DNA of 54,006 nucleotides from Chitinispirillaceae bacterium (GTDB lineage Bacteria > Fibrobacterota > Chitinivibrionia > Chitinivibrionales > Chitinispirillaceae): NCBI GenBank assembly GCA_016929595.1, contig JAFGIN010000130.1, positions 1 through 54,006 of the forward strand, given 5' to 3'. Positions within the stretch are counted from its first letter, which is position 1. The number at the start of each line of letters is the position of its first letter. The translations under genes were made by a program, and so were the position numbers. Below the pieces are notes generated by a model. That model saw only the letters and a list, made by a program, of their open reading frames with translations, had not been told where the DNA came from and did not search any database. Positions 1 through 54,006 of the stretch are shown here, in pieces.

Positions 1-220
1 AGCGGTTGGTAACGGCCTTTTTACCAAACATATTTTCCTACTGAAGACCATCCCGTTTGCGTTTCGACTTTCTTTTGTTCACGTCCCTGGTCGCAGTGGT
101 ATACACGTTTACTTACAAAAGATTGCGGATGAGTTATGGAAAAGAACGAGGAGCACGTTGAAAGAATTAAGAAAACAGGTTTATAATTCCATGTATTCTG
201 GTAATCCGATAACCCCAAGT

Positions 221-266
221 AATTTATTAGTCAAATCCCGATAAATCTGAATTTGACTAATAAATT
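221..266. repeat. Perfect 16-bp inverted repeat
   Basis: Bases 221-236 (aatttattagtcaaat) are the exact reverse complement of 251-266, separated by a 14-base loop. The AT-rich hairpin has no clear T-run beyond its own arm, so it is not a standard terminator. It could be a recombination or insertion scar, a protein-binding site or an RNA hairpin. Only the symmetry is certain. Confidence 0.7.
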
Positions 267-334
267 TATAATTGCATCAGTAGCGTATGCAAAGTATCAA
301 ATTGAGATGATCATATAATCAATAAGGAACTCAT

Positions 335-384
335 TTCCCCCTCGCCATGGTGGATGTTGAAGAGGGGAACAAATGGGGGTAAGG
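335..384. repeat. C/G-rich dyad intergenic repeat fragment
   Basis: A run of cccctc is followed about 20 bases later by gaggggaacaaatgggggt and then aagg. The layout (CCCCCTC - spacer - GAGGGG - spacer - GGGGGT - AGG) resembles the right half of the element at 26057-26163, so the two may be diverged members of one intergenic repeat class. Similarity was judged by eye. Confidence 0.35.
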
Positions 385-1200
385 TAATAAATAAAGCGCA
401 ATGCGCAAATTTGTGTACACCGGCAATCAGGAGCACAGCCATTAAATTGCGTCATTCTCGTCCATCGCTATAAACAAATAAGGTTACATACTCACTCCAT
501 AGGGGCTGCGTTCAACTGCAGCGTAGGGGTTTTACCCGGTGCTTATCCCAATCGTTGCAAATCCTCGCGAATATCACATCTGCATAAAGACGGATTGTGC
601 GGTTGAACCAGATTTCAAGCAGGAGATTGTCCCGTCATTTCAGAGTTTCCCCAATACTCGGAAGTTTTTCCGCTTTCCCGGCCAAGACAAGGGCAGCTTG
701 CCTGGACCGGGAAATCCAGGTTAGTGAAAACAGATATTTAACAACCATGGTAAAAAGAAACAGGCAACCAGTCTTGCAAAACGGCTCTGGTGGGAGTTTT
801 AAGGATTGTGTGTATTGCAAAAACCTGTTTTTTTCCTGTACGCTAAATTATTTCAATAAATACAAACTTGTGCTCTTCGCACGTACTTATGTTTAGAGTC
901 TTCAAAATGGTCGCGCACGATCTATAATAATGGAATCTCGTAATTATTTTTTACCAGGGATTCCTTGGAGTCACCACGGAGACGACGGAACTTGCCAAAC
1001 CGCTTTTTCGCTATATCTGGAGCAGTATTCTGCTTGTATGATGGTGCCTGGAGCGGTCAGCTATGAGACGAAAACCGATTCGTTTTTCGATCAAAAGGTA
1101 ACTCTTAAATGAAGAAAGTCGATACATGTTAGTGTTTTTCTAAGTATTTTCAATGATGATAGCCAAAATATTTTCCAATAATAACTGAGTAGAGGTATAA

Positions 1201-2088
1201 ATGTCTTACAGGTTCGAGATGTCGAATGTTAAAGATTCGCTGACACAATTGTTTCGTTATGTTTCTGAAACCACTGATGAAAACGCATGGAAAATTGATC
1301 CGATTATTTCTGATCTTCCAACAGGTACATCGATTAAGTTTCCTCACCCGAGTGCTACCGTTAAAGATCTCGGAGCAAAATGTGAACCGTTTTCAAGTAT
1401 TTGTATTCACCTGTCAAAACCGTATGTTCCTCAATTAAGTGTTGATTTTTCGTATGATAACAAAAAGGCGGCACTCCGTTTTAGTGATATGTTTCAGGAA
1501 TGGAATAAAAATATTTGCAATGATTTTTTTACAATGGTACAAAAGCTAGACGGATTCAGCTTTAAACTTCAAGTTAAAACCACCTTCAAAAAGAAATCTT
1601 CAGAAAAAAAGCAAGAAGATATTTTTGTCGCACCAGCATGCTCGGTAAGTTGTGATGATGTTATTGAAAATTTCAAAAAAGTTACAGATCTATGCAGTAA
1701 TACCGAGATGATGGAAGATGACAAGGCCGTAAAATGCAGAGTTCCCTGTATCTTAATTTGCAGAGATTTTTCGATAGATGACCTTGCACTTGAAAACTCA
1801 CCTTTTGATGAAATGATTGCTATTCTTCATAAATTTATGCTTCTTGAACCGAAAATTTTATCTGAAAAGGATCTTAAAAAGACTGTTAAGGTACAAAAAA
1901 AGGTTAGTAGCAAAGAAAAATTTAACACAATTCTATCAAACAGGGCTGATGAACAATTCTATTGCCGTTTAACTAATGCAGAGTTTGAAAGACAACCGGA
2001 AAATTTGGGTATTCAGGTATGGAATCAGGAAAGTTATGAAATGAAAAAATACATAAAAGCTGCTTTAAAACTGGTTAAAGAGATTTAG
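1201..2088 (+). CDS. Unrecognised 295-residue protein
   Basis: I do not recognise this protein. It is a complete frame with an ATG start and TAG stop. The product is soluble-looking: no signal peptide or membrane segment, many Lys and Asp, and a Lys/Glu-rich stretch near residues 138-146. Cysteines cluster loosely in the middle (around residues 153-190), but with no metal-binding spacing. Codon use and base composition are unremarkable and AT-rich. It stands alone, with about 1.2 kb of apparently empty DNA before it and 650 bases after it. A possible terminator lies at 2406-2431. The isolation is compatible with an acquired orphan gene, but nothing here proves transfer. Confidence 0.65.
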   Translation: MSYRFEMSNVKDSLTQLFRYVSETTDENAWKIDPIISDLPTGTSIKFPHPSATVKDLGAKCEPFSSICIHLSKPYVPQLSVDFSYDNKKAALRFSDMFQEWNKNICNDFFTMVQKLDGFSFKLQVKTTFKKKSSEKKQEDIFVAPACSVSCDDVIENFKKVTDLCSNTEMMEDDKAVKCRVPCILICRDFSIDDLALENSPFDEMIAILHKFMLLEPKILSEKDLKKTVKVQKKVSSKEKFNTILSNRADEQFYCRLTNAEFERQPENLGIQVWNQESYEMKKYIKAALKLVKEI

Positions 2089-2737
2089 GTGTATCATCGA
2101 CCTCAGCATTTGGAAGGTTATCCAGGGTAGAACCACCTCACAATCGATAATTTACGGTGCAGTTCAGGCATATACATTTAAGGGACCAGTAAGAAACTGA
2201 CTCAAAACAACTAGTGATCTTACCGGAAAAGAAGCCTACATTCTTATACGATTTTTTAATCATAGCAAATTTCCTGAAATGATTACCTGTAGCAGGTCCC
2301 TTATCGTACTGCAACCAAACCCCTGCCAGTACAATGTCAATATGTGCAGCCTTTGCCAATAATTATTTGTAGATTGCATTTTCAGCCTCCAGTCCCGACT
2401 GAAAGTCCCGATATATTAATTCGGGATTTTTCATCGGAATTCCCTACAAAAGGTCTGCATCATTGGGTTGGAGTATTTGCGTAATCTGGTCAACGTCGTG
2501 CACATTCCTGAAACATGGAATCTTCATGCAATTGAAATCCGAAACGATATGGTTTTTGATCTCTTTCTTAACTAAGAGTATATTGATCAGATCAGGTTCG
2601 ATTCGATCCGATTGTTGAGGAGATAAAGGTCTCGCTACAACAGAGAATTATAAAAAGCCAGGGAAATAATGCGAAAACACATCTGCATTTTTAGTAAGTT
2701 CTTATTCTTTGATTAACACTAACTGCTCTTATGCCTC
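2089..2737. other. Non-coding gap between convergent genes
   Basis: No supported gene. A 73-codon minus-strand frame at 2138-2359 has no ribosome site or family resemblance and was not accepted. A hairpin plus T-run at 2406-2431 is the only structured element I see. The genes on both sides point into this gap. Confidence 0.6.
2406..2431 (+). terminator. Possible rho-independent terminator
   Basis: The stem tcccga (2406-2411) pairs with tcggga (2421-2426) around a 9-base AT loop and is followed at once by ttttt (2427-2431). It reads correctly for plus-strand transcription coming from the gene at 1201, although it lies about 320 bases past that stop. The short stem keeps confidence moderate. 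Confidence 0.45.
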
Positions 2738-4498
2738 TTATGCAGTTTGAAGCATAGAGTTCTTCTCTTCAACTGGTTCTTCACCGGATTGATCTTTGAT
2801 TTCATGTATGTACGGACCAAGATCCATATCATGATATCCCTTGCCGGGAGGTACTATGGGATACAATACTTCTTCCCGATCCGTAATAACCTCCAATATT
2901 GCCGGATCTGTCGCCTTCATAAAGTTTTCCAGAGCCTGTTGGAGCTCCTCTCTTTTGATTACACGACAGGCGTACCGAAACCCGCAAATTTTTGCGATTT
3001 TTGAAAAATCCACATCTGCATTTCGCTCTGTCGCGGAATGTCTTCCGCCATATGCTGCATCTTCGAGATTGCGCACCATGCCATCACTTCTGTTATTGAG
3101 CAAAAGCACCTTCACTGGCAAACCCAGGGTTCCAACAGTATGCAATTCTCCCAAATTCATGCGAAGACTGCCATCTCCATCGATGCACAGCACCGTCGCT
3201 CTGGGATTGGCAATACAGGCACCAACAGCATTGGGTAGACCGAATCCCATCGTTCCAAAACTTCCGGAAGTCAAAAATCGCCGAGGATGATGCATTTTGA
3301 GATACTGCGCCGCCAGAAGCTGGTGATTACCAACGCCGGTGGTAACAATAACATTGTGGGGTAACATCTTGGAAAGAAGATGCAGCACTTCAGCCTGCTG
3401 TATCACTGCAGACTCACGGTTATAGTCGAGCTTCCAGGAGCGTTTTATCAGCGAAGCTTCCATGCGCCACTTGGCAATGTCAAGGGCAATGCGCTGTTTT
3501 TCGCCATAATCGCAGAGATCATCAAGTATGATAGCACCATCACCAATCGCAGAGAAATCAGGCTTTCGCTCCAGGCGAATTTGCCTCACCTTTTCCGGAT
3601 TGATATCAATATATGCAACTTTCGCGTCAATGGCAAAACCTACTTTTTCAGCCACCCGATCATCCCAGCGAACACCAATGGCAAAAAAGAAATCGTTCCG
3701 TTGGATTATTGTATTCGCAGCGGGAGTCCCGAACATACCCAGAAGCCCCAGCGAAAGGGGATCGTTTTCGTTCAGAACGCCCTTGGCCATAAGCGTATTT
3801 ACCGATGGGATAGCAAACAGATCATTGAATCGCTTTATAGCTGCAGCACCGCGCTCACTGTTGAGTCCCCCACCCAAATACAACAGCGGGCGTCTCGCCG
3901 ATAGCATCAAATCAAAAAAACGAGCACATTGCTTGTCTGAGAGATGACGGGCATCTTCATACAATGCCTGAAAATCCTGCACCGGCTCATCTTTATAAGA
4001 ACATGTGTTTTGCTGCAAATCAATAGGGAAATCGATAACAACCGGTCCCGGTTTCCCGGACAAACTTAAATACCAGGAATCCTTGACAATATTTTCAATC
4101 TTATCGATGCTGTCAACAAGGACTACTTTTTTTGCTGTCGCTCCAAATATGCGGGAAACATCGATATGCTGAAAACTATCTGTTCCCAGTTTATGCTCGG
4201 GCACCTGACCGGCGATAACCAGCATAGGAATGCTGTCGGCAAAAGCATCAGCCACAGCTGTAAGTGTGTTAGTGATAGCCGGCCCTGATGTAACGACAGC
4301 TACTCCGACCGAATCACTGGATCGCGAATAGCCGCTAGCTCCAAATGTAGCTGACTGCTCATTCGACGTAACGATAATGTTCACACCCTGTTTTGCAAGT
4401 TCATCCATAACTGGCAATATTGCAGCTCCAGTATAACCGAAAACATGATGAACACCCAGATCACAGAGACTTCTTACCAGGATTTCAGAACCTCTCAT
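2738..4498 (-). CDS. ilvB: Acetolactate synthase-type ThDP enzyme (large subunit)
   Basis: A thiamine-diphosphate enzyme of the acetohydroxyacid synthase family, which condenses two 2-oxoacids with loss of CO2. The three-domain layout is visible. The N-terminal PYR domain has the activating Glu in NEQSATFGASGY (E47), the middle domain contains GVRWDDRV, and the C-terminal PP domain has the GDGS...LNN cofactor motif (about 441-469). Start choice: ATG at 4498 has GGAG seven bases upstream and gives the usual MRGSEIL opening, while an in-frame ATG at 4510 has no ribosome site. The normal GMVxQWQ motif reads GMVRNLED, so the Trp linked to 2-oxobutyrate preference is Leu. No small regulatory subunit (ilvN) is adjacent. 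The product could be a catabolic or pyruvate-preferring acetolactate synthase, or another member of the superfamily. Confidence 0.85.
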   Translation of the reverse strand: MRGSEILVRSLCDLGVHHVFGYTGAAILPVMDELAKQGVNIIVTSNEQSATFGASGYSRSSDSVGVAVVTSGPAITNTLTAVADAFADSIPMLVIAGQVPEHKLGTDSFQHIDVSRIFGATAKKVVLVDSIDKIENIVKDSWYLSLSGKPGPVVIDFPIDLQQNTCSYKDEPVQDFQALYEDARHLSDKQCARFFDLMLSARRPLLYLGGGLNSERGAAAIKRFNDLFAIPSVNTLMAKGVLNENDPLSLGLLGMFGTPAANTIIQRNDFFFAIGVRWDDRVAEKVGFAIDAKVAYIDINPEKVRQIRLERKPDFSAIGDGAIILDDLCDYGEKQRIALDIAKWRMEASLIKRSWKLDYNRESAVIQQAEVLHLLSKMLPHNVIVTTGVGNHQLLAAQYLKMHHPRRFLTSGSFGTMGFGLPNAVGACIANPRATVLCIDGDGSLRMNLGELHTVGTLGLPVKVLLLNNRSDGMVRNLEDAAYGGRHSATERNADVDFSKIAKICGFRYACRVIKREELQQALENFMKATDPAILEVITDREEVLYPIVPPGKGYHDMDLGPYIHEIKDQSGEEPVEEKNSMLQTA

Positions 4499-4769
4499 AT
4501 ACGACTCCATTATTCATTATAGATTAAACATACTACAGGTCTAATAATGACATTTAAGATTAAAGTATTCAAGTACTCACTTTAATACGTTTTAAAAATA
4601 TGTTTTAATACTGTAATCATGTCAAATGCTATTCTTTTATAACCCGCAGCCATTTAGTTAACATAAATAAAATGACCGATGTATTGAGATGTATGCCCAC
4701 TGACAAGCGCATTAAACGATAAGACGCTCAAAATTCGCAGACCATTCCGGTAACGGGTAGCGATAGCAT

Positions 4770-5108
4770 TTACTCATTTGACATATATATCAACAGTTTC
4801 ACAAAGCCCGTCTTACTATTCATGCGAATTCCCATAATGTGCAAAAAAAAATACCGTTTGTTGCCGGAAAGATTGTCAATCCATCCGTAGTTCGCATCAT
4901 GTTTTGAGTCCAAATCGTTTATATATGGTTTTATATCCAACAAAGGAGTGTTATCAAATACATCAAGACCCGAAGTAAACACTTCATTGCCCACCACTTT
5001 TTTAAGCCGAACGATACTAAGACCGATGGGGTTTGGACGCGCCGGGGACCGGCTGGCAAACATAAGAATACTCTTTGAACATCCCCTTTTAACTGTATTC
5101 TTCACCAT
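4770..5108 (-). CDS. Truncated TrmO/TsaA-like tRNA methyltransferase
   Basis: The segment FASRSPARPNPIGLSIVRL followed by GLDVFDNTPLLDIKPYI is the hallmark core of TrmO (TsaA/YaeB), the SAM-dependent enzyme that N6-methylates t6A37 in tRNA. Only the second half of the domain is present. The first roughly 60-70 residues of the family, including the opening strand with IGVIRSP, are missing. The frame is open upstream for only 16 codons until a TGA, and that TGA is the stop codon of the ferredoxin/NifX-like gene above it. The two genes are therefore in the same frame, separated by one stop and 45 bases. The C-terminal tail beyond DIKPYI is unlike the family. Most likely a remnant or a piece of a former fusion, and activity is doubtful. 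Confidence 0.6.
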   Translation of the reverse strand: MVKNTVKRGCSKSILMFASRSPARPNPIGLSIVRLKKVVGNEVFTSGLDVFDNTPLLDIKPYINDLDSKHDANYGWIDNLSGNKRYFFLHIMGIRMNSKTGFVKLLIYMSNE

Positions 5109-5153
5109 GATCGCTTCTGTTCCGATTTTTTTATTAGGTTGTTTTAAGCACTC

Positions 5154-5720
5154 TCATACCAGGACACGTCCTTTCTTTTCCTCGCTACATTTTTCTTCCA
5201 TGATTTCGTTGATATTCTCCTTTAATATATCGACAGCTTGAGTTATAGTACGGTTACCATGTACTACTGCACACACAAACTTATTTTTTAGTCGTGATAT
5301 GTTCGGGCCAAATTTCCCACCAATTAAAACATCTACACTCTCCAACGCAGAAGCGGTTGCTCTTGCTTTCCCCGGATCACCATGAGTTTTCGATTCGTCT
5401 TCCTTATATTTTATATTTTCGCGCATCTCCCGATACTTCACCTCACCGTTCTCGTAAATCCATATGTGAAAATATTTCGACATACCGACATGGTTATCGG
5501 TCTTTATGTTTACCCCATCATCCGTACCGAATGCTACAAGTAACGAGCCTTTGACATTCATAATCGCTGATTGTGGACATATGGCAACACATGATTGGCA
5601 CTGCATACAATCACTCTGATTAACACTCGCAATACTGTTAAAAATTCCTATACTGTTGCTTGCACATTTTTCAATGCACAAACCACAACCCACACATTTA
5701 TTCTTACTTATATGAATCAC
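5154..5720 (-). CDS. 2[4Fe-4S] ferredoxin fused to NifX/NifB-type domain
   Basis: Residues 1-50 are a bacterial ferredoxin with two CxxCxxCxxxC clusters (C9, C12, C15, C19 and C38, C41, C44, C48-Pro). Residues 57-175 form a dinitrogenase iron-molybdenum cofactor biosynthesis (NifX/NifB C-terminal) domain, recognised by VAFGTDDG, NHVGMSKYFHIW, ALESVDVLIGGKFGPN and the closing helix. Such stand-alone proteins occur widely in anaerobes and probably bind or carry Fe-S or mixed-metal clusters in the cytoplasm. No nif genes are near, so a nitrogenase role should not be assumed. The start is GTG at 5720 with AAGGAG about eight bases upstream. It is followed in the same frame, after its TGA, by the truncated TrmO gene. 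Confidence 0.85.
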   Translation of the reverse strand: MIHISKNKCVGCGLCIEKCASNSIGIFNSIASVNQSDCMQCQSCVAICPQSAIMNVKGSLLVAFGTDDGVNIKTDNHVGMSKYFHIWIYENGEVKYREMRENIKYKEDESKTHGDPGKARATASALESVDVLIGGKFGPNISRLKNKFVCAVVHGNRTITQAVDILKENINEIMEEKCSEEKKGRVLV

Positions 5721-5823
5721 TTAGCAGCTCCTTATCCTTATTATTATTACTATCAACACCTATAATTCATTTGCTTTCGGTTCGAATTATTTCATCACTA
5801 TGTTGGGACCAGAACTCGACAGT

Positions 5824-6981
5824 TTAATCCAAAACGGCCACTCTTGTTTTAGTAAACCCATTGAATGTACTGGCGCTTGCACTTGTATATGCTCCCATGG
5901 AATTAAACATAATCAGATCACCTACGTTGAGAGAAGGTAACATGACATCTTCATAAACTACATCAATGGAATCACATGTCGGCCCAGCCAGCACCGACTT
6001 ATGCAACGGCCCGTTTTTTCGTTCAGTATAAAAGGGATATTCAGCATGATCGTATAATTTTCCGGAAAAAGATCCATAGAGCCCATCATCAAGATAATAC
6101 CACCAAATACCATCCCGAAGGGCCCGTCCCTTTACTCCAGTAACCAAAGACATTGCATTCGCGCAAATATATCGACCAGGTTCAGCAATGATGCGATAGT
6201 TTCTGAAATGGCGTTCAAGATATTCATTGATCGGTTGGCAATATTTATTTATTGAAGGTACTTTTTTCAGATACTTTACAGGAAAACCGCCACCTATATC
6301 TATTATGTCAAATGCCACTCCGTCACCGGCTGATGCCTGGCAAATATCACGACAGTATTGAAGTGCTTCGATGAATTTCTGGGGAGTATCATTTTGAGAA
6401 CCAACATGGAAACTCAATCCACTCACAACAAGCCCACGATTTCGTGCTTTTTTAACAAGAGAGTAAGCCTTGGCTGGCGATACGCCGTACTTGCGCGATA
6501 AATTAACAGGACAAGACGGGTTCTCTATTCTTAATCGAACCAACAACTCCACAGTATCTCTGTACGGCAAAAGCTTTACAATTTCATCATCGTTTTCTAC
6601 TATGAATAATTTGATACCGTATTCAAGCGCATCCCGTATTTCCATATCGTTCTTTATTGGATGTGTATGAATGCACCTCCGCGCATCAATGCCACATCTC
6701 CTGGCAATGACAGTTTCACCCGGAGTACTCAGATCAAACGAACACCCCTCATCAGCAAGAATCTGTATAATTTCTGGCGTGGCATTTGCTTTTACCGCAT
6801 AGAATAGCTCAACACCTGGAAGTGCGCTTTTCAGGTTACGGTAATTCTTTCTAATTGCTTTATGCGATAATAAGAGCAGTGGGGTTCCATATTGTGCAAC
6901 AAAGTTTTGTGCACGGGAAAATCGGATATTTTTGCGATTGTTCAGACTCTGACTGATCGAGACTGTTCTGGTTTGCTTCAT
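5824..6981 (-). CDS. Ornithine/lysine decarboxylase, PLP fold III
   Basis: A group IV (alanine-racemase fold) basic amino acid decarboxylase that makes putrescine or cadaverine from ornithine or lysine. The PLP-binding lysine is K64 in FYAVKANATP. HVGSQ near residue 200 and GGGFPV are the phosphate-binding segments, EPGR is present, and the catalytic cysteine is C336 in AGPTCDSIDV. Length (385) matches the bifunctional lysine/ornithine enzymes and eukaryote-type ODCs rather than the longer SpeA or diaminopimelate decarboxylases. Substrate choice between ornithine and lysine cannot be set from motifs alone. It lies on the same strand as its neighbours with about 100-base gaps, so a loose operon is possible. 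The start has no strong ribosome site. Confidence 0.85.
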   Translation of the reverse strand: MKQTRTVSISQSLNNRKNIRFSRAQNFVAQYGTPLLLLSHKAIRKNYRNLKSALPGVELFYAVKANATPEIIQILADEGCSFDLSTPGETVIARRCGIDARRCIHTHPIKNDMEIRDALEYGIKLFIVENDDEIVKLLPYRDTVELLVRLRIENPSCPVNLSRKYGVSPAKAYSLVKKARNRGLVVSGLSFHVGSQNDTPQKFIEALQYCRDICQASAGDGVAFDIIDIGGGFPVKYLKKVPSINKYCQPINEYLERHFRNYRIIAEPGRYICANAMSLVTGVKGRALRDGIWWYYLDDGLYGSFSGKLYDHAEYPFYTERKNGPLHKSVLAGPTCDSIDVVYEDVMLPSLNVGDLIMFNSMGAYTSASASTFNGFTKTRVAVLD

Positions 6982-7090
6982 ATATGGTACATTCGGCTTA
7001 ATTGTTTAAAAACAATTTGTGCAATCGTAGAATTCATCCCCGTTTGCACACATTATTATTTTTTAATTACGGGAAAATGAAATATATCCT

Positions 7091-8437
7091 TTACAACATG
7101 TTTGAATCAGCCTCTTCTGCAGCAAGCGCAATGGGCTCACTCCCTGGGTCTGGGGACAATTCGGGTTGCCCTGCGCACCTTAAAGTCGCAAGTTTTTCGG
7201 CTGTCCAATCAGACCTGATAGCAACCGTAAGCATATCAATGCTTTTTATCATCGACCTGCTATCGCCTATTATCTGCCCTCCAATTATGCGCTTGTTTCC
7301 TTTATTAAAAACAAGCTTGACAGTAAAAGGCTTTTTGTCAACCATCATTGAATGCTGATCATCGGAGCATCGTATAGCACTCACCGTTTCGATACCTTCT
7401 CTTTTAGCCAATTCCTCGGTTAAACCGGTACCAGCCATAGACTTATCAAAGAATTTTGTCGCAAAACCATTAATAAATGGAGGATACTCAATCCGTCTTC
7501 CAAGAATATTCTTTGCAACAATTCTACCTCCAATAACCGCGTTTGGTCTAAGTTGCCCAAGACCCGGTTTCCCGGTTACATAATTTGCAAATTCTATAAG
7601 GTCACCCGCAGCATATATATCAGGATCTGATGTCTGAAGATACTGGTTCACCCTGAGAGCTAGTTTACCGAGTTCAAGACCTGCGTTCTTTGCTATTTCT
7701 ATGCGTGGTCGAACTCCGGTCGAAACAATAACCATCTCAGCCTTGATTTTTTCACCCGAATCAAAAGCCACTTCTTCTATTGCACTATTGCCATTCAAGC
7801 TTTTTACTTTTGTATTCAACCTTAAATCAACGTTACGCTCTTTTATATACTTTTCGAGTTCACTTGTCATGTTTGCATCAAAAGCCCCGGGGAGTACATG
7901 TGGAAGCATTTCAACAAGCGAAACACGAACGCCTTTTTTTGCTATGAGATACGCAGTCTCGATACCTATAGCCCCTGCGCCGACAAGTACGCATTTTTTT
8001 ATTCTCTGCATATTCATACGATTCAAAATACGTAGTGCATCGCCGCTCTTTCTAAGGGTAAATACTCCATCAAGCCCTATACCGTCAATAGGAGGAGTGA
8101 TCGGTTGAGCACCCATGGCAAGCACAAGTTTATCATAAATTAACTCCAAACCATTGATACACTGGACTGTTTTTTTGCTTCTATCAAAGGATACCGCAGC
8201 ACTATTTACAATACGTATTCCTGCGCTTGTAAAAATATCGTCATCTTTATACGATGAATCGATAGAAATATCACCACAACTGATATAGGGAATCGCACAA
8301 CGGGTGAGAAGCCCTTGTTCATCTTCTTCACGTACTATTGTCACATCCAAAGATGGTTGTCTCTGTTTGAGCATCCTCGCCGCAAGCGCTCCCGCTCCGG
8401 AACAACCGATTATCACTATTTTAGTTTTTTCGTTCAT
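7091..8437 (-). CDS. FAD-dependent CoA-disulfide reductase / NADH oxidase-like enzyme
   Basis: A pyridine nucleotide-disulfide oxidoreductase of the single-cysteine branch (CoA-disulfide reductase, Nox, Npx, polysulfide reductase). The N-terminal FAD motif is IVIIGCSGAGALAA and the redox cysteine is C47 in LTRCAIPYISCGD. A second NAD-binding Rossmann motif is VLVGAGAIGIETA, the FAD-closing motif is IYAAGD, and a C-terminal dimerisation domain follows. There is no rhodanese extension. ATG at 8437 is preferred because GGAGGTGATA lies directly before it, while an upstream in-frame ATG at 8449 overlaps that ribosome site. Likely cytoplasmic and involved in thiol, sulfur or oxygen redox balance. 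The exact electron acceptor is not determined by sequence. Confidence 0.85.
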   Translation of the reverse strand: MNEKTKIVIIGCSGAGALAARMLKQRQPSLDVTIVREEDEQGLLTRCAIPYISCGDISIDSSYKDDDIFTSAGIRIVNSAAVSFDRSKKTVQCINGLELIYDKLVLAMGAQPITPPIDGIGLDGVFTLRKSGDALRILNRMNMQRIKKCVLVGAGAIGIETAYLIAKKGVRVSLVEMLPHVLPGAFDANMTSELEKYIKERNVDLRLNTKVKSLNGNSAIEEVAFDSGEKIKAEMVIVSTGVRPRIEIAKNAGLELGKLALRVNQYLQTSDPDIYAAGDLIEFANYVTGKPGLGQLRPNAVIGGRIVAKNILGRRIEYPPFINGFATKFFDKSMAGTGLTEELAKREGIETVSAIRCSDDQHSMMVDKKPFTVKLVFNKGNKRIIGGQIIGDSRSMIKSIDMLTVAIRSDWTAEKLATLRCAGQPELSPDPGSEPIALAAEEADSNML

Positions 8438-8531
8438 TATCACCTCCATAATATTTTTTACACAAATCTATATTCATTTTCAAAGTCAATTTCACAAAAA
8501 ATTATCATCATGACGGGAATAAGTCAGCAGC

Positions 8532-8840
8532 TCATTCTGTCAGATCATCTTTACCATCAAAACAAATAGCATGGTTGTTTTTTTTAGCATTCAGTTTTTG
8601 TATCTTGAATTTGGATATAATTACCAAATACAAAGATTTCCCTTTTACGATCAGTGCAAAGACACCACCAAATATTCCTGTTGCTCCGACACCAACCGGA
8701 CAACCAGCCTGTCCACAAAAAGGACACACAGAAAACGTTGCATATAGCCCCGCAAATCCAAACCACCACCCCAGGAACTTCAGAAGGTGAGAAAAAACAG
8801 AATGTTTTTTTTGTATTGGCCCACTTATCGCATTGTTCAT
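8532..8840 (-). CDS. Small CPFCGQ membrane protein
   Basis: A short protein with one or two hydrophobic segments, FLGWWFGFAGLYATF and VGATGIFGGVFALIV. Between them is a compact cysteine motif, CPFCGQAGCPVG, which could hold a metal or a disulfide at the membrane. The tail is basic and probably cytoplasmic. I choose the ATG at 8840 (MNNAISG); an in-frame GTG at 8855 gives five more residues. It lies about 90 bases upstream of the CoA-disulfide-reductase-like gene on the same strand, so a redox partnership is possible but unproven. I do not know a named family for it. Confidence 0.6.
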   Translation of the reverse strand: MNNAISGPIQKKHSVFSHLLKFLGWWFGFAGLYATFSVCPFCGQAGCPVGVGATGIFGGVFALIVKGKSLYLVIISKFKIQKLNAKKNNHAICFDGKDDLTE

Positions 8841-8865
8841 TAGATCTTCTCTCACTTACTATTAC

Positions 8866-9027
8866 CTAAATCGGACGATTCCATTACGCGATCTGCTTCG
8901 CATCTTTGGCATCTTGGGGCTTGCAGTTGCTCGGACATAACACCTTTTGAATATGCCCTTCGCAACTGCAAACCCAAGCTGCGCAAAGCTGCTGTGCATC
9001 TCATCGTCAAGAAATCGTCCGAATTAG
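8866..9027. repeat. 162-bp MITE-like imperfect palindrome
   Basis: The ends form 17-bp terminal inverted repeats: 8866-8882 reads ctaaatcggacgattcc and the reverse complement of 9011-9027 matches it at 15 of 17 positions. The symmetry continues inward. The region containing gcatctttggcatcttgggg and ttgcagttgc on the left is mirrored on the right by gcaactgcaaacccaagctgcgcaaagc. The loop is about 30 bases. No coding capacity is seen. The structure is that of a miniature inverted-repeat element or a large structured intergenic repeat. It lies between the ZIP gene and the CPFCGQ gene. Confidence 0.7.
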
Positions 9028-9057
9028 ATATTAATAAACATCTATTTATACTTTCTT

Positions 9058-9789
9058 TCAGGCTGATTTTGATAAAACAATAAATACCGCAAGCGCAACA
9101 CCACCCAGAAATGCAAGCATTGAATGCTTCTTTTGTTCCCCGATCGCTTCGGGCAGAAGGTGTGAAGCTGAAACGTAAATAAGTACACCCGCCATAAATC
9201 CCAGTATCAAACCCATCTTACTTGCCGATAGTTTTTCTATCAATGGGTAAGCAACGAAAGCTCCAAGCGGCGTGGTCAGGGAAGCAACAAGGAGTGCGTA
9301 AAACACAGCTGTTCTTTTTTTCAATCCAGAGTCCATAAAAAACAGATACGTAATCACTCCTTCAGCAAATTCATGCACAACCAGCCCTGTTGCTGAAAGA
9401 AAACCAGTCATAATACTCATCTTAAATGTTACAGCATAGATAATTCCATCTACAAAGGAATGTATTCCTATTCCTTCGGCTGCTACAATACCAAAAGCAA
9501 GATCTTTCTTACCAGTGTGATAACGGATGAATCTGTTAGAAAACAGCATAAAGAGAAATCCGCCTACGGCCATGAACCCTGCATAGGAATTTTTTGTTAA
9601 TGCCTGAGGCAACGCAAGCATAAGCGGGGTTGAAATCAATACGCCAGCGGCAAAACACATAAAATAGATCTTGGCTTTCTGCGCCCATTCACGATACCTG
9701 ACTATTGCCAGAATGCCTGCAGTATTTACCAGAACCGACAATATGGCAAATACTGCGACCCATAGAAACGTATGAGGATTAGTATGCAT
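9058..9789 (-). CDS. ZIP-family divalent metal transporter
   Basis: A multi-spanning inner-membrane protein of about 243 residues with seven to eight hydrophobic helices. The two ZIP signature helices that build the metal path are present: EGIGIHSFVDGI in the fourth and GLVVHEFAEGVI in the fifth. The variable loop between helices 3 and 4 (RFIRYHTGKKD) is short and has a single His. It likely imports zinc, iron or manganese. ATG at 9789 is favoured over a GTG three codons upstream because AAGGTGGAAGTG precedes it. No metalloregulator gene or operator is obvious next to it. About 110 bases separate it from the SLAC1-like gene upstream on the same strand. Confidence 0.88.
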   Translation of the reverse strand: MHTNPHTFLWVAVFAILSVLVNTAGILAIVRYREWAQKAKIYFMCFAAGVLISTPLMLALPQALTKNSYAGFMAVGGFLFMLFSNRFIRYHTGKKDLAFGIVAAEGIGIHSFVDGIIYAVTFKMSIMTGFLSATGLVVHEFAEGVITYLFFMDSGLKKRTAVFYALLVASLTTPLGAFVAYPLIEKLSASKMGLILGFMAGVLIYVSASHLLPEAIGEQKKHSMLAFLGGVALAVFIVLSKSA

Positions 9790-9914
9790 CACTTCCACCT
9801 TTTACGATAACACCTTTTAATACTGCGACTTTCCACAAACAAACAACAATTGATCCAATTTAAGAAACATGAAATACATTACACTCTTTTTAAATCGAAT
9901 TTTCTCCGTCCATC

Positions 9915-10895
9915 TCAGCTTTCCTCGACACAGATTTTTTTACGTACAATATTCACAATTGTAATAATGGAAAGCAGAACAACCGCTACTACAAGAAGCG
10001 ACAAATTGAAAAAAATCAAATTTCTATAAAAAACAGTGCCCGCAAAATGATACATTTGAATGGATGCCAATGTGATAGCTGCAAGCGGAAAGGAATATGC
10101 CCACCATGACAAGAAGAACTGAATCTTTAGAAAAATGTTTGCCCGATACAAAACAAGCATGAACGAAAAAAGAGAAGTGTAAAACAATATTCTTCCAAAA
10201 GGATCAAGGTGTCCAGTCAACTTCGACCAGGCAATAAACGCGATGGCCGGTGGTGCAAAAAGAATAAACAGCGTTGGAAGAAGTTTCTGAACGATAGGTT
10301 CGTGAAAAACCATTCGATAAAAAACGATAATAAACAACGCCAGCCAGAAAACCAAACCTATAGAAAAGAAAAACCAGGACAATTCGACAAAACCATGAGA
10401 CACACCTGCTATGGGAACAATAACAAAACCCACAATCGGTATAAACCACCCGGGGGTAAGATGCTCTATCTTGAAGTGCGTATGATTTATCCACGTTGAC
10501 ATGATAGCGAGAGATGCAACAAACTGAAGCAGTGTTCCCACAATCCAGAAATACTTCGAAACCAACATATTTCTCGAAAGAAAAACGACACTCAACACCA
10601 GCAGGATTTTTGCAACAAGAGGAAAAAAGTTTATTTTAACCGGGCTCTTTATTTCGTCAAGAACATCATCAAAAAACCAAATAGTCTTTGCAAGATAACA
10701 CAAGCTAACGACACCGAAAATCCCCAAAGTAATTATCAGTAATGATGTACTTCCAATAGAAGATTTCAAAAAAAGTTCTTCTGTTTTTTGTACTGCAAGT
10801 GTGAAACCCGCAAATCCAAGCGCAATAGCAAAAAACGTTATCGGGAAATTCTTTAACCTATTGTGTGTCTTACTCACAGAAAGCGTGTTATTCAT
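9915..10895 (-). CDS. SLAC1/TehA-family anion channel or transporter
   Basis: A ten-helix membrane protein of about 326 residues matching the tellurite-resistance/C4-dicarboxylate (TDT) family, which includes TehA and plant SLAC1. Recognition rests on the repeated helical-hairpin layout, the NFPITFFAIALGFAG opening and the conserved FLSWWAYSFPLAAITLAS segment late in the protein. Family members pass small anions such as chloride, nitrate, sulfite or malate. ATG at 10895 lies inside the end of the GroES-like gene in an ATGAATAA arrangement (8-base overlap), so it is probably translated by coupling. A longer frame start exists but would run through the upstream gene. It is last in an operon headed by a MarR regulator. 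Confidence 0.82.
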   Translation of the reverse strand: MNNTLSVSKTHNRLKNFPITFFAIALGFAGFTLAVQKTEELFLKSSIGSTSLLIITLGIFGVVSLCYLAKTIWFFDDVLDEIKSPVKINFFPLVAKILLVLSVVFLSRNMLVSKYFWIVGTLLQFVASLAIMSTWINHTHFKIEHLTPGWFIPIVGFVIVPIAGVSHGFVELSWFFFSIGLVFWLALFIIVFYRMVFHEPIVQKLLPTLFILFAPPAIAFIAWSKLTGHLDPFGRILFYTSLFSFMLVLYRANIFLKIQFFLSWWAYSFPLAAITLASIQMYHFAGTVFYRNLIFFNLSLLVVAVVLLSIITIVNIVRKKICVEES

Positions 10896-11088
10896 CCATG
10901 CTCTCCCTTGTATATTTTCGGTCTCCAACCAATACCTGATCGGTTGCATCAGCAGCAAATGACACAACGATACCTACACTTGGTTTCTCCTTTGCAGAAC
11001 CGGGAATAACCAGCCTACCGGCAGCTCTTTCCTCAGCCGCCGCAGGCTCAATCAACACATGCCCCTGAAGTGGTTGAATTTCTTTCAT
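10888..11088 (-). CDS. Short GroES-like (co-chaperonin 10) protein
   Basis: The 66 residues resemble the first two thirds of GroES: IQPLQGHVLIEPAAAEE matches the opening strand, GRLVIPGSAKEKPSVGIVV covers the mobile loop and its following strand, and VLVGD is the usual turn. The family normally continues about 30 more residues with a second strand pair. Here the frame ends right after VGDRKYTRESMDE. No GroEL gene is next to it. The start has a strong AAGGAGG seven bases upstream, and the end overlaps the SLAC1-like start by eight bases, so it is expressed and conserved in position rather than obviously dead. It could be an adapted mini-GroES domain or a truncated paralogue. Confidence 0.65.
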   Translation of the reverse strand: MKEIQPLQGHVLIEPAAAEERAAGRLVIPGSAKEKPSVGIVVSFAADATDQVLVGDRKYTRESMDE

Positions 11089-11104
11089 ACAGGTCCTCCT
11101 TGTT

Positions 11105-11197
11105 TTACGTTATCAGAGGTTCGTAGTTTAATACATATTCTTTCAAAAAAAGCAGTTCATCAGTCTGAATTTCTGGTATAAATTCTGTCTTGTTCAT
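11105..11197 (-). CDS. Predicted 30-residue peptide between marR and groES-like genes
   Basis: A short frame encoding MNKTEFIPEIQTDELLFLKE plus ten more residues, then TAA. Its ATG lies four bases after the MarR stop, with GAGGAA about nine bases upstream, and the next gene has its own strong ribosome site shortly after the peptide stop. The peptide is acidic and probably helical. Position and ribosome site argue for translation. Possible roles are a small structural protein, a leader peptide or a spacer. No homologue is recognised. Confidence 0.45.
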   Translation of the reverse strand: MNKTEFIPEIQTDELLFLKEYVLNYEPLIT

Positions 11198-11201
11198 ACT
11201 G

Positions 11202-11645
11202 CTATTCCTCATTAGGCTTTTGCTGAATAGAAAGAGACTTTCGAAGAATTCCAATGCCTTGTTTCACAATTTCAATATCCCCAGGCCCAATGGTACCAAG
11301 CAATCTCTTTTCACACTCAGTTTTTAGTTTTTCGATATCTCTTTTAATTCGTCCACCTTTTGTTGTCAGTGACACTTCAATTGCTCTTCTATCCTCAGGA
11401 TCTGGTTTTCTTTCAACGTAACCTTTTCGCAAAAGGCGTTCTACAATTCTGCTACATCGCGATGGCGATAGATTTAATTTATTCGCCAAATCATTACATG
11501 ACACCTTCTCCCCTGAATCCAATATATCAATAACGGCAAAATCTATCTGCGATATGTCTGCCTGTACCGACATGCCCTGTCGCTGAAGAAGACACTGCTG
11601 ACCAATATCAAGAATCGTATCGATTAATTCATTTTTGTTTTGCAC
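11202..11645 (-). CDS. MarR-family transcriptional regulator
   Basis: A 147-residue winged-helix repressor of the MarR/SlyA type. The DNA-binding part is clear: recognition helix in VSCNDLANKLNLSPSRCSRIVERLLRKGYVE (about 49-79) and wing with PDPEDRRAIEVSLTTKG. The flanking N- and C-terminal helices form the dimer interface. The start is GTG at 11645 with GGGGAGG just upstream. It heads an operon with a 30-residue peptide, a GroES-like protein and a SLAC1-like channel, so it probably controls that channel in response to a small ligand such as an anion or phenolic compound. A dyad at 11656-11680, directly upstream of its ribosome site, is a likely autoregulatory operator. Confidence 0.88.
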   Translation of the reverse strand: MQNKNELIDTILDIGQQCLLQRQGMSVQADISQIDFAVIDILDSGEKVSCNDLANKLNLSPSRCSRIVERLLRKGYVERKPDPEDRRAIEVSLTTKGGRIKRDIEKLKTECEKRLLGTIGPGDIEIVKQGIGILRKSLSIQQKPNEE

Positions 11646-11655
11646 GCTACCTCCC

Positions 11656-11680
11656 CTATTTATATGCTAATAGCAAATAG
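11656..11680 (-). promoter_or_regulatory. Candidate MarR operator
   Basis: A dyad lies just upstream of the MarR start: CTATTT (11656-11661), four bases, GCTA (11666-11669), one base, TAGC (11671-11674), AAATAG (11675-11680). Inner and outer arms are complementary, offset by a 4-base asymmetry. Size and place, 11-35 bases before the GTG, fit autoregulation by a MarR dimer. Binding is inferred only. Confidence 0.4.
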
Positions 11681-11844
11681 TGCTCACAGCAACAATATAC
11701 ATGTATTTGTTTGCCTGGTCAATAAAAAAAAGGGCGTTTTTTTAACATCAGGAGTCAGTGCCAAAATTTCTGAGTAAACAAAAAGTATACTCCAGGGAGT
11801 AATATAAAACTCATTGTAATCACCCGTCAATAAAATCCAAGGAA

Positions 11845-12063
11845 TTGGGTCTGTTCGATGACGGAGATGGTACTATTGAGCCTGTAGTTTTTGTCGCAGG
11901 AACCGCAAATTTCGGAAATGCTGAAACAAAAGAAGGGAAAATGTCTATTGAAGGGTCTGTGGATTTTTTCGTATCTTTGCTAAAGAATTCTGAACTGAAA
12001 CATCCTGATACTAATGATAATGCTGTACCAGCACCTGTGAAAAAAATAACATTTTTCAGTTAA
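11845..12063 (+). CDS. Doubtful 72-residue hypothetical protein or fragment
   Basis: A plus-strand frame beginning with TTG after AAGGAA, encoding an acidic stretch (LFDDGDGTIEPVVFVAGTAN) and then a mixed tail. There is no ATG between the preceding in-frame stop and this point, so it may be the end of a decayed gene rather than a complete one. No signal peptide, membrane segment or family resemblance is seen. It is flanked on both sides by non-coding DNA. I keep it at low confidence because the composition looks protein-like. Confidence 0.3.
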   Translation: MGLFDDGDGTIEPVVFVAGTANFGNAETKEGKMSIEGSVDFFVSLLKNSELKHPDTNDNAVPAPVKKITFFS

Positions 12064-12436
12064 ATATAACCGGGTGCACCTTTTCGGCCGCAAGTTGAAC
12101 CTGAATTTATAATGCAGTATAGTGGTGTAACTATATACGGGTATGTGAAGGAGTATTGATACGGACATTTGGCAAATGCTCAACGCCGGGGTGCCGGAAG
12201 TTCACCCCTTGCCATCAGTTCGATTGTTATGATGCGCCCGATTTGGATAAGAGAAATTTGATTTTCTGAAATAGCAGAAACTCTACATAAAACAGAATGG
12301 AAAAAAATCGCTAAAAAACCAATTGAAAATGCCACATAGACATTTCCACATAGACATTTCCTTTTTTCAAAACGTCCTGGATAAATTCATTATCTTAACG
12401 AGGTTATATCCCGGAGATGGAGATGAAGTCAAAACG
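12064..12436. other. Non-coding gap with a short tandem duplication
   Basis: No gene is supported. The only structure seen is a perfect two-copy 14-base tandem repeat at 12332-12359. The minus-strand beta-helix gene ends at the right edge. Confidence 0.55.
12332..12359. repeat. Two-copy 14-bp tandem repeat
   Basis: The unit ccacatagacattt occurs twice with no gap (12332-12345 and 12346-12359). A recent slippage duplication is the simplest explanation. Confidence 0.8.
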
Positions 12437-14956
12437 CTAAAAAACAAGCATGTTGATCCTGCGATTAGAAATCATTTCTTTTATTGTTTTTGGTGAATTC
12501 TGTCCCTTTTCTCTTATTATGTACAATCCCCCAGGAAACTGCTTCGCATACAGTTTCAATTTGTCATTTCTTGTCTGCAACTGAATGGTCTTTACCAGCC
12601 GTCCTCTGAGATCGTAAAGATGGAAGACTCTTTTTTTCTGTAATAATACGGTTTCTTTCTCTCCGGGATTATAAAAGTCAGCTTTAACCGCAAGCGCGGG
12701 AATTACTTTAACAGATAAAGACTCCCCCCAGATAGAAAATGTATCTGATGCCTGTGTAAATCGAGCTGCTACAGTGATAACATCAAAACTGTCTGCTGGT
12801 ACTTTTGTAAAAAAAATGCGGGTATCGAGCTTTCCAGCTCCCTCAGGAATCCCCCCGGGTATTCTGCATACTTCATTTTCAGCAGAATTAAGTGTATTGC
12901 CAGATTGAAGTCGAACGGCAACAGTGTCAATCCTTGTAGAGAGTATCTGGTTTCCTGAGATTGTACGAGGAACAAGCCTGAGAATATATGGCTGTCCGAC
13001 TGTTACCACTATAACTGTATCGGTAAGTTCAGAATTCAGTACCTGTACATCCATTGAATGATCAAATTTTTTATATGGTATAAAACAGATTGGAGAATAC
13101 ACCTCATTACCACTATTATCAGTGCCTTTAATAATCATCTCAAAAAAGCCATACCTATCCTTACTTGACAGCGCAGGGATAGTAAATGATTGATAGTAAT
13201 CAGCACCTGCAGGTATCGGTTTAAATGCAACCGGGATTCGGGTGATGCAATTTGGCGGAATAGGCGGGCTACCACTTCCGTATTCTCCAAGATAAGATAC
13301 TGTAGTGTTATCCCATCTGATCCATCGCAGAAAAGATATTGTAGGGTTTTTGAATGTAAATTCATTTTTAACGTTAATGACAAATCCAACTTCTGCATTG
13401 GTGGATGCCCTGTTAATGACTGGTTTTACAGGTTTGATTGTTACCTCTGAATGCGCTCTTCCAGCATAAGAGATTGCACCCAGATCTGCAGGAGTACCAT
13501 CGATGTCCAGATTGCCGACTAGAGGCCAGCCACGATCGAGAATGAAATTCTTAACAAGAGAATCATTCCAGTCAGGAACCAGGAAATTCTCATCTGATGG
13601 ATCTGTGGAAACAAACTTTGTCTCAAGCCAGCGTATTTCTGCTGACCAGGGAAATCCTCTGCTGTTTTTTGAACTGATGAGATTGCCTTCAACTATAACA
13701 TTTCGCGCCTGCATAATAATTGTTTCATTGGATAATTCAAGCAGTACATTAACAGTTGTTGACTCAACATTACCGATACTGTTCATGACCCGGGGCTTAT
13801 ATATATTGATTTCTTTATTGACATGCTGCTTTGCAACCGTGTCAAAAGTAGTCATATGATAGATAAATTGTTCTGCCGGACGTGATTGACATGAGTAAAC
13901 GCAATGGTGCATTCGGTTTGAGAGTCCGGAACTTATTTCCATAAAGTGCTCACCATAAATCGAATCATTCATAAGATACCGGTAAGGTGCAGCATAGATA
14001 TTGTTGAAAACCAGTGCTTGAACCGGAGGACGCCACCCCCCTGCAAAAATCAGATAATTGTGCCAGAATGTATTATTATAAATTGCTAACGGACTCAGCG
14101 GTGTATCGAAAAACCAGAACGCACCACCGGGTTGATTACTACCTTCTGCTGTAAGTTTTTTCACTTTCCTTGCAAATTCATCTGTAATATGATGATTTTC
14201 ATAGAAGAGATTATTTCTGACCACTGATCCCCGATCGTGTGTATCCTCGAACTTGACACCAAAGGAATTATCATGAATCCGGTTATACTCAATAAGATGG
14301 TTTCCGGTCTGGCCAAATCCTGAAAAGGGTACTATAATCTCTTCTTTATTATAAGAGGGCTCAAGTAATGCAAATATTCCACCGGGATTTTTATCTGTAA
14401 TGTGAAGACCGATATACGCATCCCGGATATCACAATTCCGGATATGTACATCACCGCTCATGCATACAGAAACAGCCACATTACCAGACTGCATGGGATA
14501 CACTTTTGCGTTTGCCAAGTAAACATCATCCGCACTGAACACCTCTGGAGCGGTTCCACTGATCATAATTCCGTCAATGACAACATCCCTAACTTTGTAC
14601 AAACGCAATGCACCATTTCTGATATAAGTAGTTGAGCACGCATTTTCGGCTTCTGAACGGTTTCTTGGACCGATATTCTGGTTGTCTTGAAATGAGATCC
14701 CCGGTTTATTCTGCAACAAAGGATTCTTAGAGCAGAGTACAATTCCACTTTTTGTGCTGTCCAGCGATACCTGCTCTTCATATATGCCATTATCAAGGAT
14801 GATTATCGAATCGCCGTTTCCCGCATTTTTTACGGCTATACTAATCGTGTTGTACATCCCATCCCCACCGGATTTTGAAACGGTTAAAACTCTGGGATGA
14901 ACTGGCAGAGCGAGAGTTAAAATGATTATACATAATGTGGGTTTTTTAACGAACAC
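12437..14956 (-). CDS. Secreted right-handed beta-helix protein with C-terminal sorting-like tail
   Basis: An exported protein of 839 residues. Residues 1-22 are a signal peptide ending near VHPR. Residues 25-450 show the parallel beta-helix pattern of polysaccharide lyases and glycosidases: short repeated strands such as DVVIDGIMISGT, VHIRNCDIRDAYIGLHI, NHLIEYNRIHDNSFGVKF and SVVRNNLFYENHH. Residues 500-760 look like immunoglobulin-like beta domains. The end, HLYDLRGRLVKTIQL followed by FPGGLYIIRE, matches the terminal domains that direct secretion or surface anchoring in Fibrobacterota and Bacteroidota. It probably binds or cuts a carbohydrate outside the cell, but no catalytic residues can be assigned. 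GTG start at 14956 with AGGAG eight bases upstream. Divergent from the gene at 15201. Confidence 0.75.
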   Translation of the reverse strand: MFVKKPTLCIIILTLALPVHPRVLTVSKSGGDGMYNTISIAVKNAGNGDSIIILDNGIYEEQVSLDSTKSGIVLCSKNPLLQNKPGISFQDNQNIGPRNRSEAENACSTTYIRNGALRLYKVRDVVIDGIMISGTAPEVFSADDVYLANAKVYPMQSGNVAVSVCMSGDVHIRNCDIRDAYIGLHITDKNPGGIFALLEPSYNKEEIIVPFSGFGQTGNHLIEYNRIHDNSFGVKFEDTHDRGSVVRNNLFYENHHITDEFARKVKKLTAEGSNQPGGAFWFFDTPLSPLAIYNNTFWHNYLIFAGGWRPPVQALVFNNIYAAPYRYLMNDSIYGEHFMEISSGLSNRMHHCVYSCQSRPAEQFIYHMTTFDTVAKQHVNKEINIYKPRVMNSIGNVESTTVNVLLELSNETIIMQARNVIVEGNLISSKNSRGFPWSAEIRWLETKFVSTDPSDENFLVPDWNDSLVKNFILDRGWPLVGNLDIDGTPADLGAISYAGRAHSEVTIKPVKPVINRASTNAEVGFVINVKNEFTFKNPTISFLRWIRWDNTTVSYLGEYGSGSPPIPPNCITRIPVAFKPIPAGADYYQSFTIPALSSKDRYGFFEMIIKGTDNSGNEVYSPICFIPYKKFDHSMDVQVLNSELTDTVIVVTVGQPYILRLVPRTISGNQILSTRIDTVAVRLQSGNTLNSAENEVCRIPGGIPEGAGKLDTRIFFTKVPADSFDVITVAARFTQASDTFSIWGESLSVKVIPALAVKADFYNPGEKETVLLQKKRVFHLYDLRGRLVKTIQLQTRNDKLKLYAKQFPGGLYIIREKGQNSPKTIKEMISNRRINMLVF

Positions 14957-15200
14957 AGAACCTGCTCCTGTTAAATTAAAGCAAAGTATTATCGGTGCGA
15001 ACTATTATATCGGCAATTAAATATAACTTACATTAAACTCATTGTATCAATTGTTGAAGTACAAGCTATTGAATATGATCACTTACCATTGTCTTGTGGT
15101 CAAAAACACTTGTTAAATATAGCCAGGTTTGCATTAACCATTGCACGACCACTACCACTTAGATATATTTCTCATTTCTTCCAGAAAAGATGTACCGCTA

Positions 15201-15935
15201 ATGCAAAAAAAAGCCACACTTTGTTTGTTTCTCGTTTTAAATATAGCCACTGCATCATGTATTCAAAAACTGAAATTCGATTTAGCGATTGAACCTCTGT
15301 TTCCTGGTACTCAGAAGATCTATGATGCAAAAACATTTGGAAATAGTAATGAAAGCTCAAAGGACCATCTCGATACCTTAGTATCTATCAAAGATTATGT
15401 AAAATGGATGCCGGGCTATTCTATAAGATGCAATTTTGGAAAAGTAACCAGGTTGAATCTGGGCCTTCGACTTCAATATAAACATTTTTTTAACCGTTAT
15501 TATCAGGACGAATTTGATGAGGCAGAGCATGAGATGTATTCGGTAGATATTGGCCTGCACCTGTTTCTTTTCCAGGGTGGTATTTATTCGTCTTTTACAA
15601 TAAGTACGTCATTTACCATTGAACCGGAAATATCTTTTCTTCTCGTTCGAAGTCAACACGTATATTACCTTTCTTCATTATACTTTCCATACTACACTCA
15701 TACTCCCGGGATTTCTACAAATATTAAACTGACCTGCATTAAACCTGAAAAGATAGATTTTGGTTCACGATTTACGTTTAAATCCTATGGAGAAATCATC
15801 GACTGTTCAATTGCGCCTTTTATTGAACTTTCCATTATAAAAAATTTTAAATGTCTGGCAGTCCTTGAATATTCCATTCTAACGGGTGCGATAAATCCCT
15901 CGCTTGGTTTAACTATTGCATTCTTCGGAAGATAA
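15201..15935 (+). CDS. Probable outer-membrane beta-barrel protein, unknown function
   Basis: A 244-residue protein that begins with MQKKATLCLFLVLNIATAS, a good signal peptide. I choose ATG 15201 over in-frame upstream codons because of this. The mature part is rich in aromatic residues and alternating hydrophobic/polar strands (YSIRCNFGKVTRLNLGLRLQ, IDFGSRFTFKSYGEIIDCS) and ends in a strand closing with aromatic residues (LGLTIAFFGR). This is typical of small outer-membrane barrels. No named family is recognised. Its last 27 bases overlap, tail to tail, the end of the minus-strand DUF3592-like gene. Confidence 0.6.
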   Translation: MQKKATLCLFLVLNIATASCIQKLKFDLAIEPLFPGTQKIYDAKTFGNSNESSKDHLDTLVSIKDYVKWMPGYSIRCNFGKVTRLNLGLRLQYKHFFNRYYQDEFDEAEHEMYSVDIGLHLFLFQGGIYSSFTISTSFTIEPEISFLLVRSQHVYYLSSLYFPYYTHTPGISTNIKLTCIKPEKIDFGSRFTFKSYGEIIDCSIAPFIELSIIKNFKCLAVLEYSILTGAINPSLGLTIAFFGR

Positions 15936-16286
15936 GGCTGGCTTTACTTTTTCATAACAGATACGGATCTGGTTTTCGAGATAATTCCAATTTGCAAGCG
16001 ACTCAGAAATATTATATGTAGAACTTGTAGTATAATTAATGTCATTTACCGTGTATGCAACGACTTTATAAACCGTTGTACCAAGGTGATCAGTGTGCTG
16101 TGGTGATTCAGATCTCCTAAGCGGTGTGTCTTTATATTCCTGTACAATGCCATTAACTACTGCAGAATCATTAAGAAATTTTATATTTTTTACAATTATT
16201 ATTCCGATTGGAATACCAAAGCCTGTTGCGATAAGTCCTAAAACGATAAGAAGAAAAATCAGGGTTTGTTTGTCGTATTCGGTCAT
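15909..16286 (-). CDS. DUF3592-like single-span membrane protein
   Basis: A 125-residue protein with one long N-terminal membrane helix (LIFLLIVLGLIATGFGIPIGIIIV). A beta domain follows, of the type seen in DUF3592 proteins: VVNGIVQEYKDTP, then VYKVVAYTVNDINYTTSSTY. It starts one base after the stop of the YwqK-like gene and so closes the vgrG-linked gene string. It may be a membrane-located partner or immunity factor for the 718-residue protein two genes upstream, which is inference from order only. Its 3' end overlaps the opposing gene at 15201-15935 by 27 bases. Confidence 0.6.
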   Translation of the reverse strand: MTEYDKQTLIFLLIVLGLIATGFGIPIGIIIVKNIKFLNDSAVVNGIVQEYKDTPLRRSESPQHTDHLGTTVYKVVAYTVNDINYTTSSTYNISESLANWNYLENQIRICYEKVKPALSSEECNS

Positions 16287-17063
16287 TTAATTATCCTTTT
16301 TAAAATCCTCAACTCCGGTTTCAGTCCCATTTTTATAAATGTACTTTTTGCATCCAATACCTGACACACACTTAACATATGATCCATTGCCATCTTTAAT
16401 CTCCCCTGCAATTTTTCCATCAGAATAATAATATTTTCCATTTTTAATTCGTTTACCATCATCCTCATACGTCTGTTCATACTCTAATAAAAAATTCTCG
16501 TAAAACGATTTGGAAATAACTCGTTTACCATGGATATACGTTGTCTCCCAACTAATTTTCCCATTTTCAAAATACTCCCCTGTTATCCCATGGAATTCAC
16601 CTGTTGAATCTATTTCCTGAACTTTTCTTAATTGCCCATTTGAATACCAATACCTTTGAGTACCACAATATTGCCCAAAAGCATACGGTTCTTCACTAAT
16701 CAATGATCCATTCGAATCATATACTCTTGCAACGCCATGTATTTTACAATCCAAATAAGGCATCAGACTTCTTATGGACCCGTTTGGATAGAATACTTTC
16801 GATGTATCAGTATAGCAACCATTATTGTAAAAAGCAATGCTTTTAACCGAACCATTTTCAAACCATATTTGATTTAAACCATGCTTTTTTCCGTTATGGA
16901 AATGGCGGATGGCCTTAATTTTCCCGTGTGCATACATCGTAGTACAAACTACAGATGTATCATTCTGCGCGAAAATTGTATCACAATGCTTATTCTTTTC
17001 AGACTGAATCACTGAACATATCAGGAAAAAAATTGAGAGATATCCTGCTTTTATAGCTTTCAT
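16287..17063 (-). CDS. YwqK/MORN-like repeat protein, possible immunity protein
   Basis: After a signal-peptide-like start (residues 1-21) the 258-residue chain is made of repeats of about 20-24 residues carrying the pattern YxNGxxxxxxxYxxGxxxG, for example WFENGSVKSIAFYNNG, FYPNGSIRSLMPYLDCKIHG, WYSNGQLRK and YFENGKISWETTYIHG. This is the MORN-variant repeat of proteins annotated as YwqK-family antitoxins, often found beside polymorphic toxins. It starts only five bases after the 718-residue gene and directly abuts the DUF3592-like gene. A role as periplasmic immunity or anti-toxin partner to the 718-residue protein is an inference from this context. Confidence 0.65.
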   Translation of the reverse strand: MKAIKAGYLSIFFLICSVIQSEKNKHCDTIFAQNDTSVVCTTMYAHGKIKAIRHFHNGKKHGLNQIWFENGSVKSIAFYNNGCYTDTSKVFYPNGSIRSLMPYLDCKIHGVARVYDSNGSLISEEPYAFGQYCGTQRYWYSNGQLRKVQEIDSTGEFHGITGEYFENGKISWETTYIHGKRVISKSFYENFLLEYEQTYEDDGKRIKNGKYYYSDGKIAGEIKDGNGSYVKCVSGIGCKKYIYKNGTETGVEDFKKDN

Positions 17064-17068
17064 AAATA

Positions 17069-19225
17069 TTAATCCGTAATATCATGGTAAAGATCTGAAG
17101 CGACGTCACCCAAATCCTCAAGCCATTTTGAGATTATTCGCTTACCTTCTGAAACAGACTGAGTGTTATTTGTAATCGTTACATCAAGAAGTTCCCGAGC
17201 AAAATTATCCAAAAAATGCACCCTTTCATGAGTGCTTTCACAGAAATCAGCAATAGCTAAAATACTATTCTGATAAATCGATTCAATACTTTGCAAAGAT
17301 TTTCCACCACCTAATAATGCTATAATCGGTCCAGCAGTTTCAGGTAATAACATTTGAAAGTATGTATTCCAGGTATTAACATTCTGAGCAAGTATTTTCC
17401 TGATTTCATTGATTTCCTCTTTACTTGCACTTTTAAACCACGATTTAAAATCCGAAACTTGTTTAGCAATACCCTCTATTTCCTTACAAAACTCCTTTTT
17501 CTTTCGTAAACATTCATTTCTTACTTTCACTAAACGGGCTTCTAACTCATCCTGTTCTTTATAGAGTTTCTCAAGAATCTCCTTTTTCGCTTCGTTTACA
17601 TCATTGTAGAGTACTTTTATGGTGTCCTCAATTTCCTTCCTTTTTTCAAGAAGTTCAATCTTTGCTGATTCATAAGTTTGTTCTGCAGCTTTTGCAGTTG
17701 CCTGATATGCTGAATCCCACGCATCTATTGCCATATTCTTAGCATTTATTGCTTTTGCAAGACCGTAATCAGCAAGTTTTTTAAAGCCTTCTGCTGTCAA
17801 CCCTGGAATTTTATGATATTCTACACTCCGTGCTAAATGCGTAAGAATTTTATAAGCCTGTTCGATATCTACTTCAACTTCAAATTTACCGGAGAGACCA
17901 AGCTTCAATGTTACCTGCAGGTATATTTCAAATGTAAAACTACCATTCTCGTATCTTAACGCAAGTGCTCCACCTATACCTATACCAATCTGCCCTGTTC
18001 CAGTCCATTTAAGACCTGCTAATGTCGAAAAATCCGCTGGTGTCTTTGATCCATCATGCCACTCAACTTCCTCAGCCAGGCTTATTCCAGCTTTTGCACC
18101 TGCAAACAATTCGCCTTCTACACCAACCTTAGCTTTTACCTCTTTTTTATCATTATTCTTTTTTGCAGTTCCAATTTCCTGACGTTTTTTTATATAGTCA
18201 CTATAATCGATTTCCGGAATCGCTACTGATGCCGATACAGATACACCTGCGTAAGCAAAACCAGATAATGAAAATTTCAACCGCACGAAAAATTTAGCAT
18301 TTGCTTTGAGCGCTCTCTCTACTTTTGCTTTATTTGTTATTGCACGAACTAATCCGAAAAGGTCTACGCCATCTTTACTTGGAAGAAGCATATCACCTGT
18401 AACTTTTGCATCAACTATGTTAAATTTAGCATTCCCTTCAGCCGCAAGTTTTATCGACCCGCCTTTAGGATCCCACTTTGCGCCAGCTTCAGCACCAAGC
18501 GTATACCTTAAAAATTGAATTTCTGGTTTTGCACTGAAATATCTGCTATCTTTTCCGAGTTCTGAATCCGGCTGCAAAATCCAGTTCTTTACCAAGCGTC
18601 CATCAAAAGGTTTTCCATCCTTGTTTTTTAATGTCCATAACTTCCATCCGCAGGAAGTTTCTACTGCTGCCCATTTTTCTTTCAATGCATCCTGTTTTTC
18701 TTTACCCGTTTTGGATTTGGATTCTTCCTCCTTCTTCTTTCTAGTTTTCAAAGCGTTTTCCATACGTTTTTCAAGTCGATCATTAATCAATTTAAACCGC
18801 TTTGCAACTTCTGGATCATCCGCATCAAGCCATTTCATTTTGTCCAGATCATGCCGTCGGGTAAAAACGAGTGGTCTGTCGTATAAAGATACTGTTCCAT
18901 TAGTCATGAGCAGCGGTATCAATCCAGCTATACCTTTCTTCGTAACAGGTTTTTGTGTAGTTCCATTTATATGTTCATCGATGTATTTCCCTATACCTTC
19001 GAGCCTTTCAGTTTTCTTTGCAGATGGTTTTTCCGCCCGGGCATTAGCGATCTGCATTTGGAAATTGTCCAATTGTTTTATATTCATCACCAGTTGTGCA
19101 ATATGAGCTGGATTAACTACCAGATATTTTTGTTCTCCGGGATCATAGAAAAAACAATCCGGGTAACCTCCGGTAGGGATAATGTGTGTTGTCGAAGTAT
19201 TTGCGGATTTTTCTTTTATACCCAT
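17069..19225 (-). CDS. 718-residue candidate T6SS-associated effector, unknown activity
   Basis: No catalytic family is recognised. The visible layout has four parts. First is an N-terminal region (1-120) with YPDCFFYDPGEQKYLVVNPA. A Lys/Glu-rich linker (150-190) follows. Next is a central glycine/alanine-rich beta region (240-450) with alternating segments such as LRYTLGAEAGAKWDPKGG, GVEGELFAGAKAGISLAEEV and GTGQIGIGIGGALALRY. Last is a long coiled coil (about 490-610) and a C-terminal helical domain. Glycine-rich central repeats of this kind resemble, from memory, large T6SS-linked toxins of Proteobacteria. There is no signal peptide, as expected for a VgrG/PAAR-delivered cargo. ATG at 19225 has AGGA seven bases upstream. 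The next gene, a YwqK-type repeat protein, follows after five bases. Confidence 0.6.
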   Translation of the reverse strand: MGIKEKSANTSTTHIIPTGGYPDCFFYDPGEQKYLVVNPAHIAQLVMNIKQLDNFQMQIANARAEKPSAKKTERLEGIGKYIDEHINGTTQKPVTKKGIAGLIPLLMTNGTVSLYDRPLVFTRRHDLDKMKWLDADDPEVAKRFKLINDRLEKRMENALKTRKKKEEESKSKTGKEKQDALKEKWAAVETSCGWKLWTLKNKDGKPFDGRLVKNWILQPDSELGKDSRYFSAKPEIQFLRYTLGAEAGAKWDPKGGSIKLAAEGNAKFNIVDAKVTGDMLLPSKDGVDLFGLVRAITNKAKVERALKANAKFFVRLKFSLSGFAYAGVSVSASVAIPEIDYSDYIKKRQEIGTAKKNNDKKEVKAKVGVEGELFAGAKAGISLAEEVEWHDGSKTPADFSTLAGLKWTGTGQIGIGIGGALALRYENGSFTFEIYLQVTLKLGLSGKFEVEVDIEQAYKILTHLARSVEYHKIPGLTAEGFKKLADYGLAKAINAKNMAIDAWDSAYQATAKAAEQTYESAKIELLEKRKEIEDTIKVLYNDVNEAKKEILEKLYKEQDELEARLVKVRNECLRKKKEFCKEIEGIAKQVSDFKSWFKSASKEEINEIRKILAQNVNTWNTYFQMLLPETAGPIIALLGGGKSLQSIESIYQNSILAIADFCESTHERVHFLDNFARELLDVTITNNTQSVSEGKRIISKWLEDLGDVASDLYHDITD

Positions 19226-19249
19226 ATCAGTTCCTGCTGAAATATAGTT

Positions 19250-19285
19250 TCATTTTCTTTCCATTTCATATTCAAGAGCATGCAT
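19250..19285 (-). pseudogene. Remnant of the 3' end of the immunity-like gene
   Basis: On the minus strand this sequence encodes ALEYEMERK followed by a stop. The intact gene at 19450-20091 ends ALECEMEKTKK plus stop. At DNA level 19258-19280 matches 19464-19486 at 22 of 23 positions. Upstream of this the similarity stops. It looks like the surviving tail of a duplicated immunity gene left by recombination between the two effector cassettes. Confidence 0.5.
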
Positions 19286-19449
19286 GCTATTATAATGAAA
19301 TATGTGATATTTAGAGTAACACAATCAACTTTCGATTAACGATTGTTTAAACTACTCAGAAGAGGCTTTTCAGGAGCCGCACTATTTTTGTTACACAAAA
19401 TGCATTTGCAACAATAAAACTTAATTATGACATTAATTACATTGCATGT

Positions 19450-20091
19450 TCATTTCTTAGTCTTTTCCATTTCACATTCAAGAGCAATCAAAGGCGTACA
19501 CCACTGTATACTATCTCTACAAAAATATTTTTTATACTCACTGTCCTCGAAAGGATTAAATAAACTCATCTTTGTTTCTGCAATCATAGAAGCCCATTTC
19601 GTTTTATCTAATCTGTTGTAAATCCAACCAAAACCAACGATTCTTCCATGAGATGCGAAAATCAGTTTTAGTGAGTTGGTGTCATTTCTAAGGTGTTTTC
19701 TAATAATCTCATCTTCTTTTATTGAATTATAAAAATAAAGAAGTACACTCGCACCAACGAAACGACCAACCTTTTGATTGCCATTATCAACATCTCTTGC
19801 AAACATTGTCATATCTTTCAAAATAGTTCTTAACGTTTTCTCTCGTGGCAGACATAATATGCTATTTACCGACTCCAGTGCATTACAAAAAAGTTTGCAT
19901 TCTTCCCTATTTGAGGTATTGCCACAGTGGCAGTTATCAGCCTTTTGATTCCAATCCCTTGGATAATCAAGACCGTGTGGAATTAGTTCGACATTATCAT
20001 AGTTATTTAATTGAATTTTTCTATTGTCCTCGTTGCACAGGACAAACAGACATACCATTATAGATCCTATTACGATTACATTGGTCTTCAT
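19450..20091 (-). CDS. Exported protein, candidate immunity partner of the caspase-like protein
   Basis: A 213-residue protein with a hydrophobic leader MKTNVIVIGSIMVCLFVLC, so it is probably exported to the periplasm (the lipobox is imperfect). The mature part has many cysteines, including a CHCGN...REECKLFC cluster, and ends CEMEKTKK. The ATG at 20091 overlaps the TGA of the upstream gene as ATGA, which fixes the start and shows tight coupling. A longer in-frame start would run back through the upstream gene. The coupling plus an export signal fits an immunity protein that protects against a periplasm-acting effector. No family is recognised. Confidence 0.6.
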   Translation of the reverse strand: MKTNVIVIGSIMVCLFVLCNEDNRKIQLNNYDNVELIPHGLDYPRDWNQKADNCHCGNTSNREECKLFCNALESVNSILCLPREKTLRTILKDMTMFARDVDNGNQKVGRFVGASVLLYFYNSIKEDEIIRKHLRNDTNSLKLIFASHGRIVGFGWIYNRLDKTKWASMIAETKMSLFNPFEDSEYKKYFCRDSIQWCTPLIALECEMEKTKK

Positions 20092-20885
20092 TGATATACT
20101 TTCCAGGCTCCTCTCAGAGATCCTTTTGTGATACCAGATTCCAGTGTTGATAATATTTTTGTAATATCGTTTTCCCAAGTGCCAAACTGCATTGTTCCGT
20201 CTGCACCTTGAGCTGCTACCCCCATAAGAATAAACCATTCTTCAGCGAACTCAATTGTATTGCACCCGTAGAATTTTGATGGAATTTTCACATCGTAGAA
20301 TTTTTTAGAAATATTCGTATTATGTTTCGGAATATCTAATCTATTTATATAATTCAATCCATCTTTTAAGTTTAATTTAGCAACATGCGATGCATTATGT
20401 TCTAGCGTCAACCACAAATCATTATACCCATGTCCAAAATACCACACAGATGCGACACTTTTATCCGGATACGATTTCAAATCATCCCAAAAATTTTTAG
20501 CTGCAGGTAATTCTTTCACTATTATTTTATAACCATGTCTGTAGGAAAACTCAGCTGCTCTTCTCTTAACATGATCAACATAATCTTTTGAGCCATACTT
20601 TTTAACTTTGGCAACATGATCCAGAATGAATTTTCTATCGGATTTCTGATCCGCATCCCAGCGGGTGTTATACCCAGTTGAGTAAAGACACCAATACATA
20701 GTGTCACCTTTTTTAACATCGAGCATTCCTGCTTCGGCAATTCGCATCATTGGATTAACATAATTATACCAGGCTTGATCATGGTTTTTATCCTCTTTAT
20801 CGTAAACCCCCGGAGATCCAAACCAGATCACAAAATTTTTCCCCGATGTAGACACTGTGTATGCAGAACCTGCTGGTGTTGCCAT
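20088..20885 (-). CDS. Candidate caspase-fold (clan CD-like) effector
   Basis: A 265-residue protein without a signal peptide. Two segments stand out. SVASVWYFGHGYNDLWLTLE is a hydrophobic strand ending in Gly-His-Gly (H152). KFYGCNTIEFAEEW is a second strand ending in Gly-Cys (C208), followed by a helix and a GADG segment. This order and spacing is that of the His-Cys dyad in caspase-like clan CD folds and in DUF4347-type domains (sHG ... lyGC). Cysteine protease or related activity is therefore suggested, not shown. It lies in the vgrG gene string after the LysM adaptor and is coupled by an ATGA overlap to an exported partner. It could instead be a non-enzymatic domain. Confidence 0.5.
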   Translation of the reverse strand: MATPAGSAYTVSTSGKNFVIWFGSPGVYDKEDKNHDQAWYNYVNPMMRIAEAGMLDVKKGDTMYWCLYSTGYNTRWDADQKSDRKFILDHVAKVKKYGSKDYVDHVKRRAAEFSYRHGYKIIVKELPAAKNFWDDLKSYPDKSVASVWYFGHGYNDLWLTLEHNASHVAKLNLKDGLNYINRLDIPKHNTNISKKFYDVKIPSKFYGCNTIEFAEEWFILMGVAAQGADGTMQFGTWENDITKILSTLESGITKGSLRGAWKVYQ

Positions 20886-20942
20886 AATAATAATTTTCCT
20901 GTATATAAAAATAATTCGATAAAAAATTATGTCGTAGTAAAA

Positions 20943-21542
20943 TTATTTAATGTACTCATGCACTGATTCATTAATAGAAAACGACATTCCTTCAATTCCG
21001 ATATTAATATCTCCGGAATCCGGTATAAGCATTTCTAATTCAGAAAGCGCAGTTATTGTTCCCTTGAAGAGGGACTTTTTTGATTTTTTGTCTGTTATAT
21101 TTACATTTGTAGGTTTACTAAACGATGACACTGGTTTTCCATTGTCATCATTCATTTTAAAAGAAAATAATACCCATGGATATCGAAAACCTACACCATT
21201 ACAGAATGAAAAGACATCAAAACCTGCGTTCATGAGCTTTTCATCTCCGGAAGTCGTATCCCATTGAGGAATTTCTATATCTATACCGGTTTTCAATATG
21301 TTGGGATCAGCTCCAATTACATCTTTGTTAATCTTATAAAGGTATTTCCATGAGGGCAGACCAAAATCATTTGCTATGCTACCAATAGTATCACCAACTT
21401 GCACGGTATATGAGCTTACAATGGCACATTTACGCCTTGCCTTCAGCAAACGTAGATATTGAAGTAATGGCTCAAAAACAGATTTATCAAAAGTAGAACC
21501 ATCTTTAACAGCAAAACCAAGAAAATTTAATGACTTTCTCAA
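20943..21542 (-). CDS. C-terminal half of a frameshifted LysM adaptor
   Basis: This 199-codon frame opens at a TTG but is open well upstream of it. The frame before that codon encodes DNHPDTPEG...INVTNL, which continues the reading of the gene at 21554-22711 after a one-base shift. Contents: an NLRKSLNFLGFAV segment like peptidoglycan-binding repeats, a LysM domain (YTVQVGDTIGSIANDFGLPS to IEIPQWD, about 45-94), and a beta domain with the TSGDE...FRYPWVLFSFKM pattern. The second and third parts repeat the first half of the upstream frame, so the original protein carried two LysM modules. It likely tethered or loaded effectors onto the VgrG/PAAR spike. Independent translation from TTG is uncertain. 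Confidence 0.6.
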   Translation of the reverse strand: MRKSLNFLGFAVKDGSTFDKSVFEPLLQYLRLLKARRKCAIVSSYTVQVGDTIGSIANDFGLPSWKYLYKINKDVIGADPNILKTGIDIEIPQWDTTSGDEKLMNAGFDVFSFCNGVGFRYPWVLFSFKMNDDNGKPVSSFSKPTNVNITDKKSKKSLFKGTITALSELEMLIPDSGDINIGIEGMSFSINESVHEYIK

Positions 21543-21553
21543 ATTTGTTACAT

Positions 21554-22711
21554 TTATCGGGAAAGGTGGTTTTCCCTCTGGCGTGTCAGGATGATTATCA
21601 ATGTTTTAATGGTTGAATCACTCATACCAGGCAATAACATAAACCGTGTCGGCATCAGATTGGGATCATTATCTTTCCCGCCTTTTTTTACCAAATCACA
21701 AATTTTCTCGTAATTGAGATAATAGGCAAAATGGCGAGCAGCTTCAAAACCTTCTTCACTCTCAATACCTTTAAGAATTTTGATTAATTCTTTAAGCGTT
21801 CCTGGTTTAGTATCTGGTTCTTCAGAGGATATTATTATTGATTGTGCATCGGGAATAAGCAATTCAATCTCGTCATATTTTTTTGCTGCCTCTACATCCG
21901 CAATTTTGACATTTCTTTTTGCGTCAATAATTAATAGTTTAATCGGTTTACTATATTCTTCGCGAATTTCACTATTCTCATCATATTCGACTACTGGGTC
22001 GCTAAATTCATTTTTCAAACTAAGACTAAACGGTACCCACGGATACCGATACTGCAACCCGCCGGTATACGCAAACGGGTCCGCCCCCTTTTCCCGTATC
22101 AACTCATCACCGGAAGTAGAATCCCATTGCGGAATTGTCAGTTCGGTGCCTGCCTTCAGGAGATCAGGGTTGTCTCCCACTTCTTTCTTGTTAATCTGAT
22201 AGAGATATTTCCAGGAGGGAAGGCCAAACTTTTTAGCGATCGAACCAAAGTCATCATCAGCTTGTACAATATATTTCTTTGGATCCGGTGCACGTTGTGC
22301 GTTAGCTCCTGAAGATGCTGCTGACGGTGAGCTACCGGCGGGTGATTGACTTTCAGGAGCGCATCCTGTACCAGTCGATAATGCTGTTCCTGAATCACTA
22401 CCGCTTGCGGCAGGTGATAGTTTTTCCTGTGAAGAACCTGCGGACATTGCGGCAGATTCCTTACCTCCGGATCCCATCGGTGATGCAGCTCCCCCTTCTG
22501 TTGCAGCTTTACCGCTAAAACTTCCGGGAGTACCTGATAATGCAGCCCCGCCGTCAAATGAACCGGTATCAGCTTTTGACGAAAAAGGAGTACCCTGACC
22601 AAAGCTTTTCGCCTCATTGAGCTTATCTTCGCCAAAACTTTTTGCCTCATTAAGTTTGCTTTCTCCGAATCCCTTTGCATCCGGTATTTTATTTCCAAAT
22701 TGATTATTCAT
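21554..22711 (-). CDS. LysM adaptor protein, N-terminal part before a frameshift
   Basis: In order: an N-terminal near-repeat FGESKLNEAKSFGEDKLNEA (15-36); a Ser/Gly/Ala-rich disordered region to about 140; a LysM domain (146-195, YIVQADDDFGSIAKKFGLPS ... LTIPQWD); a beta domain with TSGDE and YRYPWVPFSLSL; and a helical segment GFEAARHFAYYLNYE with NLMPTRFMLLPG (305-362), also found in the PAAR protein. After residue 370 the frame becomes out-of-family (IIILTRQRENHLSR, then stop), whereas the -1 frame continues with DNHPD as in the PAAR protein. A single missing base near 21599-21610 explains this. ATG at 22711 has AGAAGG upstream. Cytoplasmic until secreted, no signal peptide. Confidence 0.65.
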   Translation of the reverse strand: MNNQFGNKIPDAKGFGESKLNEAKSFGEDKLNEAKSFGQGTPFSSKADTGSFDGGAALSGTPGSFSGKAATEGGAASPMGSGGKESAAMSAGSSQEKLSPAASGSDSGTALSTGTGCAPESQSPAGSSPSAASSGANAQRAPDPKKYIVQADDDFGSIAKKFGLPSWKYLYQINKKEVGDNPDLLKAGTELTIPQWDSTSGDELIREKGADPFAYTGGLQYRYPWVPFSLSLKNEFSDPVVEYDENSEIREEYSKPIKLLIIDAKRNVKIADVEAAKKYDEIELLIPDAQSIIISSEEPDTKPGTLKELIKILKGIESEEGFEAARHFAYYLNYEKICDLVKKGGKDNDPNLMPTRFMLLPGMSDSTIKTLIIILTRQRENHLSR

Positions 22712-22782
22712 TTTTACCTTCTGGTGATATTTTAGTTCTATCTGCCAAAAAAATTAAGAAACACTTTATCGCAATCAAAAAT

Positions 22783-23661
22783 TTAATACTTCTTGCTCGA
22801 CTTAAAGCTATAACAACCTTTTTTTAAATCAATATTAATAATCTTTTTTGAATAAACCGATACTTGTTCAAAAGAAACCATAAAATTACTAAACATTACA
22901 TTTCTAATTGACGCATGCCGTAACATGCCGATATTATCAGAAATGAATAGCCATCTTATTTTTCCTTTATTTTTAAAAGCAATACCATGAGCTGTTTTGT
23001 AAAAAGAGGAATCGCTGCTTTTCTGTATGATAAGTTCCGGTTCTGTTGGTTTATAATTACCTGGAAAGTGGTTATGAGCCCAATAAATTATTAGAAAGTA
23101 AGCCGCATCAACAAACATTTCCTTCGTGCTATTTTCCATAAATTCTGAATTGGTAAGATTTTTTGGTGCATTTTCTAAAAGATATGGATAATCTTTTTTT
23201 TCAACCATTACATAATATGGTTTAAAAGATGAAAAAGAATCAAATAATACTGGTTTAAAACATTTTTCAGGTTCAGTATGCATGTAAGATTCCAGTATCC
23301 ATTGTAATGATTCATCTGGATACGCATTCTCGATTAAGCCCTGACATAAACTATCTTTTACAAGCTGTACATAAAACCGATAGAAACCGCTCGAATCAGT
23401 ACAAAATTGTATTGGTATAATTGAAAAAAAATTAGCTGGGGAACTAATCTGGATTGTTTTATATGTATGTTTACTTGCTCCATCCATAACGAAAAGATAC
23501 TTTTCGAAGCCAAAATCTTTAATGAATATAGAATCCATTTTTAAATCATTATTGATATCAAAATGGTGACTGTTCGCGTACAGAGCTTGATCTGTATTAA
23601 CTTCTGCATAGATTAACAGTTGAATGATAAGGAGATTAAACACTATGTTCTTATATTTCAT
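22783..23661 (-). CDS. Exported protein, candidate immunity partner of the lysozyme-like protein
   Basis: A 292-residue protein that begins MKYKNIVFNLLIIQLLIYAE, a signal peptide, so the product is periplasmic or membrane-attached. The mature part starts with an NxDxxxDS-like stretch (FDINNDLKMDSIFI). It also contains a segment with several His and aromatic residues (FLIIYWAHNHFPGNYKPTE). The start at 23661 overlaps the 3' end of the lysozyme-like gene by 11 bases, which indicates coupling. Two upstream in-frame ATGs (23673, 23697) lie further inside that gene. Location and export signal fit an immunity protein against a cell-wall effector. No family is recognised. Confidence 0.58.
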   Translation of the reverse strand: MKYKNIVFNLLIIQLLIYAEVNTDQALYANSHHFDINNDLKMDSIFIKDFGFEKYLFVMDGASKHTYKTIQISSPANFFSIIPIQFCTDSSGFYRFYVQLVKDSLCQGLIENAYPDESLQWILESYMHTEPEKCFKPVLFDSFSSFKPYYVMVEKKDYPYLLENAPKNLTNSEFMENSTKEMFVDAAYFLIIYWAHNHFPGNYKPTEPELIIQKSSDSSFYKTAHGIAFKNKGKIRWLFISDNIGMLRHASIRNVMFSNFMVSFEQVSVYSKKIINIDLKKGCYSFKSSKKY

Positions 23662-24469
23662 ATACTTTTGCATTTTTATACCAATCAGCTGTAGCAAGTC
23701 TCTTTAAAGTATTAAACCGGACATTTGTCTGATCAGATCTTTCAGTTCCTGAAAACTTTCGCATATAATGAGATATATTTTTGGCGGCTTCCATACCGAC
23801 CCCCCTGTTATTATAGGTTGCATATGTGAGAAAATCAATTGTGTCAGAATTTGACGTATCGACTGTTAGCGAATTGCTACTGATATAATTTTTTATCCAG
23901 TCTTTTCTTGCATGTAACTCAGCAACCACAATTTCAATTCCAGTTTTAAATCCACTTACGAAGGCACTCACTTTGGGCTGGTACAATTCATTCACCACAT
24001 TATTTGGAACGATATTTTTTTTATGAGATACATCAATATACCCATCCTTCACCAGCTTGTCAATACTTGATCCAATTTCATCTGCACCGAGATAGGCATA
24101 AGCATCAATAACAAAATCCGGGTCAAAAGGAGTGTTTGTCGAACGTAAATTTTCGATAAGAAGATTCAAACCCTCACCCATAACTACAGCATGGATATAT
24201 TCAGGACTCAAACTATGAGAAATTGCAGAATTATAGATACATTCGTAAATATGTGAATACGGTTTCATTGAGGAGGTTCTGTATATATACCAGTCCATTG
24301 GGTCTATCCCCCATTTACTTTTTGCTTTCCCCTGAAAATCAAGTTTTTGTGCAGACGTAATTTTTGCCAGTTTATTCCATATTTTTTCTGCAATAGTCAT
24401 TGGTTTAGCACTTACAGAAACCTTTATTGTTGTACTGCTAATTGTTGTCGTTGTGTAAGTTGTACTCAT
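23651..24469 (-). CDS. Candidate lysozyme-fold (muramidase-like) effector
   Basis: A 272-residue protein with a Thr/Ser-rich start and no signal peptide. The centre looks like a goose-type lysozyme or lytic transglycosylase. A helix SLSPEYIHAVVMGEGLN places a Glu (E99) at the expected catalytic spot, AYLGADEIG follows, and FLTYATYNNRGVGMEAAKNI resembles the asparagine/glycine loop of that fold. It would cut the glycan strands of a competitor. ATG at 24469 is chosen because the TGA of the PAAR gene overlaps it (TGATG) and GGAGA precedes it; an in-frame ATG at 24475 is an alternative. The next gene overlaps by 11 bases and encodes an exported protein, the expected immunity partner. Confidence 0.5.
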   Translation of the reverse strand: MSTTYTTTTISSTTIKVSVSAKPMTIAEKIWNKLAKITSAQKLDFQGKAKSKWGIDPMDWYIYRTSSMKPYSHIYECIYNSAISHSLSPEYIHAVVMGEGLNLLIENLRSTNTPFDPDFVIDAYAYLGADEIGSSIDKLVKDGYIDVSHKKNIVPNNVVNELYQPKVSAFVSGFKTGIEIVVAELHARKDWIKNYISSNSLTVDTSNSDTIDFLTYATYNNRGVGMEAAKNISHYMRKFSGTERSDQTNVRFNTLKRLATADWYKNAKVYEI

Positions 24470-25974
24470 CACCATTCTCCATACCTTTTATTTTCAAAAA
24501 TAACAGTTGTTTCCCCCTGATTGCCAGAATCAACTTCTAAAGTATAAGAAAGTGATATGTCAACATCAGTAAAAATCAACTCAAGGGAGTTATTCTGTTT
24601 ATTCGCATCATCTTTAACAGTCTTCTTCTGTAAATAACTTTTATTACTATCCATACTATAAAGTGTATAGATATCGTCATAAGCACTTTCAGCTTCCGGA
24701 TCTATATCCAAAACGATTGTTAACTTTGATTTTTCGATTCTCTCTGTAGTGCTTACGTCTTCAGATGGTGATGCTTTAGACTCAACCTTTTCACTTACAG
24801 TATTTGCACCACCACCAGCAGCTCCTCCCATTTTCGATTCACCTGTTTTAGTTTTTTCTGATGGTTTATCCTGTTTCAGCGCATCTGCCAGACCGTGCCC
24901 CTTTGGTTTTGCCTTTGCTTCTTCTCCAGACTTCTTACTTTCCTCTTTTTTCTTCTCCTCTTCCTCACTCTTTTGTTTTGCTTCCTCTTTCTCCATTTCC
25001 TCCTGCTGAGCTTCCTCATCCTTTTTCTGTTTTTCAATCACCGGAGCAGTATGAGTCATGACACTTCCGCAGAACCGGATATGAGCTTTGAGCAGTTCAT
25101 CATCGTAGGGGCCGCTTTCAGCAATAGCAAACCCTAACAGTTTTAATCCTTTTCGTAAATTGGCAACATTAATTTTGTGATCCTCTCCATCGGCACAATC
25201 GGGGTGGTTATCAACACACTGGAGTTTATTGTCATCAGCTCCGTAAAGTATCATGAAACGGGTCGGCATAACATTGGGATCATTTTCAGGATTCGTGTCA
25301 TTACCAATGACAAACTGCATTGCCATAGTAGTTACCACCTGAAAGTCAACCTGTGCAGCAAAAAATCGTGCAGCTTCGTAGCCTTCATTTTTTTCAATTT
25401 TCTTCAGAACATCTGCAAGATCGGTAATTGTCAAAGGCTCCTTCTTTTCACCTGTATCTTCTACATGCGCAAAGGCCTCTTCCACCTGCTTTATTAGAGC
25501 CTTTGCTTCTGCCTCACCAAGCACCGATGCCGTTTCAAAGATAGCAAGCTGAACAGGTTGTGGAACCTTTGGGGAAATCGAGAGTTTCTTTGATGAAGCA
25601 GACAGCGTACTTGCTGCCTGAGCAGCTTTTGTGGATCCTCCGCCCCCTCCGCCACCACCGCCACCAGCCTGACCAAGCAGCACAGTCATACATCCGGGAG
25701 GAAGAATCGTTGATGGCGGCCCGACACATATAGCCATATCACCAACACATGCCGCCGGTTTTTTACCGATAAGAACAGTGGGTGGCACTGGTCCGACAAG
25801 TGGTCCCCCGACATGAGGAATCGGCGGTACACCTGGTGTCACCATAGGACACACATGCATATCTCCCATGGTTGCAGCCGGCATTTTACCAATGAGTACA
25901 GTTGGACAACCCGGCCCGGTAACAACTCCCCCATGAGCGGTCATATCTCCTATACGTGCTGCTGGTTTACCCAT
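24469..25974 (-). CDS. PAAR spike-tip protein with long C-terminal extension
   Basis: Residues 1-100 form a PAAR-type tip (PAAR_4/DUF4150-like) with three copies of a GxPTVLIGKxPAAxxGD pattern: GPGCPTVLIGKMPAATMGDM, VPPTVLIGKKPAACVGDM and GCMTVLLGQ. A ten-glycine linker near residue 105 follows. Next is a helical segment with GYEAARFFAAQVDF and NVMPTRFMILYGADD, then NLRKGLKLLGFAIAES like a peptidoglycan-binding repeat. After that come a long Lys/Glu coiled region (about 305-400) and a final beta domain. The MPTRFM-to-LGF module is shared with the LysM adaptor downstream. PAAR proteins cap VgrG and carry effectors. ATG with AGGA upstream. Its TGA overlaps the next start. Confidence 0.82.
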   Translation of the reverse strand: MGKPAARIGDMTAHGGVVTGPGCPTVLIGKMPAATMGDMHVCPMVTPGVPPIPHVGGPLVGPVPPTVLIGKKPAACVGDMAICVGPPSTILPPGCMTVLLGQAGGGGGGGGGGSTKAAQAASTLSASSKKLSISPKVPQPVQLAIFETASVLGEAEAKALIKQVEEAFAHVEDTGEKKEPLTITDLADVLKKIEKNEGYEAARFFAAQVDFQVVTTMAMQFVIGNDTNPENDPNVMPTRFMILYGADDNKLQCVDNHPDCADGEDHKINVANLRKGLKLLGFAIAESGPYDDELLKAHIRFCGSVMTHTAPVIEKQKKDEEAQQEEMEKEEAKQKSEEEEKKKEESKKSGEEAKAKPKGHGLADALKQDKPSEKTKTGESKMGGAAGGGANTVSEKVESKASPSEDVSTTERIEKSKLTIVLDIDPEAESAYDDIYTLYSMDSNKSYLQKKTVKDDANKQNNSLELIFTDVDISLSYTLEVDSGNQGETTVIFENKRYGEW

Positions 25975-26056
25975 ACTTAATTTTCCTTTTTTATAGTAAC
26001 CTGAAAAATTTTCTTAAAACGTTTTATAAAATCGCAAATTTTGCAATTTCCGCGTT

Positions 26057-26163
26057 CGCCTCTCTCTCCAACCCTCTCTCCACTCGTGGAGAATGCAGCA
26101 ATAGCATTCTTCTCTTCTTCCCCCCTCTACACACGTGGAGAGGGGGGCCAGGGGGGTGAGGCG
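26057..26163. repeat. C/T-G/A-rich imperfect palindrome between DUF2169 and PAAR genes
   Basis: Left arm cgcctctctctccaaccctc... (26057-26092) and right arm ending ...gaggggggccaggggggtgaggcg (to 26163) are imperfect reverse complements. Within the right arm, 26120-26128 pairs perfectly with 26139-26147 (cccccctct / agagggggg). It begins three bases after the DUF2169 stop. It resembles widespread non-coding intergenic repeats and could attenuate transcription into the downstream effector genes. Confidence 0.6.
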
Positions 26164-26165
26164 CC

Positions 26166-27224
26166 TCATTTCACACTAAATTTCGGCGCACCAATAGTCG
26201 CAAGCGCTTCAAAACCCTCAATCTCCACCGACCCGCGCCACACCATCGAAAGCACCTTCGTCTCCATATCGATAACTATCGTATGTATCGATGGAGTCAG
26301 AAGAGTATCACCTTCACCAATATCAATGTTCATTTCGGGAATGTCACCAGGCAACGAAAACGCAAAGTTTGGTTCATTTTTATCGAAGTAGTCAAGTTGT
26401 ACCGGTTCATCACCATGTAACTCAGCCCCCCACAACCCATCTGATGCCCCCTGATATACCCTGAAATCAAGTCTTGGAATTTTTATCTCTCCGGAAGCGC
26501 TCCCCTGCATCTGTTTGTAGTGTTCAGCTGTTCCCTGAAGCATCTCAGGCAGAAGACCGGCATACGTATACCGGGGATAAAAGTTCCTTCTGGTGAATCC
26601 AAAGGAAGCAGGTTTAGGCGCCTGGGGCCATTTCTCAAATTGTGATACGACAATAGACTCTTCAGTTACCGGATGATCGGGATCTTCAAGGTTAGGAACC
26701 CTGATCTCAGAAACATCCCCGAATCCACCCTTCAAATAAAACCCTTTACCGATTGGATTTGGATAGTACGAAAAGAGCGTTCCGTCCTTAGCTTTGGCAA
26801 CTCCGCCATATGCATACTTATACCCAAGCTCCATTTCGGTAAATGGTTCAGCATCACTGAATACAAGCCCCTTAAAGGCTTTCATTTCCACAGTACGATT
26901 TCCATGCACGCGAACAGCTTTACGCAGAGAACCTACACGTACGGCACAATCCAGATAGTAGGCACGTTTCTTCATGGGTGTATACGCTTTTCCGTAAACC
27001 ACAACATCGGGATATATTTTGTAAGGAATATAATCAGTCTCGGCAAGCACTTCTGAATACATGAACTGATCGGGATTTTCCAGGACATCACTGTCGATAA
27101 ATGGAATCTGCTCCTGTGCTTCCTTAACTTTTCCATCCGCGATTGTATATGTCTTTTTCGCAAGTACCGAAATTATTGTATTCCCCTGCGGATTATACCC
27201 GGGAATAAACATCTGCATCCACAT
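26166..27224 (-). CDS. DUF2169 type VI secretion accessory protein
   Basis: A 352-residue soluble protein matching the DUF2169 family, which is encoded beside vgrG and PAAR genes and is thought to help load PAAR-bound effectors on the spike. Family features seen: FIPGYNPQGNTIISVLAKKTYTI at the start, DYIPYKIYPDVVVYGKAY with the K-rich strand after it, YKYAYGG and YPNPIGKGF in the middle, and EKWPQAPKPASFGF followed by FYPRYTYAGL. ATG at 27224 has AAGGA six bases upstream. It lies 37 bases after vgrG and is separated from the PAAR gene by a palindromic repeat. Confidence 0.85.
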   Translation of the reverse strand: MWMQMFIPGYNPQGNTIISVLAKKTYTIADGKVKEAQEQIPFIDSDVLENPDQFMYSEVLAETDYIPYKIYPDVVVYGKAYTPMKKRAYYLDCAVRVGSLRKAVRVHGNRTVEMKAFKGLVFSDAEPFTEMELGYKYAYGGVAKAKDGTLFSYYPNPIGKGFYLKGGFGDVSEIRVPNLEDPDHPVTEESIVVSQFEKWPQAPKPASFGFTRRNFYPRYTYAGLLPEMLQGTAEHYKQMQGSASGEIKIPRLDFRVYQGASDGLWGAELHGDEPVQLDYFDKNEPNFAFSLPGDIPEMNIDIGEGDTLLTPSIHTIVIDMETKVLSMVWRGSVEIEGFEALATIGAPKFSVK

Positions 27225-27261
27225 ATATGATCCTTAACATTTAAATAAATTATACATAAGA

Positions 27262-29454
27262 TCAGTTGATCATTACGATTCCGCCCTTGATCGTGGTCAT
27301 ACCATCACCACTAAGTTCTGCCATTGGCGCGCTCACTTTGACTATTGCATCTCCTTTAACATCAGTTATTGCGCCCTTTACCTTTACTGAAGCGGTTCCT
27401 TTTGCTTCAACCTCTACGCCTTCGATTTTTACAGCAACAGTTGCTTTCTCGTTTATATTAAGACCTGACAGAGATAAATCCTGGGTCGCCTTCACATCGA
27501 TCTTACCGGTTGATGCACTCATTTTGATATTTGCACCCTTGATCTCGATATCCTGAGTCGCATTTATCGACAGCTTTCCTTTTGTATCAAGTATAATACC
27601 TTTGCTGCCATCAAGTGTTACCGTATTCTTCCCCTGACCATCTGCAAGTGTGATTTTTTTACCATTGTCATCCATTTCGATCAGATGCCCGCCACCGGTC
27701 TGAACAGTGATCTTCTTGTCTTTATCACTGAGACTCATGATATTTTCGCCCTCTGTAGTAATCAATATACCGGTATCATCAGCGTAACTTAACGAAATCA
27801 AATGCTTATTTGAAAGAATCTGTATGACACTGTTAGTATCATCAATAGTGATAATATTCTTATCTGTAGACTGAACGGTAATGCGTTTGTTCTCATCATC
27901 CATTTTAAGAACATTCTGGGCATTGCTTCGAAGCTGTACAACCTGCTTACCATCTGTATCATCCATCAGAAGTTCATTTCCACCAGCAGTTCGTATGAGG
28001 TTCTGCTGTTTATTTGACTCTACAACAGGAGAAATCGTGTCTGCATTGGGAACAGTACCGATACCCACCGGTTTATTCGGATCGCCATCAATACAGGCAA
28101 GCACCATTTCGGTACCCTGATGAGAAGGGAAATGTATGCCGTACTGAGCGCCGCTGTAAGGCTGTGCCAGACGTACATATTTTGATCCGGTACAATCGTT
28201 TTTCTTTCCAGCAAGATCAAAAGGCAGACGGACCTTATAACGTCCTTTATCATCGATCGTAGCATATTCAGCATTATTGGCCTCAATATGAGCAGACATG
28301 ATACCATTTACCTTTGTGACAATCGAGGTTTTTTCGGGAGCGAACTCGTTTGCAACTTCCATGGGAATTGCTGAAAAACGATTTGAATATGTCAAAGCCT
28401 CTCTGCCGCTGAAATTACCCCCTGAATGTGTGACCGCCATAATCACATACGGCAGACAAACATCTTCACGGAAATGGTCTTTCAGAACAAAACGATATCC
28501 GACTTTGAATGCTCTGCTGTCCCCTGCTCCCTGCATACTTATCCGCCTGGACTGAATCCGTTTGGAAAGAACCGTCGCAGCAGCATCAGCTTCGGGTGAT
28601 GTTTTGAACATGCCTCCATATTCATATACTGTCCCTTTAAGCCCATTGCTGACAGGTTGTTTCCCGACAAGGTCATCCTCGGGACTGCGATAATTGTAAT
28701 TTTTTACAAACACCTCTTTCGGTATTATCACCTTCTCGTATTGAACCTGATTTATCGACTCATAGATTTCATCATTGTCCCGTTCATACATACCGGAAGA
28801 GGAGCGGAAAAGAACATCACTGCTCTCACCAGGTATATCCTCAAAAGCTTTTGCTTCATCGACAATGTAAAGCACTTCTTCGGAGAACAGCCCTTTCTCA
28901 GAAGTCTCAACCGTATCTTTTTCCATTGGTTTTTCTTTAAAAAAGTACCAGATGCCATTTTCTTCCATCAATCGGGAGATAAAATTCAGGTCCGATTCCT
29001 GGTACTGAACAATATACTCATGCTGAGGATCGTTCTTAATTTTGATTTCAAAATTCTTTACATTAGAATCATTCAAAACAGTTTTTATAATAGTACTGAT
29101 TGTCGATTTCTGAAAAATTCTGGTCTGATAATTCAGACTTGCCATCCAGATCCTCGGAACAAGTTCCGCCCGATAGATGCAATAATCAACACTTTTATCG
29201 ATCAATTGAAACTCGTTAATCACTCCTGAGTAAGGATGATATTTATCTTTACGAAGAATGTAAAGTGATGCCTGATTACCTATTACGGAGTCGGGGCTGA
29301 TATCCGGTACCCGGGAAACAAGAGTAATTGAAAAATTGTAGGGAGCAGAAATATGCTCGCAACCGTTAAACTCCGCGACTTCAAATGTCTTTTTCTCTAT
29401 ATCGCCACAAAAAAAATGATATTGCGCTTTATTCGCTGCAACTTTTTCTGCCAT
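27262..29454 (-). CDS. vgrG: VgrG (TssI) type VI secretion spike protein
   Basis: A 730-residue VgrG. The N-terminal gp27-like part has the classic QYQESDLNFISRLMEENGIWYFF segment (about 168-190, written here in part). The gp5-like OB domain begins near TIDDKGRYKVRLPFD and contains PSHQGTEMVLACIDGDPNKP. The C-terminus is a long triple-helical beta spike with repeated short strands (LRSNAQNVLKMDDENKRITV, HLIEMDDNGKKITLADGQG), ending GGIVMIN. No enzymatic extension follows the spike, so effectors must ride through PAAR and adaptors. ATG at 29454 with GGAGG ten bases before. It heads the whole minus-strand effector string. Confidence 0.93.
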   Translation of the reverse strand: MAEKVAANKAQYHFFCGDIEKKTFEVAEFNGCEHISAPYNFSITLVSRVPDISPDSVIGNQASLYILRKDKYHPYSGVINEFQLIDKSVDYCIYRAELVPRIWMASLNYQTRIFQKSTISTIIKTVLNDSNVKNFEIKIKNDPQHEYIVQYQESDLNFISRLMEENGIWYFFKEKPMEKDTVETSEKGLFSEEVLYIVDEAKAFEDIPGESSDVLFRSSSGMYERDNDEIYESINQVQYEKVIIPKEVFVKNYNYRSPEDDLVGKQPVSNGLKGTVYEYGGMFKTSPEADAAATVLSKRIQSRRISMQGAGDSRAFKVGYRFVLKDHFREDVCLPYVIMAVTHSGGNFSGREALTYSNRFSAIPMEVANEFAPEKTSIVTKVNGIMSAHIEANNAEYATIDDKGRYKVRLPFDLAGKKNDCTGSKYVRLAQPYSGAQYGIHFPSHQGTEMVLACIDGDPNKPVGIGTVPNADTISPVVESNKQQNLIRTAGGNELLMDDTDGKQVVQLRSNAQNVLKMDDENKRITVQSTDKNIITIDDTNSVIQILSNKHLISLSYADDTGILITTEGENIMSLSDKDKKITVQTGGGHLIEMDDNGKKITLADGQGKNTVTLDGSKGIILDTKGKLSINATQDIEIKGANIKMSASTGKIDVKATQDLSLSGLNINEKATVAVKIEGVEVEAKGTASVKVKGAITDVKGDAIVKVSAPMAELSGDGMTTIKGGIVMIN

Positions 29455-29604
29455 GAGAAAATCCTCCAGTCCAATTAAGATGAGGCGCTGATCTGTTCAT
29501 TACGGAATAAATATAGTTAATGAATAAACAGTCTGTCTGTGACGACGATCACATTTCATGCATTATTATCTTAAATTATTATAAATATTACAGATTTGAA
29601 GCGC

Positions 29605-29618
29605 TACGTAATTACGTA
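29605..29618. other. 14-bp perfect palindrome upstream of vgrG
   Basis: tacgtaattacgta is its own reverse complement. It lies about 150 bases upstream of the vgrG start, in the 250-base gap before fabD, where a promoter for the vgrG string must be. It could be a regulator site. The surrounding stretch 29600-29700 is richer in GC than the flanks and has no supported gene. Confidence 0.3.
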
Positions 29619-29702
29619 CGCGGATGTGCGGCTCGTGCAATTGAGGCGGCGATGTGTGCAGACATGCGGCTGCGGTGCGTGATAAATACGTACAGATTGT
29701 GG

Positions 29703-30635
29703 CTAGGTTAATTGCACCGAATCAATACCTGACAGGGTATTAATATTGTATATTGTTGTGTTTTTTTTGAATCCGTTTACCCGGGCCAGACCGCTTAGAA
29801 CGCGTCCCGGTCCAATCTCGTAAATAGTGTCAACACCAGATTCACGAATCAGATCCATGGATTTGCGCCAGAAAACAGGGCTGGTCAACTGCCAGCTTAC
29901 AAGATGTTTTATAGTAGCTGGATGGGTTTCTGTTTTTGAGGTGGCATTTAATATAAGAGATATCCCCGGTTTCTTAAAAGCAATCGATTCTGCCCATTCT
30001 TCAAACTCACACCGGGCTTTACTCATAAATGGGCTGTGCCATGGCCCCACAACCGGAACCTTTTTACATTTTCCCAATTTACGTTCAGAAATGACTGAAG
30101 CAAATTTATCAAGATATTCAAGATCCCCTGACAAAACAACCTGATCAGGAGCATTATCATTGGCAAAAACAATCTTTTCAGGTGCTTCAAACTCTCTGAG
30201 CAGTTGCTCAACATCACCAAGAGGAACAAACATTACAGCAAGCATCCCGCCGTTACACCCCGACGCAACCTGATCCATCAACTCGCCACGTTTTGCTGCA
30301 ATACGTATAGCATCTTCATCACTGACAACTCCCGATGCAGCAAGTGAAGTTATCTCTCCCAGCGAATGTCCAAGTATGAAATCAGCCGTTACACCACGTT
30401 CGCTCAACCTTCGAAGATATCCAAGGCAGATGCACACCAGCGCCGGCTGCAGAATTCCCGCCTGCATCAAAACCCTATCAGGTCCCTGAAGGCAGATTTT
30501 TTCCAGATTCTCCCCTGTTATCTCATCTGCAAGGCTGATCAATGAACGGAAGTACGCATCATCTTTGAAAAGATCATACCCCATCCCTATTTCCTGTGAT
30601 CCCTGACCAGGGAATAAAAACGCGCTTTTTCTCAT
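29703..30635 (-). CDS. fabD: Malonyl-CoA:ACP transacylase
   Basis: Transfers malonyl from CoA to acyl carrier protein in fatty-acid synthesis, in the cytoplasm. Motifs are complete: FPGQGSQ at the N-terminus (oxyanion Gln), the nucleophile S91 in GHSLGE, R116 in AAKRGELM, and H200 in VVGPWHSPFM. Length 310 is normal. It is separate from other fab genes here. Downstream lies the unrelated vgrG string, and upstream is a palindromic intergenic repeat. The GHSLGEITSLAASG stretch differs slightly from the usual GHSLGEYSALVAAG but keeps the catalytic centre, so a housekeeping FabD is most likely. A polyketide-type transacylase is the alternative. Confidence 0.88.
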   Translation of the reverse strand: MRKSAFLFPGQGSQEIGMGYDLFKDDAYFRSLISLADEITGENLEKICLQGPDRVLMQAGILQPALVCICLGYLRRLSERGVTADFILGHSLGEITSLAASGVVSDEDAIRIAAKRGELMDQVASGCNGGMLAVMFVPLGDVEQLLREFEAPEKIVFANDNAPDQVVLSGDLEYLDKFASVISERKLGKCKKVPVVGPWHSPFMSKARCEFEEWAESIAFKKPGISLILNATSKTETHPATIKHLVSWQLTSPVFWRKSMDLIRESGVDTIYEIGPGRVLSGLARVNGFKKNTTIYNINTLSGIDSVQLT

Positions 30636-31131
30636 GACACTATTTGTTCCTGTAAGTCCGCAATCTGCGACATTTGCCCCGGATTCATATCACACAACAG
30701 GATATGACCCTGAAAAAGAGTAATACAATGCAGAATTATTTAATTTGCTACAACTCAGGTATCCAGAATAAGAAAAAATACACCTTCGGGAAGCAGGACT
30801 CTTTTTCAGCTGAAATTCACCATTCAAGATGGAATATCAGGTTCCTGGATGCTTTTTATTCTTCCCGAGCTCGAGATAAATTCTGGATTCTGGATTCCGG
30901 ATTCTGACTTCTGAGCAGTATTATCAATTTTATTTCATCAAAAATGTATTCAACGCTGCATTTTAGATAAACGGAAAATATATATTTTTGGTATTGCTGA
31001 TACTACGATCATTTTATGGCGTTTTCTATGATGATCTGATGTTCCGGTTCTACTCAATTTCCATTTCAGCAGAAAGTTTTTCTGAATGATTCCGGGAAAA
31101 AAGATGAAAAATCTTAGTAAGGATATATTAA
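30636..31131. other. Divergent intergenic region holding a palindromic repeat
   Basis: No gene is supported. The gap separates divergent fabD and the leucyl aminopeptidase gene, so it must contain both promoters. An imperfect palindromic repeat occupies 30759-30907. AAGGATATATTAA before 31132 is the ribosome site of the aminopeptidase. Confidence 0.6.
30759..30907. repeat. Palindromic intergenic repeat, copy A
   Basis: The left end gtatccagaat (30759-30769) is inverted as attctggat at the right end (30879-30907 region, partly duplicated there). An inner pair cgggaag (30787-30793) and cttcccg (30861-30867) is also inverted. The same outer and inner sequences in the same order occur at 42584-42728, so this is a repeat family of about 145-150 bases. 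Confidence 0.6.
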
Positions 31132-32523
31132 ATGGATATAAATATTTCAAAAAAAGCCCGTTTCTCCACATTATTAAAATTTGTCAGTCCCAACGAACAA
31201 ACAATACCCGATTTTAACGCAGATGAAGGTGAAATTGTTTACCGCTATGAGAACCATACAACAATAATCTATTGCGGTACAGGCAGCGCTGATGCAATCA
31301 CCACAACAAAGGTGCGCTTTTTTGCAGCAAAAGGGATACAAAAAGCACTCGATTTAAAACGGACAGAGGTTTCAATTATTGTAGATGGCACTCTCTGTTC
31401 GTCACAATACAGCAGTGCGGTCATTGAAGGAATCATCCTGGGAGCATATAAATTCGATAAATATAAAAGCGAGACGCCCCGAAGGATCAAACATCTCGAG
31501 ATAATCGGTTCGACACTAAATTCCGCAGATCTGAAAAAAATAAAAAGTATTGCCTGCGCCGTTAATTATGCCCGCGATCTGGTAAATTCAAATGCACATG
31601 AAATCACTCCGGTTTTTCTGGAAAAAGAAGCCCGAAAATTGTCTGAGAACAAGAGTGTTTCCCTTGAGATTCTTACAGAAAAAGAGATTAAAAAAAATGG
31701 GTTAAATTTACTTCATGCAGTAGGTCAGGCATCTCCGACACCACCCCGGCTTATCATAATTGATTATAAGGGAGATCCCCGTTCCAATAAAAAGGTTGCC
31801 ATCGTCGGTAAAGGAATTACCTTTGATTCCGGTGGCCAGAATTTAAAACCAACCGGCCATATTGAACCGATGAGAATAGACATGGCTGGTGCAGCAACGA
31901 TTTTAGCGGTCATGAGATGCCTGGTTGAATCGAAGACGCGTATTAATGTTACGGGTGTAGTGGCTGCAGCACATAATGCTATCGGTTCCAATGCATTCTT
32001 TCCAGGTGATGTATATAAATCATACTCCGGCAAAACAGTCGAAATATTGAGTACCGACGCAGAGGGGCGATTAATACTGGCTGATGCACTCGCATACTGT
32101 GTAAAGAAGTACTCTCCAGATGAGATCATCGACTTCGCTACACTTACAGGCGGCATTCTAAGTGCACTGGGAGATCTTATTGCCGGACTGTTTTCAAATA
32201 ATGAAACGCTTGCACAATCTCTTTTCTCATCAGGTGAAATCACCGGAGAACGTCTTTGGCGCTTTCCACTCTATAAAGAGTACTGTGATGCAATGAAAAG
32301 CGATATCGCAGACTTGAGAAACTTGTCAAAATTTAAAAAAGGATACGCCAGCTCAATCACCGGAGCAGCATTCCTGAGTGAATTTATAGATAATACACAC
32401 TGGGCACATATCGATATTGCTGGTACTGCATATAACGAAGGCCAGTGCAGAGGCGATACTCCACAGTATGGAACCGGTTTTGGTGTTCGCCTTATGATGC
32501 ACTATCTTACTGACCGGATATAG
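31132..32523 (+). CDS. pepA: Leucyl aminopeptidase, family M17
   Basis: A cytosolic two-metal aminopeptidase that removes N-terminal residues from peptides. The catalytic domain has the M17 set of ligands and catalytic residues: K227 and D232 in GKGITFDSGG, K239 in NLKP, D250 in RIDMAGAA, and D309, E311 and R313 in STDAEGRLILADAL. NSNAHEITP replaces the usual N-P-A segment. Length 463 is slightly short, mainly in the N-terminal domain, as in many bacterial homologues. ATG with AAGGA eight bases upstream. The glycerophosphodiesterase gene starts six bases after its stop, so the two form an operon. Confidence 0.9.
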   Translation: MDINISKKARFSTLLKFVSPNEQTIPDFNADEGEIVYRYENHTTIIYCGTGSADAITTTKVRFFAAKGIQKALDLKRTEVSIIVDGTLCSSQYSSAVIEGIILGAYKFDKYKSETPRRIKHLEIIGSTLNSADLKKIKSIACAVNYARDLVNSNAHEITPVFLEKEARKLSENKSVSLEILTEKEIKKNGLNLLHAVGQASPTPPRLIIIDYKGDPRSNKKVAIVGKGITFDSGGQNLKPTGHIEPMRIDMAGAATILAVMRCLVESKTRINVTGVVAAAHNAIGSNAFFPGDVYKSYSGKTVEILSTDAEGRLILADALAYCVKKYSPDEIIDFATLTGGILSALGDLIAGLFSNNETLAQSLFSSGEITGERLWRFPLYKEYCDAMKSDIADLRNLSKFKKGYASSITGAAFLSEFIDNTHWAHIDIAGTAYNEGQCRGDTPQYGTGFGVRLMMHYLTDRI

Positions 32524-32529
32524 AACATT

Positions 32530-33216
32530 ATGAAAAAAGCTATTATCGGACACAGGGGGCATCCATACAAATTCCATGAAAATACGCTTGAGTCATTCCG
32601 GAGTGCAATTGACAATGGCGTCACCTTTATCGAATTTGATGTAAGAAGGACAGCAGATAACATACTGGTAGCGTTTCATGACCCATGTATTCCATGCAAT
32701 GGAATCAAGCTCCCGATTTCATCATTGACACTAAACAAGCTTGAAGAAATTGCTGAAAAACAGCATTTCAGTGTCCCACGCATTGAAATAGTATTTTCAG
32801 AATTTTCCAAATATTGTGGGTTCGATATCGAATTGAAAGAACAAGGATGTGAAACAGAGGTTATTTCTTTACTATCAAAATATGGTGTCATGGATTGCTG
32901 TTTTTTCACATCCTTTTACGAATCGATATTGCAAACTTTGAAAACATTGGACAAAACAATAAAAACGGGGTATCTGTTTGAGTCACCAGCTCAATTCAGT
33001 ACGATCGATGTTTCTATTATAGATTACCTGTGCCCGGAGCAATCGTTATATACTGAAAATGAAACACTTTTCAGAAAAGGACCATTATCCTCTAAACAAG
33101 TTGCGGTATGGACTGTGGATACACTGGAATCATTGAAACGATTTATCAGCGATCCTGCCATCTTCGCGGTAATTACAAACCGATGTGACCTTGCACTTCA
33201 GGCGTATACATTATAA
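32530..33216 (+). CDS. Glycerophosphodiester phosphodiesterase
   Basis: Hydrolyses glycerophosphodiesters to glycerol-3-phosphate and an alcohol. GDPD signature residues are present: H8-R9-G10 and E17 in GHRGHPYKFHENTLESF, E35 and D37 in FIEFDVRR, H50 in AFHDP, and FDIELKEQG in the middle of the barrel. Length (228) and lack of a signal peptide point to a cytoplasmic UgpQ-type enzyme rather than the periplasmic GlpQ. It is co-transcribed with the aminopeptidase gene, starting six bases after it. The late part VAVWTVDTLESLKRFISDPA is the family's W-TVN motif region with Val-Asp. Substrate head group is unknown. Confidence 0.88.
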   Translation: MKKAIIGHRGHPYKFHENTLESFRSAIDNGVTFIEFDVRRTADNILVAFHDPCIPCNGIKLPISSLTLNKLEEIAEKQHFSVPRIEIVFSEFSKYCGFDIELKEQGCETEVISLLSKYGVMDCCFFTSFYESILQTLKTLDKTIKTGYLFESPAQFSTIDVSIIDYLCPEQSLYTENETLFRKGPLSSKQVAVWTVDTLESLKRFISDPAIFAVITNRCDLALQAYTL

Positions 33217-33300
33217 AGTATGTTTAATGTTTACGGCGAGTGCAAGCAGCATATTCTAAGATGCCAATGACAACAGACAGTCTGGGAAGGGTTACCTCAG

Positions 33301-34290
33301 GTGAATACCGATCCATCTGAAATGGCAATTAATAATCAGATCCGCTACCTCTGTGACCTTCTCCATCGGGAACAGCCACTGTTTGACAGTTGTTGCCTGC
33401 TGCTCAAAACATTGAATACCTTTATTGGTGCTGCTGTTTCAAACTGGTACTGGTATGACGATCAAAACCGCACCTTTATTCTTTTTGCGTCAAGTTCGCC
33501 GGCACTGAGCAATTATGGAGAAAATCAGGTCAGGCTCAATGACTTTTTTACAGGAAGAGTACTCAGAAATAATTATGAACCTTATCAGGTTCATATCCAG
33601 AAGACAAACAGATACAAACTGTTCCTCTCTCAGTCACTTCAGCTCAGAGGCCAACTGGCCGGATGTATCCTTGTGGAATCAATCTCAGTTAGTCAGGAGT
33701 TTGATTATCAGCTTTATTTTCTGAATCATCTGATTACACTTCTGAATATTGAGCTCCCGGGATTACTTCAGATAAACAATGCATTTGAGCAGACCGGCTA
33801 TTCAGTTCTCAATGAACTTACCTATCTTTTTGATCAGATAACAAATATAAGACATCTGGCCAAACTGGTTGTCCGCAATGCCTGCATGGTCTTTGAATCG
33901 CAGCATTGTGTTCTAAGCCTGTACAATCCAACCATGAACTGTTTTGAAGTTCTGGATACCTGTTCAAAAATTGATAAGGCAATGCTCCCCCGGATTCTTT
34001 ATCTTGACAAATCAATTGCTATGCGCACGACGATGGATCCTGGAGCACCATTAAAAGAACATGTAATGATCCATGACTACACCAATGAAGCATCTCCTCC
34101 CGTCTCTGTACTTTCTATCTGCCTGAAGAATAACCAGTCTATTTTCGGAGCGCTCTCATTATACGGAAAAAGATCGCATGACCCACTGGGACATCAGTAC
34201 GATTTTACACTGGCAGATCAGGAATTGTTTGTTCATTTTAGTGATCTGGTTTCAGCACAACTGGATAGATTTTTAATCGGTGGAGTGTAA
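33301..34290 (+). CDS. Probable two-GAF-domain protein
   Basis: A 329-residue soluble protein with a GTG start preceded by GGGAAGG. Two alpha/beta sensory folds of GAF type are suggested: about 25-155 (LLKTLNTFIGAAVSNWYWYD ... LQLRGQLAGCILVESIS) and about 165-320 (FDQITNIRHLAKLVVRNACM ... SIFGALSLYGKR ... ELFVHFSDLVSAQLDR). The closing strand-helix with GALSLYGKR is typical of GAF domains. No output domain is attached, so it may sense a ligand and work with another protein. It lies 84 bases after the phosphodiesterase gene and six genes before the chemosensory operon. Ligand unknown. Confidence 0.6.
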   Translation: MNTDPSEMAINNQIRYLCDLLHREQPLFDSCCLLLKTLNTFIGAAVSNWYWYDDQNRTFILFASSSPALSNYGENQVRLNDFFTGRVLRNNYEPYQVHIQKTNRYKLFLSQSLQLRGQLAGCILVESISVSQEFDYQLYFLNHLITLLNIELPGLLQINNAFEQTGYSVLNELTYLFDQITNIRHLAKLVVRNACMVFESQHCVLSLYNPTMNCFEVLDTCSKIDKAMLPRILYLDKSIAMRTTMDPGAPLKEHVMIHDYTNEASPPVSVLSICLKNNQSIFGALSLYGKRSHDPLGHQYDFTLADQELFVHFSDLVSAQLDRFLIGGV

Positions 34291-34417
34291 AAAGCTGTAA
34301 TTAGATAAAAAAATGGATATATTACAATAAAAATGATTGTATAAAAATACAAACTTATTTAATTTTTAATGGACAACGGTTTTTCATAAACATATTAATA
34401 CCTATTTAGGAGGCAGA

Positions 34418-34810
34418 ATGAGAATTCTAAAACCTGTTATTCTTTCCGCAGTACTGTGCCTGTTTGCAGTCAGCTGTGGAACCAAACAACCAAAAATTAA
34501 AAAAGGTGATAAGCTAGTTGTCCAGGAAGAACTGCCTAGAGAAACCGCCGAAACACAATGGGAAGACGACTATACCGATGGGTTCACCGCAGTCATCCCG
34601 AAAGGTACCGTACTTGAAGTTCTCTTCTCCCCGAAAATGGGAGCAGCGATCGTTGAGTGCCTACCTGTAGAAATTGGTGAAAAAAAGGATCCTGAAGCGA
34701 TCGAAGAATTCATCGTACCAGAAAGCATACGCACAAAAGAAGGATACAAGAGTTATTCATTCTCAATTAAAATGGAATACATCGGATCAAAAGTTACTCT
34801 GATGAAATAA
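34418..34810 (+). CDS. Small lipoprotein, unknown function
   Basis: A 130-residue predicted lipoprotein: MRILKPVILSAVLCLFAVSC is a signal peptide with a lipobox ending in AVSC, so the mature protein starts at C20. The rest is acidic and mixed beta, with DDYTDGFTAVIPKGTVLEVLF in the middle. No family is recognised. It has a strong AGGAGG seven bases before the ATG. A hairpin with a pyrimidine tail follows the stop (34817-34845), so it is probably its own transcription unit. Confidence 0.7.
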   Translation: MRILKPVILSAVLCLFAVSCGTKQPKIKKGDKLVVQEELPRETAETQWEDDYTDGFTAVIPKGTVLEVLFSPKMGAAIVECLPVEIGEKKDPEAIEEFIVPESIRTKEGYKSYSFSIKMEYIGSKVTLMK

Positions 34811-34816
34811 TCCTCG

Positions 34817-34845
34817 GAGAAGGGATTTCCCTTCTTCTTTCCTTT
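34817..34845 (+). terminator. Probable rho-independent terminator
   Basis: agaaggga (34818-34825) pairs with tcccttct (34828-34835), followed by tctttcctttc. The hairpin lies seven bases after the lipoprotein stop. The tail is pyrimidine-rich rather than all T. Confidence 0.55.
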
Positions 34846-34868
34846 CGCTTCACACTCAATACAATTTG

Positions 34869-35495
34869 TTACCGGTTTCGGATGGTCGTGCTCTGTTTTC
34901 GGCGGGTGCTTTTAGGGGATCGAGCAAGTATCGACGAATTTTCAGTGGATTTTAACTCCAGCAACAATTTATTGAGACTATCAGCCCCTGCAATTATTTT
35001 TTTCAATTCAGTTTCTACTTTAAAAATACGTGCTTCAGTCGTTTCCACTACCGCTGTAAGTTCTTCCTTTGTAGCGCTCCCTTGAAACTCCTCGTTAGTC
35101 TGTGCACTATTTTCATTTAGCTGAATATAAAACCAGACAGAACAGACAACGAGCATTATAATGGATACCAGCGAAATGATGAAAGATGCAAGTGCAAACC
35201 GGGATGAACTTTTAAATATCTCAGATTCAGTTTCAATCGATTCCGATAACTCCTCCGGTACCTTTGTAATCATTGTCTCAAATGGCATTGTCGATCTCTG
35301 CGGAACATAGTACCAATAGGTTCTGCCATATTGATTCTGCTTTACTGAAACGATGCCCATATCAAGAAGTGTATCGAGATTTGATTGAACGATCTTTTCA
35401 TCCAATTTTAAATGGAAAGCAATATCCGGCACCTCTACATCGAGGTGTGCATTTCTGGTAAGAAATGTAATGATTTTGTGTTGAATCTGTTCCAA
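34869..35495 (-). CDS. Membrane-anchored winged-helix protein
   Basis: Residues 1-65 look like a winged helix-turn-helix: IITFLTRNAHLDVEVPDIAF, then KIVQSNLDTLLDMGIVSVKQ, then a wing ending YGRTYWYYV. Residues 100-124 (FALASFIISLVSIIMLVVCSVWFYI) form one membrane helix. Residues about 138-190 are a coiled coil that would lie on the other side, followed by a basic tail. This is the layout of one-component membrane transcription factors such as ToxR/CadC-like proteins, though the family is not identified. A lipoprotein gene lies 15 bases upstream on the same strand, a natural partner for envelope sensing. Confidence 0.55.
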   Translation of the reverse strand: MEQIQHKIITFLTRNAHLDVEVPDIAFHLKLDEKIVQSNLDTLLDMGIVSVKQNQYGRTYWYYVPQRSTMPFETMITKVPEELSESIETESEIFKSSSRFALASFIISLVSIIMLVVCSVWFYIQLNENSAQTNEEFQGSATKEELTAVVETTEARIFKVETELKKIIAGADSLNKLLLELKSTENSSILARSPKSTRRKQSTTIRNR

Positions 35496-35510
35496 ATTAA
35501 CCTTCAGAAA

Positions 35511-35888
35511 TTACTGTTTTTTCCAGGGAAATGACGTAACATCGAAATAGTAGATCCGTTGTTCATTATTGAAATCAATCAATTTTATCTCAATTACTTC
35601 ATACACCTTGCCATTTTCTTTCATTATGGTCTGACCATATAAAGACCAGTTTTTATTTTTTATTCCATGAATACCTGAGATGTAAGTATATTCAGCGATA
35701 AGCCCCTCACTCTGCTTACTGACTCCTCTAATGATCACGGCATCTTCCGTGCTTTCTCCTTTTCCACCGGAATAAGTTACACTGCTGGCTAATTCAACCG
35801 AATCATCTCCTCTTATCCCTGAACTCTGCCTTGATGCACATCCCGATAAAAGAGCCAGCAGCAACATACATACGATTAACCTGTCCAT
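35511..35888 (-). CDS. Small lipoprotein, unknown function
   Basis: A 125-residue protein beginning MDRLIVCMLLLALLSGC, a signal peptide with a clear lipobox (LSGC, mature Cys17). The mature part has a Ser/Gly-rich start and then beta-type sequence with IAEYTYISGIHGIKNKNWSL and EVIEIKLIDFNNEQRIYYF. No family is recognised. It is followed after 15 bases by the membrane winged-helix gene on the same strand, suggesting co-expression, perhaps as an envelope sensor pair. The start has GGAGGGGATGTAA upstream. Confidence 0.65.
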   Translation of the reverse strand: MDRLIVCMLLLALLSGCASRQSSGIRGDDSVELASSVTYSGGKGESTEDAVIIRGVSKQSEGLIAEYTYISGIHGIKNKNWSLYGQTIMKENGKVYEVIEIKLIDFNNEQRIYYFDVTSFPWKKQ

Positions 35889-36266
35889 TTACATCCCCTC
35901 CCACTCTAACCTATTACAATTTAACCAAAAACCACAGTAACAACATTTTCTGGTATTCCTCAATGCCCGTTACTTTCTAAAAATATTTCTGGACACAATC
36001 CATGCAAAATATTTGTGGCTGTTTAGTGAAATAGAGTCAAAAAAACGGTATTGCATTCTTCCAGACAGCTCTGTACTATTAGTCTATGATATCATTATCC
36101 GGAAATGCCGTTCTTGATGTTAAGAGGTATTTCATTTATTGTGGGGCTCTATAAAGAGTGTTTTCTTAAAAAAAAATTCACTGGTGATTCTGGTCTCAAA
36201 AGAAGTCTACTCAATTCTTCATCAGATCAGACTATACTGAATGATACCGGTTCAGGAGATTGTATA
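35889..36266. other. Promoter region between divergent genes
   Basis: No gene is supported. The gap separates the lipoprotein gene from the chemosensory operon. An open frame continues upstream of the CheA start to 36105, but the extra 54 codons are not family-like and CAGGAG directly precedes the ATG at 36267. Promoters in both directions are expected here, but none can be assigned with confidence. Confidence 0.5.
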
Positions 36267-39098
36267 ATGCAGGAAAACGAGATGATTAATGACCTTGTTT
36301 TAGAGTCTAAAGAGCACCTTTTATCTATTGAACCAGATCTGCTGCTGCTTGAACAATCTGCAAATGATGTTGATGATAAATTAATTAACAGAATATTTCG
36401 CGCTATTCACAGTATTAAAGGCGGGTTTGGATTTTTTGGCATCGATAAGGTTACCACACTTTCCCACACAATGGAGAACATTCTTTCCCGTATCAGAGAT
36501 CATAATCTTGAAATTAATTCGCCAGTTATAGACGCTCTGTTTCAGGGCATAGATAAATTAAGAGTTCTCATCGATGATATTTCAAACTGCGACTCAATCC
36601 CTATCGAACAGGAGCTCGAAAAGTTATCACCGTTTCGGTCCGATATGGAGTTAAAAGATGATATCAATAAAGATACAACAACACAATCATCATCGAAAAC
36701 ACTGCTTGAGAATCATCCTGATATCAGTGAATCCCAGCTTGAAGATGCTTCGAAAAATGGTAAACATGTTTATATTATAACCCTACAATCTGACCTTGAC
36801 TTACATAATGGTACGACAGATCCATCTGAAATAATAAAGAAATGGGAGAAGTTAGGAACGGTTCTTGATTGTACACCTGTGGCAGACCCGATATCTGATA
36901 AAGCAAATATAAACAGAACAGACTTCAACTATTCGGTGGTTTTCACTTCAGTTTTAGAACCGGACCTGATTGGTTTTGCCTGTGAAGTAGCGGGTAATCA
37001 GATTTTTGAGATAAATCTTTCAAAATATAAAAAAGAAGGTCTCTCTACATCTTTGCGAATAAGTGACTCAACCGATGATACCAACACAATCTCGACATCA
37101 AAAATCTCCAGTCCTGATAAACGTAATGATGATACTTTAAGAGTACGAACAAACCTCCTGAATAATCTGATGAATCTTGCTGGTGAGCTGGTTCTGGGCC
37201 GCAACCAGATTATACAGCTTTTTAACAGAAAACTTATTGATTTTATTGACAATAACAATTCGGCATGTGCAATAGCTCAAAACCTGGACCTGACAGAAAA
37301 AAAGATTATTGATACATCACGGTCTGATATGTCTTCTCTTCCAGATATCATTGCATCAGAAATTGAACGTCTCAAACACGTATATCAATCTTCATTATCA
37401 ATGTCTCTTAAAGAACTCCCCGGAATCGGTTCATCATTGCAATCACTTGATAGCGTTATAAGCCTTCTGCAGGAAAATATCATGCAGACCAGATTGCAGC
37501 CAGTTTCAGTTGTATTTAACAAATTTCCAAGGGTTGTAAGAGATCTGTCTCATAAGCTGGGAAAACAGATTGGACTCACGATGTCGGGGCAGGATGTCGA
37601 ACTTGATAAATCAATAATTGAAACACTATCGGATCCATTGATACATCTGATCCGTAACTGCTGCGATCACGGAATTGAAACTCCCGCAGAACGTACCGCA
37701 TGTGGAAAAAGTCCCGGCGGGAATATAACTTTAAATGCCTTCCAGGAGGGTGGCAAAGTAATCATTGCGATTGAAGATGATGGTAAAGGTATCGATACAT
37801 CAAGAGTCAGAGACATTGCACTTGAAAAAAATCTGATTAATGAGAAGGAGGCTAAAAACCTTTCTGAACACGAATTGCAGATGTATGTAATGAAACCCGG
37901 GTTTTCAACAGCTGAAACGATAAGTGACATTTCCGGAAGAGGTGTCGGGATGGATGTTGTCCGCTCAAATATTGAAAAACTTGGCGGTACAGTAACTATT
38001 GAATCAGAATATGGAAAGGGAACTCGTTTTTATCTGACATTACCTTTGACACTTGCAATTATTCCATCACTTATTGTTTCCGTTGAGGGAAGAAATTTTG
38101 CGGTTCCACAGGTTGGAGTTGAGGAATTAATCCGAATCCGTTCCTTTGAAATTACAAAAAAAATAGAACGTATCCAGAGTGCAGAAGTTACCCGACTCCG
38201 CGGTAAGCTCTTACCTCTTGTCAGATTGGCAGAAATTTTAGATATAGAGCCGACATTTATTCATCCGGTAACAGGAGAACGATTATCGGATAAAAGAGTA
38301 CGCTGGTCTGACCGGCGCGGAAAAAAGTACGCTGAAAACCTTGAAAGTGAGAATGATGAACGCAGAAACGGCAAAAAAGACCGGCGTGAAAACATCCAGA
38401 ATGCTGTGAAAATAATTATACTGAAGACCGGTAACAACCTCTTTGGACTTGTTGTCGATAAAGTTTTTGACAGTGAAGAGATTGTTGTTAAACCGTTGCC
38501 TGAAGTTCTCAAGTCGACACAATGCTATGCTGGAGCGACGATCATGGGTGACGGTAAAGTCGCGATGATTCTTGATCCTGGTGGTATTGCTGCAAAAGCA
38601 GAGTTGAAATTTTCCGACATCGAAAAAAATCAGAACATTGCCATGGAAAAAGTGGTAAAAGGAGCGGAAACGAATCAGAACTTCCTGCTCTTTGATAATA
38701 ATACCAAAGAACAGTTTGGTATCGATCTGAACTCAATCACACGAATCGAGTATATAAATAAGAGTGAAATTGAACAGATAGGTAATCGCGAATTCATCAA
38801 AAGAGACGGGCACAGTGTATCTCTGGTACGAATCCATGATTATCTGCCGGTATCAACACCTGACACGCTGCCTGAAGACTTTTATCTTCTGTTACCTCGT
38901 CATAGCAACAACCGACTTGGGATCGTTGCCGGAGCAGTCTATGACATATTGAACACAGAAACTAATATTGACACAAAAGATGTAAAGGGGACCGGCATAC
39001 TCGGTTCTACCATTGTAAATAACAGATTAGTCATAATACTGAATATCAATGAGCTTATCACTAATGCTGGAAAACGATTTGAGGTCACCTATGAATAA
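36267..39098 (+). CDS. cheA: CheA histidine kinase with two CheW-like domains
   Basis: A 943-residue chemotaxis-type kinase. In order: an HPt domain with phospho-accepting H48 in RAIHSIKGGFGFFG; a linker and a probable P2-like domain; a dimerisation helix pair (NLMNLAGELVLGRNQI ... GIGSSLQSLD); an HATPase domain with RNCCDHGIE (N box), EDDGKGID (G1) and GRGVGMDVV (G2); then a CheW-like P5 domain. P5 is interrupted by a charged insertion rich in Arg/Asp/Glu (DRRGKKYAENLESENDERRN). A second CheW-like domain (about 800-930) has FLLFDNNTKEQFGIDL and LVIILNINELI. A start at 36267 fits family N-termini and a CAGGAG site. It heads an operon with all remaining pathway proteins except a receptor. Confidence 0.92.
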   Translation: MQENEMINDLVLESKEHLLSIEPDLLLLEQSANDVDDKLINRIFRAIHSIKGGFGFFGIDKVTTLSHTMENILSRIRDHNLEINSPVIDALFQGIDKLRVLIDDISNCDSIPIEQELEKLSPFRSDMELKDDINKDTTTQSSSKTLLENHPDISESQLEDASKNGKHVYIITLQSDLDLHNGTTDPSEIIKKWEKLGTVLDCTPVADPISDKANINRTDFNYSVVFTSVLEPDLIGFACEVAGNQIFEINLSKYKKEGLSTSLRISDSTDDTNTISTSKISSPDKRNDDTLRVRTNLLNNLMNLAGELVLGRNQIIQLFNRKLIDFIDNNNSACAIAQNLDLTEKKIIDTSRSDMSSLPDIIASEIERLKHVYQSSLSMSLKELPGIGSSLQSLDSVISLLQENIMQTRLQPVSVVFNKFPRVVRDLSHKLGKQIGLTMSGQDVELDKSIIETLSDPLIHLIRNCCDHGIETPAERTACGKSPGGNITLNAFQEGGKVIIAIEDDGKGIDTSRVRDIALEKNLINEKEAKNLSEHELQMYVMKPGFSTAETISDISGRGVGMDVVRSNIEKLGGTVTIESEYGKGTRFYLTLPLTLAIIPSLIVSVEGRNFAVPQVGVEELIRIRSFEITKKIERIQSAEVTRLRGKLLPLVRLAEILDIEPTFIHPVTGERLSDKRVRWSDRRGKKYAENLESENDERRNGKKDRRENIQNAVKIIILKTGNNLFGLVVDKVFDSEEIVVKPLPEVLKSTQCYAGATIMGDGKVAMILDPGGIAAKAELKFSDIEKNQNIAMEKVVKGAETNQNFLLFDNNTKEQFGIDLNSITRIEYINKSEIEQIGNREFIKRDGHSVSLVRIHDYLPVSTPDTLPEDFYLLLPRHSNNRLGIVAGAVYDILNTETNIDTKDVKGTGILGSTIVNNRLVIILNINELITNAGKRFEVTYE

Positions 39099-39537
39099 AT
39101 CTTTTATCACCATCAGAATTGGAGAATATCTTTTTGGAATCGACCTGAAACATGTACGAGAAGTAAATCGCTACCTTGATATAACCCCAGTTGCTCTGTC
39201 ACCGGAATTTGTATCAGGGCTCATGAATCTTCGCGGCCAGATTGTTACCGTCATTGATCCCGGAATTAAACTTCAAATGGAAAAAAGAGTAATCTCGAAA
39301 TCTTCACGATGTGTAATTCTTAAAACAGCTGCTGAAGATCCTTCGGTTTCTCAAAAAGATACCCTCGGCATTCTCGTTGATTCTATCGGAGATATATTTA
39401 CAATATGCAGTTCTGAGATTGAATGTTCACCACCCAACATCATTGATATTGACGTAAAATTGATTTCGGGAATCGTTAAACTCGAGCAGGAACTTTTGAT
39501 TATTCTGCGAATGCAGGAATTTTTAAAGGCAGCCTGA
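39091..39537 (+). CDS. cheW: CheW coupling protein
   Basis: A 148-residue CheW, the scaffold that links CheA to receptors. Features: FITIRIGEYLFGIDLKHVRE at the start, SGLMNLRGQIVTVIDPGIKL (the receptor/kinase contact region with NLRG), and LGILVDSIGDI. ATG at 39091 overlaps the last codons of cheA in ATGAATAA, with GAGGT six bases before it. An upstream in-frame ATG (39049) is less likely. Confidence 0.9.
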   Translation: MNKSFITIRIGEYLFGIDLKHVREVNRYLDITPVALSPEFVSGLMNLRGQIVTVIDPGIKLQMEKRVISKSSRCVILKTAAEDPSVSQKDTLGILVDSIGDIFTICSSEIECSPPNIIDIDVKLISGIVKLEQELLIILRMQEFLKAA

Positions 39538-39565
39538 TTGTCAGGTCATTGCATACAGGTATATA

Positions 39566-40717
39566 ATGATATTAAAAGCACTCATTGTCGATGACACCAT
39601 TATCTATCGCAAGATACTGACTGATGCGACTTCTGCATTTTCCTGTATAAAGGTCATCGGTACTGCTCCCAGCGGTGAGATCGCCTTAAAAAAGATCTCA
39701 TTTGATAAACCTGATATTGTTTTTCTTGATGTACACATGCCCGGTATGAATGGAATTGAGACGTTAAAACAGATAAAAAACCTCTATCCGGAGATTGCGG
39801 TCGTCATGGTAAGCAGTATCAGCACAAGGGGTACAAGCGATACCATTGAAGCGCTTCAGATCGGTGCCATTGACTTTATACGAAAGCCCGATGGAAAAGA
39901 TATGCGTAAAAACACGGAACAATTACATAATGATATCAAATCATTGCTCCGTTTTTTTGAAATTAAAAGGAGAACATTGAATATTCAGAACGACTCAATG
40001 ATTGATGTAACCGGAGGGACAACTCTCCAGAAAAAAATAGCGACACCGGTTTCTTCTAAGCAAATTAGTAAATACAAGAGTGTACAAAAGGTACTACCGG
40101 GAAAGTCTTTATCTGCATACGCCATTTGCGCTATAGGTGTTTCGACGGGCGGGCCTGAAGCACTAAGTAAACTAATCCCGAAAATTCCTGAAGACTTTCC
40201 AATACCTATTGTCTTGGTCCAGCATATGCCTCCGATCTTCACGAAATCACTGGCCGAAAGCCTCACCAGAAGATCAAAGGTCAAAGTTATTGAAGCGGAG
40301 GATAACCTGCCAGTCACAAAAGGTACAGTAGTTCTTGCCCCGGGAGGCAGACATATGGTAATCAGGAATATCAATGGTATACTGGTCACGGGGATTAATG
40401 ATGAGCCTCCGGAAAACAGCTGCCGCCCATCAATTGATGTCCTTTTTCGCTCGGTTGCCGCTCATTATGGTGAAAATGGAGTGCTGGCAGTCATTCTGAC
40501 CGGAATGGGGAATGATGGACTGAATGGCGTGAGAACGTTGAAAAGAAAAAAATGTACCTGTTTGACCCAATCAGAATCATCATGTGTCGTGTATGGTATG
40601 CCTCGCGCTGTGGTTGAGGCAGGACTTTCTGATAAATCCCTTCATCTTGAAATGATTGCAGATGAAATTATTTCTCTTGTATATAAAAAATCTTTTTCTC
40701 CTATAAATGTAGCATAA
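39566..40717 (+). CDS. cheB: CheB receptor methylesterase/deamidase
   Basis: A 383-residue two-domain CheB. The receiver domain (1-120) has acidic residues D9-D10, phospho-acceptor D55 in VFLDVHMPGMNG and K in FIRKPDG. The catalytic domain (about 185-370) has the serine motif GVSTGGPEAL, the His motif VLVQHMPPIF and the Asp in TGMGNDGLNG, forming the catalytic triad. It removes methyl groups from receptor glutamates. The linker between domains is longer than usual and Ser/Lys-rich. It follows cheW by 28 bases, with only a weak ribosome site. Confidence 0.92.
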   Translation: MILKALIVDDTIIYRKILTDATSAFSCIKVIGTAPSGEIALKKISFDKPDIVFLDVHMPGMNGIETLKQIKNLYPEIAVVMVSSISTRGTSDTIEALQIGAIDFIRKPDGKDMRKNTEQLHNDIKSLLRFFEIKRRTLNIQNDSMIDVTGGTTLQKKIATPVSSKQISKYKSVQKVLPGKSLSAYAICAIGVSTGGPEALSKLIPKIPEDFPIPIVLVQHMPPIFTKSLAESLTRRSKVKVIEAEDNLPVTKGTVVLAPGGRHMVIRNINGILVTGINDEPPENSCRPSIDVLFRSVAAHYGENGVLAVILTGMGNDGLNGVRTLKRKKCTCLTQSESSCVVYGMPRAVVEAGLSDKSLHLEMIADEIISLVYKKSFSPINVA

Positions 40718-40726
40718 GGTTATAGT

Positions 40727-41293
40727 ATGAATATTTTATGCGTTGATGATGATCCTGTATATCTCCTTGTTTTACGGACAACTCTTGTACGGTTTAATAA
40801 GATCGATATAATAAAATTTACCGATACCGGCGAAAAGGCACTTGCAATTATTTCAAGTGAAAAAATTGATGTACTATTAACAGACCTCAATCTACCCGGG
40901 ATTTCGGGACTTGATCTTTTAAAAAAATTGCGTAAGGTAAATCCGTATTCTGAAATTCTCGTTATCTCCGGAATAGCAACACTAAACCAGGCGATCGATG
41001 CCATGAAACTTGGCGCATGTGATTTCCTGCTCAAGCCCCTCAATCCCACACTTATCTGTGAAAAAATTAACACCATCCGCGAAAACATGGATAAAAAAGT
41101 CACGTTTGAAAAGGAGAACGTTTCGCCAGAAACACTATCTCCGGTACTGAAACAGCAGCAACAACAGATTTTCAATCTTCGGGAAGCATTAACCGATATA
41201 CATAAAATAGTTAATGCAGATAAAATTGAACCAGTAGATAAAATCAGGACTGTTCAATCTATTCTGTCCAGGACATTACCGGTAAATGACTGA
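40727..41293 (+). CDS. Response regulator with C-terminal helical tail
   Basis: A 188-residue protein: receiver domain (1-120) with D7-D8-D9 pocket, phospho-acceptor D53 in VLLTDLNLPGISG, Thr/Ser switch and K in LLKPLNP. A roughly 60-residue helical tail follows (QQQQQIFNLREALTDIHKIV). No DNA-binding or enzyme domain is visible, so the output is protein-protein contact or a sink for phosphate from CheA. AAGGTTATAG precedes the ATG, and its end overlaps the cheR start by eight bases. Placement inside the che operon makes CheA the likely kinase. Confidence 0.85.
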   Translation: MNILCVDDDPVYLLVLRTTLVRFNKIDIIKFTDTGEKALAIISSEKIDVLLTDLNLPGISGLDLLKKLRKVNPYSEILVISGIATLNQAIDAMKLGACDFLLKPLNPTLICEKINTIRENMDKKVTFEKENVSPETLSPVLKQQQQQIFNLREALTDIHKIVNADKIEPVDKIRTVQSILSRTLPVND

Positions 41294-42125
41294 GAAAATT
41301 GATACAAGAGAATTTCAACTTCTCCGGGATTATATAAAAGAGCATTGCGGAATTTATCTTGACGAAAGCAAAGCCTATCTGATCGAAAATCGCCTTCTGA
41401 CACTCATGATCGAAAATGGTTGCAGTAATTATACCGATTTTTACCATAAAGCAGTTAATGACCCCAGTTTTAAGCTCCGTGATAAAATTATTGATGCAAT
41501 GACAACGAACGAAACCTTATGGCTCAGGGATTCCTCACCATTTAAAATTTTTCAATACGAACTGCTGCCGGCCTTTTTGAAACAATTAATTTCTGGTAAT
41601 AAACGATCAGTTCGTATCTGGTCTGCAGCCTGTTCAACAGGTCAGGAGCCATACTCCATAGCTATGATTATACAGGAATTTTCAAGGGCAAATCCACTTT
41701 TCCACCCTTCCAAAGTTGAAATTATAGCAACAGATATTTCACCATCAGTGCTCTTTCTTGCAATGGCTGCCCGTTATGATGCATTATCTATCTCACGCGG
41801 CCTTCCAGATGAACTTCGCAACCGCTATTTTGAACAAAGTGGCAAAGTATGGTCGTTAAAAGATACGATTAAGAATATGGTCACCTTTAAAAGACTTAAT
41901 CTTCAGGAAGACTTCACCAGCCTTGGCCATTTCGACATTGTTTTCTGTAGAAATGTGCTTATTTACTTTTCAGATGATTTTAAACGGGATGTCCTCAGCA
42001 GAATCGCATTAAGACTTAAGCCCGATGGTTTTCTTATTGTTGGAGCCTCTGAGTCAGTTTCCAATTACAGTAACATTTTCTCCATGCTTACATACGAGCG
42101 CGCACTTTACTATAAGGTCAGGTAG
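41286..42125 (+). CDS. cheR: CheR receptor methyltransferase
   Basis: A 279-residue SAM-dependent methyltransferase that methylates receptor glutamates. The N-terminal helical domain is FQLLRDYIKEHCGIYLDESK. The SAM site has IWSAACSTGQEPYSIAM, IIATDISPSVL and FDIVFCRNVLIYFSDD, and the end GFLIVGASESVSNYS is typical of CheR. Normal length. Overlaps the preceding gene by eight bases, which indicates coupled translation. CheR and CheB together imply adaptation of a methyl-accepting receptor encoded elsewhere. Confidence 0.92.
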   Translation: MTEKIDTREFQLLRDYIKEHCGIYLDESKAYLIENRLLTLMIENGCSNYTDFYHKAVNDPSFKLRDKIIDAMTTNETLWLRDSSPFKIFQYELLPAFLKQLISGNKRSVRIWSAACSTGQEPYSIAMIIQEFSRANPLFHPSKVEIIATDISPSVLFLAMAARYDALSISRGLPDELRNRYFEQSGKVWSLKDTIKNMVTFKRLNLQEDFTSLGHFDIVFCRNVLIYFSDDFKRDVLSRIALRLKPDGFLIVGASESVSNYSNIFSMLTYERALYYKVR

Positions 42126-42129
42126 CACT

Positions 42130-42501
42130 ATGAACATTCTTACCATTGATGATTCGGCGACAGTACGGGAATTACTTAAAGGTGCTGTCGAGATATTGGG
42201 ATATGATAGTCTGGAAGCGGCTGATGGTCAGGAAGCGTTAAAGATTCTCCACGCTACCAAGGATTCAGTCTGCCTGATCCTCCTCGATTGGAATATGCCG
42301 GTTATGAGCGGTATAGAATTTCTTAGAGTAATTAAAGCTGATCCGGAGCTCTTATCAATTCCTGTCACCATGGTAACTTCAGAAAACGAGAAATCAAAAA
42401 TAATTGAAGCGATTACTGGCGGAGCCAAAAATTACATTATCAAACCATTTACACAAGAGGAGATAATGTCAAAGATACTCGAAAGTTTAGGAATAGCGTG
42501 A
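42130..42501 (+). CDS. cheY: CheY single-domain response regulator
   Basis: A 123-residue receiver. D7-D8 form the acidic pocket, phospho-acceptor D53 is in LLDWNMPVMSG, and the switch Thr in VTMVTSENE and conserved K in YIIKPFTQEE are present. Stand-alone CheY proteins carry the kinase signal to the flagellar motor or to another target such as pili. ATG at 42130 lies four bases after the cheR stop. The open frame extends upstream into cheR, but the family start is here. Last gene of the operon; a palindromic repeat follows. Confidence 0.92.
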   Translation: MNILTIDDSATVRELLKGAVEILGYDSLEAADGQEALKILHATKDSVCLILLDWNMPVMSGIEFLRVIKADPELLSIPVTMVTSENEKSKIIEAITGGAKNYIIKPFTQEEIMSKILESLGIA

Positions 42502-42583
42502 TGATAGTTTTAATAATTAATGTTCAAAACAAATTTATGTTTTGCACCTGATGCAGGAACATTTTATTATTGCTCCTCAACGA

Positions 42584-42728
42584 GTATCCAGAATTCAGCA
42601 GACATTCCGCTAAGCGGGAAGCATAAGATAAAACTATACTGAATTAAGTATAGTTAATCGCTATACCAGAAGAATACAACATTGTAGCTATTCTTCTTCC
42701 CGAACCTGGAATGTATTCTGGATTCTGA
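42584..42728. repeat. Palindromic intergenic repeat, copy B
   Basis: Shares the outer ends (gtatccagaat on the left, attctggattctga on the right) and inner inverted pair (cgggaag 42615-42621, cttcccg 42696-42702) with copy A at 30759-30907. The centre differs. It occupies most of the 312-base gap between cheY and the lipoprotein gene at 42814; no gene is supported there. Confidence 0.6.
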
Positions 42729-42813
42729 TTAGTAACTTTTTTAACTACAGGCGTTCCCGGCAAAACAAGTTAATATATTACAATACTTATAATAATCTGA
42801 AAGGATAAAAAGT

Positions 42814-45000
42814 ATGCAACGAGCGATACGATTCCTTCTGTACCTGGGAGTTGTTCAATCATTCCTGGTATGTTCCTGTTCTCTTCCCTCTGACAGTGAA
42901 ACAGCCAAGTGGGAGATGTATGTCGAAGTACCGGTGGTTGAAAAAAAGTTCATGGCCAAAGATCTTTTACCTGAAGAGTTAAGTGAGGGGCTGAAGCTCA
43001 ATTACGGCGACAGCACTGGGTTGAATGATACCATTACCCTTGTTAAAGAAGATACGCTCACCTACACAATGCAGAGGGAACTGATTTCAACAGATACCAG
43101 TATACTTGAAGAAAAAATGGGAGCTGTGACTCTTAAAAACACCCCACCGATTGATCTGAAATTCAATCTGATCACTGCAGATAACAGCAATCCATCTGTA
43201 TTACTACCCGCATCCCTTAGTGTTAATCAATCTCAGGAAAAGATACTGGATGGGATAGTTTCAGTCACGATTGATGAAACATCTCCCCCATTGCAGATCA
43301 CAATAACAAATACAGCAGCTCTTGCGGACATTCACAATGTAACGGTAACATTATCAAGCGGCGGTACGATAGTCGCAGCGGTTACAACACCGCTGATTTC
43401 CGCAAATACAGCTCAGGTTGCAGAAGTTGGAATGGCTGATAAAACGGTCTTCACCACGATAACGGTTTCAGTTGAAGCAACCATACCAATAGGTTCAACT
43501 GTCAATGCACAAGACGGACTTGGTGTCGCATTTTCACTGGATAATCAGATTGCATCCGATGCTGTAATCGTTGATTCGATGATCACCTACAGCGATCTGT
43601 TTACAGGCAATATTCAGTTAGCAGATGGAATAATGCTCGATGCAATTGACCTCGATGATGCAACTCTAAAATGTGAAGTTACTAATCCTGCATCAATACG
43701 TGTATTTCTTGATGCGGTAATCGATGATTCATGGGAGCGTACCTATGTACAAAACCTTTCTATCGAATCAAATAAGCAACTCGCTACGGCAACTGACAGT
43801 AACTATTTTACAGGAAAAATAATTGCAGACACGCTCTTTAAATCTGTGGCAGAAACAAACTTTTCATTTCCTGTATCGTTGAATGGCATGCGGGTGTTCC
43901 CGGACTGGGATGCTGATTCGTCAAAAAGTATACTGAAATACCAATATAGAATCACCTCTATCCCTGATGGAAGAAATATTCATTTTAATAAAGATCTCGT
44001 TATCATTTTCAAACTCATTCCAGAACAATTCCCGTTCATTCGATTAAAAGGTACCCTTATCGATCCAATTGAAGAATCATTCTCATCACAACAAGGTATT
44101 GGTTTTGACTGGAAAGCATCAATTCTTGACTCGTTAAAAAAACACTTTCAATTTCAGGAAGCTGAAATGACGTTTGAGTTCAAACCGGATCTGCCACCAC
44201 AAAGTACAATTGACACATTAAAAATGCATGTAGCACTCACATCAAACTCAAATCCTTCAGATTCAACAATTCTGGATAAAACGATTATCAGAATCAATGC
44301 AGACTCACTCTACAGTCAGAAACAAATAATAACAAACCTGCTGAACAGCTGGCCAGATACAATCAGTTTTAAATCACAGGTAACGGTACCCGATATGACA
44401 CCGCTTACTCTCTACAATGTTAAAGACAGCAACAACAGGTATCGTAACACACTGGATATCGGTGTCAAGGTACGCTGGAAACTCCGCATACCATTATCAT
44501 GGCAGATTATCGGCACAATGGCCACAGAGCTGGAAATGTCATCAATAGAACTCGGTCTTGAGGACCTGGAGTGGATCAACAAACTGAGGGAGAAAAGGGT
44601 ACAGCTCAACCTGGAAGCAAAAAATAATACTTTGATTAATGTAGTCCTCCATGCGGTCTGTGCATCAAAGAAATATTCTTCAGAACTGAGTGCTTTCCCC
44701 GGCAACCTGATATACATAGGGAACATTGAACAATACCTCGGAGCTCATCTGTTCACACTTTTCGGTAAGAATGGTCTGGAACTACCGTCACGTGGTAAAG
44801 AATCGACAGCTACAGTTCTTCTTGACGAAAGAGGTCTGGAAGCATTACTGGCTGATGAGAAGGTTCAAATCAGATGGTTTCTGGTAATGCCGGCGAGCCC
44901 CCCGGATGCATTTACATCGAATGATTACCTGAATCTGAAAGCATCAGCATCAGTTGAAGGTATTGGCAGAACTGATTCTTTGATGAATTGGGAGGATTAA
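42814..45000 (+). CDS. Large lipoprotein, unknown function
   Basis: A 728-residue protein with signal peptide MQRAIRFLLYLGVVQSFLVC and lipobox VCSC, so probably anchored in a membrane. The mature part is rich in beta-strand-forming, Ser/Thr/Asp-containing segments (PPLQITITNTAALADIHNVT, ELISTDTSILEEKMGAVTLK) without recognised domain motifs. The next gene starts two bases after its stop and encodes an outer-membrane-type TSP3 protein, so the pair probably forms one surface or periplasmic assembly. Possible roles are envelope structure or adhesion. No enzyme signature was found. Confidence 0.7.
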   Translation: MQRAIRFLLYLGVVQSFLVCSCSLPSDSETAKWEMYVEVPVVEKKFMAKDLLPEELSEGLKLNYGDSTGLNDTITLVKEDTLTYTMQRELISTDTSILEEKMGAVTLKNTPPIDLKFNLITADNSNPSVLLPASLSVNQSQEKILDGIVSVTIDETSPPLQITITNTAALADIHNVTVTLSSGGTIVAAVTTPLISANTAQVAEVGMADKTVFTTITVSVEATIPIGSTVNAQDGLGVAFSLDNQIASDAVIVDSMITYSDLFTGNIQLADGIMLDAIDLDDATLKCEVTNPASIRVFLDAVIDDSWERTYVQNLSIESNKQLATATDSNYFTGKIIADTLFKSVAETNFSFPVSLNGMRVFPDWDADSSKSILKYQYRITSIPDGRNIHFNKDLVIIFKLIPEQFPFIRLKGTLIDPIEESFSSQQGIGFDWKASILDSLKKHFQFQEAEMTFEFKPDLPPQSTIDTLKMHVALTSNSNPSDSTILDKTIIRINADSLYSQKQIITNLLNSWPDTISFKSQVTVPDMTPLTLYNVKDSNNRYRNTLDIGVKVRWKLRIPLSWQIIGTMATELEMSSIELGLEDLEWINKLREKRVQLNLEAKNNTLINVVLHAVCASKKYSSELSAFPGNLIYIGNIEQYLGAHLFTLFGKNGLELPSRGKESTATVLLDERGLEALLADEKVQIRWFLVMPASPPDAFTSNDYLNLKASASVEGIGRTDSLMNWED

Positions 45001-45002
45001 TC

Positions 45003-47462
45003 ATGATTACACATATCTTAGCATACAAAAAAAGAAATGATCAGGAAGCCGCCATGAAAATAAAAATGCTACCCTGTATTTTGCTGTTGGTTTACTGTTG
45101 TATCTGTATTACAAACAGTAATGCAGAAGTCAGTTCGGACCCCTACTCTGCTTCTATGGGTAATGCGCGCACTGCATACAGCGGAGGTATCGATGCTGCT
45201 GTATTCAACCCGGCATTTCTCGGCTCGCAACTTGGACCCTGGGGAGGACTACGTCTTGTCCCGATGAGTTCCTATACCGTGGGGGCCTGGAGCGACAAGC
45301 TTTCACTTATCCCCTATCGCGATTACTTCAGGATTGCAGATGATGGCAAATGGCAGGCTATTGTCAATGAGGTGATTAACCAAAGTTTCAGAGTAAAGGG
45401 CAAATCCCCGGAGGAATCATCACAGAGAATATCTGAAAAAATTAAAGGTGGTGCATCTATATATACTGGTGTTGATCTGTCGCTTTTTGGTTTGGCATTA
45501 GGTAATTTTGCCATAGATGTTCGAACAGAATCACATACACAGATCGACCTTCCGGAAGCGCCGTTTCTCCTTGTTTTTTCAAAAGATAATGGTTTACGTA
45601 AGGGATCTGAGCTTTCACTGACCAATCTTGGGGCACAGGCCCGTGTAACTACCGATATCAATGCCGCATACGGCCGGGAAATTGACCTATCGGGAATTGC
45701 AACTTTTTTTAACGACCATACCCGTAATATTACCGATTTTAAATACGCATCATGGGGGGCCGGGCTTACCGTATCTCTGGGACATGGCTATGTAAATCTG
45801 GAAACTACTGAGGGTGCGCTTCATTACAATGATAACAACTCAACCCTCTACATGGATGCAAATGTTAAACTGAAGACTACCGGCGCGGGCCTACAGAATA
45901 ACTGGGATTTCGAATTTCCCTATGAAGATGGTTTCTCTTTCGCCGGATGGGGAACGGGAATTAATGCAGGAATGCTGATGTATGGTGAGCATAGTGCAAT
46001 CAGCGTTACACTGAGAAGACTTGGCCCTATGATATGGAAGAATGTCAGGGAAGGTGAATTTCCCATTCGTACAAGAGATTTTTCCATCGCATCGATGTTT
46101 GACGAAAAAGATTTTGATCTTTTCGATACGACAAAGGGGGCTGCATTTCCAGATCAGCATGATACATTAAAAACACGTGGCAGTTATTGCAGCTGGATGC
46201 CTACCCGGCTCAACATTGGATTAGGATACCGTTTCAATTTCATGCACCACAGTAACAAGACTCTCAGGTGCCTCGCTCAATATGTCAATACCACATTTGA
46301 ATATGAACAGAGTCTGGCACCATGGCCAGGCCGCTCATTTGTTCCACGAATTGCCATTGCCGCTGAAGACGGATTACTTTGGGGAATTCTGCCGGTTCGT
46401 GCCGGTTTCGTTTTTGGTGGTGCGGAAAAGATCGCATCAAATTTAGGTTTTGGTATTGGTCTGCCGTCATTTAGAGTTCAGGCTGCTTATAGAGCCATAG
46501 GAACACCGTTCTGGTATCCTAAAAAGGGATTTGAACTCTCATTTGGAATGAGCACCGAATGGCGAAGGCATCGTGACCCGGATCGTGACGGTATAAATGA
46601 CAAAACAGATCGTGCTCCTTATAGTGCTGAAGATAAAGATGGTTTTGAAGATACCGATGGAGTACCTGACTGGGATAATGATAATGACAGCATTGCCGAC
46701 ACAGCCGATAGCTGCATATCTGTTGCTGAAGACAAGGACGGATTTGAGGATAATGATGGATGCCCTGACTGGGATAATGATAACGACTCTCTTCCCGACA
46801 CCCTCGACAGTTGTATCAATGAACCGGAGGATATCGACGGCTTTGAAGACAGTGACGGATGTCCGGAATGGGATAATGATATGGACGGTGTGGCGGACAG
46901 TGTAGACAAATGCATCAATGTCCCCGAAGATCGTGACAGTATCGGTGATGATGACGGGTGTCCGGAACTCGATTACGATAATGACAGTATACCAGATACA
47001 CTCGATCAATGCCCGCTGGTTCCTGAAATTTACAATTTCGTAAACGATTCAGACGGCTGTCCCGATACGGTTATTGATTTTACAGAAGAGCAGAAACAGT
47101 GGATTGACAGTAAATCAAAAGAGATCATATTTACCAAATCCAATGAGCTGTCTGAAAAATCGAAAGCGGCACTGGATTCGCTTATATCGGTAATGCACCT
47201 TTTCCCACAGCAATACTATCTGTTATACTGGTGCGATTCAACGATTAGCGAGCAAGAGAGCAAAATAAGGATAGAAAAAATAGTTGCATCTCTGGCAAGC
47301 CGTTCAATCGACACCTCACATCTGGTAATCCCTCAGAACGGATTTAACGAACACTGTACTAAAGCAGGTTATTCAAATGAAAAAAGCCTGTATATCAAAG
47401 TGCTTGAATCACGGGATGAATATTTGTCAAACACCAGAAGGGAAAGCGGGGATACGCGCTGA
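45003..47462 (+). CDS. Outer-membrane protein with thrombospondin type 3 repeats and degenerate OmpA-like end
   Basis: About 820 residues. The start is either ATG 45003 (GGGAGG upstream) or ATG 45054 (AGGAAG upstream), the latter giving a clean signal peptide MKIKMLPCILLLVYCCICIT. A long beta-rich region begins DPYSASMGNARTAYSGGIDA, like PorV/FadL-type barrels (about 30-520). Then come five calcium-binding TSP3 repeats (DxDxDGxxDxxDxC pattern, e.g. DNDNDSIADTADSC) near 520-690. The end resembles an OmpA C-terminal domain (FTKSNELSEKSKAALDSLIS), but I do not see its usual peptidoglycan-binding Asp and Arg. Paired with the preceding lipoprotein gene (two-base gap). Confidence 0.75.
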   Translation: MITHILAYKKRNDQEAAMKIKMLPCILLLVYCCICITNSNAEVSSDPYSASMGNARTAYSGGIDAAVFNPAFLGSQLGPWGGLRLVPMSSYTVGAWSDKLSLIPYRDYFRIADDGKWQAIVNEVINQSFRVKGKSPEESSQRISEKIKGGASIYTGVDLSLFGLALGNFAIDVRTESHTQIDLPEAPFLLVFSKDNGLRKGSELSLTNLGAQARVTTDINAAYGREIDLSGIATFFNDHTRNITDFKYASWGAGLTVSLGHGYVNLETTEGALHYNDNNSTLYMDANVKLKTTGAGLQNNWDFEFPYEDGFSFAGWGTGINAGMLMYGEHSAISVTLRRLGPMIWKNVREGEFPIRTRDFSIASMFDEKDFDLFDTTKGAAFPDQHDTLKTRGSYCSWMPTRLNIGLGYRFNFMHHSNKTLRCLAQYVNTTFEYEQSLAPWPGRSFVPRIAIAAEDGLLWGILPVRAGFVFGGAEKIASNLGFGIGLPSFRVQAAYRAIGTPFWYPKKGFELSFGMSTEWRRHRDPDRDGINDKTDRAPYSAEDKDGFEDTDGVPDWDNDNDSIADTADSCISVAEDKDGFEDNDGCPDWDNDNDSLPDTLDSCINEPEDIDGFEDSDGCPEWDNDMDGVADSVDKCINVPEDRDSIGDDDGCPELDYDNDSIPDTLDQCPLVPEIYNFVNDSDGCPDTVIDFTEEQKQWIDSKSKEIIFTKSNELSEKSKAALDSLISVMHLFPQQYYLLYWCDSTISEQESKIRIEKIVASLASRSIDTSHLVIPQNGFNEHCTKAGYSNEKSLYIKVLESRDEYLSNTRRESGDTR

Positions 47463-47514
47463 TGTAAGATTTACACTATAACTGTCTCATTATAGAAAAA
47501 TACAGGTTCTCATT

Positions 47515-47600
47515 TCGGGGTCGGGGTCGCAATCGGTATCAACATCGAAAAACGCAGTAATTGAGGATCGATCCCGATTCCGATAGCGATTTCGACCCCG
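47515..47600. repeat. TCGGGGTCG-type imperfect palindrome
   Basis: Left arm tcggggtcggggtcgcaatcg (47515-47535) is mirrored by the right arm ending cgatttcgaccccga (47586-47600) with further imperfect pairing inward. It lies between two convergent genes, where a bidirectional terminator or an intergenic repeat is expected. No coding potential. Confidence 0.55.
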
Positions 47601-47742
47601 ATAGCTAGCGCCCCTGCAGGGCTCAAAATCTCTTATTTTTGTACATTAGCCAGAGCCTTCGTTGAATACGGCCTGGGCTATTAAATTCCATCCCATTATG
47701 TGGGCTTGGGAAAAGATTTGCATCAAGCGATCGCCGAGCCCG

Positions 47743-50700
47743 TTACTTCTGACCAGAAACCTCATCCTGAATCCTTTTATTATCCGGGTCGAGACTTCTG
47801 GCTTTATCGAGATGCTCGCGGTATCCCTCCTGATCCTTTCGCACCTTCGCGACCCTGGCAAGGCCAAGTTCAGCCAGCGCAAATTGCGGATCGAGTTTAA
47901 GAACGCGATTATAAAACATCTCTGCCCATTGCAGTTTTGATTGTTCAAAATGTGCCTCTGCTCTTTCAAACATCGACATGATATGATCAGGCATCATGGA
48001 ATTTATCTCTTTGTATATTTCAACAGCCTCATCATACTTCTTATCTTTACGTAATATTCTGGCTTTGATCATCAGGACATCAAAATTATCCGGTTCCTGG
48101 GCAAGGATATTTTCAAGTAATTCTGCAGCATCTTTATTTTTCCCGATCTCGAAAAGGTATTCGGCATACTTTACAATATATTCTGGCTGCTGTGTTTTAT
48201 CCACAAGTACCTTTATTTCCGTTAGAGCCTTATCCTTCTGATTTGTTTCAGCATACAACTCAAACAATTTCAACGAGAGAGACGCCTCTTCAGGCTTTTT
48301 CGCCTTTGCCTTTACAAGCAAATCAACTGCTTCTGTCAGACGTCCGGTTCTATGGTATCCTTCTGCAAGCAGCACCATAATTTCCGGCTCGTCGGGTTTG
48401 AGCGTATTAGCAAGCTCAAGATACACCATTGCTTCATTTCGCATTCCTTTATTCATAAGTAATGTGCCAATACGACTGTTTGCTTCCATACTCTGAGGGT
48501 TGGTTTCTGCATATTTTTTATAGGCGTCAAGTTCCTCTGCCGGCTTCCTCATTTTCCCGTAGACTCTGGCCAGTTCCAGCCACACATCAGGCTTTTCTGA
48601 TGCCAGTTCCGTTACCCTCCGCAGATAATCGACTGAACGCTCGAGCATCTCTTTCTTTGATGACAGTAGCATACCGGCCTTTAGAAAGTTTCTGTAATCA
48701 GCCGGATAGCTGCGGGTATTGGTTTCAAAAAGTCGTAACGCCGCCAGAGTATCAGAAGCTTCAAGCAGGCAAGCCCGTTTGTATGCGGCATCAGGATCGT
48801 TAACCCCGGGCAGCAGCAGATACTCACCATACACAGCGGCAGCATCAGACATCCTCCCGGACTTTTCATACGCAACAGCAAGCAGTTTAAGACCTTTTTC
48901 CTGAAGGTTTCGATCCGTTTTCTTTCTGTCATATTTAACATTTTCAAGTGGACGCACAGCTTCCTTAAATTTTCCTTCTGCAATTAAAGCATCACCAAGA
49001 ATCAGATTCTCCGGAGATTCAAGCTGCAGGACCGTACTTCCGAGGAATTTTGTTACATCCGGAAACTTTTTATTTTCATATGCATCCCTGCCCAGTAAAA
49101 TTGCGATGTCTGCATCTGAAGGCACTTTTTCATTGTATTTTCTGTAAGCCTTAACCGCCTCCTCTTTACGTGACAAACCCATGTAAATATCACCGAGTAT
49201 TTTATACTCCTTTACAGCGCTGCCGTTCATCATTACCACCTGCTCATAGCTTATCGCTGCAGACTTTTTATCGCCGCTGGAAAGTTGTGCATCAGCAAGA
49301 TCAGAAAGCATATTGACATCTGCTGGCTGCAGCTGCAGTGCATTCTGATACATCTCAATTGCTTTATCAAACATACTCTTCTTTGAATATATTGACCCGA
49401 GAGTTGAATACGTACCGGCATCAGCTTCCTTTGATTCAATCACTCTTTGACATGCCGAAATAGCTTCGTCCACCTGTCCCTTTGCAATCACAATCTCTGC
49501 ATATCGCTTGTGGAAACCTTTCAATTTCGGATCTATTTCGAGCGCTTTTCTGTAGGCTTTCAGTGCGCCATCAAGATCCTTCACCCCATAAAGGTAATCT
49601 CCATAATCCCTGTAAGCGTCACCATCATTTGATTTAAGAGTAACATACCGGTTGAAATGCATAGTAACGACATCTGTAATATCCTTATTCACAATGGATA
49701 TCTCAAAGAGCCGCTTGAACGAAACGGGATTTTTCGGGTCAAGAACTGTAAGCTGTGTATGGAGGACTCTTGCGCTATCTGTTAACTTTAAAGAATCTGC
49801 CCTGTACGCAAGACGTCTTCTCGATTCTACATTATCACCGCTGATAGAAACTATTTTCTCATCAAGTTGATAAAGTTTTACTTTTTCGTTGTTATTTTTA
49901 TAACAATCTGCCAACTTTTGCATAAGATCAGGATTTGCAGGCATCTTTTTTATCAGGAACTCGAGATGCGGCTGTGCATTCCTGTAGTCTTTTCGTCCGT
50001 AGTAAATCTCAGCTTTGGTCTGATGAGCCTGCAGATCATCTTTTTTCAACTCCAGCGCCTGGGAAGCTGCATCAAGCGCATTGTCAATATTTTTCATTTT
50101 AAAATGTGCGACGGCAGTTCCCGACAGACTCTCTGCCGTCTTTTTCAACGAAGTGCTCTTTTGAAAATAAGTGAGCGCTTCCGTCGCATTTCCTGAAGAG
50201 AGAGAATATGTGCCCAGTTTCAGGTAAACAGCAGGATCATCAGGGCTTAAGCTTATCAATCTCTGAAGAATATTCTTCGCATTCGCATCAGCGCCGGTCT
50301 GCTGATACAATTCGCCAAGTTTAACATACGCTTCAACATTATTTTTGTTCACTGCAATAGCACGTTCAAGTGTTTCGACAGCACTTCTGGTATCCCCAGC
50401 TCCCTTTAGAGCATCAGCAAGAAGCGTATACCCGGAAGAGACAATTTTACCATCAGGATCTGCACCTGTAATAAATTTGAAATGCACGACAGCTTTTGAA
50501 TAATTTTTCTCATCAAGCAGCTTTTTCCCAACTTTTGTCCTTGTTTTCAACGCATCAGGAACTGTAGAGGTACCGAACTTTTCGAGCGCAGCCTCATATT
50601 CCACGGATGCATTCTTACCTGAAGCAGTTTCCTTTGAATATGCAAAGCTGTACAGATCATCAGCAGTCAAAAGACTTTGTGTAATTTTCTCATAATGTGC

Positions 50701-51435
50701 TACCACACGATCATATTTTTTAATTAAATAGTATGCACGTGCCAGATCCAGTGTAAGATCATCATTCTTTTGCTGTGCGGAAAGCGCTTTGTTAAGGTAG
50801 CCGACTGCTGAATCGGGTTTTCCGGCGTAGAGAAACGCCTTTCCGATTTTACCCGTAAGTTCCGGATCCGCCTGAATTTTTACAGCCCTTTGCAACAGAG
50901 GTAATGAACTCTTCCAGTTCTTTTCATCGAAGTAAATTAACCCGAGAGCTTTGGCTGCAACAGAATTCTGAGGATCAGCCTTAATCACTTTTTCCAGGGC
51001 ACTCTTTGCCTGAGATGGACGATTCAACGCGATACAGGCTTTTGCGTATTCCCATCCTGCTTCAGCAGTTGGTTCCACATCAAAAGCTTTCTGAGCCCAT
51101 GTCAGTGCATCTTCACTCTGTTTCATTTTATTATAGATAGTCGCGATTCCAAGCATCGAAGCGGCACTCTTCGTATTCAATCTCCAGGCAACCAGATAAC
51201 TTGCAAGAGCTTTTTCCTGAAATCCCAGTGTATCGTTTGCTTTTGCAATCCGGACCCAGACCTTCTCATCACGGTCAGCAACGGGAACCTTTTCCTCTGC
51301 ATACTCCAGCGCATCCCTGAATGCCCCGGATTGAAACAGTTTATCAAAACTTTCATCACTGAAAACCATGACAGCATTCACGATTATCAACAATCCAACA
51401 ACCATCCAGATATGATTTCGGTTGACCACTTTCAT
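47743..51435 (-). CDS. Giant tetratricopeptide repeat protein
   Basis: A 1230-residue protein. The N-terminus (MKVVNRNHIWMVVGLLIIVNAVMVFS) is a signal peptide or membrane anchor. Nearly all the rest is TPR units of 34 residues with the usual W/Y-L-G-Y-A-P pattern, for example AKALGLIYFDEKNWKSSLPL, AYVKLGELYQQTGADANAKN and YRDYGDYLYGVKDLDGALKA. More than 25 repeats can be counted by eye, forming a long superhelical scaffold in the periplasm. It starts right after the stop of the amidase gene (TAGATG) with GGGAG inside the amidase end, so the two are coupled. It probably organises an envelope complex with that amidase. Partner proteins are not known. Confidence 0.85.
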   Translation of the reverse strand: MKVVNRNHIWMVVGLLIIVNAVMVFSDESFDKLFQSGAFRDALEYAEEKVPVADRDEKVWVRIAKANDTLGFQEKALASYLVAWRLNTKSAASMLGIATIYNKMKQSEDALTWAQKAFDVEPTAEAGWEYAKACIALNRPSQAKSALEKVIKADPQNSVAAKALGLIYFDEKNWKSSLPLLQRAVKIQADPELTGKIGKAFLYAGKPDSAVGYLNKALSAQQKNDDLTLDLARAYYLIKKYDRVVAHYEKITQSLLTADDLYSFAYSKETASGKNASVEYEAALEKFGTSTVPDALKTRTKVGKKLLDEKNYSKAVVHFKFITGADPDGKIVSSGYTLLADALKGAGDTRSAVETLERAIAVNKNNVEAYVKLGELYQQTGADANAKNILQRLISLSPDDPAVYLKLGTYSLSSGNATEALTYFQKSTSLKKTAESLSGTAVAHFKMKNIDNALDAASQALELKKDDLQAHQTKAEIYYGRKDYRNAQPHLEFLIKKMPANPDLMQKLADCYKNNNEKVKLYQLDEKIVSISGDNVESRRRLAYRADSLKLTDSARVLHTQLTVLDPKNPVSFKRLFEISIVNKDITDVVTMHFNRYVTLKSNDGDAYRDYGDYLYGVKDLDGALKAYRKALEIDPKLKGFHKRYAEIVIAKGQVDEAISACQRVIESKEADAGTYSTLGSIYSKKSMFDKAIEMYQNALQLQPADVNMLSDLADAQLSSGDKKSAAISYEQVVMMNGSAVKEYKILGDIYMGLSRKEEAVKAYRKYNEKVPSDADIAILLGRDAYENKKFPDVTKFLGSTVLQLESPENLILGDALIAEGKFKEAVRPLENVKYDRKKTDRNLQEKGLKLLAVAYEKSGRMSDAAAVYGEYLLLPGVNDPDAAYKRACLLEASDTLAALRLFETNTRSYPADYRNFLKAGMLLSSKKEMLERSVDYLRRVTELASEKPDVWLELARVYGKMRKPAEELDAYKKYAETNPQSMEANSRIGTLLMNKGMRNEAMVYLELANTLKPDEPEIMVLLAEGYHRTGRLTEAVDLLVKAKAKKPEEASLSLKLFELYAETNQKDKALTEIKVLVDKTQQPEYIVKYAEYLFEIGKNKDAAELLENILAQEPDNFDVLMIKARILRKDKKYDEAVEIYKEINSMMPDHIMSMFERAEAHFEQSKLQWAEMFYNRVLKLDPQFALAELGLARVAKVRKDQEGYREHLDKARSLDPDNKRIQDEVSGQK

Positions 51436-52080
51436 CTACAGATTACTCCCTTTTATGTATTCACAACTACTATCGTAAGAATTTTTATTTCTGGTGATAT
51501 TGATGCATTTATAGAATTCGCTCCAGTCAAAAAGCGGTCCCGGATCTGTTTTAGCAGTAGTTCTGAGTCCAGCATTCACAGCTTCAACTCCGGCAACATC
51601 CTCATGCCCGACATAGGTAAAATGCCGCTGGTATCTTTTTTCGATCTGACAACACAAATTGCAAAGCGCCGAGTACTGTTCATTTGTAAATCCACTCTGT
51701 TCTGTAGCAACAAGCTCAATACCGATAGAAAAATCATTCACATTTTTCCTGCAGTCTGGCGACGGCATCAAACTCGGACCGCAATGCCAGGCTTTTTTTT
51801 CTTCCGGGACAAGATTGTAAGTGCTGCCATCCCTGGAAATAAGATAATGACTGCTTACACCGTAGTCCACAAATATCTTCAGGATATCAGATAGTGAAAA
51901 TGGGGCTGATGCATTAACATTCACAGCACTTATGTAATGGATGATTACAACATTTACCTCTGAGGTTATCCGGTCTTCCCACAGACACGACTTCCCCGAT
52001 TTCTTGATCAAATCACCAATTGAAACACCACCATGCAAAACAGTATTGCCGCAATCAAGTTTCCAGGAATATATTTCCAT
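51436..52080 (-). CDS. N-acetylmuramoyl-L-alanine amidase, AmpD/Amidase_2 type
   Basis: A 214-residue zinc amidase that cuts the bond between MurNAc and the stem peptide. Metal ligands fit the family: H48 in VVIIHYISAV, H159 in YVGHEDVAG and D179 in KTDPGPLFDW, with E122 in SIGIELV and SSHYLIS and WHCG in the substrate groove. There is no signal peptide, so as in AmpD it may recycle muropeptides in the cytoplasm, although the coupled TPR protein downstream looks exported. ATG 52080 is preferred over GTG 52086. Two cysteine pairs (LCCQ and others) are unusual for the family. Confidence 0.88.
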   Translation of the reverse strand: MEIYSWKLDCGNTVLHGGVSIGDLIKKSGKSCLWEDRITSEVNVVIIHYISAVNVNASAPFSLSDILKIFVDYGVSSHYLISRDGSTYNLVPEEKKAWHCGPSLMPSPDCRKNVNDFSIGIELVATEQSGFTNEQYSALCNLCCQIEKRYQRHFTYVGHEDVAGVEAVNAGLRTTAKTDPGPLFDWSEFYKCINITRNKNSYDSSCEYIKGSNL

Positions 52081-52267
52081 ACACACTTATTTGATCCATT
52101 ACTTCAAAAAAGACAATGCCCACCCGAAACTCTCTTACTTTAGCGATTAAGCTATCTTATGAGAACTATGGTTTAAATAATCCCAATACTCATACAAAAT
52201 ATATAATTTCGATCGGGAAGATTGATTTATTACCTCAAGACAACACTCTATATCTATTTTACTATTC

Positions 52268-52981
52268 ATGAACTCAATTTCTGAAGCAGTTTTGATAACC
52301 GGAGCATCACACCGGCTTGGATTGGCAATAGCCTTGAAAAGTATTGAGCTTGGATTTCATGCGATCATTCACCATAGGACAGAACGTGATGAGCTCAGAG
52401 AAGTACTTGAGAATAACTCCGAATTGAGATCACAGATAACAACGATTCCATATGAACTGACACAATCACCTGAAGCTCTGGTTGACAAAGCGTATTCCCT
52501 TCCATTCAATCTGACCGGTCTTGTCAATAGTGCATCAATTTTTACCCCTGGAAACCTCACTGATTACAACCATTTCGAACGTGTATTGAATATTAACGCC
52601 CTGGTTCCCTCAAGACTGGCTGCACAATTCTACAATAAAGGCGGAAATGGATGGGTTATCAATATCACCGATGCGATCTGCAATAAACCCAGCGTCCACT
52701 ACCAGAACTACCGTATTTCAAAAGTTTTACTCGAGCTCCTGACAAAGCAACAGGCAATGCTGTTCGCGCCGAAAATCAGGGTTAACGCAATCGCTCCCGG
52801 AGCGATGATCCCCGGGGAAGCTGAAGATTCAGAATACTTTAAAGCCCTCGAATCCCAGGTTCCAATGAAGAAAACCGGTGATATCAAATCGTTTCTCGAT
52901 ACGTACTCATATTTAATCGGGACACCCTATATTAATGGTCAGATCCTGCGGGTCGATGGTGGATGGAGTGTTGCACCATAG
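52268..52981 (+). CDS. FolM/PTR1-like short-chain dehydrogenase
   Basis: A 237-residue NADPH-dependent SDR. The Rossmann motif is TGASHRLGLAIA, with the Arg seen in pteridine reductases, and HHRTE is where PTR1 and FolM select NADPH. The active site has NITDAICNK with Asp instead of the standard SDR serine, and Y148-x3-K152 in NYRISK. The Asp/Tyr/Lys set is that of FolM and PTR1, which reduce dihydromonapterin or dihydrofolate. This points to a pterin reductase rather than a general SDR. Upstream is an amidase gene in the opposite direction; downstream the phosphatase gene is convergent. Confidence 0.75.
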   Translation: MNSISEAVLITGASHRLGLAIALKSIELGFHAIIHHRTERDELREVLENNSELRSQITTIPYELTQSPEALVDKAYSLPFNLTGLVNSASIFTPGNLTDYNHFERVLNINALVPSRLAAQFYNKGGNGWVINITDAICNKPSVHYQNYRISKVLLELLTKQQAMLFAPKIRVNAIAPGAMIPGEAEDSEYFKALESQVPMKKTGDIKSFLDTYSYLIGTPYINGQILRVDGGWSVAP

Positions 52982-52999
52982 CTTTTCTCTGCTTGCCAC

Positions 53000-53479
53000 T
53001 TAATAACCTGGGACTGGAAATCGTTCGAAAATGTGTGGCAAAATTCTATCGATATGCATATTTATTCTCCGGAATGTTTTTCGGTACTGTTCAATCGTTC
53101 CTCCAATCGGGTCGCGCACAACACCTTTAGAGGTGTCCTTTTCGGGCCACGATCCTAAAAGAAACATTCTGTCTTCCATAGCAGGAAAAAATGTATAAAT
53201 AAATTGTTTCTGGACCGGTTCCATCACAAACACAAGGTCGGCGTTACGAAGCTCATCAGGGAACAGCGGCCGTGATAAATGTGAGGAGATATCGATACCG
53301 TTTTCCTCACAAACCTGAACAGCAAAAGTACTGGGTGGTTTAAAATCGAGCCCATGAATTCCCATTGAACTTACAGCAATATCGAGACGTCCATATGCAA
53401 AAAGACGCTCTTTCATTATTCCCTCAGCCATAGGACTTCTGCAGATATTCCCGGTACATATGAAAATTATTGATGTCAC
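53000..53479 (-). CDS. Low-molecular-weight protein tyrosine phosphatase
   Basis: A 159-residue enzyme with the P-loop C8-TGNIC-R14-S near the N-terminus (FICTGNICRSPMAEG), and general acid D123 in VRDPIGG. This Asp-Pro motif is usually followed by a Tyr-containing loop. Family members remove phosphate from tyrosine kinases of capsule synthesis, or serve as arsenate reductases. No kinase or capsule gene is close, so the substrate is open. GTG start at 53479 with AGGAATTT upstream. Convergent with the FolM-like gene. Confidence 0.88.
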   Translation of the reverse strand: MTSIIFICTGNICRSPMAEGIMKERLFAYGRLDIAVSSMGIHGLDFKPPSTFAVQVCEENGIDISSHLSRPLFPDELRNADLVFVMEPVQKQFIYTFFPAMEDRMFLLGSWPEKDTSKGVVRDPIGGTIEQYRKTFRRINMHIDRILPHIFERFPVPGY

Positions 53480-53559
53480 CTTTAAATTCCTGTATTGAGG
53501 TATGGATTGCTGTTATAAAAATATAGTATTTTCTATCAGTTTTTAACAGGAGAATGTAC

Positions 53560-53889
53560 ATGGCACTTTCAATTGAAGAAAAATCCCTTATTGAAGAAGC
53601 ACTATCACTTTATATCCAGGTTGTTTCACAAAGAGCCCATCCAACACAGGTTCAACAGATCGCAGCAGTTGCTCAGGGTATTATTAAAAAACTGGATTCT
53701 GTTGGAGGTCCGGCAGGTAAGAATGGCAATAAGCCAAATGGGATCAGTGATGAGTGGTTCAAAAATGTGTGTCAGAACTGCGATAAACTGACTGATTCAG
53801 GCTGTTCAGACAAAGTTACCGAAAAATTCCCCGGTAAATGTGACCCAATACTTCATTATGAACGGGAAAAAGCCCTTAAAAAGAAGTAA
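53560..53889 (+). CDS. Small Cys-rich protein, unknown function
   Basis: A 109-residue protein. The first part is helical (ALSIEEKSLIEEALSLYIQV). The end contains four cysteines, VCQNCDKLTDSGCSDKVTEK followed by GKC, which could bind a metal. ATG at 53560 has GGAG seven bases before; an ATG two codons earlier sits too close to that site. No family recognised. Probably monocistronic. Confidence 0.6.
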   Translation: MALSIEEKSLIEEALSLYIQVVSQRAHPTQVQQIAAVAQGIIKKLDSVGGPAGKNGNKPNGISDEWFKNVCQNCDKLTDSGCSDKVTEKFPGKCDPILHYEREKALKKK

Positions 53890-54006
53890 AACTGGTCATA
53901 TACCTGATTATTTCAAATCTGGGTATGCATTTGGTTGGTATGAGAATACTCATCGATTCGCATATCGCCTCACCCCACTTCGACTCAGCTCAGTGACCGC
54001 CTCGAT
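53890..54006. other. Window end, start of an intergenic repeat
   Basis: The last bases (cacttcgactcagctcagtgaccgcc) resemble a short non-coding sequence I recall as common between genes in many bacteria. The window ends within it, so its extent and any following gene cannot be judged. Confidence 0.3.

Follow-up and report, generated by a model that had tools for sequence, protein, structure and literature searches.

The closest described counterparts of the locus reported here are the co-chaperonin GroES/Cpn10 (PF00166), the TehA/SLAC1 family (PF03595), which takes in plant SLAC1/SLAH proteins and TehA homologues, and the OhrR-type MarR thiol sensors. A literature search at the level of titles and abstracts, with thin coverage of subscription journals, found nothing similar to a pairing of GroES with SLAC1. 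In the Chitinispirillaceae bacterium studied here, relatives of all three are encoded side by side within a window of 54,006 nucleotides, the whole stretch of DNA that was analysed. We consider it probable that the locus is a MarR-controlled thiol-redox and anion operon in which a deletion extending to the leader of the SLAC1 gene has removed the C-terminal third of an accessory GroES.

Organization of the Locus

Read directly from the sequence, the order on the minus strand is a MarR-family regulator (11202–11645; 147 residues, GTG start), a 30-residue open reading frame, MNKTEFIPEIQTDELLFLKEYVLNYEPLIT (11105–11197), recognized from the frame itself and its codon score, a truncated Cpn10/GroES-like protein of 66 residues (10888–11088), and a SLAC1/TDT-family anion channel or transporter of 326 residues (9915–10895). 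The gap between MarR and the 30-residue frame is 4 nt and that between the 30-residue frame and the short GroES is 16 nt, and the end of the latter overlaps the start of SLAC1 by 8 nt. Shine-Dalgarno-like runs precede all four starts (GGGGAGGT, GAGGA, AGGAGG, and AAGGGAG), the run of SLAC1 lying inside the tail region of the GroES frame. The short GroES is flanked by MarR, the 30-residue frame, SLAC1, and a ZIP gene, and groEL is not adjacent. Close packing with ribosome sites or overlaps had been claimed in the original prediction and is borne out, as are the three family identities, which are given by Pfam scores of 51.5 bits for MarR_2, 38.5 bits for Cpn10, and 149.3 bits for SLAC1. The MarR assignment is further supported by alignment and the SLAC1 assignment by a tree and by PDB relatives (SLAH3, SLAC1, and TehA).

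MarR, the 30-residue frame, and the 66-residue frame all show gene-like codon usage. On a score that includes amino-acid composition and was trained on genes of the same window, the short GroES reaches 0.199, a value attained by no off-frame fragment of the same length, and the 30-residue frame reaches 0.118, which is matched by 1.4% of off-frame fragments; codon support is therefore strong for the former and less secure for the latter. An ATG frame of at least 30 codons with a Shine-Dalgarno-like motif arises in 0.4% of Markov sequences of the length of the 30-residue frame's region. No family match to this peptide was found in Pfam, NCBIfam, or PHROGs, and its candidacy as a remnant of a thioredoxin/glutaredoxin, thioredoxin, thioredoxin reductase, OsmC, or Trx_3 protein was rejected, no similarity rising above shuffles (lowest fraction 0.20). 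The codon score of SLAC1 lies under all training fragments of its length and over all off-frame ones, which would fit either recent acquisition or membrane-protein composition.

The GroES-like Protein Lacks Its C-Terminal Third

The Cpn10 match (cut-off 21.1 bits) places protein residues 4–50 on profile positions 2–48 of 93. Similarity stops near residue 57, just past a GDR motif, and is followed by nine unrelated residues, so that the C-terminal third that would complete the barrel is absent, as originally predicted. The codons of this nine-residue tail include the ribosome-binding run of SLAC1, AAATATACAAGGGAGAGC. The mobile-loop region, AAGRLVIPGSAKEKP, keeps the hydrophobic residues LVI, and its usual GG is GR. 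The frame has no internal stop and a strong Shine-Dalgarno run. A frame-shifted C terminus was looked for by eye, and the other frames hold no matching sequence.

The AlphaFold model of the short protein has a mean pLDDT of 46.3 and a pTM of 0.15, compared with 78.8 and 0.68 for a full-length relative modeled with the identical 15 sequences, the control being a canonical rather than an orphan GroES. Four of the six strands of the full-length model lie beyond the truncation point (after residue 58) and have no counterpart in the short form, which does not fold in the model; with an alignment as shallow as these 15 rows, a fold dependent on oligomerization may be missed. Two complete GroES genes (126.8 and 126.7 bits) are present elsewhere in the genome.

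Relatives of the Truncated GroES

Searched with the short GroES, 97 of 100 relatives gave a match, the genome itself included, and no matching frame shorter than 91 residues stop to stop was found among these 100 apart from the window gene. No congener is listed among these relatives. A scan of 84,980 species genomes (one per species) returned 75 loci, all with longer GroES frames. A script found GroEL in the same locus in 72 of the 75; two of the others end at a contig edge, and the third (L105) was dismissed as a GroES without GroEL, a GroEL-like frame missed by the script being visible by eye.

A search across phyla at 1e-8, in which 4 of 391 genomes matched, the source genome included, yielded the nearest relatives. 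One of the other three (G621) is a canonical GroES with GroEL, and two (G735 and G670) are orphan GroES proteins encoded behind a glutaredoxin or thioredoxin/glutaredoxin gene. Matches occur in 6 of the 42 genomes searched in the phylum of G670, and all six have the order ArsR, thioredoxin/glutaredoxin, GroES, with GroES split over two contigs in one of them. In the orphan GroES of G670 and its relatives the roof insert is absent, as it is in the short GroES, and both carry an AAD[AT][ST]D-x-[VI]-x-x-GDR-like stretch with the same spacing. In the phylum of G735, 9 genomes gave no match at 1e-9, a limit to be read against the 1.5e-9 at which G735 itself had matched. The operon of ArsR, thioredoxin/glutaredoxin fusion, and orphan GroES is seen at L165 (4623–5811) and at L168–L172; two adenosine-deaminase-family genes come next in the two loci checked.

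No plasmid relatives of the short GroES were found, and the full-length GroES of locus L213, described below, gave only low-identity plasmid hits, many of those listed being annotated groES. Viral contigs held no relatives of SLAC1 or of the short GroES, and a phage or viral origin was rejected on that basis.

Distribution and Neighborhoods of SLAC1

The SLAC1 protein matches PF03595 over its whole length (profile positions 1–329 of 331). In its own phylum, the only one of 167 genomes with SLAC1 is the source genome itself. Under E-value limits that differ between genome sets, relatives occur in 6 of 391 cross-phylum genomes (own included), in 22 of 398 genomes of a second group, and in 13 of 365 genomes of a third, the centre loci of the last two being a Burkholderiales and a Draconibacterium record. 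In the phylum of G690, 1 of 74 genomes has SLAC1, with no other at 1e-50.

We examined 45 SLAC1 loci outside the window (27 + 5 + 13) for GroES, the 27 comprising 15 loci with flanks of ~7 kb, 7 with 1.5 kb, and 5 plasmid loci with 5 kb; some of the 45 are cut by contig ends. GroES lies directly upstream of SLAC1, on the same strand, in one of them (L213), and the other 44 have no nearby GroES. The L213 GroES is full-length (94 residues, Cpn10 84.4 bits) and stands in a run (2750–6929) of NifX, a CGGC protein, a thioredoxin-like protein (identified by reading alone, with no Pfam hit), a thioredoxin-reductase-like protein, thioredoxin/glutaredoxin, GroES, and SLAC1. The question of whether short GroES genes lie beside SLAC1/TehA genes elsewhere is answered in part: the adjacency recurs, with a full-length partner. 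Of the combination put forward as undescribed, the short form was seen only at this locus among the genomes searched, and the pairing of GroES with SLAC1 was not. On a rough estimate, with ~3000 genes per genome and one or two of them coding for GroES, chance alone would produce this adjacency in ~2–5% of 45-locus sets, and L213 is best taken as one suggestive recurrence rather than proof of a system.

Some other SLAC1 relatives also have redox genes beside them. The neighbors are ArsR and a thioredoxin-reductase-like enzyme in G690; ArsR, thioredoxin, and ArsP in G585; and DUF134, NifX, an FAD oxidoreductase, DsbB, and rhodanese on a plasmid. Of the ten best loci of the third group (L203–L212), most have an OsmC-like and/or a DUF134-like gene beside SLAC1, with a Pfam check on L211 only. 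Several loci have no redox partner of this kind, such as L186, where SLAC1 lies beside MoeA, and L121, with DUF134, NifX, and a thioesterase. In the tree, the window SLAC1 groups with ten third-group sequences of the OsmC/DUF134-associated lineage (100/98), and the SLAC1 of L213, 41% identical to it, is on another branch. Because the two SLAC1 proteins belong to different lineages, the two GroES–SLAC1 neighborhoods need not share ancestry.

Regulator and Downstream Genes

The MarR winged helix scores above its cut-off of 27 bits, and Cys18 and Cys111 are conserved in seven of eight aligned sequences, a pattern compatible with a thiol switch; a putative redox response would resemble that of OhrR. 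Upstream of the gene on the minus strand lies a promoter-like TTGACC-17-TATATT (11694–11722), weak alone, as the region holds 28 such sites against 23.3 expected. An imperfect 26-bp palindrome (11689–11714; 10 of 13 pairs) covers the −10 hexamer and is a candidate operator, a palindrome of that quality being found in 3.1% of Markov controls. MarR relatives occur in 7 of 50 genomes, and in the seven homologue loci fetched, one of which is a second copy in the genome itself, no SLAC1 or GroES lies within ~1.5 kb.

Past SLAC1, genes continue in the same direction, and the operon may extend into them. The next is a ZIP-family metal transporter (9058–9798, minus strand; Pfam Zip 76.8 bits), followed by a small cysteine-containing protein from a GTG-started frame (8532–8855, minus strand), an FAD pyridine-nucleotide disulfide oxidoreductase resembling CoA-disulfide reductase (7091–8449, minus strand; Pfam Pyr_redox_2 185.2 bits; best NCBIfam match CoA-disulfide reductase at 269.6 bits, under the cut-off of 578.8), a decarboxylase, a ferredoxin plus NifX-like (Nitro_FeMo-Co) protein (5154–5720, minus strand), a short TrmO-like frame, and a TPP enzyme. 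The small protein carries a CPFCGQAGCPVG motif and belongs to no family in Pfam, NCBIfam, PHROGs, or PADLOC. The TrmO-like frame (4770–5108) matches the N-terminal domain of TrmO at positions 62–116 only, lacking the beginning of that domain, and is a second truncated gene of the same array. No thioredoxin/glutaredoxin gene precedes the short GroES, and the window has no profile match to this family below E 1. A defence system was considered and rejected, PADLOC yielding only weak winged-helix and ferredoxin-type matches.

Origin and Possible Function of the Short GroES

In the explanation that we favor, the short GroES would be the remnant of the accessory GroES type that lacks GroEL and is found in ArsR–thioredoxin/glutaredoxin–GroES operons. 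A deletion would have fused GroES codon ~57 to the leader of the SLAC1 gene downstream, and residues 58–66 would be decoded from the SLAC1 ribosome-binding region because of that junction. Translation of the short frame probably continues and, by way of the stop/start overlap, may be coupled to that of SLAC1, but assembly of its product into a co-chaperonin ring is unlikely. The operon is probably repressed by its MarR, which would be released on thiol oxidation or on binding of a metal or electrophile; SLAC1 would then move a small anion, with the FAD disulfide reductase, ZIP, and ferredoxin-NifX proteins putatively acting in the same response. This origin is favored by the stretch and the missing roof insert shared with the orphan GroES proteins, the L213 run, the redox neighbors of SLAC1 relatives, the low AlphaFold scores, the two full GroES genes elsewhere, the SLAC1 Shine-Dalgarno run in the tail, and the presence of a second truncated gene. 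Against it stand the gene-like character of the short frame, the placement of the window SLAC1 off the L213 branch, and the 44 loci without GroES. Gene-like codon usage, the lack of an internal stop, and the strong Shine-Dalgarno run indicate that decay of the frame, if any, is recent.

The same intact frame, together with the retained LVI and the pairing in L213, could instead point to a functional protein, a small GroEL ligand that would use its mobile loop to tune how far SLAC1 or redox enzymes are served by the chaperonin in stress. We regard this as unlikely, given the GR in place of GG, the disordered model, and a tail unrelated to GroES; and because no second short form was found in the genomes searched and the model does not fold, a truncated accessory GroES is favored over a purpose-built mini-chaperonin. 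The idea of an undescribed mini-chaperonin system is weakened on these two counts and strengthened by the recurrence of GroES–SLAC1 in a redox run. The 8-nt overlap and the position of the SLAC1 Shine-Dalgarno run would also suit a frame that serves only as translational coupler or leader for SLAC1, with the 30-residue frame likewise a leader and both peptides idle, but coupling needs no conserved GroES sequence and the codon score of the 30-residue frame is coding-like, which makes this account distinctly improbable. Misassembly or misbinning in a draft of 6.6 Mb, with 224 contigs and 3.63% contamination, could have produced the truncation, and SLAC1 is found in no other genome of the phylum; however, the junction is clean, with a proper Shine-Dalgarno run and an overlapping start, and the neighboring frames are intact across it, so that an artefact is very improbable.

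More speculatively, a dedicated co-chaperonin family without its own GroEL, housed in thiol-redox and anion-transport operons, might recruit the housekeeping GroEL to stress-damaged clients, the window protein being its most reduced, mobile-loop-only, ring-free form; we give this proposal little credence. The orphan GroES proteins of redox operons do suggest that the chaperonin is linked to thiol repair via extra co-chaperonins. Should the short form prove active, it would reveal how small a part of GroES can still act on GroEL; should it be a relic, it is the trace of an accessory co-chaperonin that such a redox operon has lost.

Comparison with Known Systems

Compared with OhrR-type sensors, the window MarR shares the winged helix, and its conserved cysteines near the N terminus and near residue 111 may correspond to those of such sensors, but it reaches no NCBIfam equivalog cut-off. 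The SLAC1 protein, although a whole-length family member, does not reach the NCBIfam thresholds for tdt (134.6 against 237.25) and TehA (111.6 against 342). The short GroES resembles GroES/Cpn10 through the mobile-loop region, and differs in its missing C-terminal third, in having no groEL beside it, and in falling short of the NCBIfam GroES cut-offs. L213 shares with the window a GroES directly upstream of SLAC1 and a NifX gene nearby, whereas its GroES is full-length, no MarR is seen, and its SLAC1 belongs to another branch. The orphan GroES proteins, of ~97 residues, follow a thioredoxin/glutaredoxin gene and ArsR, whereas the window has 66 residues, MarR, and no thioredoxin/glutaredoxin gene; in both, the AAD.[ST]D....GDR-like stretch occurs without a roof insert, a regulator lies upstream, and redox genes are nearby.
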